From: Acidobacteriota bacterium
Lineage (GTDB): Bacteria > Acidobacteriota > Vicinamibacteria > Vicinamibacterales > JAKQTR01
Length of the DNA stretch: 55,376 nt
Assembly (NCBI GenBank): GCA_026393755.1
Contig: JAPKZO010000030.1
Span: forward strand, 17,970-73,345
Direction: 5' to 3'
Shown: positions 1 to 55,376 of the stretch, one piece after another
Numbering within the stretch: the stretch's first letter is position 1
Layout of the letters: every line of letters begins with the position of its first letter
The notes under the pieces: model-generated
What the model was told of the DNA's origin: nothing
The model's database searches: none
The model's input: only the letters and a program-made list of their open reading frames with translations
Made by a program: the position numbers and the translations under genes

Positions 1-179
1 ACTACGCCGACCGTGACGAGTTCGTGGAATGCCTCAGGCTGCTGGTGGCCGACTCCGGTCTGCACGACGCGATGGGCCGGAACGGGCACGCCTACGTCAG
101 GGATCACTACCGCTGGGATCTCGTGATGACGAAAATCGAACGGATGGTGGGAACGGTGCGGGGAGACAGTAGACGGTAG
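1..179 (+). CDS. Glycosyltransferase, C-terminal end (partial)
   Basis: Only the last 58 codons are in the window; the first full codon is at position 3 and the stop is TAG at 177-179. The translated tail (YADRDEFVECLRLLV, then DAMGRNGHAYV and HYRWDLVMTKIERMV) has the shape of the C-terminal helices of GT-B fold glycosyltransferases of the GT4 type, where the last helix packs back on the N-terminal domain. The substrate cannot be told from this part. The last codons lie in a short repeat (AGTAGACGGTAG), so the true C-terminus may have been altered by repeat insertion. Confidence 0.7.
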   Translation, partial: YADRDEFVECLRLLVADSGLHDAMGRNGHAYVRDHYRWDLVMTKIERMVGTVRGDSRR

Positions 180-190
180 GCGGTAGACGG
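163..190. repeat. AGTAGACGGTAG short repeat
   Basis: Two near-copies of a GTAGACGG unit occur here (AGTAGACGGTAGG, then CGGTAGACGG). The reverse complement of the same core occurs at 13711-13739 as a tandem pair, so this is a dispersed intergenic repeat. It overlaps the end of the glycosyltransferase gene. Confidence 0.5.
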
Positions 191-206
191 ACCGGAGATG
201 CTCATA

Positions 207-226
207 GGGCACGGCATGCCGTGCCC
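207..226. repeat. Dispersed palindrome GGGCACGGCATGCCGTGCCC
   Basis: A perfect 20-base palindrome followed by CTAC, directly followed by a second hairpin at 234-251 (arms GGCGCGAT and ATCGCGCC). The same two modules, in the same order, occur at 48813-48886. Single copies of the first are at 29703-29726 and near 46440-46464. It lies between the convergent glycosyltransferase and regulator genes, where it could also act as a bidirectional terminator. Confidence 0.75.
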
Positions 227-263
227 CTACCTGGGCGCGATCAATCGCGCCTGTAGATGGCTG

Positions 264-1748
264 TCAGGACGAGACGGGTTCTGGCGTGGTGGGCTCGGTG
301 TCTCCGCCGTCGCCATCTCCAGCAGATCCGCTTGCGCCGTTGCGCTTCCGACGCGGACGGATCTCGTAGCGCTTGATCATCTCGTTCAGGGTCGTCGGCT
401 TGATGCGCAGCAGTTCCGCCGCGCGCTTCTGCACGCCGCCTGTCGTGTCGAGCGTGGTCTCGATCAGCCGCCGCTCGAAGTCCGACACCACATCCTTCAG
501 CGACAGTCCTTCCGGCGGCACGACGACCATCGGGATCTGGAACGTCGGTTTCCGCCTGACCTGCTCGGGTATCAGGTCGACACCAATCCGCGAGCCCGGC
601 GACAGTACGACCGCGCGCTCGACGACGTTCTCGAGTTCGCGCACATTGCCTGGCCAGTCGTAGTCGACCAGCAGATCCAGAGCATCCGGCGTGAGCTCCA
701 GATCACCCTTGTCGTTCTCCTCGCCGTACTTGTGAAGGAAATGGTGGACGAGCGGCGGGATGTCTTCCTTTCGTTCCCTGAGCGCCGGCAGCGGGATCGT
801 GATGACGTGCAGCCGGTAGTACAGATCCTCGCGGAATCGGCCGTCGGCCATCATCTGTCGGAGGTCCACGTTGGTGGCGGCGATGATCCGGACGTCGACC
901 TTGATGGTCTCCACCCCGCCGAGGCGCATGAACTCGCGCTCCTGGATGACGCGCAGGAGCTTCGGCTGGGTCTCGAGCGGGATGTTTCCGATCTCGTCGA
1001 AGAAGATGCTGCCGCGGTCGGCGACCTCAAAGAGTCCCTTCTTGGGGTACACCGCGCCGGTGAATGCGCCTTTGACGTGGCCAAACAGATTCGACTCGAG
1101 CAGATCCGGAGGGAGATTCCCCGAATTCACCGTGACAAACGCCCGGTCGGCTCGAGCCGAGTGCGTGTGAATGGCCCGCGCCACCAGTTCCTTGCCCGTG
1201 CCGCTTTCACCCGCAATCAGAATCGTCGACCGGCTGGGCGCGGCCTGGATGATCAGGTCGAAGACCTCGCGCATCCTGGCGCTGCGGCCGATGATGTTGT
1301 CGAACTTGTGGTAGCGCTCCTGCAGGTTCTGGCGCAGCGCGCGATTCTCGGTCACCAACTGACGCCGCTCGACGGCGTTGTGCAGCACGGCCAGGACTTC
1401 GTCGTTCTTGAACGGCTTGGTGACGTAGTCGAAGGCGCCGCGCTTCATCGCGGCGACGGCCGTGTCGACGGAGGCATACGCGGTGATCATGATGACCGCG
1501 ATGTCCTCGTCGATTCTCCTGATCTCGTCGAGCACCGTCAGCCCATCCATCCCGGGCATCATGACGTCGACGACAGCCGCGTCGATCGGCACGGACCGCA
1601 CCAGTTCAAGGCCCTCGGCCCCGCTCGACGCCAGGCGCACTTCGTACCCCTCGCGTCTCAGGAGCGCCTCGAGGATCTCCCGCATGATCTCCTCGTCGTC
1701 GATGACGAGAATGGTTCCCCGGCGGGTGGCGACAGGATCGACAGCCAC
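264..1748 (-). CDS. Sigma54-dependent response regulator, NtrC/PilR type
   Basis: 494 residues in three parts. The receiver domain (about 1-125) has acidic residues DDEE at 17-20, phospho-acceptor Asp61 and Lys111. The AAA+ sigma54-activation domain has Walker A GESGTGKE at 180-187 and the sigma54-contact loop GAFTGA at 227-232. The C-terminal Fis-type helix-turn-helix contains GVQKRAAELLRIKPTTLNEMI. It should hydrolyse ATP to open sigma54 promoters when phosphorylated. The start is GTG at 1746-1748, only 3 bases after the stop of the upstream histidine kinase gene, so the two are co-transcribed and are probably partners. Likely targets include the sigma54-type promoters at 4833-4848 and 24515-24530. 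Confidence 0.93.
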   Translation of the reverse strand: MAVDPVATRRGTILVIDDEEIMREILEALLRREGYEVRLASSGAEGLELVRSVPIDAAVVDVMMPGMDGLTVLDEIRRIDEDIAVIMITAYASVDTAVAAMKRGAFDYVTKPFKNDEVLAVLHNAVERRQLVTENRALRQNLQERYHKFDNIIGRSARMREVFDLIIQAAPSRSTILIAGESGTGKELVARAIHTHSARADRAFVTVNSGNLPPDLLESNLFGHVKGAFTGAVYPKKGLFEVADRGSIFFDEIGNIPLETQPKLLRVIQEREFMRLGGVETIKVDVRIIAATNVDLRQMMADGRFREDLYYRLHVITIPLPALRERKEDIPPLVHHFLHKYGEENDKGDLELTPDALDLLVDYDWPGNVRELENVVERAVVLSPGSRIGVDLIPEQVRRKPTFQIPMVVVPPEGLSLKDVVSDFERRLIETTLDTTGGVQKRAAELLRIKPTTLNEMIKRYEIRPRRKRNGASGSAGDGDGGDTEPTTPEPVSS

Positions 1749-1751
1749 GGC

Positions 1752-4700
1752 TTAGGCGCCGCCTGCCGCAGAGCGCGAGGCGCCCTGTGCGAGGGGCAGG
1801 GTGACGGTGAACCTGGTGCCCTCGCCGACGCGGCTGTTGCACGTGACCGTACCGGCGTGTTCGTGCACGATGCCGTAGGTGATCGACAGGCCGAGCCCTG
1901 TTCCCTCCCCAACCGACTTCGTGGTGAAGAACGGATCGTAGATGCGCGCGAGGTGTTCTGCCTGAATCCCGGCGCCGGTGTCGCCAACGTCGATGACGGC
2001 CTCGTCACCGCGCGTGCGTGTCGTGATCGACAGCCATCCGCCTCGCGGCATCGCGTCGCGGGCGTTGATGAACAGATTCAGGAACACCTGTTGCAGCTTG
2101 TGCTCCATGCCCAGGACGACGGGCGGCACGGGCGACAGATCCCGGCGGATCTGGACATTGACCGCCTTCAACTGATGTTCGAGCAGCGCCAGCACGTCGT
2201 TGATGACGCCATTGATGTCGGTGGGGGCGTGCTCGCCTGGGGCCTGTCCCCCGCGCGCCAATGTCAGCAGCCCATTGACGATCTTGGCGGCGCGGAACGT
2301 CTGCCGCTCGATCTTCTCGAGCAGTTTCGTGTCGGGGTCGTCCGGGCTCGCGCGCTCCAGCAGCATCTGTGTATAGCTCGAGATGCCGGTCAACGGCGTG
2401 TTGACTTCGTGCGCCACGCCCGCGGCCAGCAGGCCGATCGACGCCATCTTGTCGGAGATCTGCAGCTGTTCTTCGAGCCGCGCCCGCGCGGTCACATCCT
2501 CGAACACGAGGATCGACCCCTTGGCCTCCGCACCGGCGCCGTCGCCCTGCAACGGGACCACGGCGATATTCACGAGCAGGCCCTCGTCGGCACGCCCCCG
2601 AAGCGACCCGAGCGGCATCCGGTACACCGCCGGCCCGGACGACGAACTGTCCGGCCGCGCGGCGCGGAGCGCGTCGATGAATGCCGGCGAGAACAGGTCC
2701 TCAAGACGTTGCCCGATGGCCTCGTCGCGCCGCACTTTGTACAACTGCTCGAGTGACCGGTTCCACCTCACCACCCGGTCGTTCGCATCAACCACAGCAA
2801 GGCCGTTGTCGAGTGATTCGAGGATGTTCTCGTTGAACTGCCGCATCCGTTCGACTTCGGACGCCTGCTGCTTGAGTTGCTGGTACAGACGACCGTTCTC
2901 GAGCGATGTCGCAACCTGCGCCGCCACAGCGACCAGCAGCGCCATGTCCTCGCTGCTCAGCGGCTCGGCGCGTTCCTTGCGTCCCAGTACCAGCAGCGCT
3001 ATCGTGGCCTGCTTGGACACGCAGGGAATGAAGTAGTGCACGCCCTGATCGAGCCAGCGCTCGATCTCGTCCATCGAGAACCGCCGCGGCGACAGCGGGT
3101 CGTCGAGCGCAATGACATGTCCTGCGGCCAGGCGGGCGCCGATCCCGGATCGCACGCCCAGTTCGGGCGGCTGCCCGACAAATCCCTGCGAGCGCAGCGT
3201 CCGGAAGCAGCCGTCGGCCTCGTCGAACAGCATCAGCGCCATCCGGTCGATCACGAGTGTTTCGGTCACGCGCGCCACAAGCCGGTCGCTGAGGCGATCC
3301 ACATCCAGATCGGTGGAAAGGTCGCGCGCAAATCCGACCAGCGCCCGGCGGTAGTCGTAGCGGTCGCGATAGAAAGCCTTGTCGAGCACCGTCTGGAAGC
3401 CATCCCTGACCGGCCGCGCCAGCAGCACCATCACCAGCGTGGCGAGGGCCGCGATAATCGTGTTGGTCTGCGACCCGTTCTCCAGGAACAGCCAGCCGGC
3501 CACGCGCAGCAGCAGCGCGTAGATCGCGATGCTCACCGCGACGGCCGCTACGTACACCAGACTGCGTTTGACGATGACCTCGACGTCCATCAGCCGGTAG
3601 CGCACAATCGCCGAGGCGAACGCCAGTGGAATCAGCCCAAGCGGAATGGCCAGCAATTCCATCCGCACCGACGGCACGACGCCGAGCGCAAACGGCAACG
3701 CATAGCCAACGGCGAACGGTCCGCCGCCAAGCACCGTGCCCCAGACAATCCACCGAAGCTGCCGGCGCGCCGTCACGGATCGCACATGGGTCAACGCGCG
3801 GGCCAACACGACGAAGGCGCACGCAAGGAAGAGGCAGAAATATAGAGGATCAATCCGATCGAGCGCGGCAATCACCCGCCACAGATCCGGCTGCCCATCG
3901 AGCCTGGCAATCGCGACGACCCGAGCCGTGCCCATCAGGAGCGCGGGCAGGTAAATGAGCGGCAGCAGCCGGGCTCCGAGCGCCGTGCGAGCCCAACTGG
4001 TGCTGCGATCGGGAAACACCAGGCTGAAATGGAGCAGCATCGGCCCGAGAGCCAGGAGCGATATCTCATCAGCCCAGTAGAACACCCAGTCAAGATGATT
4101 GAACCGCCCGGCTGGCGAGAACGCGAACACACCGAAGAACACGATCGACAGCCAGAAGAAATGGAGCGACGATTGATTGCCTGGCCGCCGCAGCCTGACG
4201 GCCGCGCCGACCATCAGCGTAAAGACGCCCACCGCAGCCAGCACGTAGTACAAGACGCTGTTGCCCTGCGGAATCGGGGCCAGGTGCACCTGGATCATCT
4301 CGCGCGCGCCTATTCGCAGCAGCGTGTAGGTGACAAGTGATCCCGGCTTCGCGCGGTGGGCAAACTCGACCACGTCGGACGGACTGTCAACCGGCTGGCC
4401 GTCGATCGCCACCAGCACGTCGCCCGTACGAAGCCCGGCGCGTGAGGCGGCCGACTCGCCGGCCAGGTCGATCGCCGTCACACCCTGGGACCGCGGCGCC
4501 CAGAGCACGCCGTCTTCGACCTCGTGCCATGTCGCCCGGGCGAAGATGTTCGCGACACCCAACGCGAGCAGAACGACAACCAGTGCAACGGCAACAGTCC
4601 AGCCCAGCGCGCTGGGCGTCGTTTGCCCAACCGCGGACTTCCGGGACTCATCTGCCCGCACCTGGCTGTCGTACATCACGTCGGGTAACCCTGAACGCAT
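1752..4700 (-). CDS. Membrane sensor histidine kinase with PDZ, GAF and PAS domains
   Basis: About 982 residues. Order: one N-terminal membrane segment (about 33-53), a PDZ-like domain (about 70-140, with SRAGLRTGDVLVAIDG), a block of roughly seven to nine hydrophobic helices (about 150-430), a GAF-like region (about 450-610), a PAS segment (about 635-740), HisKA with the H-box GVAHEVNTPLTG, and HATPase_c with the N-box NLFINARDAM and G-boxes DTGAGI and GTGLGLS. It autophosphorylates and passes phosphate to the adjacent NtrC-type regulator. PilS-type kinases are multi-pass with PAS; the PDZ domain is extra. No start has a good Shine-Dalgarno: GTG at 4733, ATG at 4700 and ATG at 4676 are all possible, and 4700 is a compromise. 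Confidence 0.9.
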   Translation of the reverse strand: MRSGLPDVMYDSQVRADESRKSAVGQTTPSALGWTVAVALVVVLLALGVANIFARATWHEVEDGVLWAPRSQGVTAIDLAGESAASRAGLRTGDVLVAIDGQPVDSPSDVVEFAHRAKPGSLVTYTLLRIGAREMIQVHLAPIPQGNSVLYYVLAAVGVFTLMVGAAVRLRRPGNQSSLHFFWLSIVFFGVFAFSPAGRFNHLDWVFYWADEISLLALGPMLLHFSLVFPDRSTSWARTALGARLLPLIYLPALLMGTARVVAIARLDGQPDLWRVIAALDRIDPLYFCLFLACAFVVLARALTHVRSVTARRQLRWIVWGTVLGGGPFAVGYALPFALGVVPSVRMELLAIPLGLIPLAFASAIVRYRLMDVEVIVKRSLVYVAAVAVSIAIYALLLRVAGWLFLENGSQTNTIIAALATLVMVLLARPVRDGFQTVLDKAFYRDRYDYRRALVGFARDLSTDLDVDRLSDRLVARVTETLVIDRMALMLFDEADGCFRTLRSQGFVGQPPELGVRSGIGARLAAGHVIALDDPLSPRRFSMDEIERWLDQGVHYFIPCVSKQATIALLVLGRKERAEPLSSEDMALLVAVAAQVATSLENGRLYQQLKQQASEVERMRQFNENILESLDNGLAVVDANDRVVRWNRSLEQLYKVRRDEAIGQRLEDLFSPAFIDALRAARPDSSSSGPAVYRMPLGSLRGRADEGLLVNIAVVPLQGDGAGAEAKGSILVFEDVTARARLEEQLQISDKMASIGLLAAGVAHEVNTPLTGISSYTQMLLERASPDDPDTKLLEKIERQTFRAAKIVNGLLTLARGGQAPGEHAPTDINGVINDVLALLEHQLKAVNVQIRRDLSPVPPVVLGMEHKLQQVFLNLFINARDAMPRGGWLSITTRTRGDEAVIDVGDTGAGIQAEHLARIYDPFFTTKSVGEGTGLGLSITYGIVHEHAGTVTCNSRVGEGTRFTVTLPLAQGASRSAAGGA

Positions 4701-5021
4701 CCGAATCAGGTGAGCGCCCCCGCGCGCAATCACCGTCGCGAGGTCTCAAGACCCAATCCCGAGAGAAACGCCCGCTCGGCTCGATGTCCCGAGTGAGCAA
4801 GTCTGCCGCGGAATCGATATGTCGAATGACTTAGCAATCAACATACCAAGAACCGGTGCCACGACAAATGAATAAATCTTTTTGTTACAACAACTTAAAT
4901 AGACTTCTTCGGCATTGGCTCCGCGCAAATCCATCTGTGCGGATGAATGTTCCAATAAAATGGATTTCTCTCGGCGGATTCCGCGCGACCGCCCGCCTCC
5001 TGACGGTCGCAGAGCCCAACA
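4701..5021. other. AT-rich intergenic region with inverted repeat
   Basis: This 321-base gap is far richer in A and T than the rest of the window, especially 4830-4980. Arms AAATCCAT (4927-4934) and ATGGATTT (4960-4967) form an 8-base inverted repeat about 105-145 bases upstream of the predicted sigma54 start point, a usual distance for an activator binding site. No convincing coding frame or RNA gene is visible. Confidence 0.45.
4833..4848 (-). promoter_or_regulatory. Sigma54-type promoter before the sensor kinase gene
   Basis: Read on the minus strand the sequence is TGGTATGTTGATTGCT. It has the invariant GG and GC separated by exactly 10 bases and a TTGCT -12 box. The -24 box differs from TGGCAC at two positions. 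The start point would be near 4822, about 120 bases before the kinase start. An AT-rich tract with an inverted repeat lies just upstream, where an activator and a bending protein would bind. Found by eye, not by a matrix. Confidence 0.5.
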
Positions 5022-6926
5022 CTAGAACCGGACCCGGACGCCACCGACGACGCGCTTGGGAGGCCGCACGACCAGCAGTTCGTCGTACAGGGACCGCTCG
5101 ATGCTCGACTCGCGGAACAGGTTGCACACGGCGACCAGAAGTTCCCAGTCGGCTGACGTGAAACGAAGAAACGGCAGCGCCTGATTCACCTGAACATCGA
5201 ACCTGGTGTCGAGGCCCACGGTCCCGCCGGAGGTCGTCTGGTGCGTGAACCCGGTGTTCACCTTGTAGAGGACGTAGACGCGGGTTGCTGTCGGCCGGAT
5301 GTCGGTTTCAAGTGAAGTCGTCAAATCGTGCAGCCGCTGCCGATCACCGCTCCGCCTTCCGACCCAGAATGACGTAACGGACGGATCGGGCAGGCGGTCC
5401 CAACTGGCGGTCGACTGGGTATAGTCCACCGCGCCTCGCACGCCGCCGGCGAGGGCCCGGCTCACGCTGACGCTCCAGCCTCGAGCATTCAGGTCACCGA
5501 GCGTGGCGACGTAGTAGTGGCCAAGGCTGGGCACAACTCGGCCTGGAGTCGCGACCGCAAACACGGCCCCGCCCTGATCGGCGACGTGCTGATAGAACGT
5601 CCGGAACCCCAAGACGAAGGCCGCGACGTCCCGCTCGATCGCGATCTCGAAGTGATCGGTCCGCTGCGGACGGAAACCCTCGGCCTCAACCCAGGGCGAG
5701 AACGTCCGCTGCGCGGGCAGCATCAGACTGGTACCGCTGGCGGCGCCGGGAAGGAACTCCTCGGCCCCCGGGGCGACCACATAGCGGGCGGCGACGGCCC
5801 GGACACGGACTCGTTCGACGGGGCGCAGCGTCATCGAGACGCGCGGGCTGAAGAAGCCGTTTCCGCTGAGATAGTCCTGCCACGAATAGGTCACGCCGTA
5901 GCCGACCGTGACGTTGGGCGACAGCGTCCACTCGTCGGATCCATGGGCCGTGCCGACCGACCGCGAACCGGCACTCATGTCGGGAACGCCCAACACGCTC
6001 GACCGATCGTAGCGCTGCGCGCTGTACGTGATGCCCGCCACGAACCGATGCTCGGCCGAGCGCCTCGCCGTCAGACTCCCGGCGACGAACCACGATCCTG
6101 GGCCACCTTGCGACAAGGCGCCGCGCACGGCCCAGTCACCCAGGCCTCCTGCCGGCGCACCAAGGTCAATGTAGGCCACGCCAGCCGACGCCACCGCATT
6201 GGGTGACCAGGCGTCCGACGAACCGTTGAACGACCCGATGGTGATCAGATTGACCTGCCCGGTCAGCGGAATCGCATCGAACAGGCCAGAGGCGAACCTG
6301 GCCGACGAATCAAATGCGCGGCCCAGGAATGATCGGCCCGCTTCTGCGCCCGCGTCCCCCGCGGCCACTCCCCTGGCGTCTTCAATGTCCTTCAACACGC
6401 TGCGCGGAAGATGGCGAAGGCGCCAATCGGCTTCAGTGTGGTCGTGATCGGCGGTGGAGGCAACGCTCGTGGCTCCCACCGGCAGACCGTCCATCGGCAG
6501 CAGGCCGGCCGCCAGTACCTGGGCTGTCTGCGCCGGGGAACCGTTGTCGGTGAGTGATCGCAGCGCGACCGACACCAGTGCGGGGACGCTCGGCCTGACC
6601 TCGACCATCTGCCGGGGAGCCGGAATAAAGCCGTCCAGATGGATGCGCACGGTGTAGGCGCCTGTCGGAAGCGCGTCAAGGCGGAAGCGGCCATCCTTGG
6701 CAGTGAGCGCAAAGGCGACGGTTGACCCGAGCGCCGACACCATGGCACCGGCCAGCGGCCGACCCTTGGTGTCGACCACCAGTCCCTGGATGTCGCCCTG
6801 TGCGGTCGCACGCGCCACGATGGCTTGTGGCGAGCGGATCGACACGGACTGTGCGGAGGCCGGCCCGGTGGCCGCGACGAGACCCGCGGCGGCCGCCACG
6901 ACTACGAACGTGGATACGCGTGTCAT
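5022..6926 (-). CDS. Outer-membrane protein, carboxypeptidase-regulatory domain plus beta-barrel
   Basis: 634 residues. An N-terminal signal peptide (about 1-25, ending ASAQ) is followed by a carboxypeptidase-regulatory-like beta-sandwich (about 40-110, with GLVVDTKGRPLAGAMVSALG and GRFRLDALPTGAYTVRI). The long remainder is rich in alternating aromatic and polar strands typical of an outer-membrane beta-barrel, ending in VRVRF with a C-terminal Phe. I see no clear TonB plug, so it may be a reduced member of the TonB-receptor-like families common in Acidobacteriota. The substrate is unknown. ATG at 6926 was preferred because it begins the signal peptide; a TTG 15 bases upstream would also be open. 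It is downstream of, and likely co-transcribed with, the secreted protein gene at 6996-8093. Confidence 0.72.
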   Translation of the reverse strand: MTRVSTFVVVAAAAGLVAATGPASAQSVSIRSPQAIVARATAQGDIQGLVVDTKGRPLAGAMVSALGSTVAFALTAKDGRFRLDALPTGAYTVRIHLDGFIPAPRQMVEVRPSVPALVSVALRSLTDNGSPAQTAQVLAAGLLPMDGLPVGATSVASTADHDHTEADWRLRHLPRSVLKDIEDARGVAAGDAGAEAGRSFLGRAFDSSARFASGLFDAIPLTGQVNLITIGSFNGSSDAWSPNAVASAGVAYIDLGAPAGGLGDWAVRGALSQGGPGSWFVAGSLTARRSAEHRFVAGITYSAQRYDRSSVLGVPDMSAGSRSVGTAHGSDEWTLSPNVTVGYGVTYSWQDYLSGNGFFSPRVSMTLRPVERVRVRAVAARYVVAPGAEEFLPGAASGTSLMLPAQRTFSPWVEAEGFRPQRTDHFEIAIERDVAAFVLGFRTFYQHVADQGGAVFAVATPGRVVPSLGHYYVATLGDLNARGWSVSVSRALAGGVRGAVDYTQSTASWDRLPDPSVTSFWVGRRSGDRQRLHDLTTSLETDIRPTATRVYVLYKVNTGFTHQTTSGGTVGLDTRFDVQVNQALPFLRFTSADWELLVAVCNLFRESSIERSLYDELLVVRPPKRVVGGVRVRF

Positions 6927-6995
6927 AGGCCTACCCGTCAAGTGCCCACTGCCGCTTGCGACCCGGGGCGGGCTCTGGCCCCGGCGTCGGGCCGC

Positions 6996-8093
6996 TCAGA
7001 CGGCCACCGAGAACATGATGTTCCGCACGATGACCTTGCCCGAAAGCTTATCGGTGATCTTGATCTCCAAACGATACTCACCTTCCGGGAAGCTCGCAAG
7101 CGCCACGGAAAAGCCCCCGGGGATAGGATGGCCCACCGCCGTGTCAAATTGCGGCGGCAGTGTCGTCGCGTTGAACGCCTGCGGGCTTGTCTTGTTGAAG
7201 AACTTCTCCGGTTTGTCGCTGAATCGTTGATAGAACAGGTACTCGACGGCGACGTCCGGCTTGCGATTGCCATCCGAACCGGTGTTGTAGATCTGGAACA
7301 CTACTGACAGGCTGCCGGTCTTCGAGAATTTGGTACTGGTTGCGGGCGCCGCGATGGTATTGCCAAACGTATACGGCTGTTCGACGATCTGCTCCGCCGT
7401 CGGCGGCGTGTCGAGCGGCTTCACCTCATCGGCGATGATGATGCTGCTCGTCGCGAGATCGTTGCCCCAGAGATCCGGTACGGTGATGGGCTGTTTGAGG
7501 AACCCGACTTTCTGGGCCGGGGTCTTGCCTTTCGCGCCGGCCGGCGTCCGCTCCTTCACGACGAGGTAGAGGTCGTAGTCGCCAGCGGGAACCGAAAACG
7601 CGCGTGCCAGGCGGTAGGGACGGCCCGGCGCCGGGGCCTTCAAGTCGACAAAGTGAACACCCTGAAAGGCATATTCCGGCGCTGGAGCGGCGGCCGGATC
7701 CTTGGTCGGGTTCGCGTCCTTCTTCAAGTTCTTGGCGTCGGTTGCAGCGGCGGCCGGGGCCGCGGCGGGTGTCCTGGCGACAACCCGCAGATAAAGCGTC
7801 ACCGACCTGGACGGCAGCTGCGCCGGATCGAGCGACAGCACGAACGGCACGAAGGTCAGGCCGTTCTGGGCCTTGAGAAAATCGGTGTGAATGGACAGGC
7901 CGATGTCGCCCGGCACCGGCTGCCCGGCGGCCATGGCATCAGCCATCTTGTATGCGGCCTGCAATTCCTGCTGCTGAGCTTTGTCGAGCTTCGAGTCCTT
8001 CTTCTGCTGAGCGAGGACGGGCGACAACGACGCGGCGGTACTCGCAAGACACGTTAACAGCACGGGTGTCAGCACCCATCGACGGATCAACAT
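6996..8093 (-). CDS. Secreted protein of unknown function
   Basis: 365 residues with a signal peptide (about 1-28, VLLTCLASTAASLSPVLAQ) followed by a Lys/Gln-rich mature start. The middle (about 60-190) contains strands like IGLSIHTDFLKAQNG and a charged/Ala-rich linker. The C-terminal third (about 260-365) looks like an immunoglobulin-like beta domain (SLSVVFQIYNTGSDGNRKP, then FPEGEYRLEIKITDKLSGK). I do not recognise a named family; comparable proteins are usually annotated hypothetical. It is probably periplasmic or cell-surface. The next gene on the strand is the outer-membrane protein at 5022, 69 bases downstream, so the two may form an envelope operon. Confidence 0.7.
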   Translation of the reverse strand: MLIRRWVLTPVLLTCLASTAASLSPVLAQQKKDSKLDKAQQQELQAAYKMADAMAAGQPVPGDIGLSIHTDFLKAQNGLTFVPFVLSLDPAQLPSRSVTLYLRVVARTPAAAPAAAATDAKNLKKDANPTKDPAAAPAPEYAFQGVHFVDLKAPAPGRPYRLARAFSVPAGDYDLYLVVKERTPAGAKGKTPAQKVGFLKQPITVPDLWGNDLATSSIIIADEVKPLDTPPTAEQIVEQPYTFGNTIAAPATSTKFSKTGSLSVVFQIYNTGSDGNRKPDVAVEYLFYQRFSDKPEKFFNKTSPQAFNATTLPPQFDTAVGHPIPGGFSVALASFPEGEYRLEIKITDKLSGKVIVRNIMFSVAV

Positions 8094-8279
8094 ATCGGCT
8101 CTGCTCCTCGTCGCGACATTCCGCCGGTGGCCATGGAGGCGTAATCAGGAGTTTCAGGCGGAACTTCGCTATTCGATCATAGGCTCCAACCCTCAGTGCT
8201 GTCAAAGGTTTGCGGCAAGATCCATGTGGTAACATCTCGGGCGGGACCAGCCTTCCGGTCCATCCACATCCGGAGGTAG

Positions 8280-9632
<1,353 letters not shown>

Positions 9633-9648
9633 GGGCGAAATCGGGGCC

Positions 9649-9689
9649 GGACCTGTTCTTTCGCTGCCGTTCGCGCCCACAGCAGGTCC
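9649..9689 (+). terminator. Possible hairpin terminator after eno
   Basis: Arms GGACCTG (9649-9655) and CAGGTCC (9683-9689) pair perfectly around a 27-base loop and are followed by a pyrimidine-rich run ending in TTTT (9697-9700). The loop is large and the T-run is short, so this is a weak call. Confidence 0.3.
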
Positions 9690-9726
9690 GCCCTCCCTTT
9701 TGCCCAGCGAGTGAAGGAGGAAGGCC

Positions 9727-10044
9727 GTGGACGAAGCGCTTGCCAACCGGCTCGTGCGGGAACTGGCCAACGCGATTGCCGCCGCCGCCGCGGGAGACCG
9801 CCGTGTGGAAGCCTGTCATGCGAAAGCCCGCGAATCCGGCCTCGAGTTGAAGGTCGCGCTCTCCGCCGAGGTGCGTTCGGTGGATCCGGAGTGCCCGTCT
9901 GCCACGCCCGTTCTGGTTGTCGAACCGCACCCGATCGTGTCGCCGCCGCGTCCGGACCTGACCGCCGCCGACCGGCGGTTCCTCAAAGCGCTCCGCATCA
10001 GTTCAGGCGGCGCCGCGTCTGGACGCAGGCAGGAGAACGCGTGA
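9727..10044 (+). CDS. Small protein of unknown function before the mutase gene
   Basis: 105 residues, GTG start at 9727 with a very strong Shine-Dalgarno (GAAGGAGGAAGG, 9714-9725). The first half is a predicted amphipathic helix rich in Ala ([20 protein letters not shown]). The rest has a short beta-like stretch ([11 protein letters not shown]) and a Pro-rich segment leading to [16 protein letters not shown] do not recognise a family. The stop codon (TGA, 10042-10044) overlaps the GTG start of the mutase gene at 10041, so the two are translationally coupled. The position suggests it could substitute for, or interact with, the part that the mutase lacks, but that is only a guess. Confidence 0.6.
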
Positions 10045-11537
10045 TCGGTTATCCCGGCGAGTTTCCCTTCGTGCGCGGCATTCAGCCGACGATGTACCGC
10101 GGCCGACTGTGGACGATGAGGCAGTACGCGGGGTTCGGCACGGCGCGGCAGTCGAACGAGCGCTACCGCTACCTGCTCGCCCAGGGCGTGACGGGGTTGA
10201 GCGTGGCTTTCGATCTCCCCACGCAGATCGGGTACGACTCGGACAGCCCGCTGGCCCTTGGCGAAGTCGGCAAGGTCGGCGTGGCCATCGACTCGATCGA
10301 GGACATGGCCGACCTGTTCGACGGCATCCCGCTGGGGACCGTGTCGACGTCGATGACGATCAACGCGACCGCCAGCACGCTGCTCGCACTCTACATCGCG
10401 GTCGCCAGGCGGCAGGGTGTGCCGGCGAGCGCGCTCGCGGGCACGGTGCAGAACGACATTCTCAAGGAGTACGTGGCGCGGGGCACGTACATCTTCCCGC
10501 CTCGCCCATCCCTGCGCCTGGTGACCGACGTGTTCGCGTTCTGCGAGCGCGAGATGCCCAACTGGAACACGATTTCGATCAGCGGATACCACATCAGGGA
10601 GGCCGGTTCGACAGCGGTCCAGGAAGTGGCGTTCACACTCGCGAACGCGATCGCGTACGTGCAGGCCGCGGTCGGGGCCGGACTCGACGTCAACAGCGTC
10701 GGCCAGCGCGTGTCGTTCTTCTTCAACGCCCACAACAATTTCCTGGAAGAAATCGCGAAGTTCCGCGCGGCGCGGCGGCTGTGGGCGTCCATCATGCGCG
10801 ACCGCTTCGGCGCGACGCACCCTCGCGCCCAGGCCCTGCGCTTCCACACGCAGACGGCCGGCAGCACGCTCACCGCCCAGCAACCGGACAACAACATCGT
10901 GCGCGTGGCCATCCAGGCCCTGGCGGCGGTGATGGGCGGCACGCAATCGCTCCACTGCAACGGCCGGGACGAGGCGCTCGCGCTGCCGACCGAAGAATCG
11001 GCCGCCACCGCCCTCCGCACGCAGCAGGTCATTGCCTGCGAGACCGGCGTCGCCAACACGGTGGACCCGGTCGGAGGCTCGTTCGTCGTGGAAGCCCTGA
11101 CCGATCAGATCGAACGCGACGCGCGGGAGATCATCGAGACGATCGACCGGCTCGGCGGGATGCTGGCCGCCATCGATGCCGGGTTCGTCCAGCGCGCCAT
11201 CCAGGATGCGGCGTATCAGGCTCAACAGGCCATCGACAGCGGTGAGGCGGTCGTGGTGGGCGTCAACCGGTTCATGACGACGGATGCGTTGACCATCGAG
11301 ACGATGCAAATCGATCCGACCGTCGAGCGCGGGCAGGTCGATCGGTTGCGTCAACTGCGGTCAAGCCGCAGTGCGCGCGATTGGCAAGCGGCGCGTGACG
11401 CGGTGTCGCGCGCGGCGGCGTCGGGCGACAATCTGATGCCGCCCCTGGTCGCAGCGGTTGAAGCGAAGGTAACCGTCGGTGAGATCGCCGACACGTTGCG
11501 GCAGCAGTTTGGCGAGTATCAGGAAGGTCTGGTCTAA
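10041..11537 (+). CDS. Methylmalonyl-CoA mutase, catalytic (alpha-type) subunit, short at N-terminus
   Basis: 498 residues covering the substrate-binding TIM barrel of the coenzyme B12-dependent acyl-CoA mutases, without the C-terminal cobalamin-binding domain, so a separate B12 subunit is needed. Conserved blocks include [31 protein letters not shown] (Tyr of the methylmalonyl type), [15 protein letters not shown] and [14 protein letters not shown], with the ending [14 protein letters not shown]. Homologues normally carry about 50-70 more residues before YPGEFP. Here the same frame upstream gives only Arg-rich shadow sequence, and the region is occupied by another ORF. GTG at 10041 with AGGAGA at 10031-10036 fixes the start. 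It reversibly converts methylmalonyl-CoA and succinyl-CoA, for example in propionate metabolism. Confidence 0.9.
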
Positions 11538-11538
11538 G

Positions 11539-12519
11539 GTGCACCCGCTGCTCGACGTGCGCGGCCTGACGACACAGTTCGTCGTCACCCGTGGCGGCGC
11601 TACGCGGACGGTACGTGCCGTCGATGGCGTCAGTCTCCAGGTGCCGCGGGGAAAGACGCTCGGGCTGGTCGGCGAATCCGGATGCGGCAAGTCGGTCACC
11701 GCTCTCTCGATCATCCGCCTCGTCCAGCCGCCGGGCCGAATCACGGGCGGGGCCATCATCTTCGAGGGGCGGGATCTGACGGTGCTGAACGAACCAGAGA
11801 TGCAGCGCGTGCGCGGCGCCCGGATCGGCTTTGTCTTTCAGGAACCGATGACGGCGCTCAATCCCGTCTTCACGATTGGCGATCAGATCGCCGAATCGCT
11901 CGTGGTGCACGGTCTGGCCACCAGGGCCGCCGCCCGCGTTCGCGCGGTGGAACTGCTTGAGGCCGTTCGCATCCCCGAGCCGGCCAAACGTGCTCGCGAC
12001 TATCCCCATCAGTTGTCGGGCGGGATGCGCCAGCGAGCCCTGATTGCCGCCGCGATCGGTTGTCGCCCTTCCCTGCTCATCGCCGACGAGCCGACGACGG
12101 CGCTCGATGTGACCATCCAGGCCGAGATACTCGACCTGCTGCGCGACATGCGGGAACGGTTCGGCCTGGCGTTGCTCCTTATCACTCACGATCTGGGCGT
12201 AGTGGCGCACCTGGCCGATCGCGTGGCTGTCATGTACGCCGGCCGGATCGTGGAGGAAGGGCCAACGGCAGTGGTGCTCGCGCGGCCGGCCCATCCGTAC
12301 ACGCGCGGCCTGCTGGCGTCGCTGCCAGGGTCGGCCCCTGGCACCCGGCTCAAGGCGATTCCCGGCGTCGTGCCCGATCTGGCCGCGCTGCCAGCCGGAT
12401 GCGCATTCTCTCCGCGATGCGGGGATCGCGAGGCCCGGTGCGACCAGCGTCCGCCCGAGCAGACGTGGCTCTCGCCTGATCATCACACCCGCTGCTACCT
12501 CCATGTGAAGGCTGGATGA
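11539..12519 (+). CDS. Oligopeptide/dipeptide ABC transporter ATP-binding protein (OppD/DppD type)
   Basis: 326 residues. Walker [10 protein letters not shown]-loop in FVFQEPM, signature [12 protein letters not shown], Walker [13 protein letters not shown] and the H-loop in LLITHDLG are all present. The C-terminal Cys-containing oligopeptide-transporter extension ([14 protein letters not shown]) marks the Opp/Dpp group. The start is GTG at 11539, two bases after the mutase stop, with AGGAAGG at 11521-11527. It overlaps the next ATPase gene by 4 bases (ATGA). The protein energises uptake of peptides or related solutes at the inner membrane, but no permease or binding-protein gene is in the window. 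Confidence 0.93.
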
Positions 12520-13397
12520 TGGCACTGGTTGACGTCGGCGGACTCGTGAAGCAGTTCTCGCGGCGGCCGACGCCGTTCAGCCGGTCGTCTGTCGTGCGCG
12601 CGGTGGACGGCGTGAGTTTTGTCGTTGAGGAGGGCGAGACGTTCGGACTGGTCGGCGAATCAGGTAGCGGCAAGACCACGACGGGCCGATGCATGCTCCG
12701 CCTGATCGAGCCGACCTCGGGCCAGTTTCTGTTCGGGAACAGGAACGTCTTCGCGCTGAAGCCGGCACAGATGCGCGCGCTCCGTCGCGAGATGCAGATG
12801 GTCTTTCAAGACCCGTACGCCTCGCTCAATCCCCGGATGCGAGCCGGCGCGATCGTCGAAGAAGGCCTCGTCATCCACAAGATCGGAACCAGACAGGAGC
12901 GGCGGGATCGGGTACGCGAGCTGTTCGCGCTGGTCGGGCTCGACCAGACGCAACTCGAACGGTACCCTCACGAATTCAGCGGGGGGCAGCGACAACGCAT
13001 CGGCCTGGCGCGCGCACTGGCGCTCCGGCCGGCGCTGCTCGTCGCCGACGAACCCATTTCAGCGCTCGACGTCTCGATCCAGGCGCAGATCATCAACCTG
13101 TTCATGGAGCTTCAGCAGGCCCTCGCGCTGACGTTGATCTTCATCGCCCACGATCTCCGGCTGGTGCGCCACCTGTGCACACGGGTCGCGGTGATGTATC
13201 GCGGCCGCATCGTGGAAATGGGATCGACCGACGATGTGTTCCGGGAGCCCGCACATCCGTACACGCGGGCGCTGCTCTCGGCGGTGCCCGATCCGGACCC
13301 TGGAGCACAGCGACAGCGGGTTGTGTTCGATTCTGTAGCGACCAATCTCGATGCGCCGCTCCGTGACGTCGGGGCGGGCCACCAGGCGGCCATCTGA
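12516..13397 (+). CDS. Oligopeptide/dipeptide ABC transporter ATP-binding protein (OppF/DppF type)
   Basis: 293 residues. Walker A GESGSGKTT, Q-loop MVFQDPYASLNPRM, signature FSGGQRQRIGLA, Walker B LLVADEPISALD and H-loop FIAHDL are intact. It pairs with the preceding ATPase as the usual OppD/OppF heterodimer; the genes overlap by 4 bases and are translationally coupled. Compared with typical OppF (about 320-340 residues) the end is short: the Cys-rich C-terminal extension seen in its partner is absent, and the protein stops after about 20 residues of unremarkable sequence. ATP hydrolysis itself should not be affected. Confidence 0.92.
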   Translation: MMALVDVGGLVKQFSRRPTPFSRSSVVRAVDGVSFVVEEGETFGLVGESGSGKTTTGRCMLRLIEPTSGQFLFGNRNVFALKPAQMRALRREMQMVFQDPYASLNPRMRAGAIVEEGLVIHKIGTRQERRDRVRELFALVGLDQTQLERYPHEFSGGQRQRIGLARALALRPALLVADEPISALDVSIQAQIINLFMELQQALALTLIFIAHDLRLVRHLCTRVAVMYRGRIVEMGSTDDVFREPAHPYTRALLSAVPDPDPGAQRQRVVFDSVATNLDAPLRDVGAGHQAAI

Positions 13398-13574
13398 GTT
13401 CGTGCCCTTCCCTCGCGGCCAGCCACCAGCGCGAAGACGGCTTCCGTCGCGTCCCCGCTCACACTCGCCGGCAAAAAGCGCCTTGCCGGGACGTCTCGCC
13501 GGTCTGACGTGTGCGCTTTTCGCGCAGCCAGTCCTGGCCCTTTCGGCGCATTTTGCAAACTGACGCTGTCGGTC

Positions 13575-13630
13575 CTTCGACTCGCTCCCTTCGCTGGGCT
13601 CAGGACCGTCCCGAGCGTCGTCGAGGGACG
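13575..13630. repeat. CCTTCGACTC...CTCAGG-type intergenic repeat
   Basis: CCTTCGACTCGCTCCCTTCG leads to GGGCTCAGGACCGTCCCGAG and then GTCGTCGAGGGAC, so the ends pair (TCGAC/GTCGA, CCCTC-like arms). A related copy in the other orientation, CCTGAGCGGAGTCGAAGG-like, is at 40683-40707. Only these two copies are visible here. Confidence 0.5.
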
Positions 13631-13710
13631 GCTCGGTTCGAGGGGCCGCATCGGAAGCCGTCTTCACGCTGGCAGGGCCCCGCACGGCCGCCGTCGGCAG
13701 GTGTGTTCTC

Positions 13711-13739
13711 CTACTGGCTACCGTCTACTGACTACCGTA
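13711..13739. repeat. 14-base tandem repeat CTACTGGCTACCGT
   Basis: Two units, CTACTGGCTACCGT (13711-13724) and CTACTGACTACCGT (13725-13738), differ at one base. The core in reverse complement also occurs at 163-190. It sits against the stop codon of the ABC ATPase gene at 13744. Confidence 0.6.
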
Positions 13740-13743
13740 TTCT

Positions 13744-14430
13744 CTATGCCGCCCGGCTGGCGTCGGTTTCGACCCTGCCATCGCGGATGTGCACGACGCG
13801 CCGCGCGTGCGCGGCGATGTCGGCTTCGTGCGTCACGAGAATGATGGTGTTGCCCGCAGCCGACAATTTGTCGAAGAGCGCCATGATTTCGGCGCCGGTC
13901 TTCGAATCCAGGTTGCCCGTCGGCTCGTCGGCCAGCAGGATTGAGGGGTTGTTCACGAGCGCCCGGGCGATAGCGACGCGCTGGCGCTGCCCGCCCGACA
14001 ACTGGTTCGGCCGGTGCGTCATCCGGTCCGACAACTCCACCCTGTCCATCGCCGCCTTGGCACGAACCAGGCGATCCCGGGACGGCACACCGGCGTAGAC
14101 GAGCGGCAACTCGACGTTGTGGAGGGCCGTAGCTCGCGGAAGGAGGTTGAACGTCTGGAAGACGAAACCAATCTCCTCATTGCGAATCCTGGCCAGCTCA
14201 TCGTCATTCATCTGGCTGACCTGCTTGTTGTTCAGCAGGTAGCTGCCCTTGCTCGGGGTGTCGAGACAGCCGATCAGATTCATCAGCGTCGACTTGCCCG
14301 AACCGGACGGTCCCATGATCGCGACGTACTCTCCGCGCTCGATGGAGATATCCACGCCGCGCAAGGCGTGGATTTCCTCGGTGCCCATCACGTACGTCTT
14401 CCAGAGATCCTGTGTTTCGATCAGTGCCAT
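13744..14430 (-). CDS. ABC transporter ATP-binding protein, LolD/MacB type
   Basis: 228 residues, full length for the family. Walker [11 protein letters not shown]-loop FVFQTFNLL, signature [12 protein letters not shown], Walker [13 protein letters not shown] and the H-loop in [10 protein letters not shown] are intact. The family drives MacB/LolCDE/FtsX-like permeases in export or mechanotransmission in the envelope rather than import. No permease gene is adjacent on either side, so the partner must lie elsewhere. It is downstream of the pseudopilin gene on the same strand with a 123-base gap; membership in that operon is possible but not shown. Confidence 0.92.
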
Positions 14431-14553
14431 ACGATCTGACTCGGGCCTCGGGCGCCGATCATCGGCCGCCCCGGCGCGCGATTCCTCTCTAGGGGAGATA
14501 CGGCATCGCCGGCAGAACGGTTCCCGGCGTTTCAGGGCAGTGTAGCACGCGCG

Positions 14554-15312
14554 CTACGGGCGGAAGAACAACTCGACGAGCTTTGTGCTGTTGGCGGGAA
14601 CCTCAATCGTGTCCTGGGCAACGACCTGGTTGCTGCTGGTGCGCACGACCGCGATTGCGTGCAGACCCGGGTGGACGTTGTCGAAGACAAAAGGCGCCAC
14701 GGTGGCCGACAGGAACGCTTCCTGTCCATTGTTCGAATAGTAGAGCCGCACCTGGTAGCCAGTCGGATCCACGGCCGAACCCTCGCCCCCGATGTCTTCC
14801 CGCTTGACGGTGACCATGACGCGGCCGCTGATCCGCGGCGGTTCGGGAGGATAGACGATATCGTCTTCGGTGTCGTACACGCCATCAGGTCCCGCGCTGC
14901 GGACCTGGCCGTACGGGGTAATCTGGTACGGGCGGCCCCAACCGTCCGCCAGGAATCGTTCCTTGCTCTCCCCGACGGCCAGATAAGGTCCCTTCCAGCC
15001 CACGCCCACGCCGCGGAATGTTCTCGCTCCATCGTACCGGGGAGCGCCGGCCGGCAGCGTGATCAGTTCGTCGGGCCTGGCAGGAAGGCGCCCCATGTCA
15101 CCCAGGAACCCGTAACTGCCCTTGACGTCGCTCGTCCCGGCCATTGCCTCGTACACGAGCTTCGCGTTCGATCTGGACGCGGTCACCCTGGCGTCGACCA
15201 GTTGCTGGAGCATCATCGGGGTGATCGCGGCCGCGAGGATGGCAAGGACGGCCACGATGATGACGACCTCGATCAGGGTGAAGCCGGCGGTGCGACGCGG
15301 GAAGGGCTTCAT
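14554..15312 (-). CDS. Pseudopilin (GspG/MshB-like) with extra C-terminal beta domain
   Basis: 252 residues. The class III prepilin signal MKPFPRRTAG is cut before FTLIEVVIIVAVLAI; the +5 Glu and hydrophobic helix are intact. The globular part contains the GspG-type pattern DGWGRPYQITPYG with an acidic stretch DGVYDTEDD. After about residue 165 there is an added domain of beta strands (RISGRVMVTVKREDIGG to VELFFRP) with DNVHPGLHAIAVV, resembling a carboxypeptidase-regulatory/Ig-like fold. It overlaps the gspF stop by 4 bases, so it belongs to that operon and is likely processed by a prepilin peptidase encoded elsewhere. Confidence 0.88.
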   Translation of the reverse strand: MKPFPRRTAGFTLIEVVIIVAVLAILAAAITPMMLQQLVDARVTASRSNAKLVYEAMAGTSDVKGSYGFLGDMGRLPARPDELITLPAGAPRYDGARTFRGVGVGWKGPYLAVGESKERFLADGWGRPYQITPYGQVRSAGPDGVYDTEDDIVYPPEPPRISGRVMVTVKREDIGGEGSAVDPTGYQVRLYYSNNGQEAFLSATVAPFVFDNVHPGLHAIAVVRTSSNQVVAQDTIEVPANSTKLVELFFRP

Positions 15313-16529
15313 GGGCGGATGGCTCTGGCGAGGTTGAACATCGGCAGGTAGAACGCCACGGCGATGAGCACGAAGATGCTGGCCAGCCCCACCAGCGCGA
15401 TCGGGCCGAACAGCGTCAAGGCGCGCTTGACCGATCGATCGACCTCACGATCGTAGTACCGGCGCACCTGTTCGAGCGACGTCGACACCTCCCCGGTCTT
15501 CTCGCCGAGCGACAGCATCTGGATGACGACGGGTGGAAACTCGCCGACAGCGGTGAGCGCCCCCGACAGCGGCTCGCCGGCGATGACGCGATTGGCGGCC
15601 AGCCGGAACCGGGATGACAAGTACGCGTTGCCGATCACGCGTTCGATCAGCGCGAGAGTGGGCACGACTTCGAGGCCCGCTTCGTGCAGGGTGCCGAAAT
15701 AGTGCGCGAATCGCGACAGCGCAATCTTGCGCACGGCATCCCCCAGCACGGGGACATGGAGCGTCCTCCTCGCCATCACGATGGCGCCGTCTGGCGTCTG
15801 GACCCTGAAGCGGTACCACACGTATGCCAGGCTGATGAGGGCGAGGATGACATACCAGTTCGACGCGATGCTGGTGGCGCCAATCTGCACAATCCGCGTG
15901 GCCAGCGGCAGTTCGAGCTTCGCGTTGATGTTCTGATAGAGCCGGGTGAACTGGGGAATGGTGAATCCGACGAGCACGACCAGCAGGATGCTCAGCAGAC
16001 CGACGACGATCAACGGGTACGTCGTCGCCTCGCGAATGCGGGCCGCGAGGTCGTCCTGCCATTCCTGTTGCGCCGCCAGGTCGTCGAGGGCGCGGCCGAC
16101 TCTTCCCGTCGCCTCGCCGGCGCGGACGATGTTCACGTACAGCTCGTCAAAGGCCACCGGGTGCCGCTCGAGCGCGGACGACAGCGGCAATCCGTTCTCG
16201 ATGTCCCGCCGGACGTCGGCCGTGATGCGCTTGAGCACGAGCGTCGACGCCTGCCGTTCGATGTCCGCCAGGCCGTCAACCAGAAGGACGCCGTTCGAGA
16301 CGATGGTGGACAGCTGGGTGGTGAAGAAGATGATGTCGCGCCTGCTGATGCGTTCGAACACCCGGACGCTGGCGAGGTCGATCGTGTCGGATTCGGCCGG
16401 GTTGGCCGTGACGAGGAACCGGTCCTGGGCCCGCAGCATCTTCGCCAGCGCGTCTTCGCTGGACGCCGATGCGGTGCCCTCGACCCGTTCGCCATCAGGC
16501 CCGACTGCGACGTAGGCAAAATCCGGCAT
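15309..16529 (-). CDS. gspF: Type II secretion/type IV pilus inner-membrane platform protein (GspF/MshG)
   Basis: 406 residues, the usual length. Two T2SSF domains are visible: about 70-190 (FTTQLSTIVSNGVLLVDGL, then GLPLSSALERHP) and about 270-395 (HYFGTLHEAGLEVVPTLAL, then SLGEKTGEVSTSLEQV). Three hydrophobic helices occur near 170-195, 220-240 and 375-400. The family sits in the inner membrane, contacts the assembly ATPase and drives pseudopilin extrusion. It starts 11 bases after the gspE stop and overlaps the pseudopilin gene downstream by 4 bases. Confidence 0.95.
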   Translation of the reverse strand: MPDFAYVAVGPDGERVEGTASASSEDALAKMLRAQDRFLVTANPAESDTIDLASVRVFERISRRDIIFFTTQLSTIVSNGVLLVDGLADIERQASTLVLKRITADVRRDIENGLPLSSALERHPVAFDELYVNIVRAGEATGRVGRALDDLAAQQEWQDDLAARIREATTYPLIVVGLLSILLVVLVGFTIPQFTRLYQNINAKLELPLATRIVQIGATSIASNWYVILALISLAYVWYRFRVQTPDGAIVMARRTLHVPVLGDAVRKIALSRFAHYFGTLHEAGLEVVPTLALIERVIGNAYLSSRFRLAANRVIAGEPLSGALTAVGEFPPVVIQMLSLGEKTGEVSTSLEQVRRYYDREVDRSVKRALTLFGPIALVGLASIFVLIAVAFYLPMFNLARAIRP

Positions 16530-16540
16530 CGTGCTCCCCG

Positions 16541-18190
16541 CTACTCGGCTCTCACCCGCAGCACGTCTTCAAGGGTCGTGTACCCGAGCACGGCCTTCGA
16601 CAGCGCATCGTCCTGCAGCGATTTGAACCCGGCGCGCGTGGCGGCTTCCTTGATCAGGCGGGAATCGGCGCGCTGCCGGATCAGCTCGTGGATCGCCGGA
16701 TCGATCATCAGGATCTCCGAGACCCCCGTGCGTCCGCGGTAGCCCGAATGATCGCAAAGGTCGCAGCCGGTGCCACGGTAGAAGGTCACGCCGTCTGACG
16801 GGCTGATGTTGACCTTGGCCAGTTCGTCGGCTGTGTAGGATGCGGGCGCCTTGCAGTTCGGGCAGATGAGGCGGACGAGCCGCTGGGCGACGACCCCGGC
16901 CATCGCGGAGGCGAGCAGATACGGTTCGACGCCCATGTCCATCAGACGCGGCACGGCGCCGGCCGCATCCTGCGTGTGCAGGGTGCTGAAGACCAGCACG
17001 CCGGAGAGCGCCGCGCGCACGGCCAGCTGGGCCGTTTCGGGGTCGCGGATCTCGCCGATCATGATGACGTCGGGGTCCTGCCGCAGAAGCGATCGGATGG
17101 CGGTGGCGAACGTCAACCCGGCGCGCGGACGGACCTGCGTCTGGCGGATCGACGGGAACTCGTATTCGACCGGATCCTCGACGGTCATGATGTTCTTCTC
17201 GCGACCGCCGAGCACGTTGAGCGCGGAGTAGAGCGTGGTCGTCTTCCCGGCGCCCGTCGGGCCGGTCACGAGCACGATACCGCGCGACCGGCTGAGCAGG
17301 TCCTTCATCAGGATGAGATTGCGCCGGTTGAGCCCGAGTTCCCCGAGGCCCCGGACCAGCTTGTCCTTCTCGAGAATGCGGATGGCCACTTTCTCGCCGA
17401 ACACCGTCGGAAACGACGACACACGGAAGTCCACCGCACGCCCCGCCACCGTCCGCGTGATTCGGCCTTCCTGCGGCAGGCGTTGTTCCGAGATGTCGAG
17501 GCCGGCCAGGATCTTGAGACGACTGACGATGGGCGACTGCAGCGCCTTTGGCAGCATGTCGACGTGGGCCAGCACGCCGTCCACGCGGTGGCGAACATGA
17601 ATGTTCTGCTCTTCCGGTTCGAGGTGCAGATCCGAGGCCCCGGCACCGACGGCGTGTTCGATGATGGTGTCGATCAGCTTGACGATCGGCGAATCCTCGG
17701 TGGCCACCTCGCGCCAGGGATTGTTGATCAGGACGAGGGCTTCGCTGACCAGCTCCTTCAGTCGGCTGCCTGTGGAGGGTCCGTACACGGCGTCGAGGAG
17801 GCGGATGATGGCGCTGCGCGGGGCGCACACCACGTCGACAGGCAGGTCGGTTGTTCGCTGCAACTGGTCGATGGCCATCACGTCGAACGGGTCCGCCTGG
17901 GCGACGCGCAACTGGATCGACGTCCGTGACAGGGGAAGCACCATCGACCGGCGGGCCAGGCTCTCGGGCACGAGCCTGACGGCGTCAGGTTCGGGCGTCG
18001 CGCCGTCAAGCGACTGGTAGGGCACGCAGGCTTCCTGGGCCAACGCGGTGGCGAGCGTCTCGTCGCTGACGAAGCTCAGCGACACGAGCACCTCGGCAAG
18101 GAGCGCGCCGGTGCGGCGCTGTTCAGTGAGGGCCTGATCCAGCTGATCCTGGGTGATCGCACGAGTGGCGACGAGCAACTGGCCGATCAT
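16541..18190 (-). CDS. gspE: Type II secretion/type IV pilus assembly ATPase (GspE/MshE/PilB)
   Basis: 549 residues. An N-terminal T2SSE_N domain (about 1-150, IGQLLVATRAITQDQL) precedes the ATPase core: Walker A GPTGAGKTTTLYSAL, Asp box, Walker B IMIGEIRDPETAQLAV and His box STLHTQDAAGAVPRL. The four-Cys zinc motif (ICPNCKAP, then CDLCDHSGYRGRTG) is intact. It is a cytoplasmic hexamer that powers pilus or pseudopilus assembly. The frame is open for 73 codons further upstream but that part is shadow sequence over the regulator gene; ATG at 18188-18190 begins the recognisable domain, 17 bases after the regulator stop. Confidence 0.95.
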   Translation of the reverse strand: MIGQLLVATRAITQDQLDQALTEQRRTGALLAEVLVSLSFVSDETLATALAQEACVPYQSLDGATPEPDAVRLVPESLARRSMVLPLSRTSIQLRVAQADPFDVMAIDQLQRTTDLPVDVVCAPRSAIIRLLDAVYGPSTGSRLKELVSEALVLINNPWREVATEDSPIVKLIDTIIEHAVGAGASDLHLEPEEQNIHVRHRVDGVLAHVDMLPKALQSPIVSRLKILAGLDISEQRLPQEGRITRTVAGRAVDFRVSSFPTVFGEKVAIRILEKDKLVRGLGELGLNRRNLILMKDLLSRSRGIVLVTGPTGAGKTTTLYSALNVLGGREKNIMTVEDPVEYEFPSIRQTQVRPRAGLTFATAIRSLLRQDPDVIMIGEIRDPETAQLAVRAALSGVLVFSTLHTQDAAGAVPRLMDMGVEPYLLASAMAGVVAQRLVRLICPNCKAPASYTADELAKVNISPSDGVTFYRGTGCDLCDHSGYRGRTGVSEILMIDPAIHELIRQRADSRLIKEAATRAGFKSLQDDALSKAVLGYTTLEDVLRVRAE

Positions 18191-18207
18191 GGTCAGACGT
18201 GACGGCC

Positions 18208-19614
18208 TCAGGCCTGTGTCCGCTCCTTGATCTTGTCGATCTCGATCTTGTGCTTCTTCACGAGGTGCCACATGCTGCGCTCGGTGATCCCCAGCAGCCG
18301 CGCGGCCTGGGCCTGGACGCCGCCCGTTCGCGACAACGCCTCGATGACAAACGCGCGCTCGAGTTGCGCGATCCGTTCGTCGAGCGACACGGTGCCTGAC
18401 GTCTCCCACTGCTGGGACGCCGTGCCCGCCACCAGGCCGACGCCGGCCGGGCGAATCGGCTGAGGCAGACTGCTGAGCGTAATGACCTCACCGTCGGTCA
18501 CCACCGCCGCGCGCTCGATGGCGTTCTTCAACTCGCGGATGTTGCCCGGCCAGTCGTAGGTCATCAACGCGGCCATCGCGTCCGACGAGGTGCGCCTGAT
18601 GATCCGGCCGAGCCGCTTGTTGGCTTCGGCCAGAAAGAATTCGACCAGCGCGGGAATCTCCTCGCGGCGCTCGCGCAGCGGCGGCACGTTGATCGTGATG
18701 ACGTTCAGCCGGAAGTAGAGGTCGTCGCGGAACGTGCCCTCGCGGACGTTGCGCAACAGGTCCATGTTGGTCGAGGCAATGATGCGGACATCCACATTGA
18801 TCGTCGAGGTGCCGCCGACCCGTTCCACCTGGCGGCTCTGGAGGACGCGGAGGATCTTGGCCTGCGTCGCCAGGGTCATGTCGCCGATCTCGTCGAGCAG
18901 CAGCGTGCCGCCGTCGGCCAGCTCGAACTTGCCGGGCTTGCGGGCCTGCGCGCCGGTGAACGCACCGCGCTCGTACCCGAACAACTCTGATTCGAGGAGC
19001 GTCTCGGGGATGGCCGCGCAGTTGAGACGCACGAACGGCCGGTGCTTCCGCGTCGAGCGTTCATGGATCGACTCGGCCACCAGTTCCTTGCCGACTCCGC
19101 TCTCGCCGAGGATCAGCACCGTCGAGTCGGTCGGGGCAGCCCGGTCGATCAGGTGCATCACTTCGTTCATCGCCCGCGAGACCGACGCCGCCCAGCCGTG
19201 TCCGGGCACGGTCGCGAGTTCCTCGCGCAACCGCTCGATTTCGAAGTGCAGCTTCCGCTTCTCGATGGCGCGGCGGATGACGATTTCCATCTCCTCGAGA
19301 CGGAATGGCTTCGTGAAGTAGTCGTACGCCCCGCGGCGGATCGCGTCGATGGCGCTGTCGCGCGTGCCGTGGGCGGTCATGATGATGACCGGCACCCGGG
19401 GATCGATCTTCAGAATCTCCTCGACCGCCTCGAGCCCGCTCATGCCGGGCAGACGAATGTCCAGCAGGATCAGGTCGGCCGAATCGGTCTTCAGTGCTTG
19501 AAGCCCCTCTTCGGCTGTCTTCGCCGGCGTCACGGCGTAACCCTGGCGGCGCAATGCCTCGCCGAGAAAGAACTGCATCTGTTCGTCGTCGTCGATCACC
19601 AGGACATGGAACAT
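18208..19614 (-). CDS. Sigma54-dependent response regulator, NtrC type, inside the pilus cluster
   Basis: 468 residues. Receiver domain (1-120) with acidic DDDE at 8-11, phospho-acceptor Asp52 and Lys102; AAA+ domain with Walker A GESGVGKE at 170-177 and GAFTGA at 217-222; Fis-type helix-turn-helix at the end (GVQAQAARLLGITERSMW). No kinase gene is next to it; the PDZ/PAS kinase at 1752 or an unlinked kinase may be its partner. It lies between the PilP-like gene and gspE on the same strand, so it is probably made with the machine and controls it through sigma54, as PilR does for pilins. Confidence 0.93.
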   Translation of the reverse strand: MFHVLVIDDDEQMQFFLGEALRRQGYAVTPAKTAEEGLQALKTDSADLILLDIRLPGMSGLEAVEEILKIDPRVPVIIMTAHGTRDSAIDAIRRGAYDYFTKPFRLEEMEIVIRRAIEKRKLHFEIERLREELATVPGHGWAASVSRAMNEVMHLIDRAAPTDSTVLILGESGVGKELVAESIHERSTRKHRPFVRLNCAAIPETLLESELFGYERGAFTGAQARKPGKFELADGGTLLLDEIGDMTLATQAKILRVLQSRQVERVGGTSTINVDVRIIASTNMDLLRNVREGTFRDDLYFRLNVITINVPPLRERREEIPALVEFFLAEANKRLGRIIRRTSSDAMAALMTYDWPGNIRELKNAIERAAVVTDGEVITLSSLPQPIRPAGVGLVAGTASQQWETSGTVSLDERIAQLERAFVIEALSRTGGVQAQAARLLGITERSMWHLVKKHKIEIDKIKERTQA

Positions 19615-19710
19615 ATTGGCACCGTCAAGTGTATCAGGCCGTCTCCAGTCGACGGCGACCGCGTCAGCCTGTCTGCGTCAACCGCCGGGATCCCGACTGC
19701 CGCTCATCCC

Positions 19711-20223
19711 TCATCGGCGGATGCCGGCTGGCGCCTGGCTTCTGATCGCGACGCGCCGGCGTTCTCCCGTCGCGGTCGTGAAGATCACCGCGTCGCGATC
19801 AATCTGAACGACCGTGAAATCGCCCACCGTGTCGCCGGCGCCGACGATGCGATTCTCGATGAGGGCCAGGCGTCGACCGGACGAAAACAGGATGGAGCGC
19901 ACGCGGGGGTCGGACCCGACCCGCGGGGCCGCGGCTTTCACGTCGCGGTCTTCGTTGCCGAACAGGAACGGGTCCCTGGCGCTCGCCGACTCGACGGCAC
20001 CCTCAACCGAGGGCGGCGCCGGGATGCCGACCGGATCAATGCCGCGGTCACCCGAATATACCGGACCCGCCTGTTCCGGTCCAAGCAACGGCCGCTCGTC
20101 GAGCGCTCTCGCCGCCGGCACGGGCGTCCGGGCTGGTCCTTTCGTGTAGGACCAGGCACTCCACAGGACGGCGGCCCCGACCGCCACGACCGCGAGATGG
20201 AGATGCTGCTTCTTGATCTTCAC
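19711..20223 (-). CDS. PilP/MshK/GspC-like pilus assembly protein
   Basis: 170 residues. A short basic N-terminus and one membrane helix (about 8-26, LHLAVVAVGAAVLWSAW) anchor it in the inner membrane. A Pro/Ala-rich linker leads to ARDPFLFG, a motif typical of PilP and GspC-like proteins, and then a small beta domain (VRSILFSSGRRLALIENR to FTVVQIDRDAVIF), the homology-region fold that contacts the secretin. Assigned by architecture and position: its start overlaps the PilO-like gene stop by 4 bases. The sequence itself is divergent. Confidence 0.7.
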   Translation of the reverse strand: MKIKKQHLHLAVVAVGAAVLWSAWSYTKGPARTPVPAARALDERPLLGPEQAGPVYSGDRGIDPVGIPAPPSVEGAVESASARDPFLFGNEDRDVKAAAPRVGSDPRVRSILFSSGRRLALIENRIVGAGDTVGDFTVVQIDRDAVIFTTATGERRRVAIRSQAPAGIRR

Positions 20224-20981
20224 GGCGCATCACCTCCGGGCGCGCGAGGCTGAATGATTCGCGGCACCACGGGACTGCCCGCCGGCGAAGCGGGCTCGGA
20301 CAACCGCGGCGCACCAGGGACCGGCTGGAACGAAGCGGCCGCACCCGCATCAGGCTGACGATCGCTTCGACGGAAGACGAAGACCGTCAACTCGGCGCGC
20401 ATCAACGGCAGCCCGCGAGTCAGCTTCACTGAGCGAATTTCGATCGCGGTCGGAAGGTCGCGGATCTTCGAGAAGAATGTGGCGATCGTTGCGTACGACG
20501 CCTCAAAACTCATTCTAATGGCTGTGTGCGTCACGCTGTACGGGAAGAGGCTCCAACGCGGATCGATGGTCTCGGCCTCGCCAGTTGCTACCGGCCGCTC
20601 CTGGCCTGACGTGTCGGCTGCGGCCTGATCACCGGTACTGATCGCGAGATCGCCCAGCTTGCCATCGGCTGCGCTTTCCGTCACCGCCTTCGCGAGCCGT
20701 TCGACGATGGTGGCGACGCGGTCCTCCTTCGAGACACGCCGTTCGAACAGGTCGAGCGCCTGCGCCCGGTCGGGCCACGTCGTGCTCCGGCCTCGGACGA
20801 TCGCGTCTTCGAGTACGCGAACCCTCGCCTCGAGTGTCTGCGCTTCTGCGCGGAGCCTGCGGTAGCCGTCGAGACGGGGCTGAAGCAACCAGTAGTAACC
20901 AGCCGCGACAACCATGACGCCCACCACCAAGGGCAGGACGCGCGGCACCAGCGCGTTGATTCGATCGGTTGCCGCGCTCAC
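20220..20981 (-). CDS. PilO/GspM-like pilus assembly protein
   Basis: 253 residues. One N-terminal membrane helix (about 14-33, LPLVVGVMVVAAGYYWLL) is followed by a long coiled-coil (about 35-90, RRLRAEAQTLEARVRVLED) and a ferredoxin-like periplasmic domain (about 145-215, FEASYATIATFFSKIRDLPTAIEI), then a Pro-rich tail. This order is that of PilO and GspM, which pair with PilN/GspL on the inner-membrane platform. It overlaps its neighbours on both sides by 4 bases (ATGA), so all three platform genes are translationally coupled. Confidence 0.8.
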   Translation of the reverse strand: MSAATDRINALVPRVLPLVVGVMVVAAGYYWLLQPRLDGYRRLRAEAQTLEARVRVLEDAIVRGRSTTWPDRAQALDLFERRVSKEDRVATIVERLAKAVTESAADGKLGDLAISTGDQAAADTSGQERPVATGEAETIDPRWSLFPYSVTHTAIRMSFEASYATIATFFSKIRDLPTAIEIRSVKLTRGLPLMRAELTVFVFRRSDRQPDAGAAASFQPVPGAPRLSEPASPAGSPVVPRIIQPRAPGGDAP

Positions 20982-22528
20982 TTGCGCACCTCAAACGTGA
21001 GCGCAAAGCTCAGGATGGTCCCGACTGGCGAAGCGCCCGCGAGGCGGATCGTGATCTCGGGAGATCGTGTCGGCACGCCGAGGTACTTCGACCCACTCGC
21101 CGACGTCAGGAAGCGGGAGAACGACGCCTGGGCATTTGCCGCGGTCGAAGACCTGGTCTGGCCGTCCACCCAGAGCGGCCACGTGCCGGAAGGCGACGAA
21201 GTCAGCCGCAGCGAGTTCATCGCGAGGTCGCGCGGTGCGAGCCGAAAGGCATCGAGGACAAGCGCCAGCCTGGGACCTTGCGAGGCGAACGCATCAAGGG
21301 CGGCGGTTTGAACCGTCGTGGTGGCGGCGGCCTGACGTGCCTCCTGGTGGCGCTGGACTTCGGGGTCGAGCCTGGCAATCTGCCGGCGGAGGTTCTGCAT
21401 GCGGGCGCGGGTGCTGTCCTGGAGGTATGACGCGCCGCTCCAGGCCAGGCCGACCACGACACAGGCCATCACCACTGCGACCGCGAGCCGGCGCCTGGTG
21501 TCGGGCGTCACCGAGACCGAGAGACCAGTCGCGCGCGGCTGCAAGTCGACAGGAAGCGCCGCCTCGGACGCGATCCCGAGCGCGGGGCGCCACGCGGCAA
21601 CCGTCGCCCGGAACTCGGCGGCCGGTTCCGGCAAGCGGGAGACGTCGAGGCCGTCGAGGCCATCCAGGGTCTCGACCTCGACATTCAGCTCGCGCATCAG
21701 CGGTCCGGTGAGCGCGCGCAGGTCGGGGGTGTCGCCGCACACGAGCACATGGCTCACGTCAATCTGACGGGTCTGCTTGATGTAGACCATCGACCGCTTG
21801 AGTTCCGACGCCAGTTTGCCGGCCATCGCGCTCGTGTCGAAGGCCTGACCGGCGTGCGCGGATCGCAGCGTCTCGGACCCCCACGGCAGCTCGCGGGAGA
21901 ACAGCACGACGCTTCCCCGAAGTACCGTCAGGGCGGTGACGCGCGCGTTAACAGCAAGGACGGCGGTCACCTGATCCGGCGACGTGGGCCAGCGCTGCCG
22001 AACCAGTGCCGCGTGGGCCAGCGCCGGAGTGACAACCGCCTCGATCTCGAACCCGGCGTCACGCAGCGGCTGGAGGCGGGCCGTCACCTCGTCGGGGCTG
22101 CCGGACACATAGCCGACTTCGCGCCGGCCGCCTTCGCGAATCTCGCCAACAACAAGGCCGTCCGACGTAAATGCGGGCGCGGCGGCGGGGGCTGGCTGGC
22201 TTCCGTGGTCGGCCCTTGCCTCGCGGCGAGCGAGCGCGAGGAGGTCGTCGATCGCGGCGGGAGGCAGCAAGAGCCCCCAGTGTGAACTGTTGAGTCCCCA
22301 GATCACCACGCGCGCCTTGCGCCCGACGGCCCGGCGGCCTCTCAGGACCTGCCGCAGATCGGCGGTCAGCCTGGCTGGACTGTTCGTCGCGCAGGGAATC
22401 TCGCGGAACGTCCGCACGCGCGCGTCGCCGACCCGACCGCGCGATCGGCCGAACAGTCCGGCGTTCTCGCGGATCTCGACAATTCGGCACACGTAGGGAA
22501 GCAGTTCGATGCCAACGCGGTTCGCCAT
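20978..22528 (-). CDS. PilM-PilN fusion (GspL/MshI-like) pilus platform protein
   Basis: 516 residues. The first 330 or so show an actin-like PilM/GspL fold (VGIELLPYVCRIVEI at the start, then GYVSGSPDEVTARLQPLRDAG and a second subdomain with AVLAVNARVTALTVLRGSV). A membrane helix (about 370-390, LAVAVVMACVVVGLAWSG) leads to a coiled-coil and a PilN-like periplasmic domain (MNSLRLTSSPSGTWPLWVDG to ILSFALTFEV). In many type IV pili these are two proteins; GspL joins them as here. The cytoplasmic part should recruit the assembly ATPase. It starts just downstream of the MITE-like element, so it may need its own promoter. Confidence 0.82.
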   Translation of the reverse strand: MANRVGIELLPYVCRIVEIRENAGLFGRSRGRVGDARVRTFREIPCATNSPARLTADLRQVLRGRRAVGRKARVVIWGLNSSHWGLLLPPAAIDDLLALARREARADHGSQPAPAAAPAFTSDGLVVGEIREGGRREVGYVSGSPDEVTARLQPLRDAGFEIEAVVTPALAHAALVRQRWPTSPDQVTAVLAVNARVTALTVLRGSVVLFSRELPWGSETLRSAHAGQAFDTSAMAGKLASELKRSMVYIKQTRQIDVSHVLVCGDTPDLRALTGPLMRELNVEVETLDGLDGLDVSRLPEPAAEFRATVAAWRPALGIASEAALPVDLQPRATGLSVSVTPDTRRRLAVAVVMACVVVGLAWSGASYLQDSTRARMQNLRRQIARLDPEVQRHQEARQAAATTTVQTAALDAFASQGPRLALVLDAFRLAPRDLAMNSLRLTSSPSGTWPLWVDGQTRSSTAANAQASFSRFLTSASGSKYLGVPTRSPEITIRLAGASPVGTILSFALTFEVRK

Positions 22529-22588
22529 ATGTCTCTAGTGTTTTCGGCTCGACAACGCCGGAGACATAGACTTCCAGCGCGTAAACCT

Positions 22589-22750
22589 AGTGTCCCGACC
22601 CAGAAATTCGCCGACATATTCCGGGCGGGGCATCCCGCCTCACTGCGTTGCTCAACGCTCAAATACTCCCGGTATTCTCGCGTTTCGCGCCTTGCGATCC
22701 GGGCGCCGCGCTCCGGACTATTTGTCACCGAACTTCTGGGTCGGGACACT
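22589..22750. mobile_element. MITE-like element with terminal inverted repeats
   Basis: The ends AGTGTCCCGACCCAGAA (22589-22605) and its reverse complement (22734-22750) match perfectly; 21 of 22 bases match over the full outer arm. The pairing continues imperfectly for about 15 more bases inward (GACATATTCCGG against GACAAATAGTCCGG). The 162-base body has no open frame. It sits between the pseudopilin and PilM-PilN genes. No clear target-site duplication is visible. Confidence 0.7.
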
Positions 22751-22779
22751 GGTGACGAACCGTGCAATGGTGTGAAGGG

Positions 22780-23424
22780 TTACTGCAGACGGGCGCCGAG
22801 ATCGTCGCCGCCGAGGGTGGCAGTCAGGATGGATTGCGCAAACGCCGTTTCGATCACGCCGTTGGGGCCGGCGGACAGGACCCACACGGCAGCCTTCACT
22901 CCCCCGTTCCTGGTGGTCGCCGACGCCGACGTGTCGAGCAACTCGATGTTGACGACGTACCGGTTGCCCCACGGATCAGCGCCGAATTCCGACGACAGGT
23001 AGGCCCCATTCCATCCAGTCTGGGATCGCGCGGTCCTCAAGCTGTACCCGGGAACATTGTTCACCAGTTGTTCGGACAGCAGGCCGGCGATTCCGGTAGT
23101 CCACAGGCTCGGCTGGTCTTCCTGCGGAGTATTGCCGGGACTGACGAGAATCTGGAGGCGGTTCTGCGGAAGCCCGGGACCGCCGTTCTGGGCCACGGAC
23201 CAGGACGGAAAGAACCCGTTGTCCCGGTAGAAGAGGATGATGGCGCTCGCAATGGTCGGGCAGTCGTTACGAGCGCGGGCCAGCCGCGCATCAGTGACGA
23301 ATGTGCCGATCGCAGGAGTCAGCACCAGCGCGAGTGTCACGATGACGCCGAGAACCACCGTCAGCTCAGTCAGCGTGAAGCCTGACTGGCTGTGTGCGGC
23401 GGGTGTAGTGCGTCGGCCGGCCAT
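22780..23424 (-). CDS. Pseudopilin (type II secretion/MSHA-like)
   Basis: 214 residues. A prepilin leader ends with HSQSG and is followed by FTLTELTVVLGVIVTLALVL, with Glu at +5. The globular part has a Cys in RARNDCPTIAS and a GspG/GspH-like pattern GADPWGNRYVVNIELLDTS, then a segment NGVKAAVWVLSAGPNGVIETAFAQ also seen in the neighbouring pseudopilin as SPGPNQVIETPF. The two are therefore related paralogues. It should be cleaved by a prepilin peptidase and be incorporated in the pseudopilus. A 252-base gap separates it from the upstream pseudopilin gene. Confidence 0.85.
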   Translation of the reverse strand: MAGRRTTPAAHSQSGFTLTELTVVLGVIVTLALVLTPAIGTFVTDARLARARNDCPTIASAIILFYRDNGFFPSWSVAQNGGPGLPQNRLQILVSPGNTPQEDQPSLWTTGIAGLLSEQLVNNVPGYSLRTARSQTGWNGAYLSSEFGADPWGNRYVVNIELLDTSASATTRNGGVKAAVWVLSAGPNGVIETAFAQSILTATLGGDDLGARLQ

Positions 23425-23676
23425 CGACGACCCTCTCTGCTATCTGGCGTTCGACAACGAGGCTGCACACGACGCGTCGGGTGAACAGCCGCAGGAAATC
23501 CGAGGCGCGAGTCAGCCCCCGAACGTGTTTCCAGGCACGAATCAATACACACCGAGCGCGGGAACGGGGCGCGCGCCTCGACCCCGGCCCCCGCGACGTC
23601 GCATCAACCGGCCGCTGTCATCGATGATGGTAGCCCACAAAGGGTCCTCATCACCATCCCGCCAGCCATGGCCCAG

Positions 23677-24435
23677 CTACCGGCCGCTGCCCGAAATGAC
23701 GAAGACGAAGTCGTCATTTGTCCGATGCATGCCCCGGTTGACGCCCTCGAAAAACGGGGTCTCAATCACCTGGTTCGGACCCGGACTCACGCAAGTGACG
23801 TCGCGATTCCACCACCGCCCCCTGTTGCCCTCACCGCCGCGTGCGGCTGCATCCGTCGTGGTGGTCATGAAACCCGTATTGACGAGGTACTTCGAGCCCC
23901 ACGGATCCGGGCCAATCGGCGACGACAGATAAGCACCTCGCCAGCCGAGTCCGAACAACAGGCCGGCCGGATACGAGCCCGATGCCGTGAGGTGATCGTA
24001 GGGCGTGCGGTAGCCGGGGCCGTTGGCCACGAACTGGCTCTCCATCGTGTCGGCGTTGGTGTCACTGTTCCAGTTTGCCGACACCATCTCGCTGTTGGTC
24101 CACACGACATCCGGAGCGGCGGTCAGATCCACGACAACGGCAGAACCGAGGCTCTGCAGGACTTCGATCCGGTTCGCGTTGATGCATCCCACGGCGGCGA
24201 CCTTCTTCAGGCAAGGCCCGACGTCCCAGGACAGCCGGGAAAGTGAGACGCCGATGGCTTCACAGTCTGCTTTGACCTTCACCCACTGCGCCTCGCGAAC
24301 GAAGCCCGAGATCGACGGAGCCAGGACGCTGGTGAGCAGCATCAGCACGAGCAGGATGATCGTCGCTTCAACCAGCGACAGACCCTGCTCTCCTTTTCCG
24401 GGCTTCGTTCTCACGCTTGTGGCTCCCGCATCCAC
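23677..24435 (-). CDS. Pseudopilin, first gene behind a sigma54 promoter
   Basis: 252 residues. Leader MDAGATSVRTKPGKGEQG, then LSLVEATIILLVLMLLTSVL with Glu at +5; the leader is unusually long at 18 residues and ends in EQG rather than the common xxG-F. A disulfide-prone pair (KADCEAIG and VGPCLKKVAAVGC) lies in the first part of the head domain. DPWGSKYLVNTGFM and SPGPNQVIETPFFEG match the next pseudopilin. Being first after a strong sigma54-type promoter, it may be the most abundant pilin of the system. Confidence 0.85.
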   Translation of the reverse strand: MDAGATSVRTKPGKGEQGLSLVEATIILLVLMLLTSVLAPSISGFVREAQWVKVKADCEAIGVSLSRLSWDVGPCLKKVAAVGCINANRIEVLQSLGSAVVVDLTAAPDVVWTNSEMVSANWNSDTNADTMESQFVANGPGYRTPYDHLTASGSYPAGLLFGLGWRGAYLSSPIGPDPWGSKYLVNTGFMTTTTDAAARGGEGNRGRWWNRDVTCVSPGPNQVIETPFFEGVNRGMHRTNDDFVFVISGSGR

Positions 24436-24514
24436 GTCGCTCCAGACCGGCCGCTCGTCGAACCCGCGAGACAGCCGTGCGCTCCTCAGTTCCGATGAGG
24501 AACGGCTCTCCTAT

Positions 24515-24530
24515 AGCAACCCCCGTACCG
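24515..24530 (-). promoter_or_regulatory. Sigma54 promoter for the pseudopilin operon
   Basis: On the minus strand the sequence is CGGTACGGGGGTTGCT. Relative to TGGCACGN4TTGCT it keeps GG, A, C, the G after the -24 box, and a perfect TTGCT at -12, with GG and GC separated by exactly 10 bases. The start point would be near 24504, leaving about 70 bases of leader before the pseudopilin start at 24435. Two NtrC-type activators with intact GAFTGA loops are encoded in the window. Confidence 0.65.
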
Positions 24531-24848
24531 GCCGCGCCAAAACGCGAAAATCTGGGAAAACGACACCGGGCATTGAACGCCCGAGGCCCGCACCGAGCCG
24601 CCGTCCGCGAGATCCCACTATTTGTCGAGATACGAGGCGGGCCCGACCGAGGATTCGAGAAGACACCTGCGGCAAAACCACGAACCGATGATTCGCGCAA
24701 CCCGCAGACTTGACGGCAGTTATCTATCAGTTGCGTCGAGCGGATTATGAAAGCCGCACACATCGTTGTCCAGATTTGAGACATACGACGTGAATGCGGG
24801 TCGATTCGGCGCATTCTGAGGGCCCGTTGTGCAGGCCCCGCCGACCAG

Positions 24849-24899
24849 CTAATCACTCCGGGAGTAGTTAGCCTGGAGACAATTACTCCGGGAGTAATT
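24849..24899. repeat. REP-like palindrome pair (AATTACTCCGGGAGTAATT)
   Basis: Two palindromes lie 9 bases apart: an imperfect one at 24849-24871 (CTAATCACTCC, G, GGAGTAGTTAG) and a perfect one at 24881-24899 (AATTACTCC, G, GGAGTAATT). A third relative is at 32798-32816. The pair lies just after the stop of the TPR gene on the minus strand. Confidence 0.65.
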
Positions 24900-24931
24900 A
24901 GCCGCTTGGCGAGGTGGCGGGAGCGACGGGG

Positions 24932-26227
24932 CTACTTGAGCAGTTTCGATCGGAGCAGCTGGACGCGGTTCCGTACATCGGTCGCAAGCGTCGCGGTGTC
25001 GGCGCCGCCGAGCGAGAGAAACTGTTCGTAGTGCTCGATCGCGCGGGCGATTTCGGCGCTTTCCTCGAGCACGAGCGCGAGGTTGTAGTGGGCGTTGGCA
25101 TAGCGATTGTTGATCGACAGCGCGCGCTGCAGATGGTCGCGAGCCTCGCTGAGACGCCCGGACGCGCGCAGCGCGAGGGCCAGGTTGGTGAGGCCTTCGA
25201 CATTGCTGCCATCCTGAGCCACGATCCACCGGAACTCGGAGACGGCGGATTCCGTGTCGCCGGATCGAAGCAGCGCCACACCGAGATTATTGTGCGCCTT
25301 GTCGTAGTGCGCGTCGATCGCGGTCGCCCGACGGAATTCGCGGATTGCCTCCTCGAACAGACCCTTGTCCTGATAGAGCAATCCGAGGTTGTTGTGGGCC
25401 TCGGCGTTGAGCTCGTTGGCTTCGAGCACAGCTCGATAGTGGATCAGCGCTTTTTCGAAGTCGCCGGTCCGCTGGTAGTACAGAGCCAGCTTGAAGTGGT
25501 CGGTGTCCGCGGTCTGGGCGCTGTTGGAAGCCGGCAATCCCGCTGCGTTCCGCGTGATTCCGGGCGCAGTGGCCGATCGAGCCTCTGTCTGAAGCGGCTG
25601 TGTACGCGGCGGCGGCGCCTGCAATGCCTGTGCTGATGCGGACGGCGTCGGCGCTGAGGGTGCAGCCGCTGCCCGCGTCAGGACCTGGGCTTGCGGCTTC
25701 TGCCAGACGGGCGCGGCAATCGCGGCCGGCGGCGGCTTGGGTGCCGGAACGACGGCGGAATACTGCGCCACAGAAGTGGGAGTGGGTTTCGGTGCCGAAC
25801 CCGGCGGTGCGACAACCGGGCTCGAAACGTCGCTGATGTGCGGAGATGCCGGCGCGGCAACCCTGGCTGCCGCCGGGCCCGCGGTGGCGGCCCCGCCCGG
25901 CGATACGACTGGACGCTGGGCAGGCGGTGCGGTGGCGCGGTGCGACGCGGTCTGTCGCTGTCCAAGAATGAAGGACAGCGGGCCGGTCGAAACGATCCGG
26001 TTGCTTGCCGCGACCTGCCATACCGCCGCTGCCGCCGACGCGATCAGTATCACGCCGATCACGATGCGAAGCGCGGGTGTCATCGCGCCCGACTCGGGCG
26101 TGCGGGTGGAATAGCCAAGTGACGCGAGGACCTGCTCCTTCGACGCGCCTGGCGACCTGGCCGGGAGCCCCTCTGTCCTCGGCGGTTCCCCGCGGTGTTG
26201 ACGCAATGCGTCAAGCATGCGGCTCAT
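24932..26227 (-). CDS. MshN-like TPR protein of the pilus system
   Basis: 431 residues. A short cytoplasmic N-terminus with MSRMLDALRQ, a single membrane helix (about 52-71, LRIVIGVILIASAAAAVW), a Pro/Ala-rich linker (about 85-225), and then five or so TPR units (about 240-415; for example LALYYQRTGDFEKALIHYR and NLGLLYQDKGLFEEAIREFR). Such single-pass TPR proteins follow the AAA ATPase in MSHA loci (MshN) and are thought to scaffold assembly in the periplasm. Start ATG at 26227 is 4 bases after the ATPase stop; a longer frame exists upstream but overlaps that gene with shadow sequence. Confidence 0.85.
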   Translation of the reverse strand: MSRMLDALRQHRGEPPRTEGLPARSPGASKEQVLASLGYSTRTPESGAMTPALRIVIGVILIASAAAAVWQVAASNRIVSTGPLSFILGQRQTASHRATAPPAQRPVVSPGGAATAGPAAARVAAPASPHISDVSSPVVAPPGSAPKPTPTSVAQYSAVVPAPKPPPAAIAAPVWQKPQAQVLTRAAAAPSAPTPSASAQALQAPPPRTQPLQTEARSATAPGITRNAAGLPASNSAQTADTDHFKLALYYQRTGDFEKALIHYRAVLEANELNAEAHNNLGLLYQDKGLFEEAIREFRRATAIDAHYDKAHNNLGVALLRSGDTESAVSEFRWIVAQDGSNVEGLTNLALALRASGRLSEARDHLQRALSINNRYANAHYNLALVLEESAEIARAIEHYEQFLSLGGADTATLATDVRNRVQLLRSKLLK

Positions 26228-26231
26228 CGTG

Positions 26232-27146
26232 TCACGCGCCAAACAGGGTGCCCGCGCCCGCCCCGGCGGCGAGCGGACGGCGGCGGAACCAGGAGAATCG
26301 GGCCTTCTCCAACTGCCGGATGTCGAGTGATTCGGTCGCCCGGAACACCAGATCGTGCGAGACCTTGCAGACCTTCGTCGAAAAGGCACCCAGCAGGCTG
26401 CGGTCGCAGATCAGGTTGATCAGGCGCGGAATGCCGCCCGAGTACTGGAAGACGACCTGCACGGCCTTCGGCGTGAAGCTGACGGCCGATGCCCCGCCCG
26501 CGATGTACAGGCGGTGATGGATGTAGGCGGCCGTCTCGTCACGCGTGAGCGGTTTCAGTTCGTACCGGATCGACACGCGCTGATCCAGTTGCCTCAGTTC
26601 CGGCGAGCGCAGCAGTGGCTTGAGGTTCTGCTGGCCGACCAGGATGATCTGGAGCAGTTTGGCCTTGTCGGTTTCGAGGTTCGAAAGAATGCGCAACTGC
26701 TCCAGCACCTGCAGAGGCAGGTTCTGGGCCTCGTCGATGATCAGCACGGCGGTGGCCTGGATCGGCAGAAGCCCGAGCAGGAAGTCATACAGCGTGTCGA
26801 TCAGCTCCTGCTTGCTGACGCCTGCCAGCCGGCCGGCTTTGACATCCTCGCGGGACACCACGCCGAAATCCTGCAGAATCAGCTTCAGGAGATCGTCTTC
26901 CGACAGGAAGGGATTCAGCACGAGCGCGGTGAACGTGCGGCGGTCGATCTGTTCGAGCAGCGCGCGGCACAGCGTGGTCTTGCCGGTCCCGATGTCGCCG
27001 GTGACGACGACGAAGCCTTCGCGCCGGCGCATCGCGTACTGGAGCAGTTCGAACGCGTTGGCGTGCGACTCGCTCTTGTACAGGAAGCGCGGGTCCGGCG
27101 TCAGGCTGAAAGGCTTCTCGGTGAAACCAAAGTGTTCTTCATACAT
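26232..27146 (-). CDS. AAA ATPase of the ExeA/MshM family
   Basis: 304 residues. Starts MYEEHFGFTEKPFSLTPDPRFLY, the signature opening of ExeA/GspA/MshM proteins. Walker A GDIGTGKTT (about 51-59), Walker B LIIDEAQNLP (about 135-144), sensor LVGQQNLKPLL and the arginine-containing SIRYELKPLTRDETAAYI segment are all intact. GspA-type members use ATP to help insert the secretin through peptidoglycan; here the peptidoglycan-binding domain is absent and the protein ends soon after the AAA module, as in MshM. It lies between the secretin and TPR genes, the same order as mshL-mshM-mshN. Confidence 0.93.
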   Translation of the reverse strand: MYEEHFGFTEKPFSLTPDPRFLYKSESHANAFELLQYAMRRREGFVVVTGDIGTGKTTLCRALLEQIDRRTFTALVLNPFLSEDDLLKLILQDFGVVSREDVKAGRLAGVSKQELIDTLYDFLLGLLPIQATAVLIIDEAQNLPLQVLEQLRILSNLETDKAKLLQIILVGQQNLKPLLRSPELRQLDQRVSIRYELKPLTRDETAAYIHHRLYIAGGASAVSFTPKAVQVVFQYSGGIPRLINLICDRSLLGAFSTKVCKVSHDLVFRATESLDIRQLEKARFSWFRRRPLAAGAGAGTLFGA

Positions 27147-27199
27147 CGACCACGCCCCGTCCTCTCAACCGCATCGGGTGTTTGCGTTCCATGCCGGCG

Positions 27200-29002
27200 C
27201 TACTTGCGGAGCGGCACACGCTGTTCTTCATAGAGACGCTGCTGATCCGCTGCGCTCATGGCCCCGGCGCCGCCGGGCGCCACGACAGTCGGCGTCAGCA
27301 GGATCACCAGGTCCACCTTCTTCGTCGTGCGATCGTCACGGCGGAAGAGCCCGCCCACCAGCGGCACATCACCCAGCACCGGCACCTTGGTCTTCTCACC
27401 GAAGGTCCGTTCCTGCATCAGGCCCGCAATGACGATGGTCTCGCCCTGGAGCACGCGGACGACGGTGTCGGTTTCGCGAACGCTCACGATCGGCACCTGG
27501 TCGCCGAGCCTGGACGTCGCCATCCCCGTGCGCTCGGTGATGGTCGGCGAGATGCTCAAGTGGATGATTCCGTCCTCGCTGATCTGGGCCATCACGCTGA
27601 GCGTAATGCCCTCGTTGATGGTCTGCGGCGTCACCGTCGTCTGCAGGAGCTGTCCGGTCGACGACTCCACCTGCGATGTCGTGACGAAGAACACGTCCTG
27701 CGTGCCGACGCGCATGATGGCCGGCTCGTTGTTCATCGCCATCACGCGCGGGCTGGCCATGACATTGACCCGCCCCTGGCTGGCAAAGGCGCTGAGCAGG
27801 CCTTTGAAGTCCTTGATGTTCACGCCCATCGTAAAGGCGCTCTGGCTCGAGGTGGGCGCGAGCGGCTGCGTCAGCGTGACCGAGTTGGCCGCGCTGCGCA
27901 GGACGGCTGACCAGTCGATGCCCGCCGAGAACTGCTCGTTCATCTCGACTTCGATGACCTTGGCCTGAATGTGGACCTGTCGCAGGTTGCGCGTCTCGAC
28001 CACCTCGACGTAGTTCGCGATCCGGTCCAGCCTGTCGGGGTAGTCGGTGACCTGGAGGAGCCCGGCCTTCCGGTCGAGGTTGAGCTTGCCGTCCGGCGAC
28101 AGCAGCATAGTGAGGCCCTTCTCCATCTCCGCAAACGTGTCGAGTCCGCCAATGACGCCGGATCCGCCAATCCCGTTGGCCCCGAACCCACCGTAGGCGC
28201 CGTAGCCGCCGCCAATGCCGAATCCCCCGAGATAGCCGCCATAGCCGACGCCGAGTCCCATGCCGTAGCCGGCATAGCCACCAACGGCAGGACCATTCAC
28301 GCCGGCAAGACCATTCAGGCCGGCATTGCCGTAGCCGAAGCCCGAGTTGGCCAGGCCGTAGCCGATGTGCCGCGCGGCCACGTAGTTGATGTTGAAGATG
28401 CGCGTCTGCATCTGGCGCTTTCGCACGCGCAGCACGCCTTGATTGAGGGAGTACTCGAGGTTGATCGGCTGAAGGATGAGCTCAAGCGCCTGCCGCAGCG
28501 AGACGTTCTTGAGTTCTCCGTTGAAGGTGCCGTCCGCGTCCGGGTCGACAACGACGCTGATGTTCGTGTCGCGCACGAGCAACTGCAGCAGGTCCCGGAT
28601 GGCAATCGGCTCGGCAAAGCTCAACCCCAGCATCTGCTCGAGCGAGTCCGACCGGCGCCCCTCTTCGAGTTGGCTCACGGCAATCGGCTTGAGACCGGGC
28701 GGCTGCGATCCCTGACCGCGACGACCCGGCGACGGCTCCGGCTGATTCATCGTGGGCAGCGGCACCTGCGTCCCGGCCGCCTGAGGCTCCGACGGGCGAC
28801 CTTCGGCGAGTCGGCTGACCGCGATCGGGGAGAGACCTGGCGGCTGTGCGGTGGCAGTCGCCTGTGGCGCCGGCCTGGACGCGACAACCGCGGCGGGCGT
28901 CTGCGCCTGCGCGGCGGCGGTCGGCCATCCGGCCGAGACCGACAGGACCAACGCGGCCACCAGCCCGCCATGGGTCACCGCTGTGCGAGTTCTGGGCATC
29001 AT
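27200..29002 (-). CDS. Secretin (MshL/PilQ/GspD family) with Gly/Tyr-rich insertion
   Basis: About 599 residues. Signal peptide (1-33). A Pro/Gln-rich region holds two copies of a motif, PPGLSPIAVSRLAEGR (53-68) and PPGLKPIAVSQLEEGR (100-115). An STN/N0-like domain (about 125-205; LLQLLVRDTNISVVVDPDAD) is followed by a low-complexity block of about 70 residues at 213-285 made of Gly, Tyr, Ala and Asn (GYGGYLGGFGIGGGYGAYGG). The N1-like and secretin domains follow (VHIQAKVIEVEMNEQFSAGI, then VPVLGDVPLVGGLFRRDD, then VDLVILLTPTVV). It forms the outer-membrane channel. Starts 29002 and 28999 are both ATG; GGGAAG upstream suits either. Confidence 0.93.
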   Translation of the reverse strand: MMPRTRTAVTHGGLVAALVLSVSAGWPTAAAQAQTPAAVVASRPAPQATATAQPPGLSPIAVSRLAEGRPSEPQAAGTQVPLPTMNQPEPSPGRRGQGSQPPGLKPIAVSQLEEGRRSDSLEQMLGLSFAEPIAIRDLLQLLVRDTNISVVVDPDADGTFNGELKNVSLRQALELILQPINLEYSLNQGVLRVRKRQMQTRIFNINYVAARHIGYGLANSGFGYGNAGLNGLAGVNGPAVGGYAGYGMGLGVGYGGYLGGFGIGGGYGAYGGFGANGIGGSGVIGGLDTFAEMEKGLTMLLSPDGKLNLDRKAGLLQVTDYPDRLDRIANYVEVVETRNLRQVHIQAKVIEVEMNEQFSAGIDWSAVLRSAANSVTLTQPLAPTSSQSAFTMGVNIKDFKGLLSAFASQGRVNVMASPRVMAMNNEPAIMRVGTQDVFFVTTSQVESSTGQLLQTTVTPQTINEGITLSVMAQISEDGIIHLSISPTITERTGMATSRLGDQVPIVSVRETDTVVRVLQGETIVIAGLMQERTFGEKTKVPVLGDVPLVGGLFRRDDRTTKKVDLVILLTPTVVAPGGAGAMSAADQQRLYEEQRVPLRK

Positions 29003-29144
29003 AAACACTTCCCGGAGACCAGGGCGCACGAGACGCTCCGGTCCCTGGGGTGTTTTTCGGTCTATTCCGTTGGAAACATTAGTGCTGCCGGCACGGGCGA
29101 GCCGCAGCTTCTTGCGCGCGAGGAGACCGGGCGGCCGCCTCTTT

Positions 29145-29630
29145 CTAGGCCGTGGTGCCGGTGTTCTTCTTGAAAAAGACGGCACCGAGCAATCCGCCGA
29201 TCGCGGCGAAGATCGCGCCGAAGAACAGCCAGAACATGAACCCGATCACCGCACCCGCGACCGAAAAGGCGGCCGAGTGGCTCATGCTTTCCATCATCTG
29301 GCGGGCGTTATCCGGGATGTCCGGCGTCCTGTCGACAATCTGCTGCAGCAGGCGTTGGGTCACCCCGCCCATCAGCAGGTTGACGGGCAGCGACACGAGC
29401 GTGTGGACCACGGCACCAATGATGCCGGCGAGCAAGCCCACCAGCGCGCCATCGCCGGTCGTGATGACCTGCGTGGTGTTGGATTGGAGCACGTAGGCGG
29501 CCACCATCCCGCCGCCAATCACCCACATGCAGCAGCAGAGGTTCGCCAGGCCGACAAATGGCAGCGCGGACAGCACGCCTATCAACAGGCCGCCCCACAC
29601 CGCCGGCATCAGCATCGCGTTGCCCTTCAT
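29145..29630 (-). CDS. Small polytopic membrane protein of unknown function
   Basis: 161 residues with about four hydrophobic segments: 8-25, 30-50 (with the unusual Cys cluster LCCCMW), 58-90 and 125-155. A polar loop between (QQIVDRTPDIPDNARQMMES) probably faces the cytosol or periplasm. The start is ATG at 29630, chosen because AAGGAG lies 6 bases upstream; an upstream extension would be shadow sequence. I do not recognise a family; its upstream position near the secretin is suggestive but a gap of 142 bases separates them. Confidence 0.7.
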   Translation of the reverse strand: MKGNAMLMPAVWGGLLIGVLSALPFVGLANLCCCMWVIGGGMVAAYVLQSNTTQVITTGDGALVGLLAGIIGAVVHTLVSLPVNLLMGGVTQRLLQQIVDRTPDIPDNARQMMESMSHSAAFSVAGAVIGFMFWLFFGAIFAAIGGLLGAVFFKKNTGTTA

Positions 29631-29645
29631 GGCGTGTCTCCTTGC

Positions 29646-29663
29646 CCGGGCTTCGAAGCCCGG
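29646..29663. repeat. Perfect palindrome CCGGGCTTCGAAGCCCGG
   Basis: An 18-base perfect palindrome followed by CATGC, lying just upstream of the small membrane protein start and about 40 bases from the larger palindrome at 29703. It may be part of a compound repeat. Confidence 0.5.
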
Positions 29664-29702
29664 CATGCTACGTCCCGATTTCCTGCCCGCCGCGCCGAAC
29701 GC

Positions 29703-29726
29703 AGGGGCACGGCATGCCGTGCCCCT
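29703..29726. repeat. Dispersed palindrome (GGGCACGGCATGCCGTGCCC family)
   Basis: AGGGGCACGG and CCGTGCCCCT flank a central CATG as a perfect 24-base palindrome. This is the same family as at 207, 46440 and 48813, and lies between the ino1 stop and the small membrane protein start. A following stretch TTCCCTGGGATCGC is echoed near 53030. Confidence 0.75.
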
Positions 29727-29768
29727 ACGGATTCCCTGGGATCGCTACGCTCCAGTTCCCGTCAGGTC

Positions 29769-31082
29769 CTAATCGTAATATTCCGCACCCAGATGCGTGA
29801 TCAGTTCCTCGCCCTTCAAGAACCGCAGCGTGTTCTTCAGCTTCATCGACTGGATGAACAGATCGTGCTCGGGATAAAGACCGCGCGCATGCATCGGGCT
29901 CTTGAAGTAGAACGACAGCCATTCCTGGATGCCGCTCCAGCCGGCCCGGCTGGCCAGGTCGAGGAAAAGCACGAGATCAAGCACGATCGGCGCCGCCAGG
30001 ATGCTGTCCCGGCAGAGGAAGTTGATCTTCAGCTGCATCTTGTAGCCGAGCCAGCCGACCAGATCGATGTTGTCCCAGCCTTCCTTGTTGTCGCCGCGCG
30101 GCGGGTAGTAATTAATCCGGACGACGTGGCAGATGTCCTTGTAGAGCTCCGGATAGAGATCGGGCTGAAGAATGTAGTCGAGAACCGATTTCTTGCTCTC
30201 TTCCTTCGTCTTGAACGACTCGGGATCGTCGAGCACCTCGCCGTCTCGGTTGCCCAGGATGTTGGTGGAGTACCAGCCCTCCACACCAAGCAGGCGCGCC
30301 TTCAACCCCGGCGCAATCACGGTCTTGAGCAGCGTCTGCCCTGTCTTGAAGTCCTTGCCGACCACGGGCACCCGTTTCTGCTGCGCCAGGGTCATCAACG
30401 CCGGCACGTCCACATTCAGATTCGGTGCACCGTTGGCGTACGGCACGCCTTCCATCAGCGCCGCGTACGCGTAGAGCATCGAGGACGGGATCGTCGGATC
30501 GTTGGCTTCGAGGGCTTTCTCGAAGGCCTCGATCGACTGATGCGCGGGCGACTCGGTCATGAAAATCTCGGTGCTGGCGCACCAGATCATCACGAGCCGA
30601 TCGAGCGCGTTGGCCTTCTTGAAGGCGCGGATGTCCTCGCGCAGTTGCTCGGCCAGATCACGCTTGTTCTTGCCCGTCTTGACGTTCGGGCCGTCCAGCC
30701 GCTTGACGTACTGGCGGTCGAATACGGCCTTCCACGGCCGGATGGCCTCGAGTTCCGGCCTGATCTGGTCGAGTAGCTTGTCCTCGAGTACGCCTGCGGT
30801 CTTCGCGGCCTCGTAGCAGTTGTCTTCGAAGATGTCCCAGCCGCCGAACACGATGTCGTTGAGATCGGCGAGCGGGATAAAGTCCTTGACGAGCGGCGTC
30901 CGACCCTCGGTCCGTTTACCAAGCCTGATGGTCCCCATCTGGGTCATGGATCCGATGGGTCTGGCAATCCCCTTGCGGACGGCCTGGACCCCTGCGATGA
31001 ACGTCGTGCTGACGGCGCCAAGGCCGACGAGCATCACGCCCAGTTTTCCTGTAGCTGGTGCGATAGCGATTGGCTTTTTCAC
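29769..31082 (-). CDS. ino1: Inositol-3-phosphate synthase
   Basis: 437 residues. Converts glucose-6-phosphate to 1D-myo-inositol 3-phosphate with NAD, the entry to inositol lipids and other inositol compounds. The NAD-binding loop GLGAVSTTFIAGVQAV near the N-terminus, the central NGAPNLNVDVP, and the catalytic blocks VVGKDFKTGQTLLKT, GWYSTNILGNRDG and KMQLKINFLCRDSILAAPI are all present. The start is GTG at 31080-31082, directly downstream of an extended -10 box (8-base gap) with no Shine-Dalgarno, so the message is probably leaderless. Confidence 0.95.
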   Translation of the reverse strand: MKKPIAIAPATGKLGVMLVGLGAVSTTFIAGVQAVRKGIARPIGSMTQMGTIRLGKRTEGRTPLVKDFIPLADLNDIVFGGWDIFEDNCYEAAKTAGVLEDKLLDQIRPELEAIRPWKAVFDRQYVKRLDGPNVKTGKNKRDLAEQLREDIRAFKKANALDRLVMIWCASTEIFMTESPAHQSIEAFEKALEANDPTIPSSMLYAYAALMEGVPYANGAPNLNVDVPALMTLAQQKRVPVVGKDFKTGQTLLKTVIAPGLKARLLGVEGWYSTNILGNRDGEVLDDPESFKTKEESKKSVLDYILQPDLYPELYKDICHVVRINYYPPRGDNKEGWDNIDLVGWLGYKMQLKINFLCRDSILAAPIVLDLVLFLDLASRAGWSGIQEWLSFYFKSPMHARGLYPEHDLFIQSMKLKNTLRFLKGEELITHLGAEYYD

Positions 31083-31090
31083 AACGGAAA

Positions 31091-31099
31091 ACTATATCA
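31091..31099 (-). promoter_or_regulatory. Extended -10 promoter for ino1 (leaderless)
   Basis: Read on the minus strand: TGATATAGT, an extended -10 (TGnTATAGT). The -10 hexamer (31091-31096) ends 8 bases before the GTG start of ino1, so the transcript would begin at or within a base or two of the start codon. Confidence 0.55.
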
Positions 31100-31673
31100 C
31101 GGAGACGTTCGGCCGGAATCCTTCGACAAACGACAGCCCTTCGCGTTCGGCGAGCACGCGCACGGGCCGGCAGCCGGCCTGCTCGAACGCGCGGACCAGC
31201 TCCAGCGTTCGGCCACCGGGCGGGCCGCTGGCAGGCTCGAATCCCAGCCGGGCGGCGATGCCGCGGGGTCGGCGCAGAATCGCGATCACGCGCCCGCCAG
31301 GGCGGACGACGCGAACGGTGTGGGAGAGCCGGCTGTGCCGCTCCGCAGCCGGAGCGCTCAGCAGGGCATTGGCGTCGACGACGGCCAGATCAAACGGCGG
31401 CGAATCGCCTGGCCAGCAGCCTCCAGGCGCGAGAACCACTTCCACGAACACGCCCTGCCTGGCGGCGGCCTTTTCGAGCGTCGCCTGCGCAGCGGCGCTA
31501 TCGACCACGGCGCACGCACGACCCGTCAAGCCGACCTTTGACGACACCAGACCGAAAACCCGCGGGTCGCCGACGCCGGCATGGAGGATGCGCTCACCCA
31601 TCCGCACTCCGATCATGCTCACGGCGAGTTCAACGGGGCCACGCGAACGGCGGAATTGCAGGAAGGGTGACAT
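31092..31673 (-). CDS. SAM-dependent methyltransferase-like protein
   Basis: 193 residues with a Rossmann-type order: a first strand and glycine-bearing loop (ERILHAGVGDPRVFGLV), an acidic end of strand 2 (ACAVVDSAA), strand 4 (FDLAVVDANALL) and a following helix-strand VRVVRPGGRVIAIL, which is the usual methyltransferase post-motif III. The first loop is AGVGDP rather than GxGxG, so SAM binding may be weak. Target unknown. Start ATG at 31673 has GGAGG 5 bases upstream. Its 3' end overlaps the ino1 promoter. Confidence 0.72.
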   Translation of the reverse strand: MSPFLQFRRSRGPVELAVSMIGVRMGERILHAGVGDPRVFGLVSSKVGLTGRACAVVDSAAAQATLEKAAARQGVFVEVVLAPGGCWPGDSPPFDLAVVDANALLSAPAAERHSRLSHTVRVVRPGGRVIAILRRPRGIAARLGFEPASGPPGGRTLELVRAFEQAGCRPVRVLAEREGLSFVEGFRPNVSVI

Positions 31674-31790
31674 CCGGGCCTCCAGTATCCCACTTTTGAG
31701 ATCAACTGGCGCCGCTACCCGCATGTTCGGGCAGTGATCGGCCGAAAAGAACAATGCGGGTAACAGTCTTGCGTGGGAGCACAGAGCGTC

Positions 31791-32045
31791 ATGATCGATG
31801 GATTCCTCGTTGCGGTCACCGTGTTTTCCCTCGGCCTGGCTGCCGTGATGGCGGTGATCACCTGGCGGGCCATTCGGCTGGGGCGGCAGCAGACCTTCGC
31901 CCGGGCGGATCTCAGGTCGCGCCTCGCTTACCGGCCTGAAGAACGAGCGAACACAATCGAACCTCAGACGTGGCCACCCACGAGGCGCAACCTCGGGAAT
32001 TCCCCCGGGGGGCTTCCCCGGCGAACATCGGCGGCGTCCTCCTGA
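31791..32045 (+). CDS. Short membrane-anchored ORF, perhaps a truncated gene
   Basis: 84 residues. The first 50 (MIDGFLVAVTVFSLGLAAVM, then VITWRAIRLGRQQTFARADL) form a single N-terminal membrane helix and a basic juxtamembrane stretch like that of larger acidobacterial membrane proteins. From about residue 55 the sequence becomes Pro/Arg/Asn-rich and seems to lose coding character. It may therefore be the 5' remnant of a disrupted gene. GGGAG lies 11 bases before the start. The end covers the promoter of the ZIP transporter. Confidence 0.35.
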   Translation: MIDGFLVAVTVFSLGLAAVMAVITWRAIRLGRQQTFARADLRSRLAYRPEERANTIEPQTWPPTRRNLGNSPGGLPRRTSAASS

Positions 32046-32051
32046 TACAAT
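32043..32051 (+). promoter_or_regulatory. Extended -10 promoter for the ZIP transporter (leaderless)
   Basis: TGATACAAT, an extended -10 with a hexamer at 32046-32051, ends 8 bases before ATG at 32060. No Shine-Dalgarno precedes that ATG. The same TGATAnAnn pattern occurs before ino1 and polA. Confidence 0.5.
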
Positions 32052-32059
32052 CCTCCCCG

Positions 32060-32791
32060 ATGTCTTTGCTTCTGATCGCCATCAGCCTCGCCATCTTCGG
32101 CAGCGTGGGCGGGATTGTGCTCGGCGCGGTTCTGCTCGTCTTCCGTGAGTCCGTGCGTGCCAGACTGGTCCCGTGGCTCGTCAGCTACGCCGTTGGCACG
32201 CTGCTCGGTGTGGCCTTTCTCGATGTGTTGCCAGAAGCGCTGGTCTCACTGAAGCCCACGCCCGTGTTCGGTGCGCTGCTCGGCGGGATTCTGGCCTTCT
32301 TCATCCTCGAGAAGCTCGTCTTGTGGCACCACTGCCACGACGATCATTGCGAATCCCACGAGGCGGCGGCGCCGCTGATCCTGATCGGACACAGCGTCCA
32401 CAACCTGATCGACGGGGCGGTGATCGCGGCCGCCACCGCTGTGTCGATCTCCCTCGGCGTCACGACCGCGCTCGCCGTAGCGGCCCACGAGATTCCCCAG
32501 GAAGTGGGCGATTTCGCGATCCTCCTGCACGCGGGCTATTCGAGGACCAAGGCGCTCTGGCTCAACGTGCTGTCGGGCCTGTCGGCGGTTGGCGGAGTGC
32601 TGCTGGCCTATGCCGCCATCGATCGGCTGCCGCACATCCTGCCGTATTTTCTGCCCGTGGCGGCGTCCAGCTTTCTCTACATCGCCATGTCGGACCTGAT
32701 CCCGAGCCTGCACCGCAATCCGGTCGAAGGCGGCGCGGTTCGTCAGGTGCTCCTGGTCGGGGCAGGCATCCTGACGATTACGCTTCTCTGA
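32060..32791 (+). CDS. ZIP-family metal transporter
   Basis: 243 residues with about seven to eight membrane helices. The metal-site helices are clear: HSVHNLIDGAVIAAA (about 123-137) and HEIPQEVGDFAILLH (about 155-169). A His-rich loop, LVLWHHCHDDHCESHE (about 90-105), lies between helices III and IV as usual in the family. It moves Zn2+ or another divalent cation across the inner membrane toward the cytosol. ATG at 32060 is favoured over the earlier open frame because it begins the first hydrophobic helix and sits 8 bases after a -10 box. A convergent two-component operon lies downstream. Confidence 0.93.
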   Translation: MSLLLIAISLAIFGSVGGIVLGAVLLVFRESVRARLVPWLVSYAVGTLLGVAFLDVLPEALVSLKPTPVFGALLGGILAFFILEKLVLWHHCHDDHCESHEAAAPLILIGHSVHNLIDGAVIAAATAVSISLGVTTALAVAAHEIPQEVGDFAILLHAGYSRTKALWLNVLSGLSAVGGVLLAYAAIDRLPHILPYFLPVAASSFLYIAMSDLIPSLHRNPVEGGAVRQVLLVGAGILTITLL

Positions 32792-32797
32792 AGGAAC

Positions 32798-32816
32798 AAT
32801 GACTCCCGGAGTGATT
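32798..32816. repeat. REP-like palindrome AATGACTCCCGGAGTGATT
   Basis: Near-perfect palindrome related to the pair at 24849-24899. It lies between the ZIP stop and the stop codon of the convergent histidine kinase, and overlaps that stop. A bidirectional terminator role is possible. Confidence 0.6.
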
Positions 32817-34350
32817 AGTCTCCGCCCGTGGACGCCGAAGCTGCCGCAGGCATCGAAGGCGGCTGCCGCGGCAACTCGATCTCGAAGACGGTCTCCAGTC
32901 CTTCCTGGCTCCGAACGGTGATGCGGCCGCCGTGGCGCTCGACGATGGCCTTGACGATCGAGAGGCCGAGGCCGCTTCCCCGCTGATCCCCGGCTCGCGA
33001 ATTGTCGGCCTTGTAGAACCGGTCGAACACGTGACCTATGTGTGCGGCCGGGATCCCTTCCCCCGTATCGCGAACTGACAGCAGCGTCGTGTCCGGGCCG
33101 ACGCCCGCGACCAGCTCGATGCTGCCGCCAGATCCGGTGTGGCGCAGGGCGTTGGCGGCAAGATTCTGGATCGCCTGCTCCATGCGCACCGGATCGACAT
33201 GCACAGTGATCGACGGCGGCGTGATGCGGCTGGTCAACGTGACGTGCTTCAGTCCCGCGTCGCGCTCATGCCGTTCGATCACCCGGCGGAACAGTTCGTC
33301 GACCGGCATCTCCGTTCGAACCAGCGCCCCGCCTCCCGCCTCGAGCCGGGCCAGATCCATCAGGTCGCCGATGAGTCGTTCGAGTCTGGCGGTCTCCTCC
33401 CGGACGATCCCGAGGTAACGCTGGCGCGTGTCGGCGTTGAGCGCCAACTCGGCCATTGCGAGTGTCTCAAGGTAGCCACGGATCGCTGTCAGTGGCGTCA
33501 TCAACTCATGGGAGACATCGGCGAGAAGCTGGCGGCGATCGTGATCGGCCGTTTGGAGGGCGTCCGCTCGCGCGCTCAAGTCGGCCGCCATCCGGTTGAA
33601 CGCCCGCGCCACGGCGGCAATCTCGTCGCCGCCCGATTCGGGCGCGCGCGCGGTTGCGTCGCCCGTGCCGAGCCGTTTCGCGGCTTCCTCGAGTTGGCCC
33701 AGTCGCTTGTGCGCGGGTCTGAAGATGAACACGCTGGCGAACATCGTGCCGATCAGCACGAGCAGCGCCGCAATGGCCAATCCGACGGGAGCGACCTGAC
33801 GAATGATGACGGCCAGCGGTGCGTTGGGAGGAACCAGCACCATCGCGCGCACGCGGTCCTGCACGACGACCGGGTAGAACGCGGCCGGCCGCCCCGGACC
33901 GAGCCCGGCGCCAGGCCCCATTCCCTGCCGCCCCCCGCGGCCTGGTCCCGGGCCAGCCCCCGGCCCCGCGCCGGCGCCCGGCCGCAATGCGCTCCGGATC
34001 AGCCGGCGCAGCGCCGTTTCGCGAAGAAGCGGCGGCACCTCCGCGCCCGGCTGCGAGAGGAGTACGCGGCCATCGGGCAGCACCAGCGCAACAGGCCGCC
34101 AGTGGGAGCCGTAGTGCTCACGCAGGTACGCTTCGACATCGAGATTTTCGTCGACCGACCAGGCCGTGCCGAGATCGGAGGCGACCAGCGCGGCCAGATC
34201 CAGTGTCGAGCGGCCGGCGATGGCGTCCGATGAACGCGCCAGAAACCAGACCGTGACCGCTCCCTGCACGACCATCAAGGCCGCAAGGAACGCGACAAAC
34301 CCAATCGCGATGCGCCAGTACAGGCTTCGAAACCAGGCTCGTTCACTCAT
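32815..34350 (-). CDS. Sensor histidine kinase, EnvZ/BaeS/CpxA-like
   Basis: 511 residues: membrane helix (about 12-32), periplasmic domain (about 35-175), second helix (about 182-205), HAMP (about 210-260), HisKA with DVSHELMTPLTAIRG, and HATPase_c with NLAANALRHTG, DTGEGIP and GSGLGLSIV. The periplasmic sensor contains a long low-complexity stretch at about 118-152 of Gly, Pro, Arg and Ala (GPGAGPGPGRGGRQGMGPG). The gene overlaps the upstream regulator stop by 8 bases, so the pair is co-translated. The divergent Spy/CpxP-like gene next door suggests envelope or metal stress sensing. Confidence 0.93.
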   Translation of the reverse strand: MSERAWFRSLYWRIAIGFVAFLAALMVVQGAVTVWFLARSSDAIAGRSTLDLAALVASDLGTAWSVDENLDVEAYLREHYGSHWRPVALVLPDGRVLLSQPGAEVPPLLRETALRRLIRSALRPGAGAGPGAGPGPGRGGRQGMGPGAGLGPGRPAAFYPVVVQDRVRAMVLVPPNAPLAVIIRQVAPVGLAIAALLVLIGTMFASVFIFRPAHKRLGQLEEAAKRLGTGDATARAPESGGDEIAAVARAFNRMAADLSARADALQTADHDRRQLLADVSHELMTPLTAIRGYLETLAMAELALNADTRQRYLGIVREETARLERLIGDLMDLARLEAGGGALVRTEMPVDELFRRVIERHERDAGLKHVTLTSRITPPSITVHVDPVRMEQAIQNLAANALRHTGSGGSIELVAGVGPDTTLLSVRDTGEGIPAAHIGHVFDRFYKADNSRAGDQRGSGLGLSIVKAIVERHGGRITVRSQEGLETVFEIELPRQPPSMPAAASASTGGD

Positions 34351-35074
34351 CGGCGAACTTGTACCCGCTTCCCCACACGGTCAGGATGTACCGCGGCGCA
34401 AACGTGTCCGGCTCAATCTTCTTTCGCAATCTCTTGACGAGGGCGTCGACACTCCGCTCCGTCACGAACGTATCGCCCTTCCACACACTGTTCAGCAGGG
34501 CGGCCCGGGTGAAGACAATGCCGGGTCGCGACGCGAGCGTACGCAGCAGGTTGAACTCCTGCGTGGTCAGGTCGGCTTCATTGCCGGCAACCCGCACGCG
34601 GCGACGACCAAGATCGATCTCGAGATCCCTCACTCGATAGACCTCGTCCCGGACCCCGCCCGCCTGCGACAGGGCCGCGTCCGCGCCAGCTCTGGGGCCG
34701 GTCCGTCTGAGCAGCGCCCTGACGCGGGCGATGAATTCGCGGACGCCGAATGGCTTGGTCAAGTAGTCGTCGGCCCCGCTCTCGAGGCCGAGCACTTTGT
34801 CTGATTCTTCGCGCCTCGCCGTCAGCATCAGAATCGGCGTCTCGGCATTGGGACCGCCCCGGCGCACGGCCCGGCAGACGGCGAGCCCGTCAATCGACGG
34901 GATCATGAGGTCGAGCACGACCACGTCGAATCGTCGCTCGTTGAGGGTCGCCAGGGCATCTCGCCCGTCCGCCGAGGGCGTACAGGTGAATCCCTCGAGC
35001 CCGAGATGCAACGCGATCAGATCGCGGATGTGCTGTTCGTCCTCGACGATTAACGCGTGCAGCGTGTCGCTCAC
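34343..35074 (-). CDS. OmpR/PhoB-family response regulator
   Basis: 243 residues. Receiver domain (1-120; acidic EDEQ, the phospho-acceptor Asp in VVLDLMIPS, Lys in YLTKPFG) joined to a winged-helix DNA-binding domain (about 145-240; EADLTTQEFNLLRTLAS, VWKGDTFVTERSVDALVKRLRK, TVWGSGYKF). The linker is longer than usual and Ala/Gly rich. Start is GTG at 35072-35074 with no good Shine-Dalgarno. It forms a two-component system with the kinase that follows, and probably binds the heptamer repeats in the 97-base gap to the Spy-like gene. Confidence 0.94.
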   Translation of the reverse strand: MSDTLHALIVEDEQHIRDLIALHLGLEGFTCTPSADGRDALATLNERRFDVVVLDLMIPSIDGLAVCRAVRRGGPNAETPILMLTARREESDKVLGLESGADDYLTKPFGVREFIARVRALLRRTGPRAGADAALSQAGGVRDEVYRVRDLEIDLGRRRVRVAGNEADLTTQEFNLLRTLASRPGIVFTRAALLNSVWKGDTFVTERSVDALVKRLRKKIEPDTFAPRYILTVWGSGYKFADE

Positions 35075-35124
35075 CGTCGGCCCCGTATCACAGAAGTGTC
35101 ACACCTGTGCCGCGATCGTGTCAC
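35064..35124 (+). promoter_or_regulatory. Phased GTGTCAC heptamer repeats, likely response-regulator operator
   Basis: Heptamers GTATCAC (35085-35091), GTGTCAC (35096-35102) and GTGTCAC (35118-35124) start 11 and 22 bases apart; a weaker GTGTCGC starts at 35064, 21 bases earlier. One to two helical turns between copies is what OmpR-type dimers need. The site lies between the regulator gene and the divergent Spy-like gene and could serve both. Confidence 0.6.
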
Positions 35125-35171
35125 GGCGGTCCCGTCAAATGTAGTAGACGCTCAAAACAAGGAGATCGTCA

Positions 35172-35777
35172 ATGGACTTCAAGAATCGCACGTTTCTCGC
35201 GTCGCTCGCGACCACGCTCGGCGTGGTCATGGTTGCCGGACTCGGCATCGTCGCCCTCGGCGCCCAGCAGGGCCCTGGTCAGGGGCGTGGTTTTGGCGGT
35301 CCCGGACGCCCCGGCGGACAGGGACCCGGCATGTTTGCCGGGCGCGGAGGTCGCGGCCCGATGGCCATGATGATGATGCGCGGCCTTCAGCAGTTGAATC
35401 TGACCGATGACCAGAAGACACAGATCCAGCAGATCCGAGAGTCGAACAAGGAAGGCACGCAGGCGATCGCCAAGCGGAGGATCGCTGCGCGCGAGGCGCT
35501 GGGCGACGTGGCCACCGCCGACACGGTGGTCGAAGCTGACGTTCGCGCGAAGGCCGGGGATGTGGCCGCCGTCGAAATTGACGCCGCACTCCTGCGGGCC
35601 AAGGTCCACGCGCAGGTGTTCGCGTTGCTGACGCCCGAACAGAAGGCCAAGGCCAAAGAGCTGCGAGCCGAAGGGAAAGGCCGTCTGAAGCAGATGCTCG
35701 GCCGCAGGATGGGCGGTGGAATGGGACGCGGCGGGCGCGGACCCGGCGGGCCTGGTGGCATCGGGGGCTGGTTCTAG
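35172..35777 (+). CDS. Spy/CpxP-like periplasmic protein with LTxxQ motifs
   Basis: 201 residues. Signal peptide (about 1-31, VVMVAGLGIVALGAQ), a Gly/Pro/Arg-rich region (about 33-63), then a helical domain with two LTxxQ motifs, LTDDQ (about 77) and LTPEQ (about 155), followed by another Gly/Arg-rich tail (GGGMGRGGRGPGGPGG). LTxxQ proteins act as periplasmic chaperones or metal-binding stress proteins (Spy, CpxP, ZraP). AAGGAG lies 8 bases before ATG. It is divergent from the two-component operon, a typical arrangement for a regulator and its target. The nearby ZIP gene hints at metal stress. Confidence 0.85.
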   Translation: MDFKNRTFLASLATTLGVVMVAGLGIVALGAQQGPGQGRGFGGPGRPGGQGPGMFAGRGGRGPMAMMMMRGLQQLNLTDDQKTQIQQIRESNKEGTQAIAKRRIAAREALGDVATADTVVEADVRAKAGDVAAVEIDAALLRAKVHAQVFALLTPEQKAKAKELRAEGKGRLKQMLGRRMGGGMGRGGRGPGGPGGIGGWF

Positions 35778-36532
35778 TTCTTCACTCGGCCCTTGCCCTT
35801 GCGCACCACCCACCAGATGATGAGCGTCATCACGAGGAGCGCGAGTCCGCCGCTCACGGCGAAGAGCACCAGGGTCGAGTAAAGAATCGACGTGCGCTCG
35901 ATGCGGGCTTCTATCTCCAGGGGCTTGCCGGCCTGACGGTCGGCAAGCGTCTGTTCCCAGACCAGGATGTTGCCTCGCTTCAGGTTATCCGCTCCGGCGT
36001 TGTGGTAGCGGACGCGGCTCGGCAGGTGGACCCGCACCGCCACCAGTTCGCTGCCGTCCCAGCCCATTGAGCCGACAGGCTTGGCGGCCGACGCCCCCAT
36101 GCGCTGCCGATACACCACCAGGTCATCGGGGCGATCGATCTGGTAGGTCGACCAGGCGAAGACGGGTGCCTGGCCCAGCTTCGCGATGTCATCAACCTGC
36201 AGCCTCACCTGGACAAACCGGCGGCCAGACCGCCGCCAGGAACTGACACGCGCCACGTGTGCCACGTCCGAGCTGTAAGCGTTCCTCACCGCCTCACGGT
36301 CGAGCGGCGCCCTCGGATCGGTCTTCAAGTCGACGCCACGCAGGTTGACCAGCGCAGCCAGTGAGGCGTTGACATAGACGGTGGCACTGCCGTCGACCGA
36401 CAGGTAGATTTCCTCTTCGTACTCGTACTGGCGCGCGAACCCGCCGCCGCAGGCCGAGGCTGCGAGGATGGAAAAGCCGGTCAGCGCCAGCAGGAGAACG
36501 GTTCGCAACGGGGATCGAGCGCGGGACGGCAT
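35774..36532 (-). CDS. Lipoprotein with C-terminal membrane helix, unknown function
   Basis: 252 residues. A lipoprotein signal ends in LAASAC (Cys about 28), so the N-terminus should be lipidated. The middle region (about 35-195) is predicted beta-rich, with EEEIYLSVDGSATVYVNASL and FVQVRLQVDDIAKLG. A C-terminal membrane helix (about 222-243, VLFAVSGGLALLVMTLIIWW) is followed by a basic tail RKGKGRVKN. Doubly anchored proteins of this design resemble LppM-like proteins, but I cannot assign a family. Start ATG at 36532 (a GTG one codon earlier is also possible). It converges with the Spy-like gene, overlapping by 4 bases. Confidence 0.72.
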   Translation of the reverse strand: MPSRARSPLRTVLLLALTGFSILAASACGGGFARQYEYEEEIYLSVDGSATVYVNASLAALVNLRGVDLKTDPRAPLDREAVRNAYSSDVAHVARVSSWRRSGRRFVQVRLQVDDIAKLGQAPVFAWSTYQIDRPDDLVVYRQRMGASAAKPVGSMGWDGSELVAVRVHLPSRVRYHNAGADNLKRGNILVWEQTLADRQAGKPLEIEARIERTSILYSTLVLFAVSGGLALLVMTLIIWWVVRKGKGRVKN

Positions 36533-36542
36533 CACCCGCCAA

Positions 36543-36551
36543 TGATATAGG
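36543..36551 (+). promoter_or_regulatory. Extended -10 promoter for polA (leaderless or near-leaderless)
   Basis: TGATATAGG, an extended -10 with a hexamer at 36546-36551, lies 10 bases before the polA ATG at 36562. The lipoprotein gene starts 10 bases to the left on the other strand, so two divergent promoters share about 30 bases. Confidence 0.45.
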
Positions 36552-36561
36552 ATTGCGATGC

Positions 36562-39258
36562 ATGTCCACTCTCTACCTGATCGACGGCAGTTCGCAGATG
36601 TACCGGGCGTACCACGCCATCGGTGGGCTGACCGGGCCTGACGGCCGCTCCACCAACGCGGTGTTCGGATTCGTCATGATGCTCCGCAGGCTTGTCGCCG
36701 ATCATCGGCCCGACCTGATCGCCGCCGCCTTCGATCTGCCCGGGCCGACGTTCCGGAGTGCGCTGGCCGACAACTACAAGGCGCATCGGCCCCCCATGCC
36801 TCCCGATCTCGCGGAACAGATCCCCTGGGTCCATCGCTCGTGCGAGGCGCTGGGCGTCCCGGTGCTCGTCTCTAAAGGATTCGAGGCAGACGATGTGATC
36901 GGGACGCTGGCGCTCAAGGGCGCCGCCGCGGGTTTCGATGTGGTCATTGTCACGGGCGACAAGGACTTCTACCAGCTCGTGGGCGGAAAGATCCGCGTCT
37001 TCAATCCACGCGATGAGGGCACCTGGTACGACGAAGCCGGCGTCGTCGAGAAATTCGGCGTGCCGCCCCGGCAGGTCATCGACGTGCTGGCGTTGACCGG
37101 TGACACATCAGACAACGTGAAGGGGGTCCCGGGAATCGGCGACAAAGGCGCTCGCGAGCTGCTGGCGCAGTTTGGATCGCTCGACGCCCTGCTCGAACAG
37201 GCCGCCTCCGTCACCCAAAAGCGGTACCGCGAGGCCCTGCTGGCCAACGCCGCGGCCGCGCGCTTGAGCCGGGAACTGGTCACCATCCGCGCCGACGTGC
37301 CCGTCGACGCCAACATGGAACATTTCCGTTACCAGGGTCCGGCGCGCCAGGCGTGTTATGAGCTTTTCGCTGAGCTGGGATTTCAGACGCTCACCCGCGA
37401 GTTTGCGCCGGCACAGCAGGAATCGGCGGTGGCTCACGACTACCAAGTCGTCACCTCAATCGAGGCGCTCGAGACGCTGGTGGACCAACTCCGTGCGGCG
37501 GGACGATTCGGCGTGCGCGTGGTGGGAGACGATCCGGCCGCGATGCACGCGCGCCTAGTCGGCATTGCGCTCTCGGGACGTGAGGGGCACGCCCGCTACA
37601 TCCCGCTGGGCCATCATTCGCTTGATGAACATCCCAATCTCCCCGGAGAAGCCGCGCTGAAGGTGCTGCGACCGCTGCTGGAGGACCGGGCGCTTCAGGT
37701 GGCGGGTCACGACCTCAAGACCGACATGATTGTGCTCGCGCGCCATGGCGTGAAGCTGGGCGGGTGCGCATTCGACACGATGCTGGCCAGCTACCTGCTC
37801 GACTCCACGCGAGCACCGCACGCACTTGAAACGATCGCGCAGGAGCACATCGGCGTCCGGGCCTCGAGCGAGGAACTCACTTACGGGAAGGGCGCCAAGA
37901 CGGTCGGGGCCGCAGACATGCCGGCGGCGGCGGCGCTGGCGTTTGCCGGCGAACGCGCCGAACTGCCGCTCCGGCTGGTTGAACCGCTGCAAGCCCAGCT
38001 TGTCCGCCACTCGCTGACCGAACTGAACGATACGATGGAGTTGCCGCTGGTCTCCATCCTGGCCGAGATTGAACAGACCGGGGTGAGGATTGATACGGCC
38101 GCACTCGCGGAGCTGTCGAATCGTCTTGGCCGGGATCTTCAGACCCTCGGTCTCCGGATCTTCGAGATGGGCGGCGGCGAGTTCAACATCAACTCGCCAA
38201 GACAAGTGGCCGAGGTCCTGTTTGAGCGGCTGCAACTGCCTGCGGGGAAGAAGACCGGCAAGACGAAGGTGGCCTCGACCGCGGGCGGCGTGTTGGAAGA
38301 ACTCGCGCTGACGCACGAACTGCCGCGCCTTATCCTCGAGTGGCGCAGCATGCAGAAACTCAAGGGAACCTATGTCGATGCGCTCCCCCTGCTGGTTCAC
38401 GCCGACACCGGGCGCGTCCATACCAGCTTCAATCAGGCCGTCGCCGCGACGGGGAGGCTGAGCAGCAGCGACCCGAATCTGCAGAACATCCCGGTCCGCA
38501 CCGAACTCGGGCGGGAGATCAGGCGGGCGTTTATCGCCGACCCCGGCTGTGTGCTGATCTCGGCCGACTATTCCCAGATCGAGCTGCGGGTGCTGGCACA
38601 CCTTTCGGGCGATCAGGCGCTGATCGAGGCCTTCAAACGCGGAGAGGATATTCACGATCGGACCGCAGAGGCGATCTTCGGACCCGACAGCACCAAGGAC
38701 CGCAAGGAGCGTCGCACGGTCGCGAAGATGATCAACTACGCCCTGCTCTACGGCAAGACGGCGTTTACGCTGGCCAAGGACATCGGCGTGACGCAGCAGG
38801 CAGCGCAGGCCTTCATCGACGCCTATTTCGCGGGATTCCCGGGCGTGCGCCGGTTTCTCGATCGCACTCTCGAGGAGGCGCGCGTGTCGGGAGAGGTCAA
38901 GACCCTGTTCGGCCGGCGGCGGCCGGTGCCGGAATTGACGAGCCAGAACGGCCAGGTCCGCAGCGCCGCTGAGCGGGTCGCGGTCAACATGCCGATCCAG
39001 GGCACGGCGGCCGACATCATGAAACGGGCCATGATTAACGTGGATGGCGCCCTCGCGAGTCGTCAGGCGGCTCCGGACAGCCGGTATCCGCGCATGATCC
39101 TGACGGTCCACGACGAACTGGTCTTCGAGGTCCGGCGCGAGGAGTCGAGCGACATAGCGGCGCTGGTGCAAGACCTGATGGAAACGGCGGCCTCGTTGGC
39201 CGTGCCCCTGACGGTGGACGTTGGAATCGGGGACAACTGGAAGGACGCCAAACCCTAG
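36562..39258 (+). CDS. polA: DNA polymerase I with inactivated proofreading site
   Basis: 898 residues. The 5'-nuclease domain (1-290) has its acidic metal-site blocks (FEADDVIGTLA, TGDKDFYQLV, GDTSDNVKGVPGIG). In the 3'-5' exonuclease-like domain (about 295-480) the residues equivalent to Klenow Asp355, Glu357 and Asp501 are Arg319, Val321 and Arg465; only Asp424 survives as Asp388. The polymerase domain is intact: SADYSQIELRVLAHLSG, O-helix RRTVAKMINYALLYG and TVHDELVFEV. Tyr726 occupies the O-helix position of E. coli Phe762. It fills gaps in repair and lagging-strand synthesis. ATG at 36562 is preferred to TTG at 36553. Confidence 0.96.
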   Translation: MSTLYLIDGSSQMYRAYHAIGGLTGPDGRSTNAVFGFVMMLRRLVADHRPDLIAAAFDLPGPTFRSALADNYKAHRPPMPPDLAEQIPWVHRSCEALGVPVLVSKGFEADDVIGTLALKGAAAGFDVVIVTGDKDFYQLVGGKIRVFNPRDEGTWYDEAGVVEKFGVPPRQVIDVLALTGDTSDNVKGVPGIGDKGARELLAQFGSLDALLEQAASVTQKRYREALLANAAAARLSRELVTIRADVPVDANMEHFRYQGPARQACYELFAELGFQTLTREFAPAQQESAVAHDYQVVTSIEALETLVDQLRAAGRFGVRVVGDDPAAMHARLVGIALSGREGHARYIPLGHHSLDEHPNLPGEAALKVLRPLLEDRALQVAGHDLKTDMIVLARHGVKLGGCAFDTMLASYLLDSTRAPHALETIAQEHIGVRASSEELTYGKGAKTVGAADMPAAAALAFAGERAELPLRLVEPLQAQLVRHSLTELNDTMELPLVSILAEIEQTGVRIDTAALAELSNRLGRDLQTLGLRIFEMGGGEFNINSPRQVAEVLFERLQLPAGKKTGKTKVASTAGGVLEELALTHELPRLILEWRSMQKLKGTYVDALPLLVHADTGRVHTSFNQAVAATGRLSSSDPNLQNIPVRTELGREIRRAFIADPGCVLISADYSQIELRVLAHLSGDQALIEAFKRGEDIHDRTAEAIFGPDSTKDRKERRTVAKMINYALLYGKTAFTLAKDIGVTQQAAQAFIDAYFAGFPGVRRFLDRTLEEARVSGEVKTLFGRRRPVPELTSQNGQVRSAAERVAVNMPIQGTAADIMKRAMINVDGALASRQAAPDSRYPRMILTVHDELVFEVRREESSDIAALVQDLMETAASLAVPLTVDVGIGDNWKDAKP

Positions 39259-39334
39259 AACCGGTTTCACAACCCGTTCTGGTTGGATCGAAGGGGTGGT
39301 TCACGCAGGTTATGAAACCGTCCCCAGTGACCCC

Positions 39335-39340
39335 TATAAT
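39335..39340 (+). promoter_or_regulatory. TATAAT -10 box for pcnB (leaderless)
   Basis: A consensus TATAAT ends 8 bases before GTG at 39349 and only 2 before ATG at 39343. The 8-base gap matches those before ino1 and the ZIP gene, which favours GTG 39349 as the start of a leaderless message. No Shine-Dalgarno is seen. Confidence 0.5.
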
Positions 39341-39348
39341 GGATGCCC

Positions 39349-40593
39349 GTGGAACCTCTCGTTGTCCCCCGCGACCAGCACACGCTCTCGCGACGGGATG
39401 TTGATTCTGACGCGCTGAAGGTCCTCTACCGCCTGAAGGACGCTGGTTTCTCCGCGTACCTGGTCGGGGGCGGGGTGCGGGATCTGCTGCTTGGGCGGCG
39501 GCCGAAAGATTTCGACATCGGCACCGACGCGCATCCGTACCAGATCAAGAAGCTGTTCAGAAACTGCTGGATCATTGGTCGCCGGTTCCGGCTGGCCCAT
39601 GTCGTGTTCGGCAAGAAGGTCATCGAGGTCGCCACGTTCCGGCGCCAGGTGTCCGACGTTGAGATGGCCGAGGCGAAGGCGGCGGCTGAAAGCGGCGACG
39701 TGCCGGCGCCCGACGATCATCAGCACCTGATCCATCGGGACAACACGTTCGGGACGGCCGAGGAAGACGCGTTCCGCCGCGACTTCACGATCAACGCGCT
39801 CTTCTACGACATCGCCACCTTCTCGATTATCGACTATGTGGGCGGGTTGCGGGACCTGCGCGCCCGCATCGTCAAGTGCATCGGGATTCCGGAGAACCGG
39901 TTCCGCGAAGACCCGGTGCGCATGCAGCGGGCGATTTCGTTCGGGGCGCGGCTGGAATTTGAGATCGACGGGCCCATTCTCGAGGCGATCGCCCATCATC
40001 GCGGCGAGATTGCGAAGGCGGCGCCGCCGAGGTTGATGGATGAGTACTACAAGATCCTGCGGACCGGGTGCGCCCGGCAGACGTTCGAGGCATTGAAGCG
40101 GGTCGGATTGCTCGAACCGCTCAGCCCGGCGCTGCACGAGCAGGCCGGCGACACGCTGTGGGCGTCGCTCGATCGCCTCGACGCGTACCGCCGTCGTTCG
40201 GCGGCCTGTCCGGACTCGCTGACCAATCCGGTGCTGCTCGGGAGCCTCATCGTGCCCCTGGGTTTCTCGCAGGCCGGGTGGCCGTCGTGGCTCGAAGCTG
40301 GCGACAAGCCCGGGCTGAGTCTGGGTCTGCTGCCGCTCGCGCGGAAGGATGTCGAGCGGATCCACCAGGTGCTGATGATGCAGCGCCGGCTTCGGGACCC
40401 AGGCCGATCCTCACCCCACGCGCGGCGGATGTTCATCCAGCGTGCCGCGTTTGCCGACGCGCTCACGTGGCTCGACATCCACTCTGATTCGCCCGATCTG
40501 CTGGCCTACTGGCGCCGTGAAGTCGGTCTGGAGGCGCCGGAATCCGGGCCGCCGCCGCGCCGCCGCCGCCGTCGCAGGCGCCCCCGGGCGTAG
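39349..40593 (+). CDS. pcnB: PcnB-like poly(A) polymerase / CCA-type nucleotidyltransferase
   Basis: 414 residues. The class II nucleotidyltransferase head domain has YLVGGGVRDLLLGRRPKDFDIGTDAHP, with the paired Asp residues DFD of the metal site, then RRFRLAHVVF and EDAFRRDFTINALFYD. The neck region (RFREDPVRMQRAISFGARL) and helical body follow. The PRDQHTLSRRDVDSDALKVLY opening is typical of PcnB rather than CCA enzymes, so addition of A to RNA 3' ends is the likely role. The C-terminus is a very basic tail of Pro and Arg (RRRRRRRRPRA), as in RNA-binding PcnB tails. Confidence 0.92.
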   Translation: MEPLVVPRDQHTLSRRDVDSDALKVLYRLKDAGFSAYLVGGGVRDLLLGRRPKDFDIGTDAHPYQIKKLFRNCWIIGRRFRLAHVVFGKKVIEVATFRRQVSDVEMAEAKAAAESGDVPAPDDHQHLIHRDNTFGTAEEDAFRRDFTINALFYDIATFSIIDYVGGLRDLRARIVKCIGIPENRFREDPVRMQRAISFGARLEFEIDGPILEAIAHHRGEIAKAAPPRLMDEYYKILRTGCARQTFEALKRVGLLEPLSPALHEQAGDTLWASLDRLDAYRRRSAACPDSLTNPVLLGSLIVPLGFSQAGWPSWLEAGDKPGLSLGLLPLARKDVERIHQVLMMQRRLRDPGRSSPHARRMFIQRAAFADALTWLDIHSDSPDLLAYWRREVGLEAPESGPPPRRRRRRRRPRA

Positions 40594-40596
40594 GGG

Positions 40597-40710
40597 CGCG
40601 ATTCATCCGCCTTCGCGCTAGGCTTCGGCGGACACGCCGTGGCCGCAGACGACGCTTGCGGCCGTAGGGGCGCGGGGCCCGCCTGCCCTGAGCGGAGTCG
40701 AAGGGTGCCC
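40597..40710. repeat. Compound intergenic repeat region
   Basis: A series of repeat modules: GTAGGGGCGCGATTCATC (about 40592-40610, half of the GGGCGCGAT hairpin family), the hairpin TCCGCCTTCGCGCTAGGCTTC with GGCGGA (about 40608-40632), GTAGGGGCGCGGGGCCCGCC (about 40663-40683), and CCTGAGCGGAGTCGAAGG-like sequence (about 40685-40705) matching 13575-13630 in reverse. No gene is seen. Confidence 0.55.
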
Positions 40711-40716
40711 GCTAAC

Positions 40717-40746
40717 TTGGCTTCGCAGCCTGCCTCAAGGTAGAAT
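40717..40746 (+). promoter_or_regulatory. Sigma70-type promoter for the argF cluster
   Basis: TTGGCT (40717-40722) and TAGAAT (40741-40746) are separated by 18 bases. The start point would be near 40753, leaving a leader of about 130 bases before argF, longer than for the neighbouring genes. No riboswitch was recognised in that leader. Confidence 0.45.
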
Positions 40747-40883
40747 CCCCGGGTGCCGGGTGTGACCCCGGTTTCTCTCGCCTCGCCCGTCCCCCGTCGC
40801 CGTTCCTGAGACGAGACGGCTTGTCGGCCCGACACGCTGGCTACCTGAACAAGACGATTGCCTGTTCATCGTGGAGACATGCC

Positions 40884-41801
40884 ATGCGCGTGAAGGACTT
40901 TCTGACGATTCGCGATTTCGACAGCACCGAGCTGGTGCACCTGCTCGATCTCGCCCGCGACATCAAGGCCGACCCAGGCCGGTTCGCCGAATCTCTCAAG
41001 GGCAAGACGCTCGCCCTCATCTTCGAGAAACCCTCGCTTCGGACGCGCGTGAGCTTCGACGTGGGCATCCAGCAGTTGGGCGGGTACTCGGTCTACCTGT
41101 CGCCCGCCGAGATCAACCTGGGCAAGCGCGAGTCGATCTACGACGTCGCCAAGAATCTCGAGCGGATGGTGCAGGGCATCATGATCCGGACCTTCGGCCA
41201 CGACATCGTGGACAAGATGGCGGAGTATGCGAGCATCCCGATTATCAACGGCCTCACCGACTTCAGCCATCCGTGCCAGGCCATGGCGGATTTCCTGACC
41301 ATCACTGAAATCAAGGGGTCGCTCGCGGGGCTCAAGCTTGCCTACGTCGGCGATGGCAACAACGTGTCGAACTCGCTGATGTTCGCGGCCGCGCGGTTCG
41401 GCGTCCACATCGCGATTGGCGCGCCTGCCGGTTACCAGCCGACCCACGAGGTGACGGCGTGGACGCGCACCGAGGGCGCAAAGACCGGATCGACCTGCCT
41501 CATCACCGAGGATCCGGCCGAAGCCGTCGCGGATGCCGACGTCGTGTACACAGATACCTGGGCAAGTATGGGCCAGGAATCCGAGGCCTACGCGCGCAAG
41601 GCGGTCTTCCGGCCGTATCAGGTGAATGGGTCGCTGTTCGCCAAGGCCAAGCCGGACGCCATCTTCATGCACTGCCTGCCCGCGCATCGGGGGGATGAAG
41701 TGACCGACGAGGTCATCGACTCGCCGCGCTCGGTGGTGTTCCAGGAAGCCGAGAATCGCCTGCATGCGCAGAAGGCAATCATGCTCGAACTGATGAAGTA
41801 G
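40884..41801 (+). CDS. argF: Ornithine carbamoyltransferase
   Basis: 305 residues. Carbamoyl-phosphate motif in KPSLRTRVSFD (the usual S-T-R-T-R with Leu in second place), HPCQAMADFLTI, DTWASMGQ (the SMG ornithine-binding element) and HCLPAHRG, whose Cys marks ornithine rather than aspartate enzymes. It makes citrulline from ornithine and carbamoyl phosphate, or the reverse in catabolism. ATG at 40884 has GGAG upstream and begins the standard MxVKDFLTI start. It heads a tight gene run with carbamate kinase 7 bases downstream. Confidence 0.95.
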   Translation: MRVKDFLTIRDFDSTELVHLLDLARDIKADPGRFAESLKGKTLALIFEKPSLRTRVSFDVGIQQLGGYSVYLSPAEINLGKRESIYDVAKNLERMVQGIMIRTFGHDIVDKMAEYASIPIINGLTDFSHPCQAMADFLTITEIKGSLAGLKLAYVGDGNNVSNSLMFAAARFGVHIAIGAPAGYQPTHEVTAWTRTEGAKTGSTCLITEDPAEAVADADVVYTDTWASMGQESEAYARKAVFRPYQVNGSLFAKAKPDAIFMHCLPAHRGDEVTDEVIDSPRSVVFQEAENRLHAQKAIMLELMK

Positions 41802-41808
41802 GTGCCGG

Positions 41809-42750
41809 GTGGCTCAGACCGCAGTGGTGGCCGTCGGCGGGAACTCGCTCATCCGCTCGGGTGAGAAGGGCACCATTGCGGAACAATTCGCCAACGCACG
41901 ACGGACGGCGGAAGCGATTGTCCAGATCATCCGCCTGGGCTTTCACCTCGTCGTCACACACGGGAACGGCCCGCAAGTCGGCGCCGCGCTGCTGCGGTCC
42001 GAGCGGTCGGCCGACCACGTCTATACTCACCCGCTCGATGTCTGCGATGCGACCACCCAGGGGGAAATCGGATACCTGCTGCAGCAATCGCTGCAAGGGG
42101 CACTGGCCGACGCGGGCTTGACCACGCCAGTCGCGACCGTGCTGACGCAGGTTGTGGTGTCGCCGGGCGATCCGGCCATGGAGCGGCCGACCAAGCCCAT
42201 CGGTCCGTTCTACTCGGCGCGGGAAGCGGAGATTCGGCATCAGCAGTTCGGCTGGCACATCGTCGAAGATGCGGCCCGAGGGTACCGGCGGGTCGTGCCG
42301 TCGCCTGAGCCGATCGAAATCGTCGAGGAGGACGTCATCCGGCGGCTGATTGACACCGGCGTCCTGGTGGTCGCGGTGGGCGGCGGCGGGATTCCCGTGA
42401 TACGGGTCGGGCGCGGGTTGCGTGGCATAGAGGCGGTCATCGACAAGGATCGGGCGTCGGCGCTGCTGGCGTCACGGCTGCGGTCGGACCTGTTCATCAT
42501 CTCGACGGATGCCGAACGCGTCTGCCTGAACTACAAGAAGGCCGATCAGAGACCGCTCGGTCGAGTCACCGCGGATGAGCTCGCCAGGTACCATGCGGAG
42601 GGACATTTCCCGCCTGGTAACATGGGGCCCAAGGTCGAATCGGCACTCCGTTTTCTGCGGAGCGGGGGGCAGGAAGTAATCATCACGTCCGGCGAGCGGC
42701 TTCTCGATGCGGTTCGGGGAGACGCGGGGACGCATGTGGTGCGAGGTTAG
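41809..42750 (+). CDS. arcC: Carbamate kinase
   Basis: 313 residues, full length. VVAVGGNSLIRSGEKG and VVTHGNGPQVG form the nucleotide and substrate loops; DVCDATTQGEIGYLLQQ, VVAVGGGGIPVI and EAVIDKDRASALLA are family blocks, ending with the KVESALRFLRSGG segment. The enzyme interconverts carbamoyl phosphate plus ADP with ATP, CO2 and ammonia. GTG start at 41809, 7 bases after argF. In its usual role it finishes citrulline breakdown and yields ATP; in some organisms kinases of this fold supply carbamoyl phosphate to adjacent transferases. Confidence 0.95.
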   Translation: MAQTAVVAVGGNSLIRSGEKGTIAEQFANARRTAEAIVQIIRLGFHLVVTHGNGPQVGAALLRSERSADHVYTHPLDVCDATTQGEIGYLLQQSLQGALADAGLTTPVATVLTQVVVSPGDPAMERPTKPIGPFYSAREAEIRHQQFGWHIVEDAARGYRRVVPSPEPIEIVEEDVIRRLIDTGVLVVAVGGGGIPVIRVGRGLRGIEAVIDKDRASALLASRLRSDLFIISTDAERVCLNYKKADQRPLGRVTADELARYHAEGHFPPGNMGPKVESALRFLRSGGQEVIITSGERLLDAVRGDAGTHVVRG

Positions 42751-42780
42751 GGGCGAGAAACTGACGGCAGGCAGGTGTTT

Positions 42781-43695
42781 ATGAAGCTTGAACACGTCCT
42801 CGAGTCCCAGCAGTTCACCGTCCCGCTCCTGATGGAGCTGTTCGATCGGACGCGCCAGATGGAGCGCCTGGTCGCGCGGGGAGGCACCCGCGATTATGCG
42901 GACAAGATCATGGCGTCGCTCTTCTACGAGCCGTCCACGCGCACACGGTTTTCGTTCGAGGCCGCCATGTGCCGTCTCGGCGGCCGCGTGCTGTCGACTG
43001 AGCACGCGCGGGCGTTTTCGTCGGAGATTGAAGGGGAGCAGCTCGAAGACACGATTCGGACCATCTCGTCGTTTTCCGACGTGATCGTGCTGCGGCCCAC
43101 CGAAGAAGGCGGGGCGCGGCGGGCGGCACGCGTGTCGAGCGTGCCCATCATCAACGCGGGTGACGGCAGCAGCGGTCAGCACCCGACGCAGGCGCTGCTC
43201 GATCTCTATACGATCTACCGCGAGCGGCGGTCGCTCGACGGCCTGACGATTGCGATTGTCGGCGAGCTGGACGGCGGCCGGACCGCGCGGTCGCTCGCCT
43301 ATCTCTTGAGCAAGTTCGACCGGGTCAAGATTTACTTTGTCAGTCCGCCCGAGCTGCAGATGCGCCCGGACATTCTGGCGCACCTCGACGAGCACGACGT
43401 CTGGTACAGCATGCTCCACGACGTCGACTCGATCGCTGGCGACGTGGATGTGATCTACCAGACACGCATTCGTCCGGACCGTGTATCGGATCGCGCGGCG
43501 CTCTCCCGCTACACGATCGACGCCAGGCTGCTGCGGAAGATGAAGCCGGATGCCATGATTCTGCATCCACTGCCACGGACGGTCGAGATCGCCAAGGAAG
43601 TCGATGATGACCCAAGGGCGTTGTATTTCAAGCAGGCGGCCAATGGCCTGGTTGTCAGGATGGCGCTGCTGACGCTGCTCTGGGATCAGGAGTAG
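42781..43695 (+). CDS. Aspartate-carbamoyltransferase-like enzyme with altered active site
   Basis: 304 residues, aligning without gaps to E. coli PyrB over the carbamoyl-phosphate region. Kept: the phosphate loop PSTRTR (51-56), Ser80, Arg105, His134 in QHPTQ, Arg167, Arg229 and HPLPR. Changed: the essential Lys84 of PyrB is Glu84 (SSEIEGEQ) and Gln231 is Arg231 (TRIRPDR). Lys84 reaches into the neighbouring subunit's active site and is needed for activity in E. coli, so ordinary aspartate carbamoylation is doubtful. No pyrI or pyrC is adjacent. Clustered with carbamate kinase and ornithine enzymes. It could be a transcarbamylase with another amino-acid partner. ATG at 42781; GTG at 42775 is also open. 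Confidence 0.85.
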   Translation: MKLEHVLESQQFTVPLLMELFDRTRQMERLVARGGTRDYADKIMASLFYEPSTRTRFSFEAAMCRLGGRVLSTEHARAFSSEIEGEQLEDTIRTISSFSDVIVLRPTEEGGARRAARVSSVPIINAGDGSSGQHPTQALLDLYTIYRERRSLDGLTIAIVGELDGGRTARSLAYLLSKFDRVKIYFVSPPELQMRPDILAHLDEHDVWYSMLHDVDSIAGDVDVIYQTRIRPDRVSDRAALSRYTIDARLLRKMKPDAMILHPLPRTVEIAKEVDDDPRALYFKQAANGLVVRMALLTLLWDQE

Positions 43696-43850
43696 GAGAC
43701 GACTGATGCTGACGCCCCGAAACCAGCGGCCGGAAGACCATTAGCCCTCGCACGTTGAACATCCGGGGCCACTCCCTGGCGCAGCTCCTCGGCGGTGCTG
43801 CTCTCAGGGCCAGACCTTCACGCGATGGATCGGTATTTCAGAGGTGCTTT

Positions 43851-45056
43851 ATGGAGAAAACAACCGCTCGCAGTCAGGCATTTATCGATGTCGAAGAGCA
43901 GTACGGCGCGCACAACTACCATCCGCTCGACGTCGTCATCGAGCGGGCCGAAGGGGTATGGGTGTACGACGTGGACGGCAAGCGCTACCTGGATTGTCTG
44001 GCCGCCTACTCGGCGGTCAACCAGGGTCACTGCCACCCGCGCATCATGCAGGCGATGCTGGAGCAGGCAAAACGCGTCACATTGACGTCGCGCGCATTCC
44101 GCAACGATCAACTTCCTCTGCTCTTCAAGGAACTGCACGACCTCACGGGCATGGACATGTCGCTGCCCATGAACTCCGGCGCCGAGGCGGTCGAGACGGC
44201 GCTCAAGGCCGCGCGGAAGTGGGGCTACACGGTCAAGGGCATCCCGGCCGGCAAGGCCGAGATCATCACCTGCCAGGGTAACTTCCACGGGCGCACGATC
44301 AGCATCATCAGCTTCTCGACCGAGGCCCAGTACAAGGAGAGCTTCGGCCCGCTGACGCCCGGATTCGTCACGGTCCCTTATGGCGACGCGGCGGCGCTCG
44401 AAGCGGCCATCACGCCGAATACAGCAGCGTTCCTCGTGGAGCCCATCCAGGGCGAATCCGGAATCGTCCTGCCGCCCGCAGGGTTCCTCAAGAAGGCCGC
44501 GGACCTCTGTAAGCGGCACAACGTGCTGTTGATTGCCGACGAGATCCAGTCCGGGCTCGGCCGCACCGGCAAGCTCTTCGCACACCAGTGGGAGGAGATT
44601 GAGCCCGACATGGTGATCATCGCCAAGGCCCTGTCGGGCGGCTTCTACCCGATCTCGGCGGTCCTGTCGCGGCGCGAAGTACTGGGGGTCTTCAAGCCCG
44701 GCGATCACGGCAGCACGTTTGGCGGCAACCCGCTGGCCTGCGCGGTGGCGCGCGCGGCCATCAGGGTGCTGGTCGACGAGAAGCTGGTCGAACGGTCCGC
44801 CGAACTTGGCGCGTATTTCCTCGGGAAGCTCCACACGCTCAAGAGCCCGATCATCAAGGAGGTCCGCGGACGCGGGCTGTGGATTGGCGTCGAGTTGACC
44901 GTCGCCGCCCGCCCGTACTGCGAGCGCCTGATGGAAGAGGGCATGCTCTGCAAGGAAACGCACGACCACGTTATCCGCCTGGCGCCGCCGCTGGTCATCA
45001 CACGCGAAGAAATCGACTGGGCATTCGACCGCCTCAAGAAGGTTATTGAAGGTTAA
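43851..45056 (+). CDS. rocD: Ornithine aminotransferase
   Basis: 401 residues. Class III, PLP-dependent. The opening [19 protein letters not shown] and [15 protein letters not shown] are characteristic of ornithine-oxo-acid transaminase. [18 protein letters not shown], the cofactor-site [13 protein letters not shown], and the PLP lysine in [15 protein letters not shown] follow. It converts ornithine and 2-oxoglutarate to glutamate-5-semialdehyde and glutamate, draining ornithine to glutamate or proline. AGAGG at 43840-43844 places the ATG at 43851; earlier in-frame codons are shadow. It is 155 bases downstream of the carbamoyltransferase and 5 bases upstream of the GTPase gene. Confidence 0.93.
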
Positions 45057-45061
45057 CAACG

Positions 45062-46390
45062 ATGAAACGTATCCGCACCGTCATCATGGGCGCCGCCGGG
45101 CGCGATTTCCACAATTTCAACGTCGTCTACCGCAACGACGCTCGTTACGAGGTCGTCGCGTTCACCGCCACGCAGATTCCAAATATTGACGGCCGTCGCT
45201 ATCCCGCGTCGCTCGCCGGCAAGCACTATCCGAAGGGCATCCCGATTCTGGCCGAGAAGGACCTCGAGTCCATCATCCGCGAGCACAACGTCAACGAAGT
45301 CGTCTTCGCGTACAGCGACGTGCCTTACGCCTACGTCATGGGGCGCGGATCGATCGCGAACGCGGCCGGCGCCAGCTTCAAGATCCTGGGCGCGGCGGAG
45401 ACGATGCTCAAGAGCAGGAAGCCTGTCATTTCCGTGTGCGCCGTCCGCACGGGATCCGGCAAGAGCCAGACCACTCGCCGCATCGCGGGCATCCTCCGGG
45501 AGCACGGCCTGAAGGTCGCCGCCATCAGACACCCGATGCCGTACGGGAATCTGGAGAAGCAGCGGGTCCAGCGCTTCGGGTCCATTGCCGATCTGAAGAA
45601 GCACAAGTGCACGATTGAGGAAATCGAAGAGTACGAGCCGCACATCGTCGGCGGCACCATCATTTACGCCGGCGTGGACTACGGCGACATCCTCGCGCAG
45701 GCACAGGCCGAGGCCGATGTCATCCTCTGGGACGGCGGGAACAACGACACGCCCTTCTACAAACCGGATCTGCACATCGTTGTTGCCGATCCGCTGCGGG
45801 TCGGCAACGAGTTGCTCTATCATCCGAGCGAAACCAACCTGCGAATCGCGGATGTCGTCATCATCAACAAGGTGGACACCGCCGATTTGGACGCCATCAA
45901 CCGGCTGCGGCAGAACATCCGCCGGGTCAACGGCCGGGCCCTCATCATCGAGGCGGCGTCCCCCATCGTTGTCGATCACGCCGAGCGCATCACGGGCAAG
46001 CGCGTCCTCGTCGTTGAGGACGGCCCGACACTGACGCACGGCGAGATGAAGTTTGGCGCGGGGGTGGTGGCGGCGGGTAAGTTCGGTGCCGCAGAGATTG
46101 TGGACCCGCGACCCTGGACCGTGGGGACCATTACGGCCACGTTCAAGAAGTACCCGGGGATTGGCACCTTGCTGCCCGCGATGGGCTACGGCGACAAGCA
46201 GGTCAAGGATCTCGAAACGACGATCAACAAGGTGCCCTGCGACACGGTCATCATCGGCACGCCGATTGATCTGAACCGCCTCATTACGATCAGAAAGCCG
46301 ACCGTGCGGGTGCGCTACGAGCTGCAGGAAATCGGCAAACCCGACCTGATGGATGTATTGAAACCGTTTCTCAAGAAACGGAAGCGCTGA
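45062..46390 (+). CDS. Cyclic 2,3-diphosphoglycerate synthetase-like GTPase
   Basis: 442 residues. An N-terminal domain (about 1-125; VIMGAAGRDFHNFNVVYRND) precedes a P-loop domain with VRTGSGKSQTTRRI (about 137-150), DVILWDGGNNDTPF and NKVDTADLDAINRL, a G-protein NKxD motif. The family is named after the archaeal enzyme that makes cyclic 2,3-diphosphoglycerate, but bacterial members of unknown role are often found beside carbamoyl-phosphate and arginine genes and look like nucleotide-dependent metabolic enzymes or chaperones. Whether it makes cDPG here is unproved. Translation probably re-starts from rocD, whose stop is 5 bases upstream. Confidence 0.85.
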   Translation: MKRIRTVIMGAAGRDFHNFNVVYRNDARYEVVAFTATQIPNIDGRRYPASLAGKHYPKGIPILAEKDLESIIREHNVNEVVFAYSDVPYAYVMGRGSIANAAGASFKILGAAETMLKSRKPVISVCAVRTGSGKSQTTRRIAGILREHGLKVAAIRHPMPYGNLEKQRVQRFGSIADLKKHKCTIEEIEEYEPHIVGGTIIYAGVDYGDILAQAQAEADVILWDGGNNDTPFYKPDLHIVVADPLRVGNELLYHPSETNLRIADVVIINKVDTADLDAINRLRQNIRRVNGRALIIEAASPIVVDHAERITGKRVLVVEDGPTLTHGEMKFGAGVVAAGKFGAAEIVDPRPWTVGTITATFKKYPGIGTLLPAMGYGDKQVKDLETTINKVPCDTVIIGTPIDLNRLITIRKPTVRVRYELQEIGKPDLMDVLKPFLKKRKR

Positions 46391-46439
46391 GTCTGCGCCG
46401 CCGCAGGGGCACGGCGCGCGTTCGTATCTCGCGGTCCCC

Positions 46440-46464
46440 GTAGGGGCGCGGCATGCCGTGCCCT
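46440..46464. repeat. Dispersed palindrome family (GTAGGGGCGCGGCATGCCGTG)
   Basis: GTAGGGGCGCGG and CCGTGCCCT flank GCATGC as an imperfect palindrome. A second half-copy, CGCAGGGGCACGG, lies just before it at about 46402-46415. Same family as 207, 29703 and 48813. Confidence 0.65.
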
Positions 46465-46525
46465 GACTGGATCCGCCAGTCGACCGACGACCGTCCCGCC
46501 GGGTCGCCGGGTCGCCGAAGATCAT

Positions 46526-46560
46526 GAAGGGGCCGGCATGGCGCTGGCCCCCTTCTTCTG
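46526..46560. terminator. Bidirectional hairpin terminator between convergent genes
   Basis: Arms GAAGGGGCC (46526-46534) and GGCCCCCTTC (46546-46555) pair with one bulged C around an 11-base loop, followed by TTCTG. On the other strand the hairpin is followed by ATGATC. It lies between the GTPase gene and the convergent receptor gene. Confidence 0.55.
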
Positions 46561-46573
46561 TCGGGGTCCAACA

Positions 46574-48775
46574 CTAGAATCGGGCGGTCGCGGTCAGCAC
46601 GGCGCTGATACCTGGCGCCGGGATTGCGCGCGAGTCGGGGCTCACGGGGTACTGCTGGTCGAGCAGGTTGCGCACGTTTAGATTGAGATCGATCCGCTTC
46701 GTCAGCGTGACGCCGCCGATCACATCCACGAGCGTGTAGCCCGGCATGCGCACCTCGGTCGGGCCCGGCCGGTCGTCCACGCCATAAAAAGCGCCCCGCA
46801 CGTGCACGAATCCCCGCGACGACACGGGCCGCCGCAGGCCCAGTGTGAACGTTGCCGGCGGCACGTCGTCCAGCGCCGTGCTGTCGTCAAGGGCCAGGCC
46901 CCGCGTCACCGTCCCGGTAACTTCGAGCGACATCTGCCACCCGAGCCTGGCCTGAGCCTCGACTTCGATCCCGCGGATGCGGGCTCGGCCGCGGTTGCGG
47001 AAGAAGAAGAAGTCTGTCGCGGTCTGGTACCGCTCGATCAGGTCGGTGATGCGGTACTGGAACCCGAACAGGCCCAGCCGGATGCGGGACGCCGTGTACC
47101 GGATTCCTCCGTCGAACTGGATGCTGCGCTCCGGATCGAGATCGGGGTTGCCCGTGATGAATCCCCGGCCGGTCGGGCCGCGGTAGTAGCGGTCAGACAC
47201 GGTCGGATCGCGGAAACCGCTGCCGACCTGGCCCGTGAAGGTGACGCCGGCCCAGGGGCCGATGCTCAGCGACCCGCTGCCAGACAACGCGCCGCGCGAG
47301 GTGGCGTGGTCTCCGAAGTAGCCCCCGAGGTTCCGCGACGTCACGTAGTCACCCCTGACGCCGGCGGCCGCGGTGACCTTCGGGCCCAACGCCGCCTCAA
47401 CGGTCGCGTATGTCCCGCCGTTGGTCCGTCGCGCCGCCGCGATCGAGACATTCTCCACGTCGCTCGCGACGTCGCCGGCCACGGTGTAGTTGGTGACGGT
47501 GTCGACGGCGTGGACATCGAACCGCCCGTTTACATCGACGCCGGCTTCGAATCGCGCGGGGCTGAACAGGCGCTCGCCGGACGCGCGGACCTGGAAGTCT
47601 TTCGCCTGATAATCGGCCCTCTCCAGCGTCCGCCCGCGGGTGGCCGTCGCAAACCGATCCTGATCGGTCACCTGGCGGTAGCTGCCCACGAAGGTGTTGA
47701 TCGAGATACGCTCAAAGCCGCCGACCTTTCGGAGATCGTAGGTCCCCGTGAAGCGATGCGAATCCTCAACGGGATAATAGAACCGCACCGTCGTCGAGTT
47801 GTTGCGCGGGCGGCCTACATCGGTGCCGAAGTCGCTCTGCCACGCCGCCCCGAGGATTCCCTTCCCGATTTCGTACTCTCCACGCGCCAGGAACCCGCGG
47901 TCGGTCGCGCCGGAGTTGTAGATTTCGCCAGCTGGGCTCCGGTAGTCGTCGAAGTCGCGGTAATGGGCCTGGAATGTCAGGCCGCCCTTGCCGAGCCCTT
48001 TGGAGATCTCAGCGCCAATTCGCTGCTGCGGCGAGCCCGCGCCCAGCGCGCCCACCACGCGGGCAGCCAGGGGTGACGCGGGATCGATGCGGCGCGTACG
48101 GGCGTGAATCACACCTCCGAACGCGTCGGACCCATACGCCACAGACCCCGGCCCTCTGGCGACCTCGATGCCATCGAGCACAAACGGGTCGAGAAACGTC
48201 GCGCTCGGCCCGACCCGTCGGTCGCTGGTGACGCGCGCGCCGTCGATCATAATCAGCGTCCGCCCACGCGCCATGCCGCGAATCGCCGGAACGGCGGCAT
48301 GACCCTCGGAGACGGTCGATACACCGGCCACGCTTTCCAGGGCCTGTGTCAGGTTGGCGGGTTGACGGTTCTGGATCTCTTGCGATGGCAGAAACGCGGT
48401 GGCACTGGCCAGCGTGGTTTCTATGTCGGGCGCGGCGCCGGCGGTTACCGTGACGGTCTCGTCAACAATCGCCGAAATCCGGATGTCGAGCTTCCCGTCA
48501 GTTGGAATCTTCTCGATCAAAACGGGTTTGGTGAAACGCTCGCCGGGCAGAATGACCAGAACTTCGAATGGTGGAGTCGGGTCCGGTTTCCAGGAAAAGC
48601 GGCCGTCGGCGTCCGTGTAAACGGTGCCAGGGCGCCCGAGAATGGTCACTTCGGCCCGGGCAATCGGCTGACCGGTCCGGGCATCGATGACACGCCCATC
48701 AATCGCATATGCCGGCGCGCTGATCCAGACAAACGCGAGACACAACCACGCCACGCAGGTTCGCCGCTTGTTCAT
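46574..48775 (-). CDS. TonB-dependent outer-membrane receptor
   Basis: 733 residues. Signal peptide (about 1-24, CVAWLCLAFVWISAPAYA), carboxypeptidase-regulatory-like domain (about 25-105; GRVIDARTGQPIARAEVTI), plug domain (about 120-230; LPSQEIQNRQPANLTQALE, GVSTVSEGHAAVPAIRGMARG and DGIEVARGPGSVAYGSDAFGG), then a 22-strand-type barrel ending in LTATARF with the C-terminal Phe. The plug pattern resembles vitamin B12 and siderophore receptors. The substrate is not evident. No TonB or ExbBD gene is in the window. ATG at 48775 chosen because it opens the signal peptide; an earlier frame comes from repeat sequence. Confidence 0.93.
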   Translation of the reverse strand: MNKRRTCVAWLCLAFVWISAPAYAIDGRVIDARTGQPIARAEVTILGRPGTVYTDADGRFSWKPDPTPPFEVLVILPGERFTKPVLIEKIPTDGKLDIRISAIVDETVTVTAGAAPDIETTLASATAFLPSQEIQNRQPANLTQALESVAGVSTVSEGHAAVPAIRGMARGRTLIMIDGARVTSDRRVGPSATFLDPFVLDGIEVARGPGSVAYGSDAFGGVIHARTRRIDPASPLAARVVGALGAGSPQQRIGAEISKGLGKGGLTFQAHYRDFDDYRSPAGEIYNSGATDRGFLARGEYEIGKGILGAAWQSDFGTDVGRPRNNSTTVRFYYPVEDSHRFTGTYDLRKVGGFERISINTFVGSYRQVTDQDRFATATRGRTLERADYQAKDFQVRASGERLFSPARFEAGVDVNGRFDVHAVDTVTNYTVAGDVASDVENVSIAAARRTNGGTYATVEAALGPKVTAAAGVRGDYVTSRNLGGYFGDHATSRGALSGSGSLSIGPWAGVTFTGQVGSGFRDPTVSDRYYRGPTGRGFITGNPDLDPERSIQFDGGIRYTASRIRLGLFGFQYRITDLIERYQTATDFFFFRNRGRARIRGIEVEAQARLGWQMSLEVTGTVTRGLALDDSTALDDVPPATFTLGLRRPVSSRGFVHVRGAFYGVDDRPGPTEVRMPGYTLVDVIGGVTLTKRIDLNLNVRNLLDQQYPVSPDSRAIPAPGISAVLTATARF

Positions 48776-48812
48776 GCCAAATCTCGCGCCATCATCTTCG
48801 TCCGCGTCGCAA

Positions 48813-48886
48813 GGGCACGGCATGCCGTGCCCCTACGCCTTCATTCGGGCTTCCTGCTTCTGATGCGGGCGCGATGAATCGCGCCC
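48813..48886. repeat. Compound palindrome repeat (two modules)
   Basis: GGGCACGGCATGCCGTGCCC at 48813-48832, then CTAC, a 30-base spacer, and GGGCGCGATGAATCGCGCCC at 48867-48886, again followed by CCTAC. The two modules occur in the same order at 207-251. It sits between the receptor and serC genes. Confidence 0.75.
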
Positions 48887-48896
48887 CTACAGGACC

Positions 48897-49997
48897 CTAT
48901 CCATTCTTCTTCTCGAACTCCTGCATGAACTGGACGAGGGCGGTGACGCCTGCCTCGGGAAACGCGTTGTAGATCGACGCGCGCATGCCGCCGACCGACC
49001 GGTGGCCCTTGAGGCCGTCGAGCCCGGCCGCCTTCGCTTCCTTGGCGAACTTCGCCTCGAGTTCCTCGTTCGGAAGCCTGAACGTCACGTTCATGAGCGA
49101 CCGGCAGTCCTTCTGGGCGTGACCCTTGTAGTAGCCGGTCCGATCGATCTCGGCGTAGAGCCTGGCCGCCTTCCGCTCGTTGATCGCGTGGATGCCGGGC
49201 AGGCCGCCAATCGACAGCAGCCACTTCATCACGAGCCCCATGATGTAGATGGCGAAACACGGCGGCGTGTTGTACATCGACGTGTTGTCCGCGTGGATCG
49301 CATAGTTCAGCATCGTCGGCAGCCTGGGGTCGTCGACGCGCTTCTTGAGCCACTCGTCCTTGACGATGACGACCACCACGCCGGCGGGCCCGATGTTCTT
49401 CTGAGCGCCGGCGTAGATCAACGTGTGCCTGGGCACATCGATCGGGCGGCTGAACATGTCGGACGACGTGTCGCACACCAGTGGCACGCTTCCCGTCTCG
49501 GGAACGTACTTGAATTCGACGCCGTGAATGGTCTCGTTCGACGTGAACGACACGAACGCGGCGGCGGGATCGAGCTTGAGCTCGCTCTGTGCCGGCACGT
49601 GGTTGAACTTTGTGGCCTCGCCCGTGTAGGCAATCTTGACGCCGGCGACTTTCTTCGCTTCCTTCACGGATTTCTGTGACCACGCGCCGGTGACGATGTA
49701 GTCGGCCGATCCGTCGCGGGGCAGGAAGTTGAGCGGCACCATGGAGAACTGCAGGCTCGCGCCGCCGGGCAGAAAGAGCACCTTGTAGTCGTCCGGCACG
49801 CCCGCAAGCTTGCGGATGTCGGCTTCGGTCTGCTGGAGCACGCCCTCGAAGAACTTGCCCCGATGGCTCATTTCGAGAATCGACATCCCGACGCCTGGCA
49901 TGCTGACCAGATCCCGCTGGGCCTCTTCGAGGACCGGCAGCGGGAGGACGGCCGGGCCGGCCGCGAAGTTGAATACACGCGCTGTTGTTGTCGCCAT
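48897..49997 (-). CDS. serC: Phosphoserine aminotransferase
   Basis: 366 residues. NFAAGPAVLPLPVLEEAQ at the start and GMSILEMSHRGKFFEGVL are diagnostic of SerC. The PLP-binding lysine lies in IYAGAQKNIGPAGVVVV; VCDTSSDMFSRPIDV and LKGHRSVGGMRASIYNAFP complete the active-site set. It converts 3-phosphohydroxypyruvate to phosphoserine with glutamate as donor. The Shine-Dalgarno GGAGGAAG upstream is strong. It is the last gene of a run DUF1015-serA-serC on the minus strand, so the pathway order is preserved. Confidence 0.95.
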   Translation of the reverse strand: MATTTARVFNFAAGPAVLPLPVLEEAQRDLVSMPGVGMSILEMSHRGKFFEGVLQQTEADIRKLAGVPDDYKVLFLPGGASLQFSMVPLNFLPRDGSADYIVTGAWSQKSVKEAKKVAGVKIAYTGEATKFNHVPAQSELKLDPAAAFVSFTSNETIHGVEFKYVPETGSVPLVCDTSSDMFSRPIDVPRHTLIYAGAQKNIGPAGVVVVIVKDEWLKKRVDDPRLPTMLNYAIHADNTSMYNTPPCFAIYIMGLVMKWLLSIGGLPGIHAINERKAARLYAEIDRTGYYKGHAQKDCRSLMNVTFRLPNEELEAKFAKEAKAAGLDGLKGHRSVGGMRASIYNAFPEAGVTALVQFMQEFEKKNG

Positions 49998-50169
49998 GAT
50001 TGCTTCCTCCAGAAGACGATCCGGTCCGCGTGTTATGCGGGCCGCGTTTGTCAGTGCTTCGACTCGTAATTACGGTTGCGTATTCTCGCGAGATGATTGG
50101 GTCACAACGCTCGCTCAGCACTAAGTCCCGATGGAACAGGTTCGTCGCCGAACCTGTAAATCGGCAGAC

Positions 50170-51435
50170 TTAGCCTATTGCCACCACGTGCACGTCCAGC
50201 ACGTCAGGGTTGCCCGCCTTGATCCGCGCGATCACATCCGCCGGCGGCTCCCCGTCGACGTTGAGCCTTGCGATGGCTGCCTCGGCGTCGGCGAAGATGA
50301 TGTTTTCGGTCTCCTCGACATTGAGCCCGGCTTCGCGCAGCAAATCGAACACGTGCGCCAGCACGCCCGGGCGATCCTTCTGCCGGACGACCAGGACATG
50401 CGTCGCCGGCGTCTTGCGGGCGAGGTTGATCACGTTGGGGACGCGGCCCGTCTGCGTGAAGACCGTGATGATGTGCACAGTTTCGGCGGCAATCGCCTCC
50501 TGCGCCTGGTCGGTCGACGCCCCGATATGGTGCGTGCCGTACACGTTGGGCAGCTGTATCAGCGGATCGAGGAAGTCGCCCGACGGGGTGGCCGGTTCCT
50601 TGCCGTACACGTCGATCGCCACGTGCAGGTTCCGCTCCTTGACCGCGGCCTCGAGCGCCTTGTAGTCGACCACCTCGCCACGCGCCGTGTTCACGAAGAA
50701 CGAGCCGGGCTTCAACTGGCCGAGCACGTCCGCGTTGACGACGCCCCGTGTCTTGTCGTTGAGCGCGAGATGCACGCTCAGGATGTCGCAGTGCGCGGCG
50801 ACTTCGGCCGGCGTCTCGCAGACGCGCACGCTCGGCTCCATCGGGGCGCCAGCGGCAGGACGGAGGCGCATGAGGACCGGCAGGTCGACCGGCAGCCCAT
50901 CCTTGCCGACCTCGATGCCAAGCTCGCTCCAGATGGCCAGCTTCATCCCGAAGGCCTGGGCGCGCTTGGCCATCTCCTGCCCGATGCTGCCGAAGCCCAG
51001 CAGGCCGAGCGTCCGGCCATGAAGGCCCCGCGCCTTCGAGAATTCCTTCTTGTTCCACTTGCCCGCGCGCAACTCGGCCACGTTGTCGGGAATGCGCCGA
51101 TCGAGCGACAGAATCAGGCCAAAGGCCAGTTCCGCGACAGCGATGGAGTTGCGGCCTGGGCAGTTGGATACATAGATGCCTCGTCGCGATGCCGCTTTGA
51201 CATCAATCGTGTCGAAGCCCGCCCCGGCGCGGACGACAAGCGAGAGAGCGCTCGCCTCGAGAATCGGTTCGGGCACTTTCGTTGACCGCACGACCAGCAC
51301 GTCGGCTTTCGTCGCGGCCAACGCCTCGCCAAGCGCCGCGTCTTTCAGATCCGGCTGATAGAGAACCTCCACGCCAAGCGCCTGCAGGGCATCGAGACCG
51401 CTCTTCTCGAATTTGTCGGCAATCAGTACTTTCAT
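50170..51435 (-). CDS. serA: D-3-phosphoglycerate dehydrogenase with ACT domain
   Basis: 421 residues. A 2-hydroxyacid dehydrogenase fold with NAD-binding LGLLGFGSIGQEMAKRAQ, NTARGEVVDY and the catalytic His in YGTHHIGASTDQAQ. After about residue 335 there is an ACT domain (VLVVRQKDRPGVLAHVFDLL, then NVEETENIIFADAEAA), the usual serine-feedback module. An insertion between the NAD helix and the next strand (about 195-230, LGIEVGKDGLPVDLPVLMRL) is longer than in the short enzymes. Start ATG at 51435 has AGAGAGG upstream. The gap to serC is 172 bases, so the two may or may not share a transcript. Confidence 0.95.
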   Translation of the reverse strand: MKVLIADKFEKSGLDALQALGVEVLYQPDLKDAALGEALAATKADVLVVRSTKVPEPILEASALSLVVRAGAGFDTIDVKAASRRGIYVSNCPGRNSIAVAELAFGLILSLDRRIPDNVAELRAGKWNKKEFSKARGLHGRTLGLLGFGSIGQEMAKRAQAFGMKLAIWSELGIEVGKDGLPVDLPVLMRLRPAAGAPMEPSVRVCETPAEVAAHCDILSVHLALNDKTRGVVNADVLGQLKPGSFFVNTARGEVVDYKALEAAVKERNLHVAIDVYGKEPATPSGDFLDPLIQLPNVYGTHHIGASTDQAQEAIAAETVHIITVFTQTGRVPNVINLARKTPATHVLVVRQKDRPGVLAHVFDLLREAGLNVEETENIIFADAEAAIARLNVDGEPPADVIARIKAGNPDVLDVHVVAIG

Positions 51436-51557
51436 CGCGTACCTCTCTGGACCCCGTATGCCACCCCGACGCGGCAGCCGCGTTGGGGGCCCCGGGGCTT
51501 CCGCCGGGGTGACGAACAACTCGTGTTACTGCGCAGGATGAAGGCCACGGCAGGTTT

Positions 51558-52775
51558 CTATATCGTGTGAATCAGCAGCGCGTCCCGCAGCTTCGGCTCG
51601 AACCATGTGGACTTGGGCGGCATAATCCCGCCCGCGTCGGCAATGCTCATCAAGTCCGTGACGCTCACCGGGAACAGCGAAAACGCCACCGCCGCCTTGC
51701 CTGAGGCCACAAGTTTCTCGAGCTCGGCCGTGCCGCGAATGCCGCCGACAAAATCAATGCGCTTGTCGGTCCGCACGTCCGCGACCTTCAGCACCGGGTC
51801 GAGCAGGTGCTCCTGCAGGATGCTGACATCGAGACGGCTGATCACATCGGATCCGGCGCGGGCGCCGACATCGAGCGTGTACCACTTGCCGGCGACGAGC
51901 ATCGCCACATCGCCCTTCTTCGCGGGTGTCGCCGGGCCGCCGTCGCGCACGGCAAACCTCGCCTTGACGGCCTGGAGAAACGCGTCGGGCGTCAGACCCG
52001 CGAGATCCTTGACCGTGCGGTTGTACGGAAGGATCTGGGTCTGGTTGTCTGGGAATGCCACCGCGAGGAACCAATCGGCCTCGACGACACCGTCGCGGCC
52101 GATCTCCCGTCCGATCGTCTTTCGCGCCCGGGCGGCGCTGGCTGCCCGATGATGCCCGTCCGCGATGTAGACCGCCGGGAGCGCACGAAATGCCTCGACG
52201 ACCTGAGTCAGGTCGGCGCCGGTCACCTTCCACACTGTGTGGCTGATGCCATCGGGCGCCACCAGGTCGTAGAGCGGCGCGGTCGCAGCCACGCGGGCAG
52301 CCACGGCGTCCACCGCGGCCGATGCCCTGTAGGTCAGGAACACCGGGCCGGTCTGGGCGCGCAGTTCGGTGATGTGGCGCGTGCGATCGTCTTCCTTGTC
52401 GCGCCTGGTCCGCTCGTGCTTCTTCACCAGCTCCGCGTCGTACTCATCGACCGAATAGCACGCCGCCAGGCCGGTCTGCGTATGGGATCCCATGCGCAGC
52501 CGGTAGAAGTACACGGCGGGAATGCCTTCCTCGACCATGTGCGGCCGCATGCGCGCGAACCGCTCGGCAGCCGTTCGATACACGATGTCCGCGTACGGAT
52601 TCGTGTCGGGAGGCAGATCGATCTCGGCGCGGGAGACGTGCAGGAAGCTGAGGTCGTTGCCTGACGCGAGCGCGCGCGCTTCCTCGGTGTTGACCACATC
52701 GTACGGCACGGCCGCGATGCGCGAGGCGAGCGAGGGCTCGGGCCTCAGGGCTCGGAAGGGTCGGATGACAGCCAT
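51558..52775 (-). CDS. DUF1015 family protein in the serine biosynthesis cluster
   Basis: 405 residues. Family marks: MAVIRPFRALRPEPSLASR, VPYDVVNTEEARALA, SFLHVSRAEIDLP, the central motif ADGHHRAASAARARK (about 203-217) and a C-terminal block DFVGGIRGTAELEKLV. The family has no published function that I can vouch for, but its genes often lie with serA and serC. The DGHHR-x-AA motif is reminiscent of the box II motif of ParB/sulfiredoxin-fold proteins, some of which phosphorylate free serine. A role in serine metabolism is inferred from context. Start ATG at 52775; an extension of 11 codons is possible. Confidence 0.9.
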   Translation of the reverse strand: MAVIRPFRALRPEPSLASRIAAVPYDVVNTEEARALASGNDLSFLHVSRAEIDLPPDTNPYADIVYRTAAERFARMRPHMVEEGIPAVYFYRLRMGSHTQTGLAACYSVDEYDAELVKKHERTRRDKEDDRTRHITELRAQTGPVFLTYRASAAVDAVAARVAATAPLYDLVAPDGISHTVWKVTGADLTQVVEAFRALPAVYIADGHHRAASAARARKTIGREIGRDGVVEADWFLAVAFPDNQTQILPYNRTVKDLAGLTPDAFLQAVKARFAVRDGGPATPAKKGDVAMLVAGKWYTLDVGARAGSDVISRLDVSILQEHLLDPVLKVADVRTDKRIDFVGGIRGTAELEKLVASGKAAVAFSLFPVSVTDLMSIADAGGIMPPKSTWFEPKLRDALLIHTI

Positions 52776-53295
52776 GTGATCTCGCGATCTGCAGCATCGC
52801 GTCCCCACATGGGCGCGATGCCGCCTGAAGAAAAAGGAAGGGGCCTGTACTCATGTCCCGGCCGATGGTGAGCGGTCCGCAACCGTCCGCTCGTCGAGCC
52901 GGAACCACACGTGCTCCCGGGATGCCCCGCGAACGGCACCCCCGTCTGACTAGTGAAGCAAGAAGCGGCCCGGGTGTCAACTGTCTGGAGTCAGGGCCAT
53001 GGAGGGCGGAGGGAGGGACGAATCCCTGGGATCGCCGGGCTCCCCGGCTTCGCTCGTTGAGCTTCGTCGAGGTCTCGCCGTAGCGCTCCGACGCCGAGGT
53101 GGACAGCGCGGCCCGCGTCCAAGCGGCGATGGAGCGTCGCGGTCCCAGGAAGATGCCATGATGACACCCACGGAAGCTGTAACGTGGCGATCTCGGGGGA
53201 CATATCTGACGCGGCCAACGGGGAGACAAACCGCCCGCGCCGTCGAGTCGTTTCTCTGCCTGGCGGGCTGATCCGACGTAGTATTGGCGGCGAAT
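52776..53295. other. 520-base intergenic region, hairpin only
   Basis: Between the divergent DUF1015 and HipA-like genes. A hairpin with arms GCATCGCG (52794-52801) and CGCGATGC (52814-52821) lies 18 bases upstream of the DUF1015 start and belongs to the GGGCGCGAT repeat style. A segment near 53025-53050 (AATCCCTGGGATCGC) is echoed at 29730. No convincing ORF, RNA gene or riboswitch is seen. Confidence 0.45.
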
Positions 53296-54090
53296 ATGGA
53301 AGAGACATGGGAGGCCGTCCGATTCGAGAGGGTCCAGCCGAAGGGGCGGACCAAACCGCTCCTGTTGGAGTGTGCGCGAGACGCCGAGAAGGGTGAAGAG
53401 CGCGTCAGGTTCATTGTGAAAGCACTCGGATTGCCGGAGATACACGAGGCGTCCCTATGTCAGGAGTTGTTGGGCTGCAGGTTAGCCAGGCTGTTCGGGA
53501 TGGCTGCGCCGATGGCTGGCCTGGTAAACATCTCGACTGAATTTCTTGCCGCCATAGCTGTGGATGTGCAGCAAGGTGGCGTCAGTCCATCCGCGGGTTT
53601 GGCCGTCGGCGTTGAATTGGTTCCCAACCTGCAAGTGTTCCCCGCATCGCCGGGGCTGACACTGGATGAGGTCACGGAAGCTGCCAGGATCTACCTGTTT
53701 GACATGATCAGCCAGAACGCTGACCGGCGACCCGAAAGTCCCAATTGTGGCAGAGCCGACGGCAGGATTGTGCCGTTCGATTTCGAAAACGCGTTCAGTT
53801 TCAGACTCGCGATACTCAAGTCGGATCCATGGCGTATCAGCGGACTGACCTTCGCCAATAAGCACCTGTTCTTTCACTCCTTGCAGGAGCACGGTTCCGA
53901 GGTCAAATGGGGCGACGTGTTTGCTCCCTTCGAATCCGTTCCTGCCGGGGCGGTTGCCAACACATGTGGTACGATTTCAGCAGCGTGGCACGCCATTGGT
54001 GCTGCAATCCACGCCCACTTCGAGGCCGTCTTCGCTCACTGGCTAGAGTTCAAGCGGGAAGTTTTCGCCACTCTCGGGGTGTCGCCATGA
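53296..54090 (+). CDS. HipA-like kinase (HipA_2 type)
   Basis: 264 residues. A small kinase-like fold: the candidate ATP lysine Lys42 in VRFIVKALG, then helices (SLCQELLGCRLARLFGM), the catalytic-loop-like QNADRRPESPN (140-150, with Asp143 and Asn150 in the place of DRHxxN of HipA), and the metal-site Asp162 in VPFDFENAF. It is much shorter than E. coli HipA (about 440) and lacks its N-terminal subdomain. The family often stands beside a DUF3037 gene, as here: stop and next start overlap (ATGA, 54087-54090). No HipB-type helix-turn-helix antitoxin is adjacent. ATG at 53296 follows TAGTAT at 53279-53284; a TTG 12 bases earlier is also open. Confidence 0.75.
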   Translation: MEETWEAVRFERVQPKGRTKPLLLECARDAEKGEERVRFIVKALGLPEIHEASLCQELLGCRLARLFGMAAPMAGLVNISTEFLAAIAVDVQQGGVSPSAGLAVGVELVPNLQVFPASPGLTLDEVTEAARIYLFDMISQNADRRPESPNCGRADGRIVPFDFENAFSFRLAILKSDPWRISGLTFANKHLFFHSLQEHGSEVKWGDVFAPFESVPAGAVANTCGTISAAWHAIGAAIHAHFEAVFAHWLEFKREVFATLGVSP

Positions 54091-54926
54091 CGAAACATGC
54101 CTATTCGTACGTCGTTCTTCGCTACGGGCCGGATCCCGGCGCGGGAGAAGGCCTCAACATTGGTGTCGTCGTGTACAGCCAGCAGGTCAGGTTTCTTCGA
54201 CTCCTGGTTGACTCCCACTACGAGCGGCTGTCGCAGGCGTTCGCGGGATTCGACGGGCTCACATTTCGCAGGGCTGTGGCCAACATTGTGATTGTCTTCA
54301 GGGCTGCCGAAAGAACCTTCCGGGAGAGTCCGCTCTTCGTAAGCGATCGGTCCTTCGTCGAGTGGTTGACCACGCTCATGCCCGACACCGGCGCAGCCCT
54401 GTCGTTTACACCGGCCCGACACGGCATCACGAGCGATCTCGATCACGAAATCACCGTGTTGTTCGACCGGATGGTCGAATCCCAGAAGGCCCATGCCGAT
54501 GAGAGACCGCGGCGCGACGACGGTCAGGTGTGGAGGGAGTGCGTGGGCAAACTGTCCAACGTAGTGTCCGGCCAGATGACGAGGAAGTCATTCGCGACGT
54601 CGAGCGTGAAGGTTGACTTCGATCACGCCGTGAAGAACGGCCGTTGGCATGTTGTTCAGCCGCTGTCGATGGACTTCAAGCGCGCTGAGTCGTTGCAGCG
54701 AAAGGCGTCCCAGTGGGTCGGCACGGCCGTGGGCTTACACGAGGCGGCGGACTTGGGCACGATCATCTTTCTGATGGGTAGACCATCGTCAGGAAGTCGC
54801 AAGGCGTACGAGCGTGCGAAGGCGTTGCTCAACCAGGTGCCCGTCGACCACCAGATCATCGAAGAGCAGGAGACTGATAAGTTGAACCGCTCCTTGCTGG
54901 CCTTGCTCGAGCAGCACCACGAATAG
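54087..54926 (+). CDS. DUF3037 family protein, partner of the HipA-like kinase
   Basis: 279 residues. Opens with YSYVVLRYGPDPGAGEGLNIGVVVYSQQ, which is the family hallmark (a strand, then a conserved xNIGVV strand). The rest is mainly helical with VRFLRLLVDSHYERLSQAF and, near the end, VDHQIIEEQETDKLNRSL. DUF3037 has no assigned biochemical role that I know. Its gene overlaps the kinase stop by 4 bases, so the proteins are made together and probably act together, perhaps as a toxin-antitoxin or defence pair. ATG at 54087 was chosen as it begins the hallmark segment; the longer frame is shadow of the kinase gene. Confidence 0.8.
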   Translation: MTKHAYSYVVLRYGPDPGAGEGLNIGVVVYSQQVRFLRLLVDSHYERLSQAFAGFDGLTFRRAVANIVIVFRAAERTFRESPLFVSDRSFVEWLTTLMPDTGAALSFTPARHGITSDLDHEITVLFDRMVESQKAHADERPRRDDGQVWRECVGKLSNVVSGQMTRKSFATSSVKVDFDHAVKNGRWHVVQPLSMDFKRAESLQRKASQWVGTAVGLHEAADLGTIIFLMGRPSSGSRKAYERAKALLNQVPVDHQIIEEQETDKLNRSLLALLEQHHE

Positions 54927-55069
54927 CGGCGGCTGCTGATCCTGGCGATCCATCAGGGTAAGACCAAGAAAGCGAACGACGCGCTGACCTTTCACTGTTC
55001 TCCAGAACTGACCCGTTCTTTGAAGCTCCGCATAACGAGCTAATGACCGCTGCATAAAGAATGGCACTG

Positions 55070-55376
55070 TCAGCGCAAAAAAGGGGGAAGGGCCGAGTGG
55101 GTAATGCAGCCTCGGAGGTTGCGACGGTGGGCACGAATGGTCTGCAAGGAGTCGATCACGGCGACCATCAGCTCCGGGAGATCATGCGCCTGGCCATTCG
55201 CGAGTCGTTGCTTGGCCAACTTCCAGACGCCCTCGTGGGGGTTGAACTCTGGCGCATAGGCCGGGAAGCGTCGCAGGTGCATCCTCGTGGTGCGCGCGCA
55301 CAGCTCCGGTACGAGCTTGCCTCGATGGGGATTTCCGCCGTCCCACAAGACGACGATGTGCCCGCGGATCTGCCGG
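55070..55376 (-). CDS. IS630-family transposase, C-terminal part (cut by window edge)
   Basis: The frame enters from the right edge and ends at TGA 55070-55072, giving about 102 residues. HIVVLWDGGNPHRGK holds the second catalytic Asp of the DDE domain; RFPAYAPEFNPHEGVWKLAK holds the final Glu in the NPxEGVW pattern of IS630/Tc1-mariner transposases. The N-terminal helix-turn-helix and first Asp lie beyond the window, so intactness cannot be judged. It is convergent with the HipA-like/DUF3037 pair, with 143 bases between them, and marks the region as accessory. Confidence 0.88.
   Translation of the reverse strand, partial: RQIRGHIVVLWDGGNPHRGKLVPELCARTTRMHLRRFPAYAPEFNPHEGVWKLAKQRLANGQAHDLPELMVAVIDSLQTIRAHRRNLRGCITHSALPPFLR

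Follow-up and report, generated by a model that had tools for sequence, protein, structure and literature searches.

A HipA-family kinase and DUF3037 gene pair of the PDC-M66/HipAD anti-phage type on a recent insertion in an Acidobacteriota genome

Two anti-phage systems described in the literature pair a HipA-related kinase with a DUF3037 protein. DS-6 (HipAD) of E. coli, for which PMC13092281 cites Brenes and Laub 2025, consists of two genes, the products of which are a kinase related to HipA and a protein with DUF3037 and DUF1829. Defence was lost when a residue of the kinase predicted to be catalytic was mutated, and AlphaFold3 predicted both a complex of the two proteins (ipTM 0.76-0.79) and DNA binding by DS-6B (PMC13092281). 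The Retron-Sda1 locus also has a HipA/DUF3037 pair, labeled PDC-M66 by its authors; deletion of the kinase removed all defence and deletion of the DUF3037 gene was toxic, whereas the retron reverse transcriptase (RT) and ncRNA were dispensable for defence (PMC12548924). Exactly such a kinase and DUF3037 pair is already contained in PADLOC-DB 2.0.0 (2023), as PDC-M66A and PDC-M66B.

The DNA analyzed here (the whole stretch of 55,376 nt, hereafter the window) corresponds to bases 17970-73345 of contig JAPKZO010000030.1 (C30) of an Acidobacteriota bacterium (assembly GCA_026393755.1). It contains, on the forward strand, a gene for a kinase of 264 aa (53296..54090; PDC-M66A/DS-6A-like) and a gene for a DUF3037 protein of 279 aa (54087..54926; PDC-M66B/DS-6B-like), overlapping in an ATGA stop/start (54087..54090). 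An original prediction, made from the sequence, had described a short HipA-like kinase lacking the HipA N-terminal subdomain and a HipB partner, and overlapping with a DUF3037 gene; all of these features were confirmed. The active-site residues Lys42, D143-RRPESPN150 and Asp162 are present, and K42, D143, N150 and D162 are invariant across the six closest kinases aligned, which constitute a close clade. The Pfam search that had been proposed as a check matched both families: HipA_2 (PF20613) in the kinase, with an E-value of 1.3e-6 and a score of 28.3 bits, barely above the cut-off of 27, and DUF3037 (PF11236) in its partner, with an E-value of 6.7e-13. The DUF3037 domain occupies residues 8-130 and is followed by a C-terminal alpha/beta domain (residues ~143-279). 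The N-terminal subdomain of HipA is absent, as judged from the length of the kinase, the detection of HipA_2 alone by Pfam, and the alignment of the structural model to the kinase part of HipA. No ORF that could encode HipB or HipS separates the pair from its flanking genes, and Pfam and NCBIfam revealed HipA_2 alone in the kinase and DUF3037 alone in its partner, with NCBIfam itself returning nothing useful for either protein. Direct sequence searches of the PDB with both proteins gave no matches; a profile built from the kinases reached PI4KII, CtkA and HipA, weakly, and a profile built from the DUF3037 proteins gave no credible match.

Both proteins matched the PADLOC models nearly end to end: the kinase matched PDC-M66A (1e-37; residues 6-256 of 264, profile positions 14-265 of 270) and the DUF3037 protein matched PDC-M66B (2.8e-49; residues 4-278 of 279, profile positions 2-279 of 281). 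Gene order and adjacency are the same as in PDC-M66, the sequences have diverged, and no other difference was found. The sampled relatives were all PADLOC-positive (20/20 DUF3037 proteins for PDC-M66B and 22/22 kinases for PDC-M66A). With DS-6/HipAD, compared by description rather than by sequence, the window pair shares a two-gene organization, a HipA-related kinase, a DUF3037 protein and the lack of HipB, but DS-6B is reported to carry DUF1829 in addition to DUF3037. No Pfam match to DUF1829 was obtained, at E-values up to 1, in the window protein and 19 relatives (20 in all), though a separate C-terminal domain is present. The Retron-Sda1 pair belongs to the same two families, but it adjoins a type III retron RT and ncRNA, neither of which was seen at the window pair (window genes and the first 2 kb of contig C33 from the same genome, the C30-C33 interval downstream of the pair being unassembled). 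An RTasPolA match in the window was rejected as a retron RT, as the gene concerned is that of DNA polymerase A. HipBA and HipBST share the kinase fold and catalytic residues with the window kinase, and HipT also resembles it in missing the HipA N-terminal subdomain; these systems have HipB or HipS, whereas the partner in the window is DUF3037. The window pair is, thus, a further member of the anti-phage toxin-antitoxin type already described as HipAD, DS-6 or PDC-M66. The toxin or defence module originally predicted is well supported, but it is not uncharacterised, given its listing as PDC-M66 and its validation as DS-6/HipAD and at Retron-Sda1; nor does a DUF3037 partner represent a new type, since it is already in PADLOC-DB 2.0.0 and has been shown to be anti-phage (PMC13092281, PMC12548924).

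The pair very probably constitutes a two-gene HipA-kinase/DUF3037 anti-phage module of this kind, carried on a small insertion, in which the kinase is a toxin held by DUF3037 and freed on infection. Whereas the two families, the catalytic residues, the gene overlap, the co-occurrence, the fold and the insertion were demonstrated directly, we infer the toxicity, neutralisation and defence of the window pair from its tested relatives. By analogy with them, the kinase would be a growth-arresting Ser/Thr kinase toxin, and the DUF3037 protein, which would be translated from the shared transcript in a coupled manner, would bind the kinase and keep it off. Phage infection would then release the kinase, and the resulting arrest or death of the host would limit the spread of the phage. 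At a guess, based on HipA and HipT, the substrate might be an aminoacyl-tRNA synthetase or a translation factor. With this locus, a defence type that was validated only recently is now seen in a genome distant from the strains tested, and there is evidence that it arrived by insertion.

To gauge how often the two families go together, we analyzed 297 genomes from this phylum. A HipA_2 gene lay directly upstream, on the same strand, for 62 of the 66 DUF3037 matches; one of the four unpaired matches is close to a contig end, and the kinase ORF preceding another (G116) is truncated. Both families were present in 46 genomes, DUF3037 only in two, HipA_2 only in two and neither in 247 (Fisher value 5e-49, which ignores genome relatedness and is indicative only). 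The pairing suggested by the original prediction is, thus, far above chance, and the refuting outcome named with that prediction, a chance-level co-occurrence, did not arise. Three subtypes were apparent in this phylum sample. The first (subtype a; L006-L035) has a single-domain DUF3037 protein of ~130 aa, paired with a HipA_2 kinase with an intact active site in 30/30 cases. The second (subtype b), to which the window pair belongs, has a DUF3037 protein of ~280 aa, and the 4-base overlap of the window genes is present in most of its members. The third (subtype c), from one family of the phylum, has a long DUF3037 protein, usually encoded 15-100 bases downstream of the kinase gene. All eight subtype c kinases inspected (L094, L095 and L097-L102) read NxNGRQ, as opposed to the NxDR(x)n found elsewhere, in most cases followed by an Asn further on, and PADLOC still assigned those sampled to M66A. 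They look like pseudokinases, because the catalytic Asp and the loop Asn have been lost, and, from their sequences, subtype c looks like a conserved DUF3037-paired clade that is apparently catalytically dead. The measured co-occurrence and the three subtypes are available for comparison, and the subtype lacking the catalytic Asp, together with the C-terminal domain of DUF3037, provides concrete handles on the triggering of the system. Close versions of the window pair (39-66% identity) were found in only 4 of 161 further genomes from the order, and in none of the other four genomes of the family. A contig scan of the genomes recovered only two relatives; scanning with the broad alignments A1 and A2 was precluded by their diversity. 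A search of 50,697 phage records with P0002 gave no match.

The position of the pair was compared with that in a sister species (G143), in which the DUF1015 gene is followed, after ~240 bases, by an M23 peptidase gene. The gene-free region of ~520 bases originally noted upstream of the kinase is real (52770..53295, about 526 bases), and yielded no match to a sigma-70-like promoter. Its first ~200 bases are conserved (~87% identity to the sister species until ~52966) and the remainder is unrelated. Homology restarts at base 2045 of C33, at the site of the M23 gene, and the pair therefore sits inside an insertion, the left edge of which, judged by alignment, is at ~52966; synteny suggests that C30 and C33 are linked. 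In G346, DUF1015 and M23 are also adjacent, which supports insertion in the window genome rather than loss in the sister species. The kinase gene has the lowest GC content (0.585) of the called window genes of at least 200 aa, and a GC3 of 0.68, versus a mean of 0.81 (sd 0.05). The insertion and the low GC and GC3 of the kinase gene mark the pair as a recent arrival when compared with the sister species, and the horizontal movement originally proposed is well supported. The IS630 element reported next to the pair is present as the 3' part of a DDE_3 transposase gene (55070..55375, reverse strand; Pfam), but it is cut by the contig end rather than by decay. The window ends exactly at base 73345, the end of C30; the gene is thus interrupted by an assembly break at a repeat, and its truncation is uninformative on decay. 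Matches to the IS630 end sequence also occur in contigs C11 and C5 and, over 28 bases at 86%, in C33, and the facing ends of C30 and C33 both bear it. A 46-base stretch (53104-53149) matches the end of the sister species' M23 gene with 82% identity, and related tails occur in about ten places of the sister genome. This stretch was dropped as an insertion edge; the M23 gene on C33 is complete, and the recurrence of the tail at many places indicates a dispersed repeat. The DUF1015-M23 site was also rejected as a defence hotspot, two other family members carrying hydrolase and sulfatase-like genes there (named by eye).

The far side of the insertion (C33:1-2045; L112) encodes a protein with a tRNA-editing domain, together with DUF433 and DUF5615 proteins, a pair resembling a further toxin-antitoxin system. 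This DUF433/DUF5615 pair, the IS630 ends of the insertion and the patchy distribution within the order would be consistent with an addiction or stabilisation role, in which the kinase and DUF3037 genes keep the inserted island without any real anti-phage function. We consider this explanation unlikely, because related pairs from this family confer protection from phage (PMC12548924, PMC13092281) and several relatives adjoin restriction-modification or retron genes.

Structural models were obtained for the kinase (pLDDT 76, pTM 0.79) and the DUF3037 protein (pLDDT 81, pTM 0.67). The folds nearest to the kinase model were those of CtkA (Z 14.7, 212 residues aligned, 3.4 A), PI4KII (13.9), HipT (12.4) and HipA (12.2). 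CtkA, a Helicobacter pylori kinase, is thus the closest solved fold, but it stands alone, has 10% identity to the window kinase and belongs to other biology. The DUF3037 model folds into two separate domains, N- and C-terminal, and for the latter the best structural matches were mostly PD-(D/E)XK proteins (BstEII, with a Z of 7.7, Cdn1, PspGI, ERCC1 and XisH), all with Z <8 and mixed with GTPases. A PD-(D/E)XK identity is therefore weak, with unrelated folds scoring alike, and visual inspection of the alignment showed no conserved D...(D/E)xK. It is conceivable, if improbable, that this half of the protein is a PD-(D/E)XK-like domain that is catalytically dead but binds DNA, so that the antitoxin itself would sense foreign or damaged DNA and drop the kinase; if true, it would supply the missing trigger of the family. 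The same domain and the DNA binding predicted for DS-6B by AlphaFold3 (PMC13092281) would also fit a DUF3037 protein that serves not as a simple antitoxin but as an adaptor or a sensor of DNA, the kinase acting mainly on a phage or DNA-bound target. We find this doubtful, given that the C-terminal domain scores no better than Z <8, with GTPases alike, and that deletion of DUF3037 is toxic at Retron-Sda1, as expected of an antitoxin (PMC12548924). An inactive remnant beside a decayed IS is highly improbable: some relatives are broken (an in-frame stop in the DUF3037 gene of G317 and the truncated kinase ORF of G116), but both window ORFs are intact, their catalytic residues and overlap are conserved, and it is only the contig end that cuts the IS short.

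The PADLOC scan of the window genes revealed no second convincing defence gene, and the other matches seem to be cross-hits on the genes for sigma-54 activators, ABC transporters and DNA polymerase A. Elsewhere, within about five genes of window-type pairs, we found a type III methyltransferase (L087), type IIG restriction enzymes (L005 and L090) and HEC-05 (L004); the pattern is read as an association, not as enrichment. Window-type pairs were also found on plasmids. On plasmid NZ_CP015231.1 of Tritonibacter mobilis F1926 (L083:7159-9997), the kinase, DUF3037 and type III-A retron RT (1.1e-119) genes are consecutive, and this locus is a further case of the Retron-Sda1 arrangement; identity to the window proteins is 18% for the kinase and 16% for DUF3037. 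Window-type pairs are also carried by viral contigs (L104-L107), among them the IMG/VR contigs L105 (8001-9712), L107 (7198-8822) and L104, the fetched stretch of which covers the DUF3037 gene alone (1-822). One of the viral-contig pairs adjoins a ParA-like gene and an integrase-like ORF (named by eye), and an apparent DUF5131 (phage Gp37/Gp68-like) gene lies near the pair of L105.
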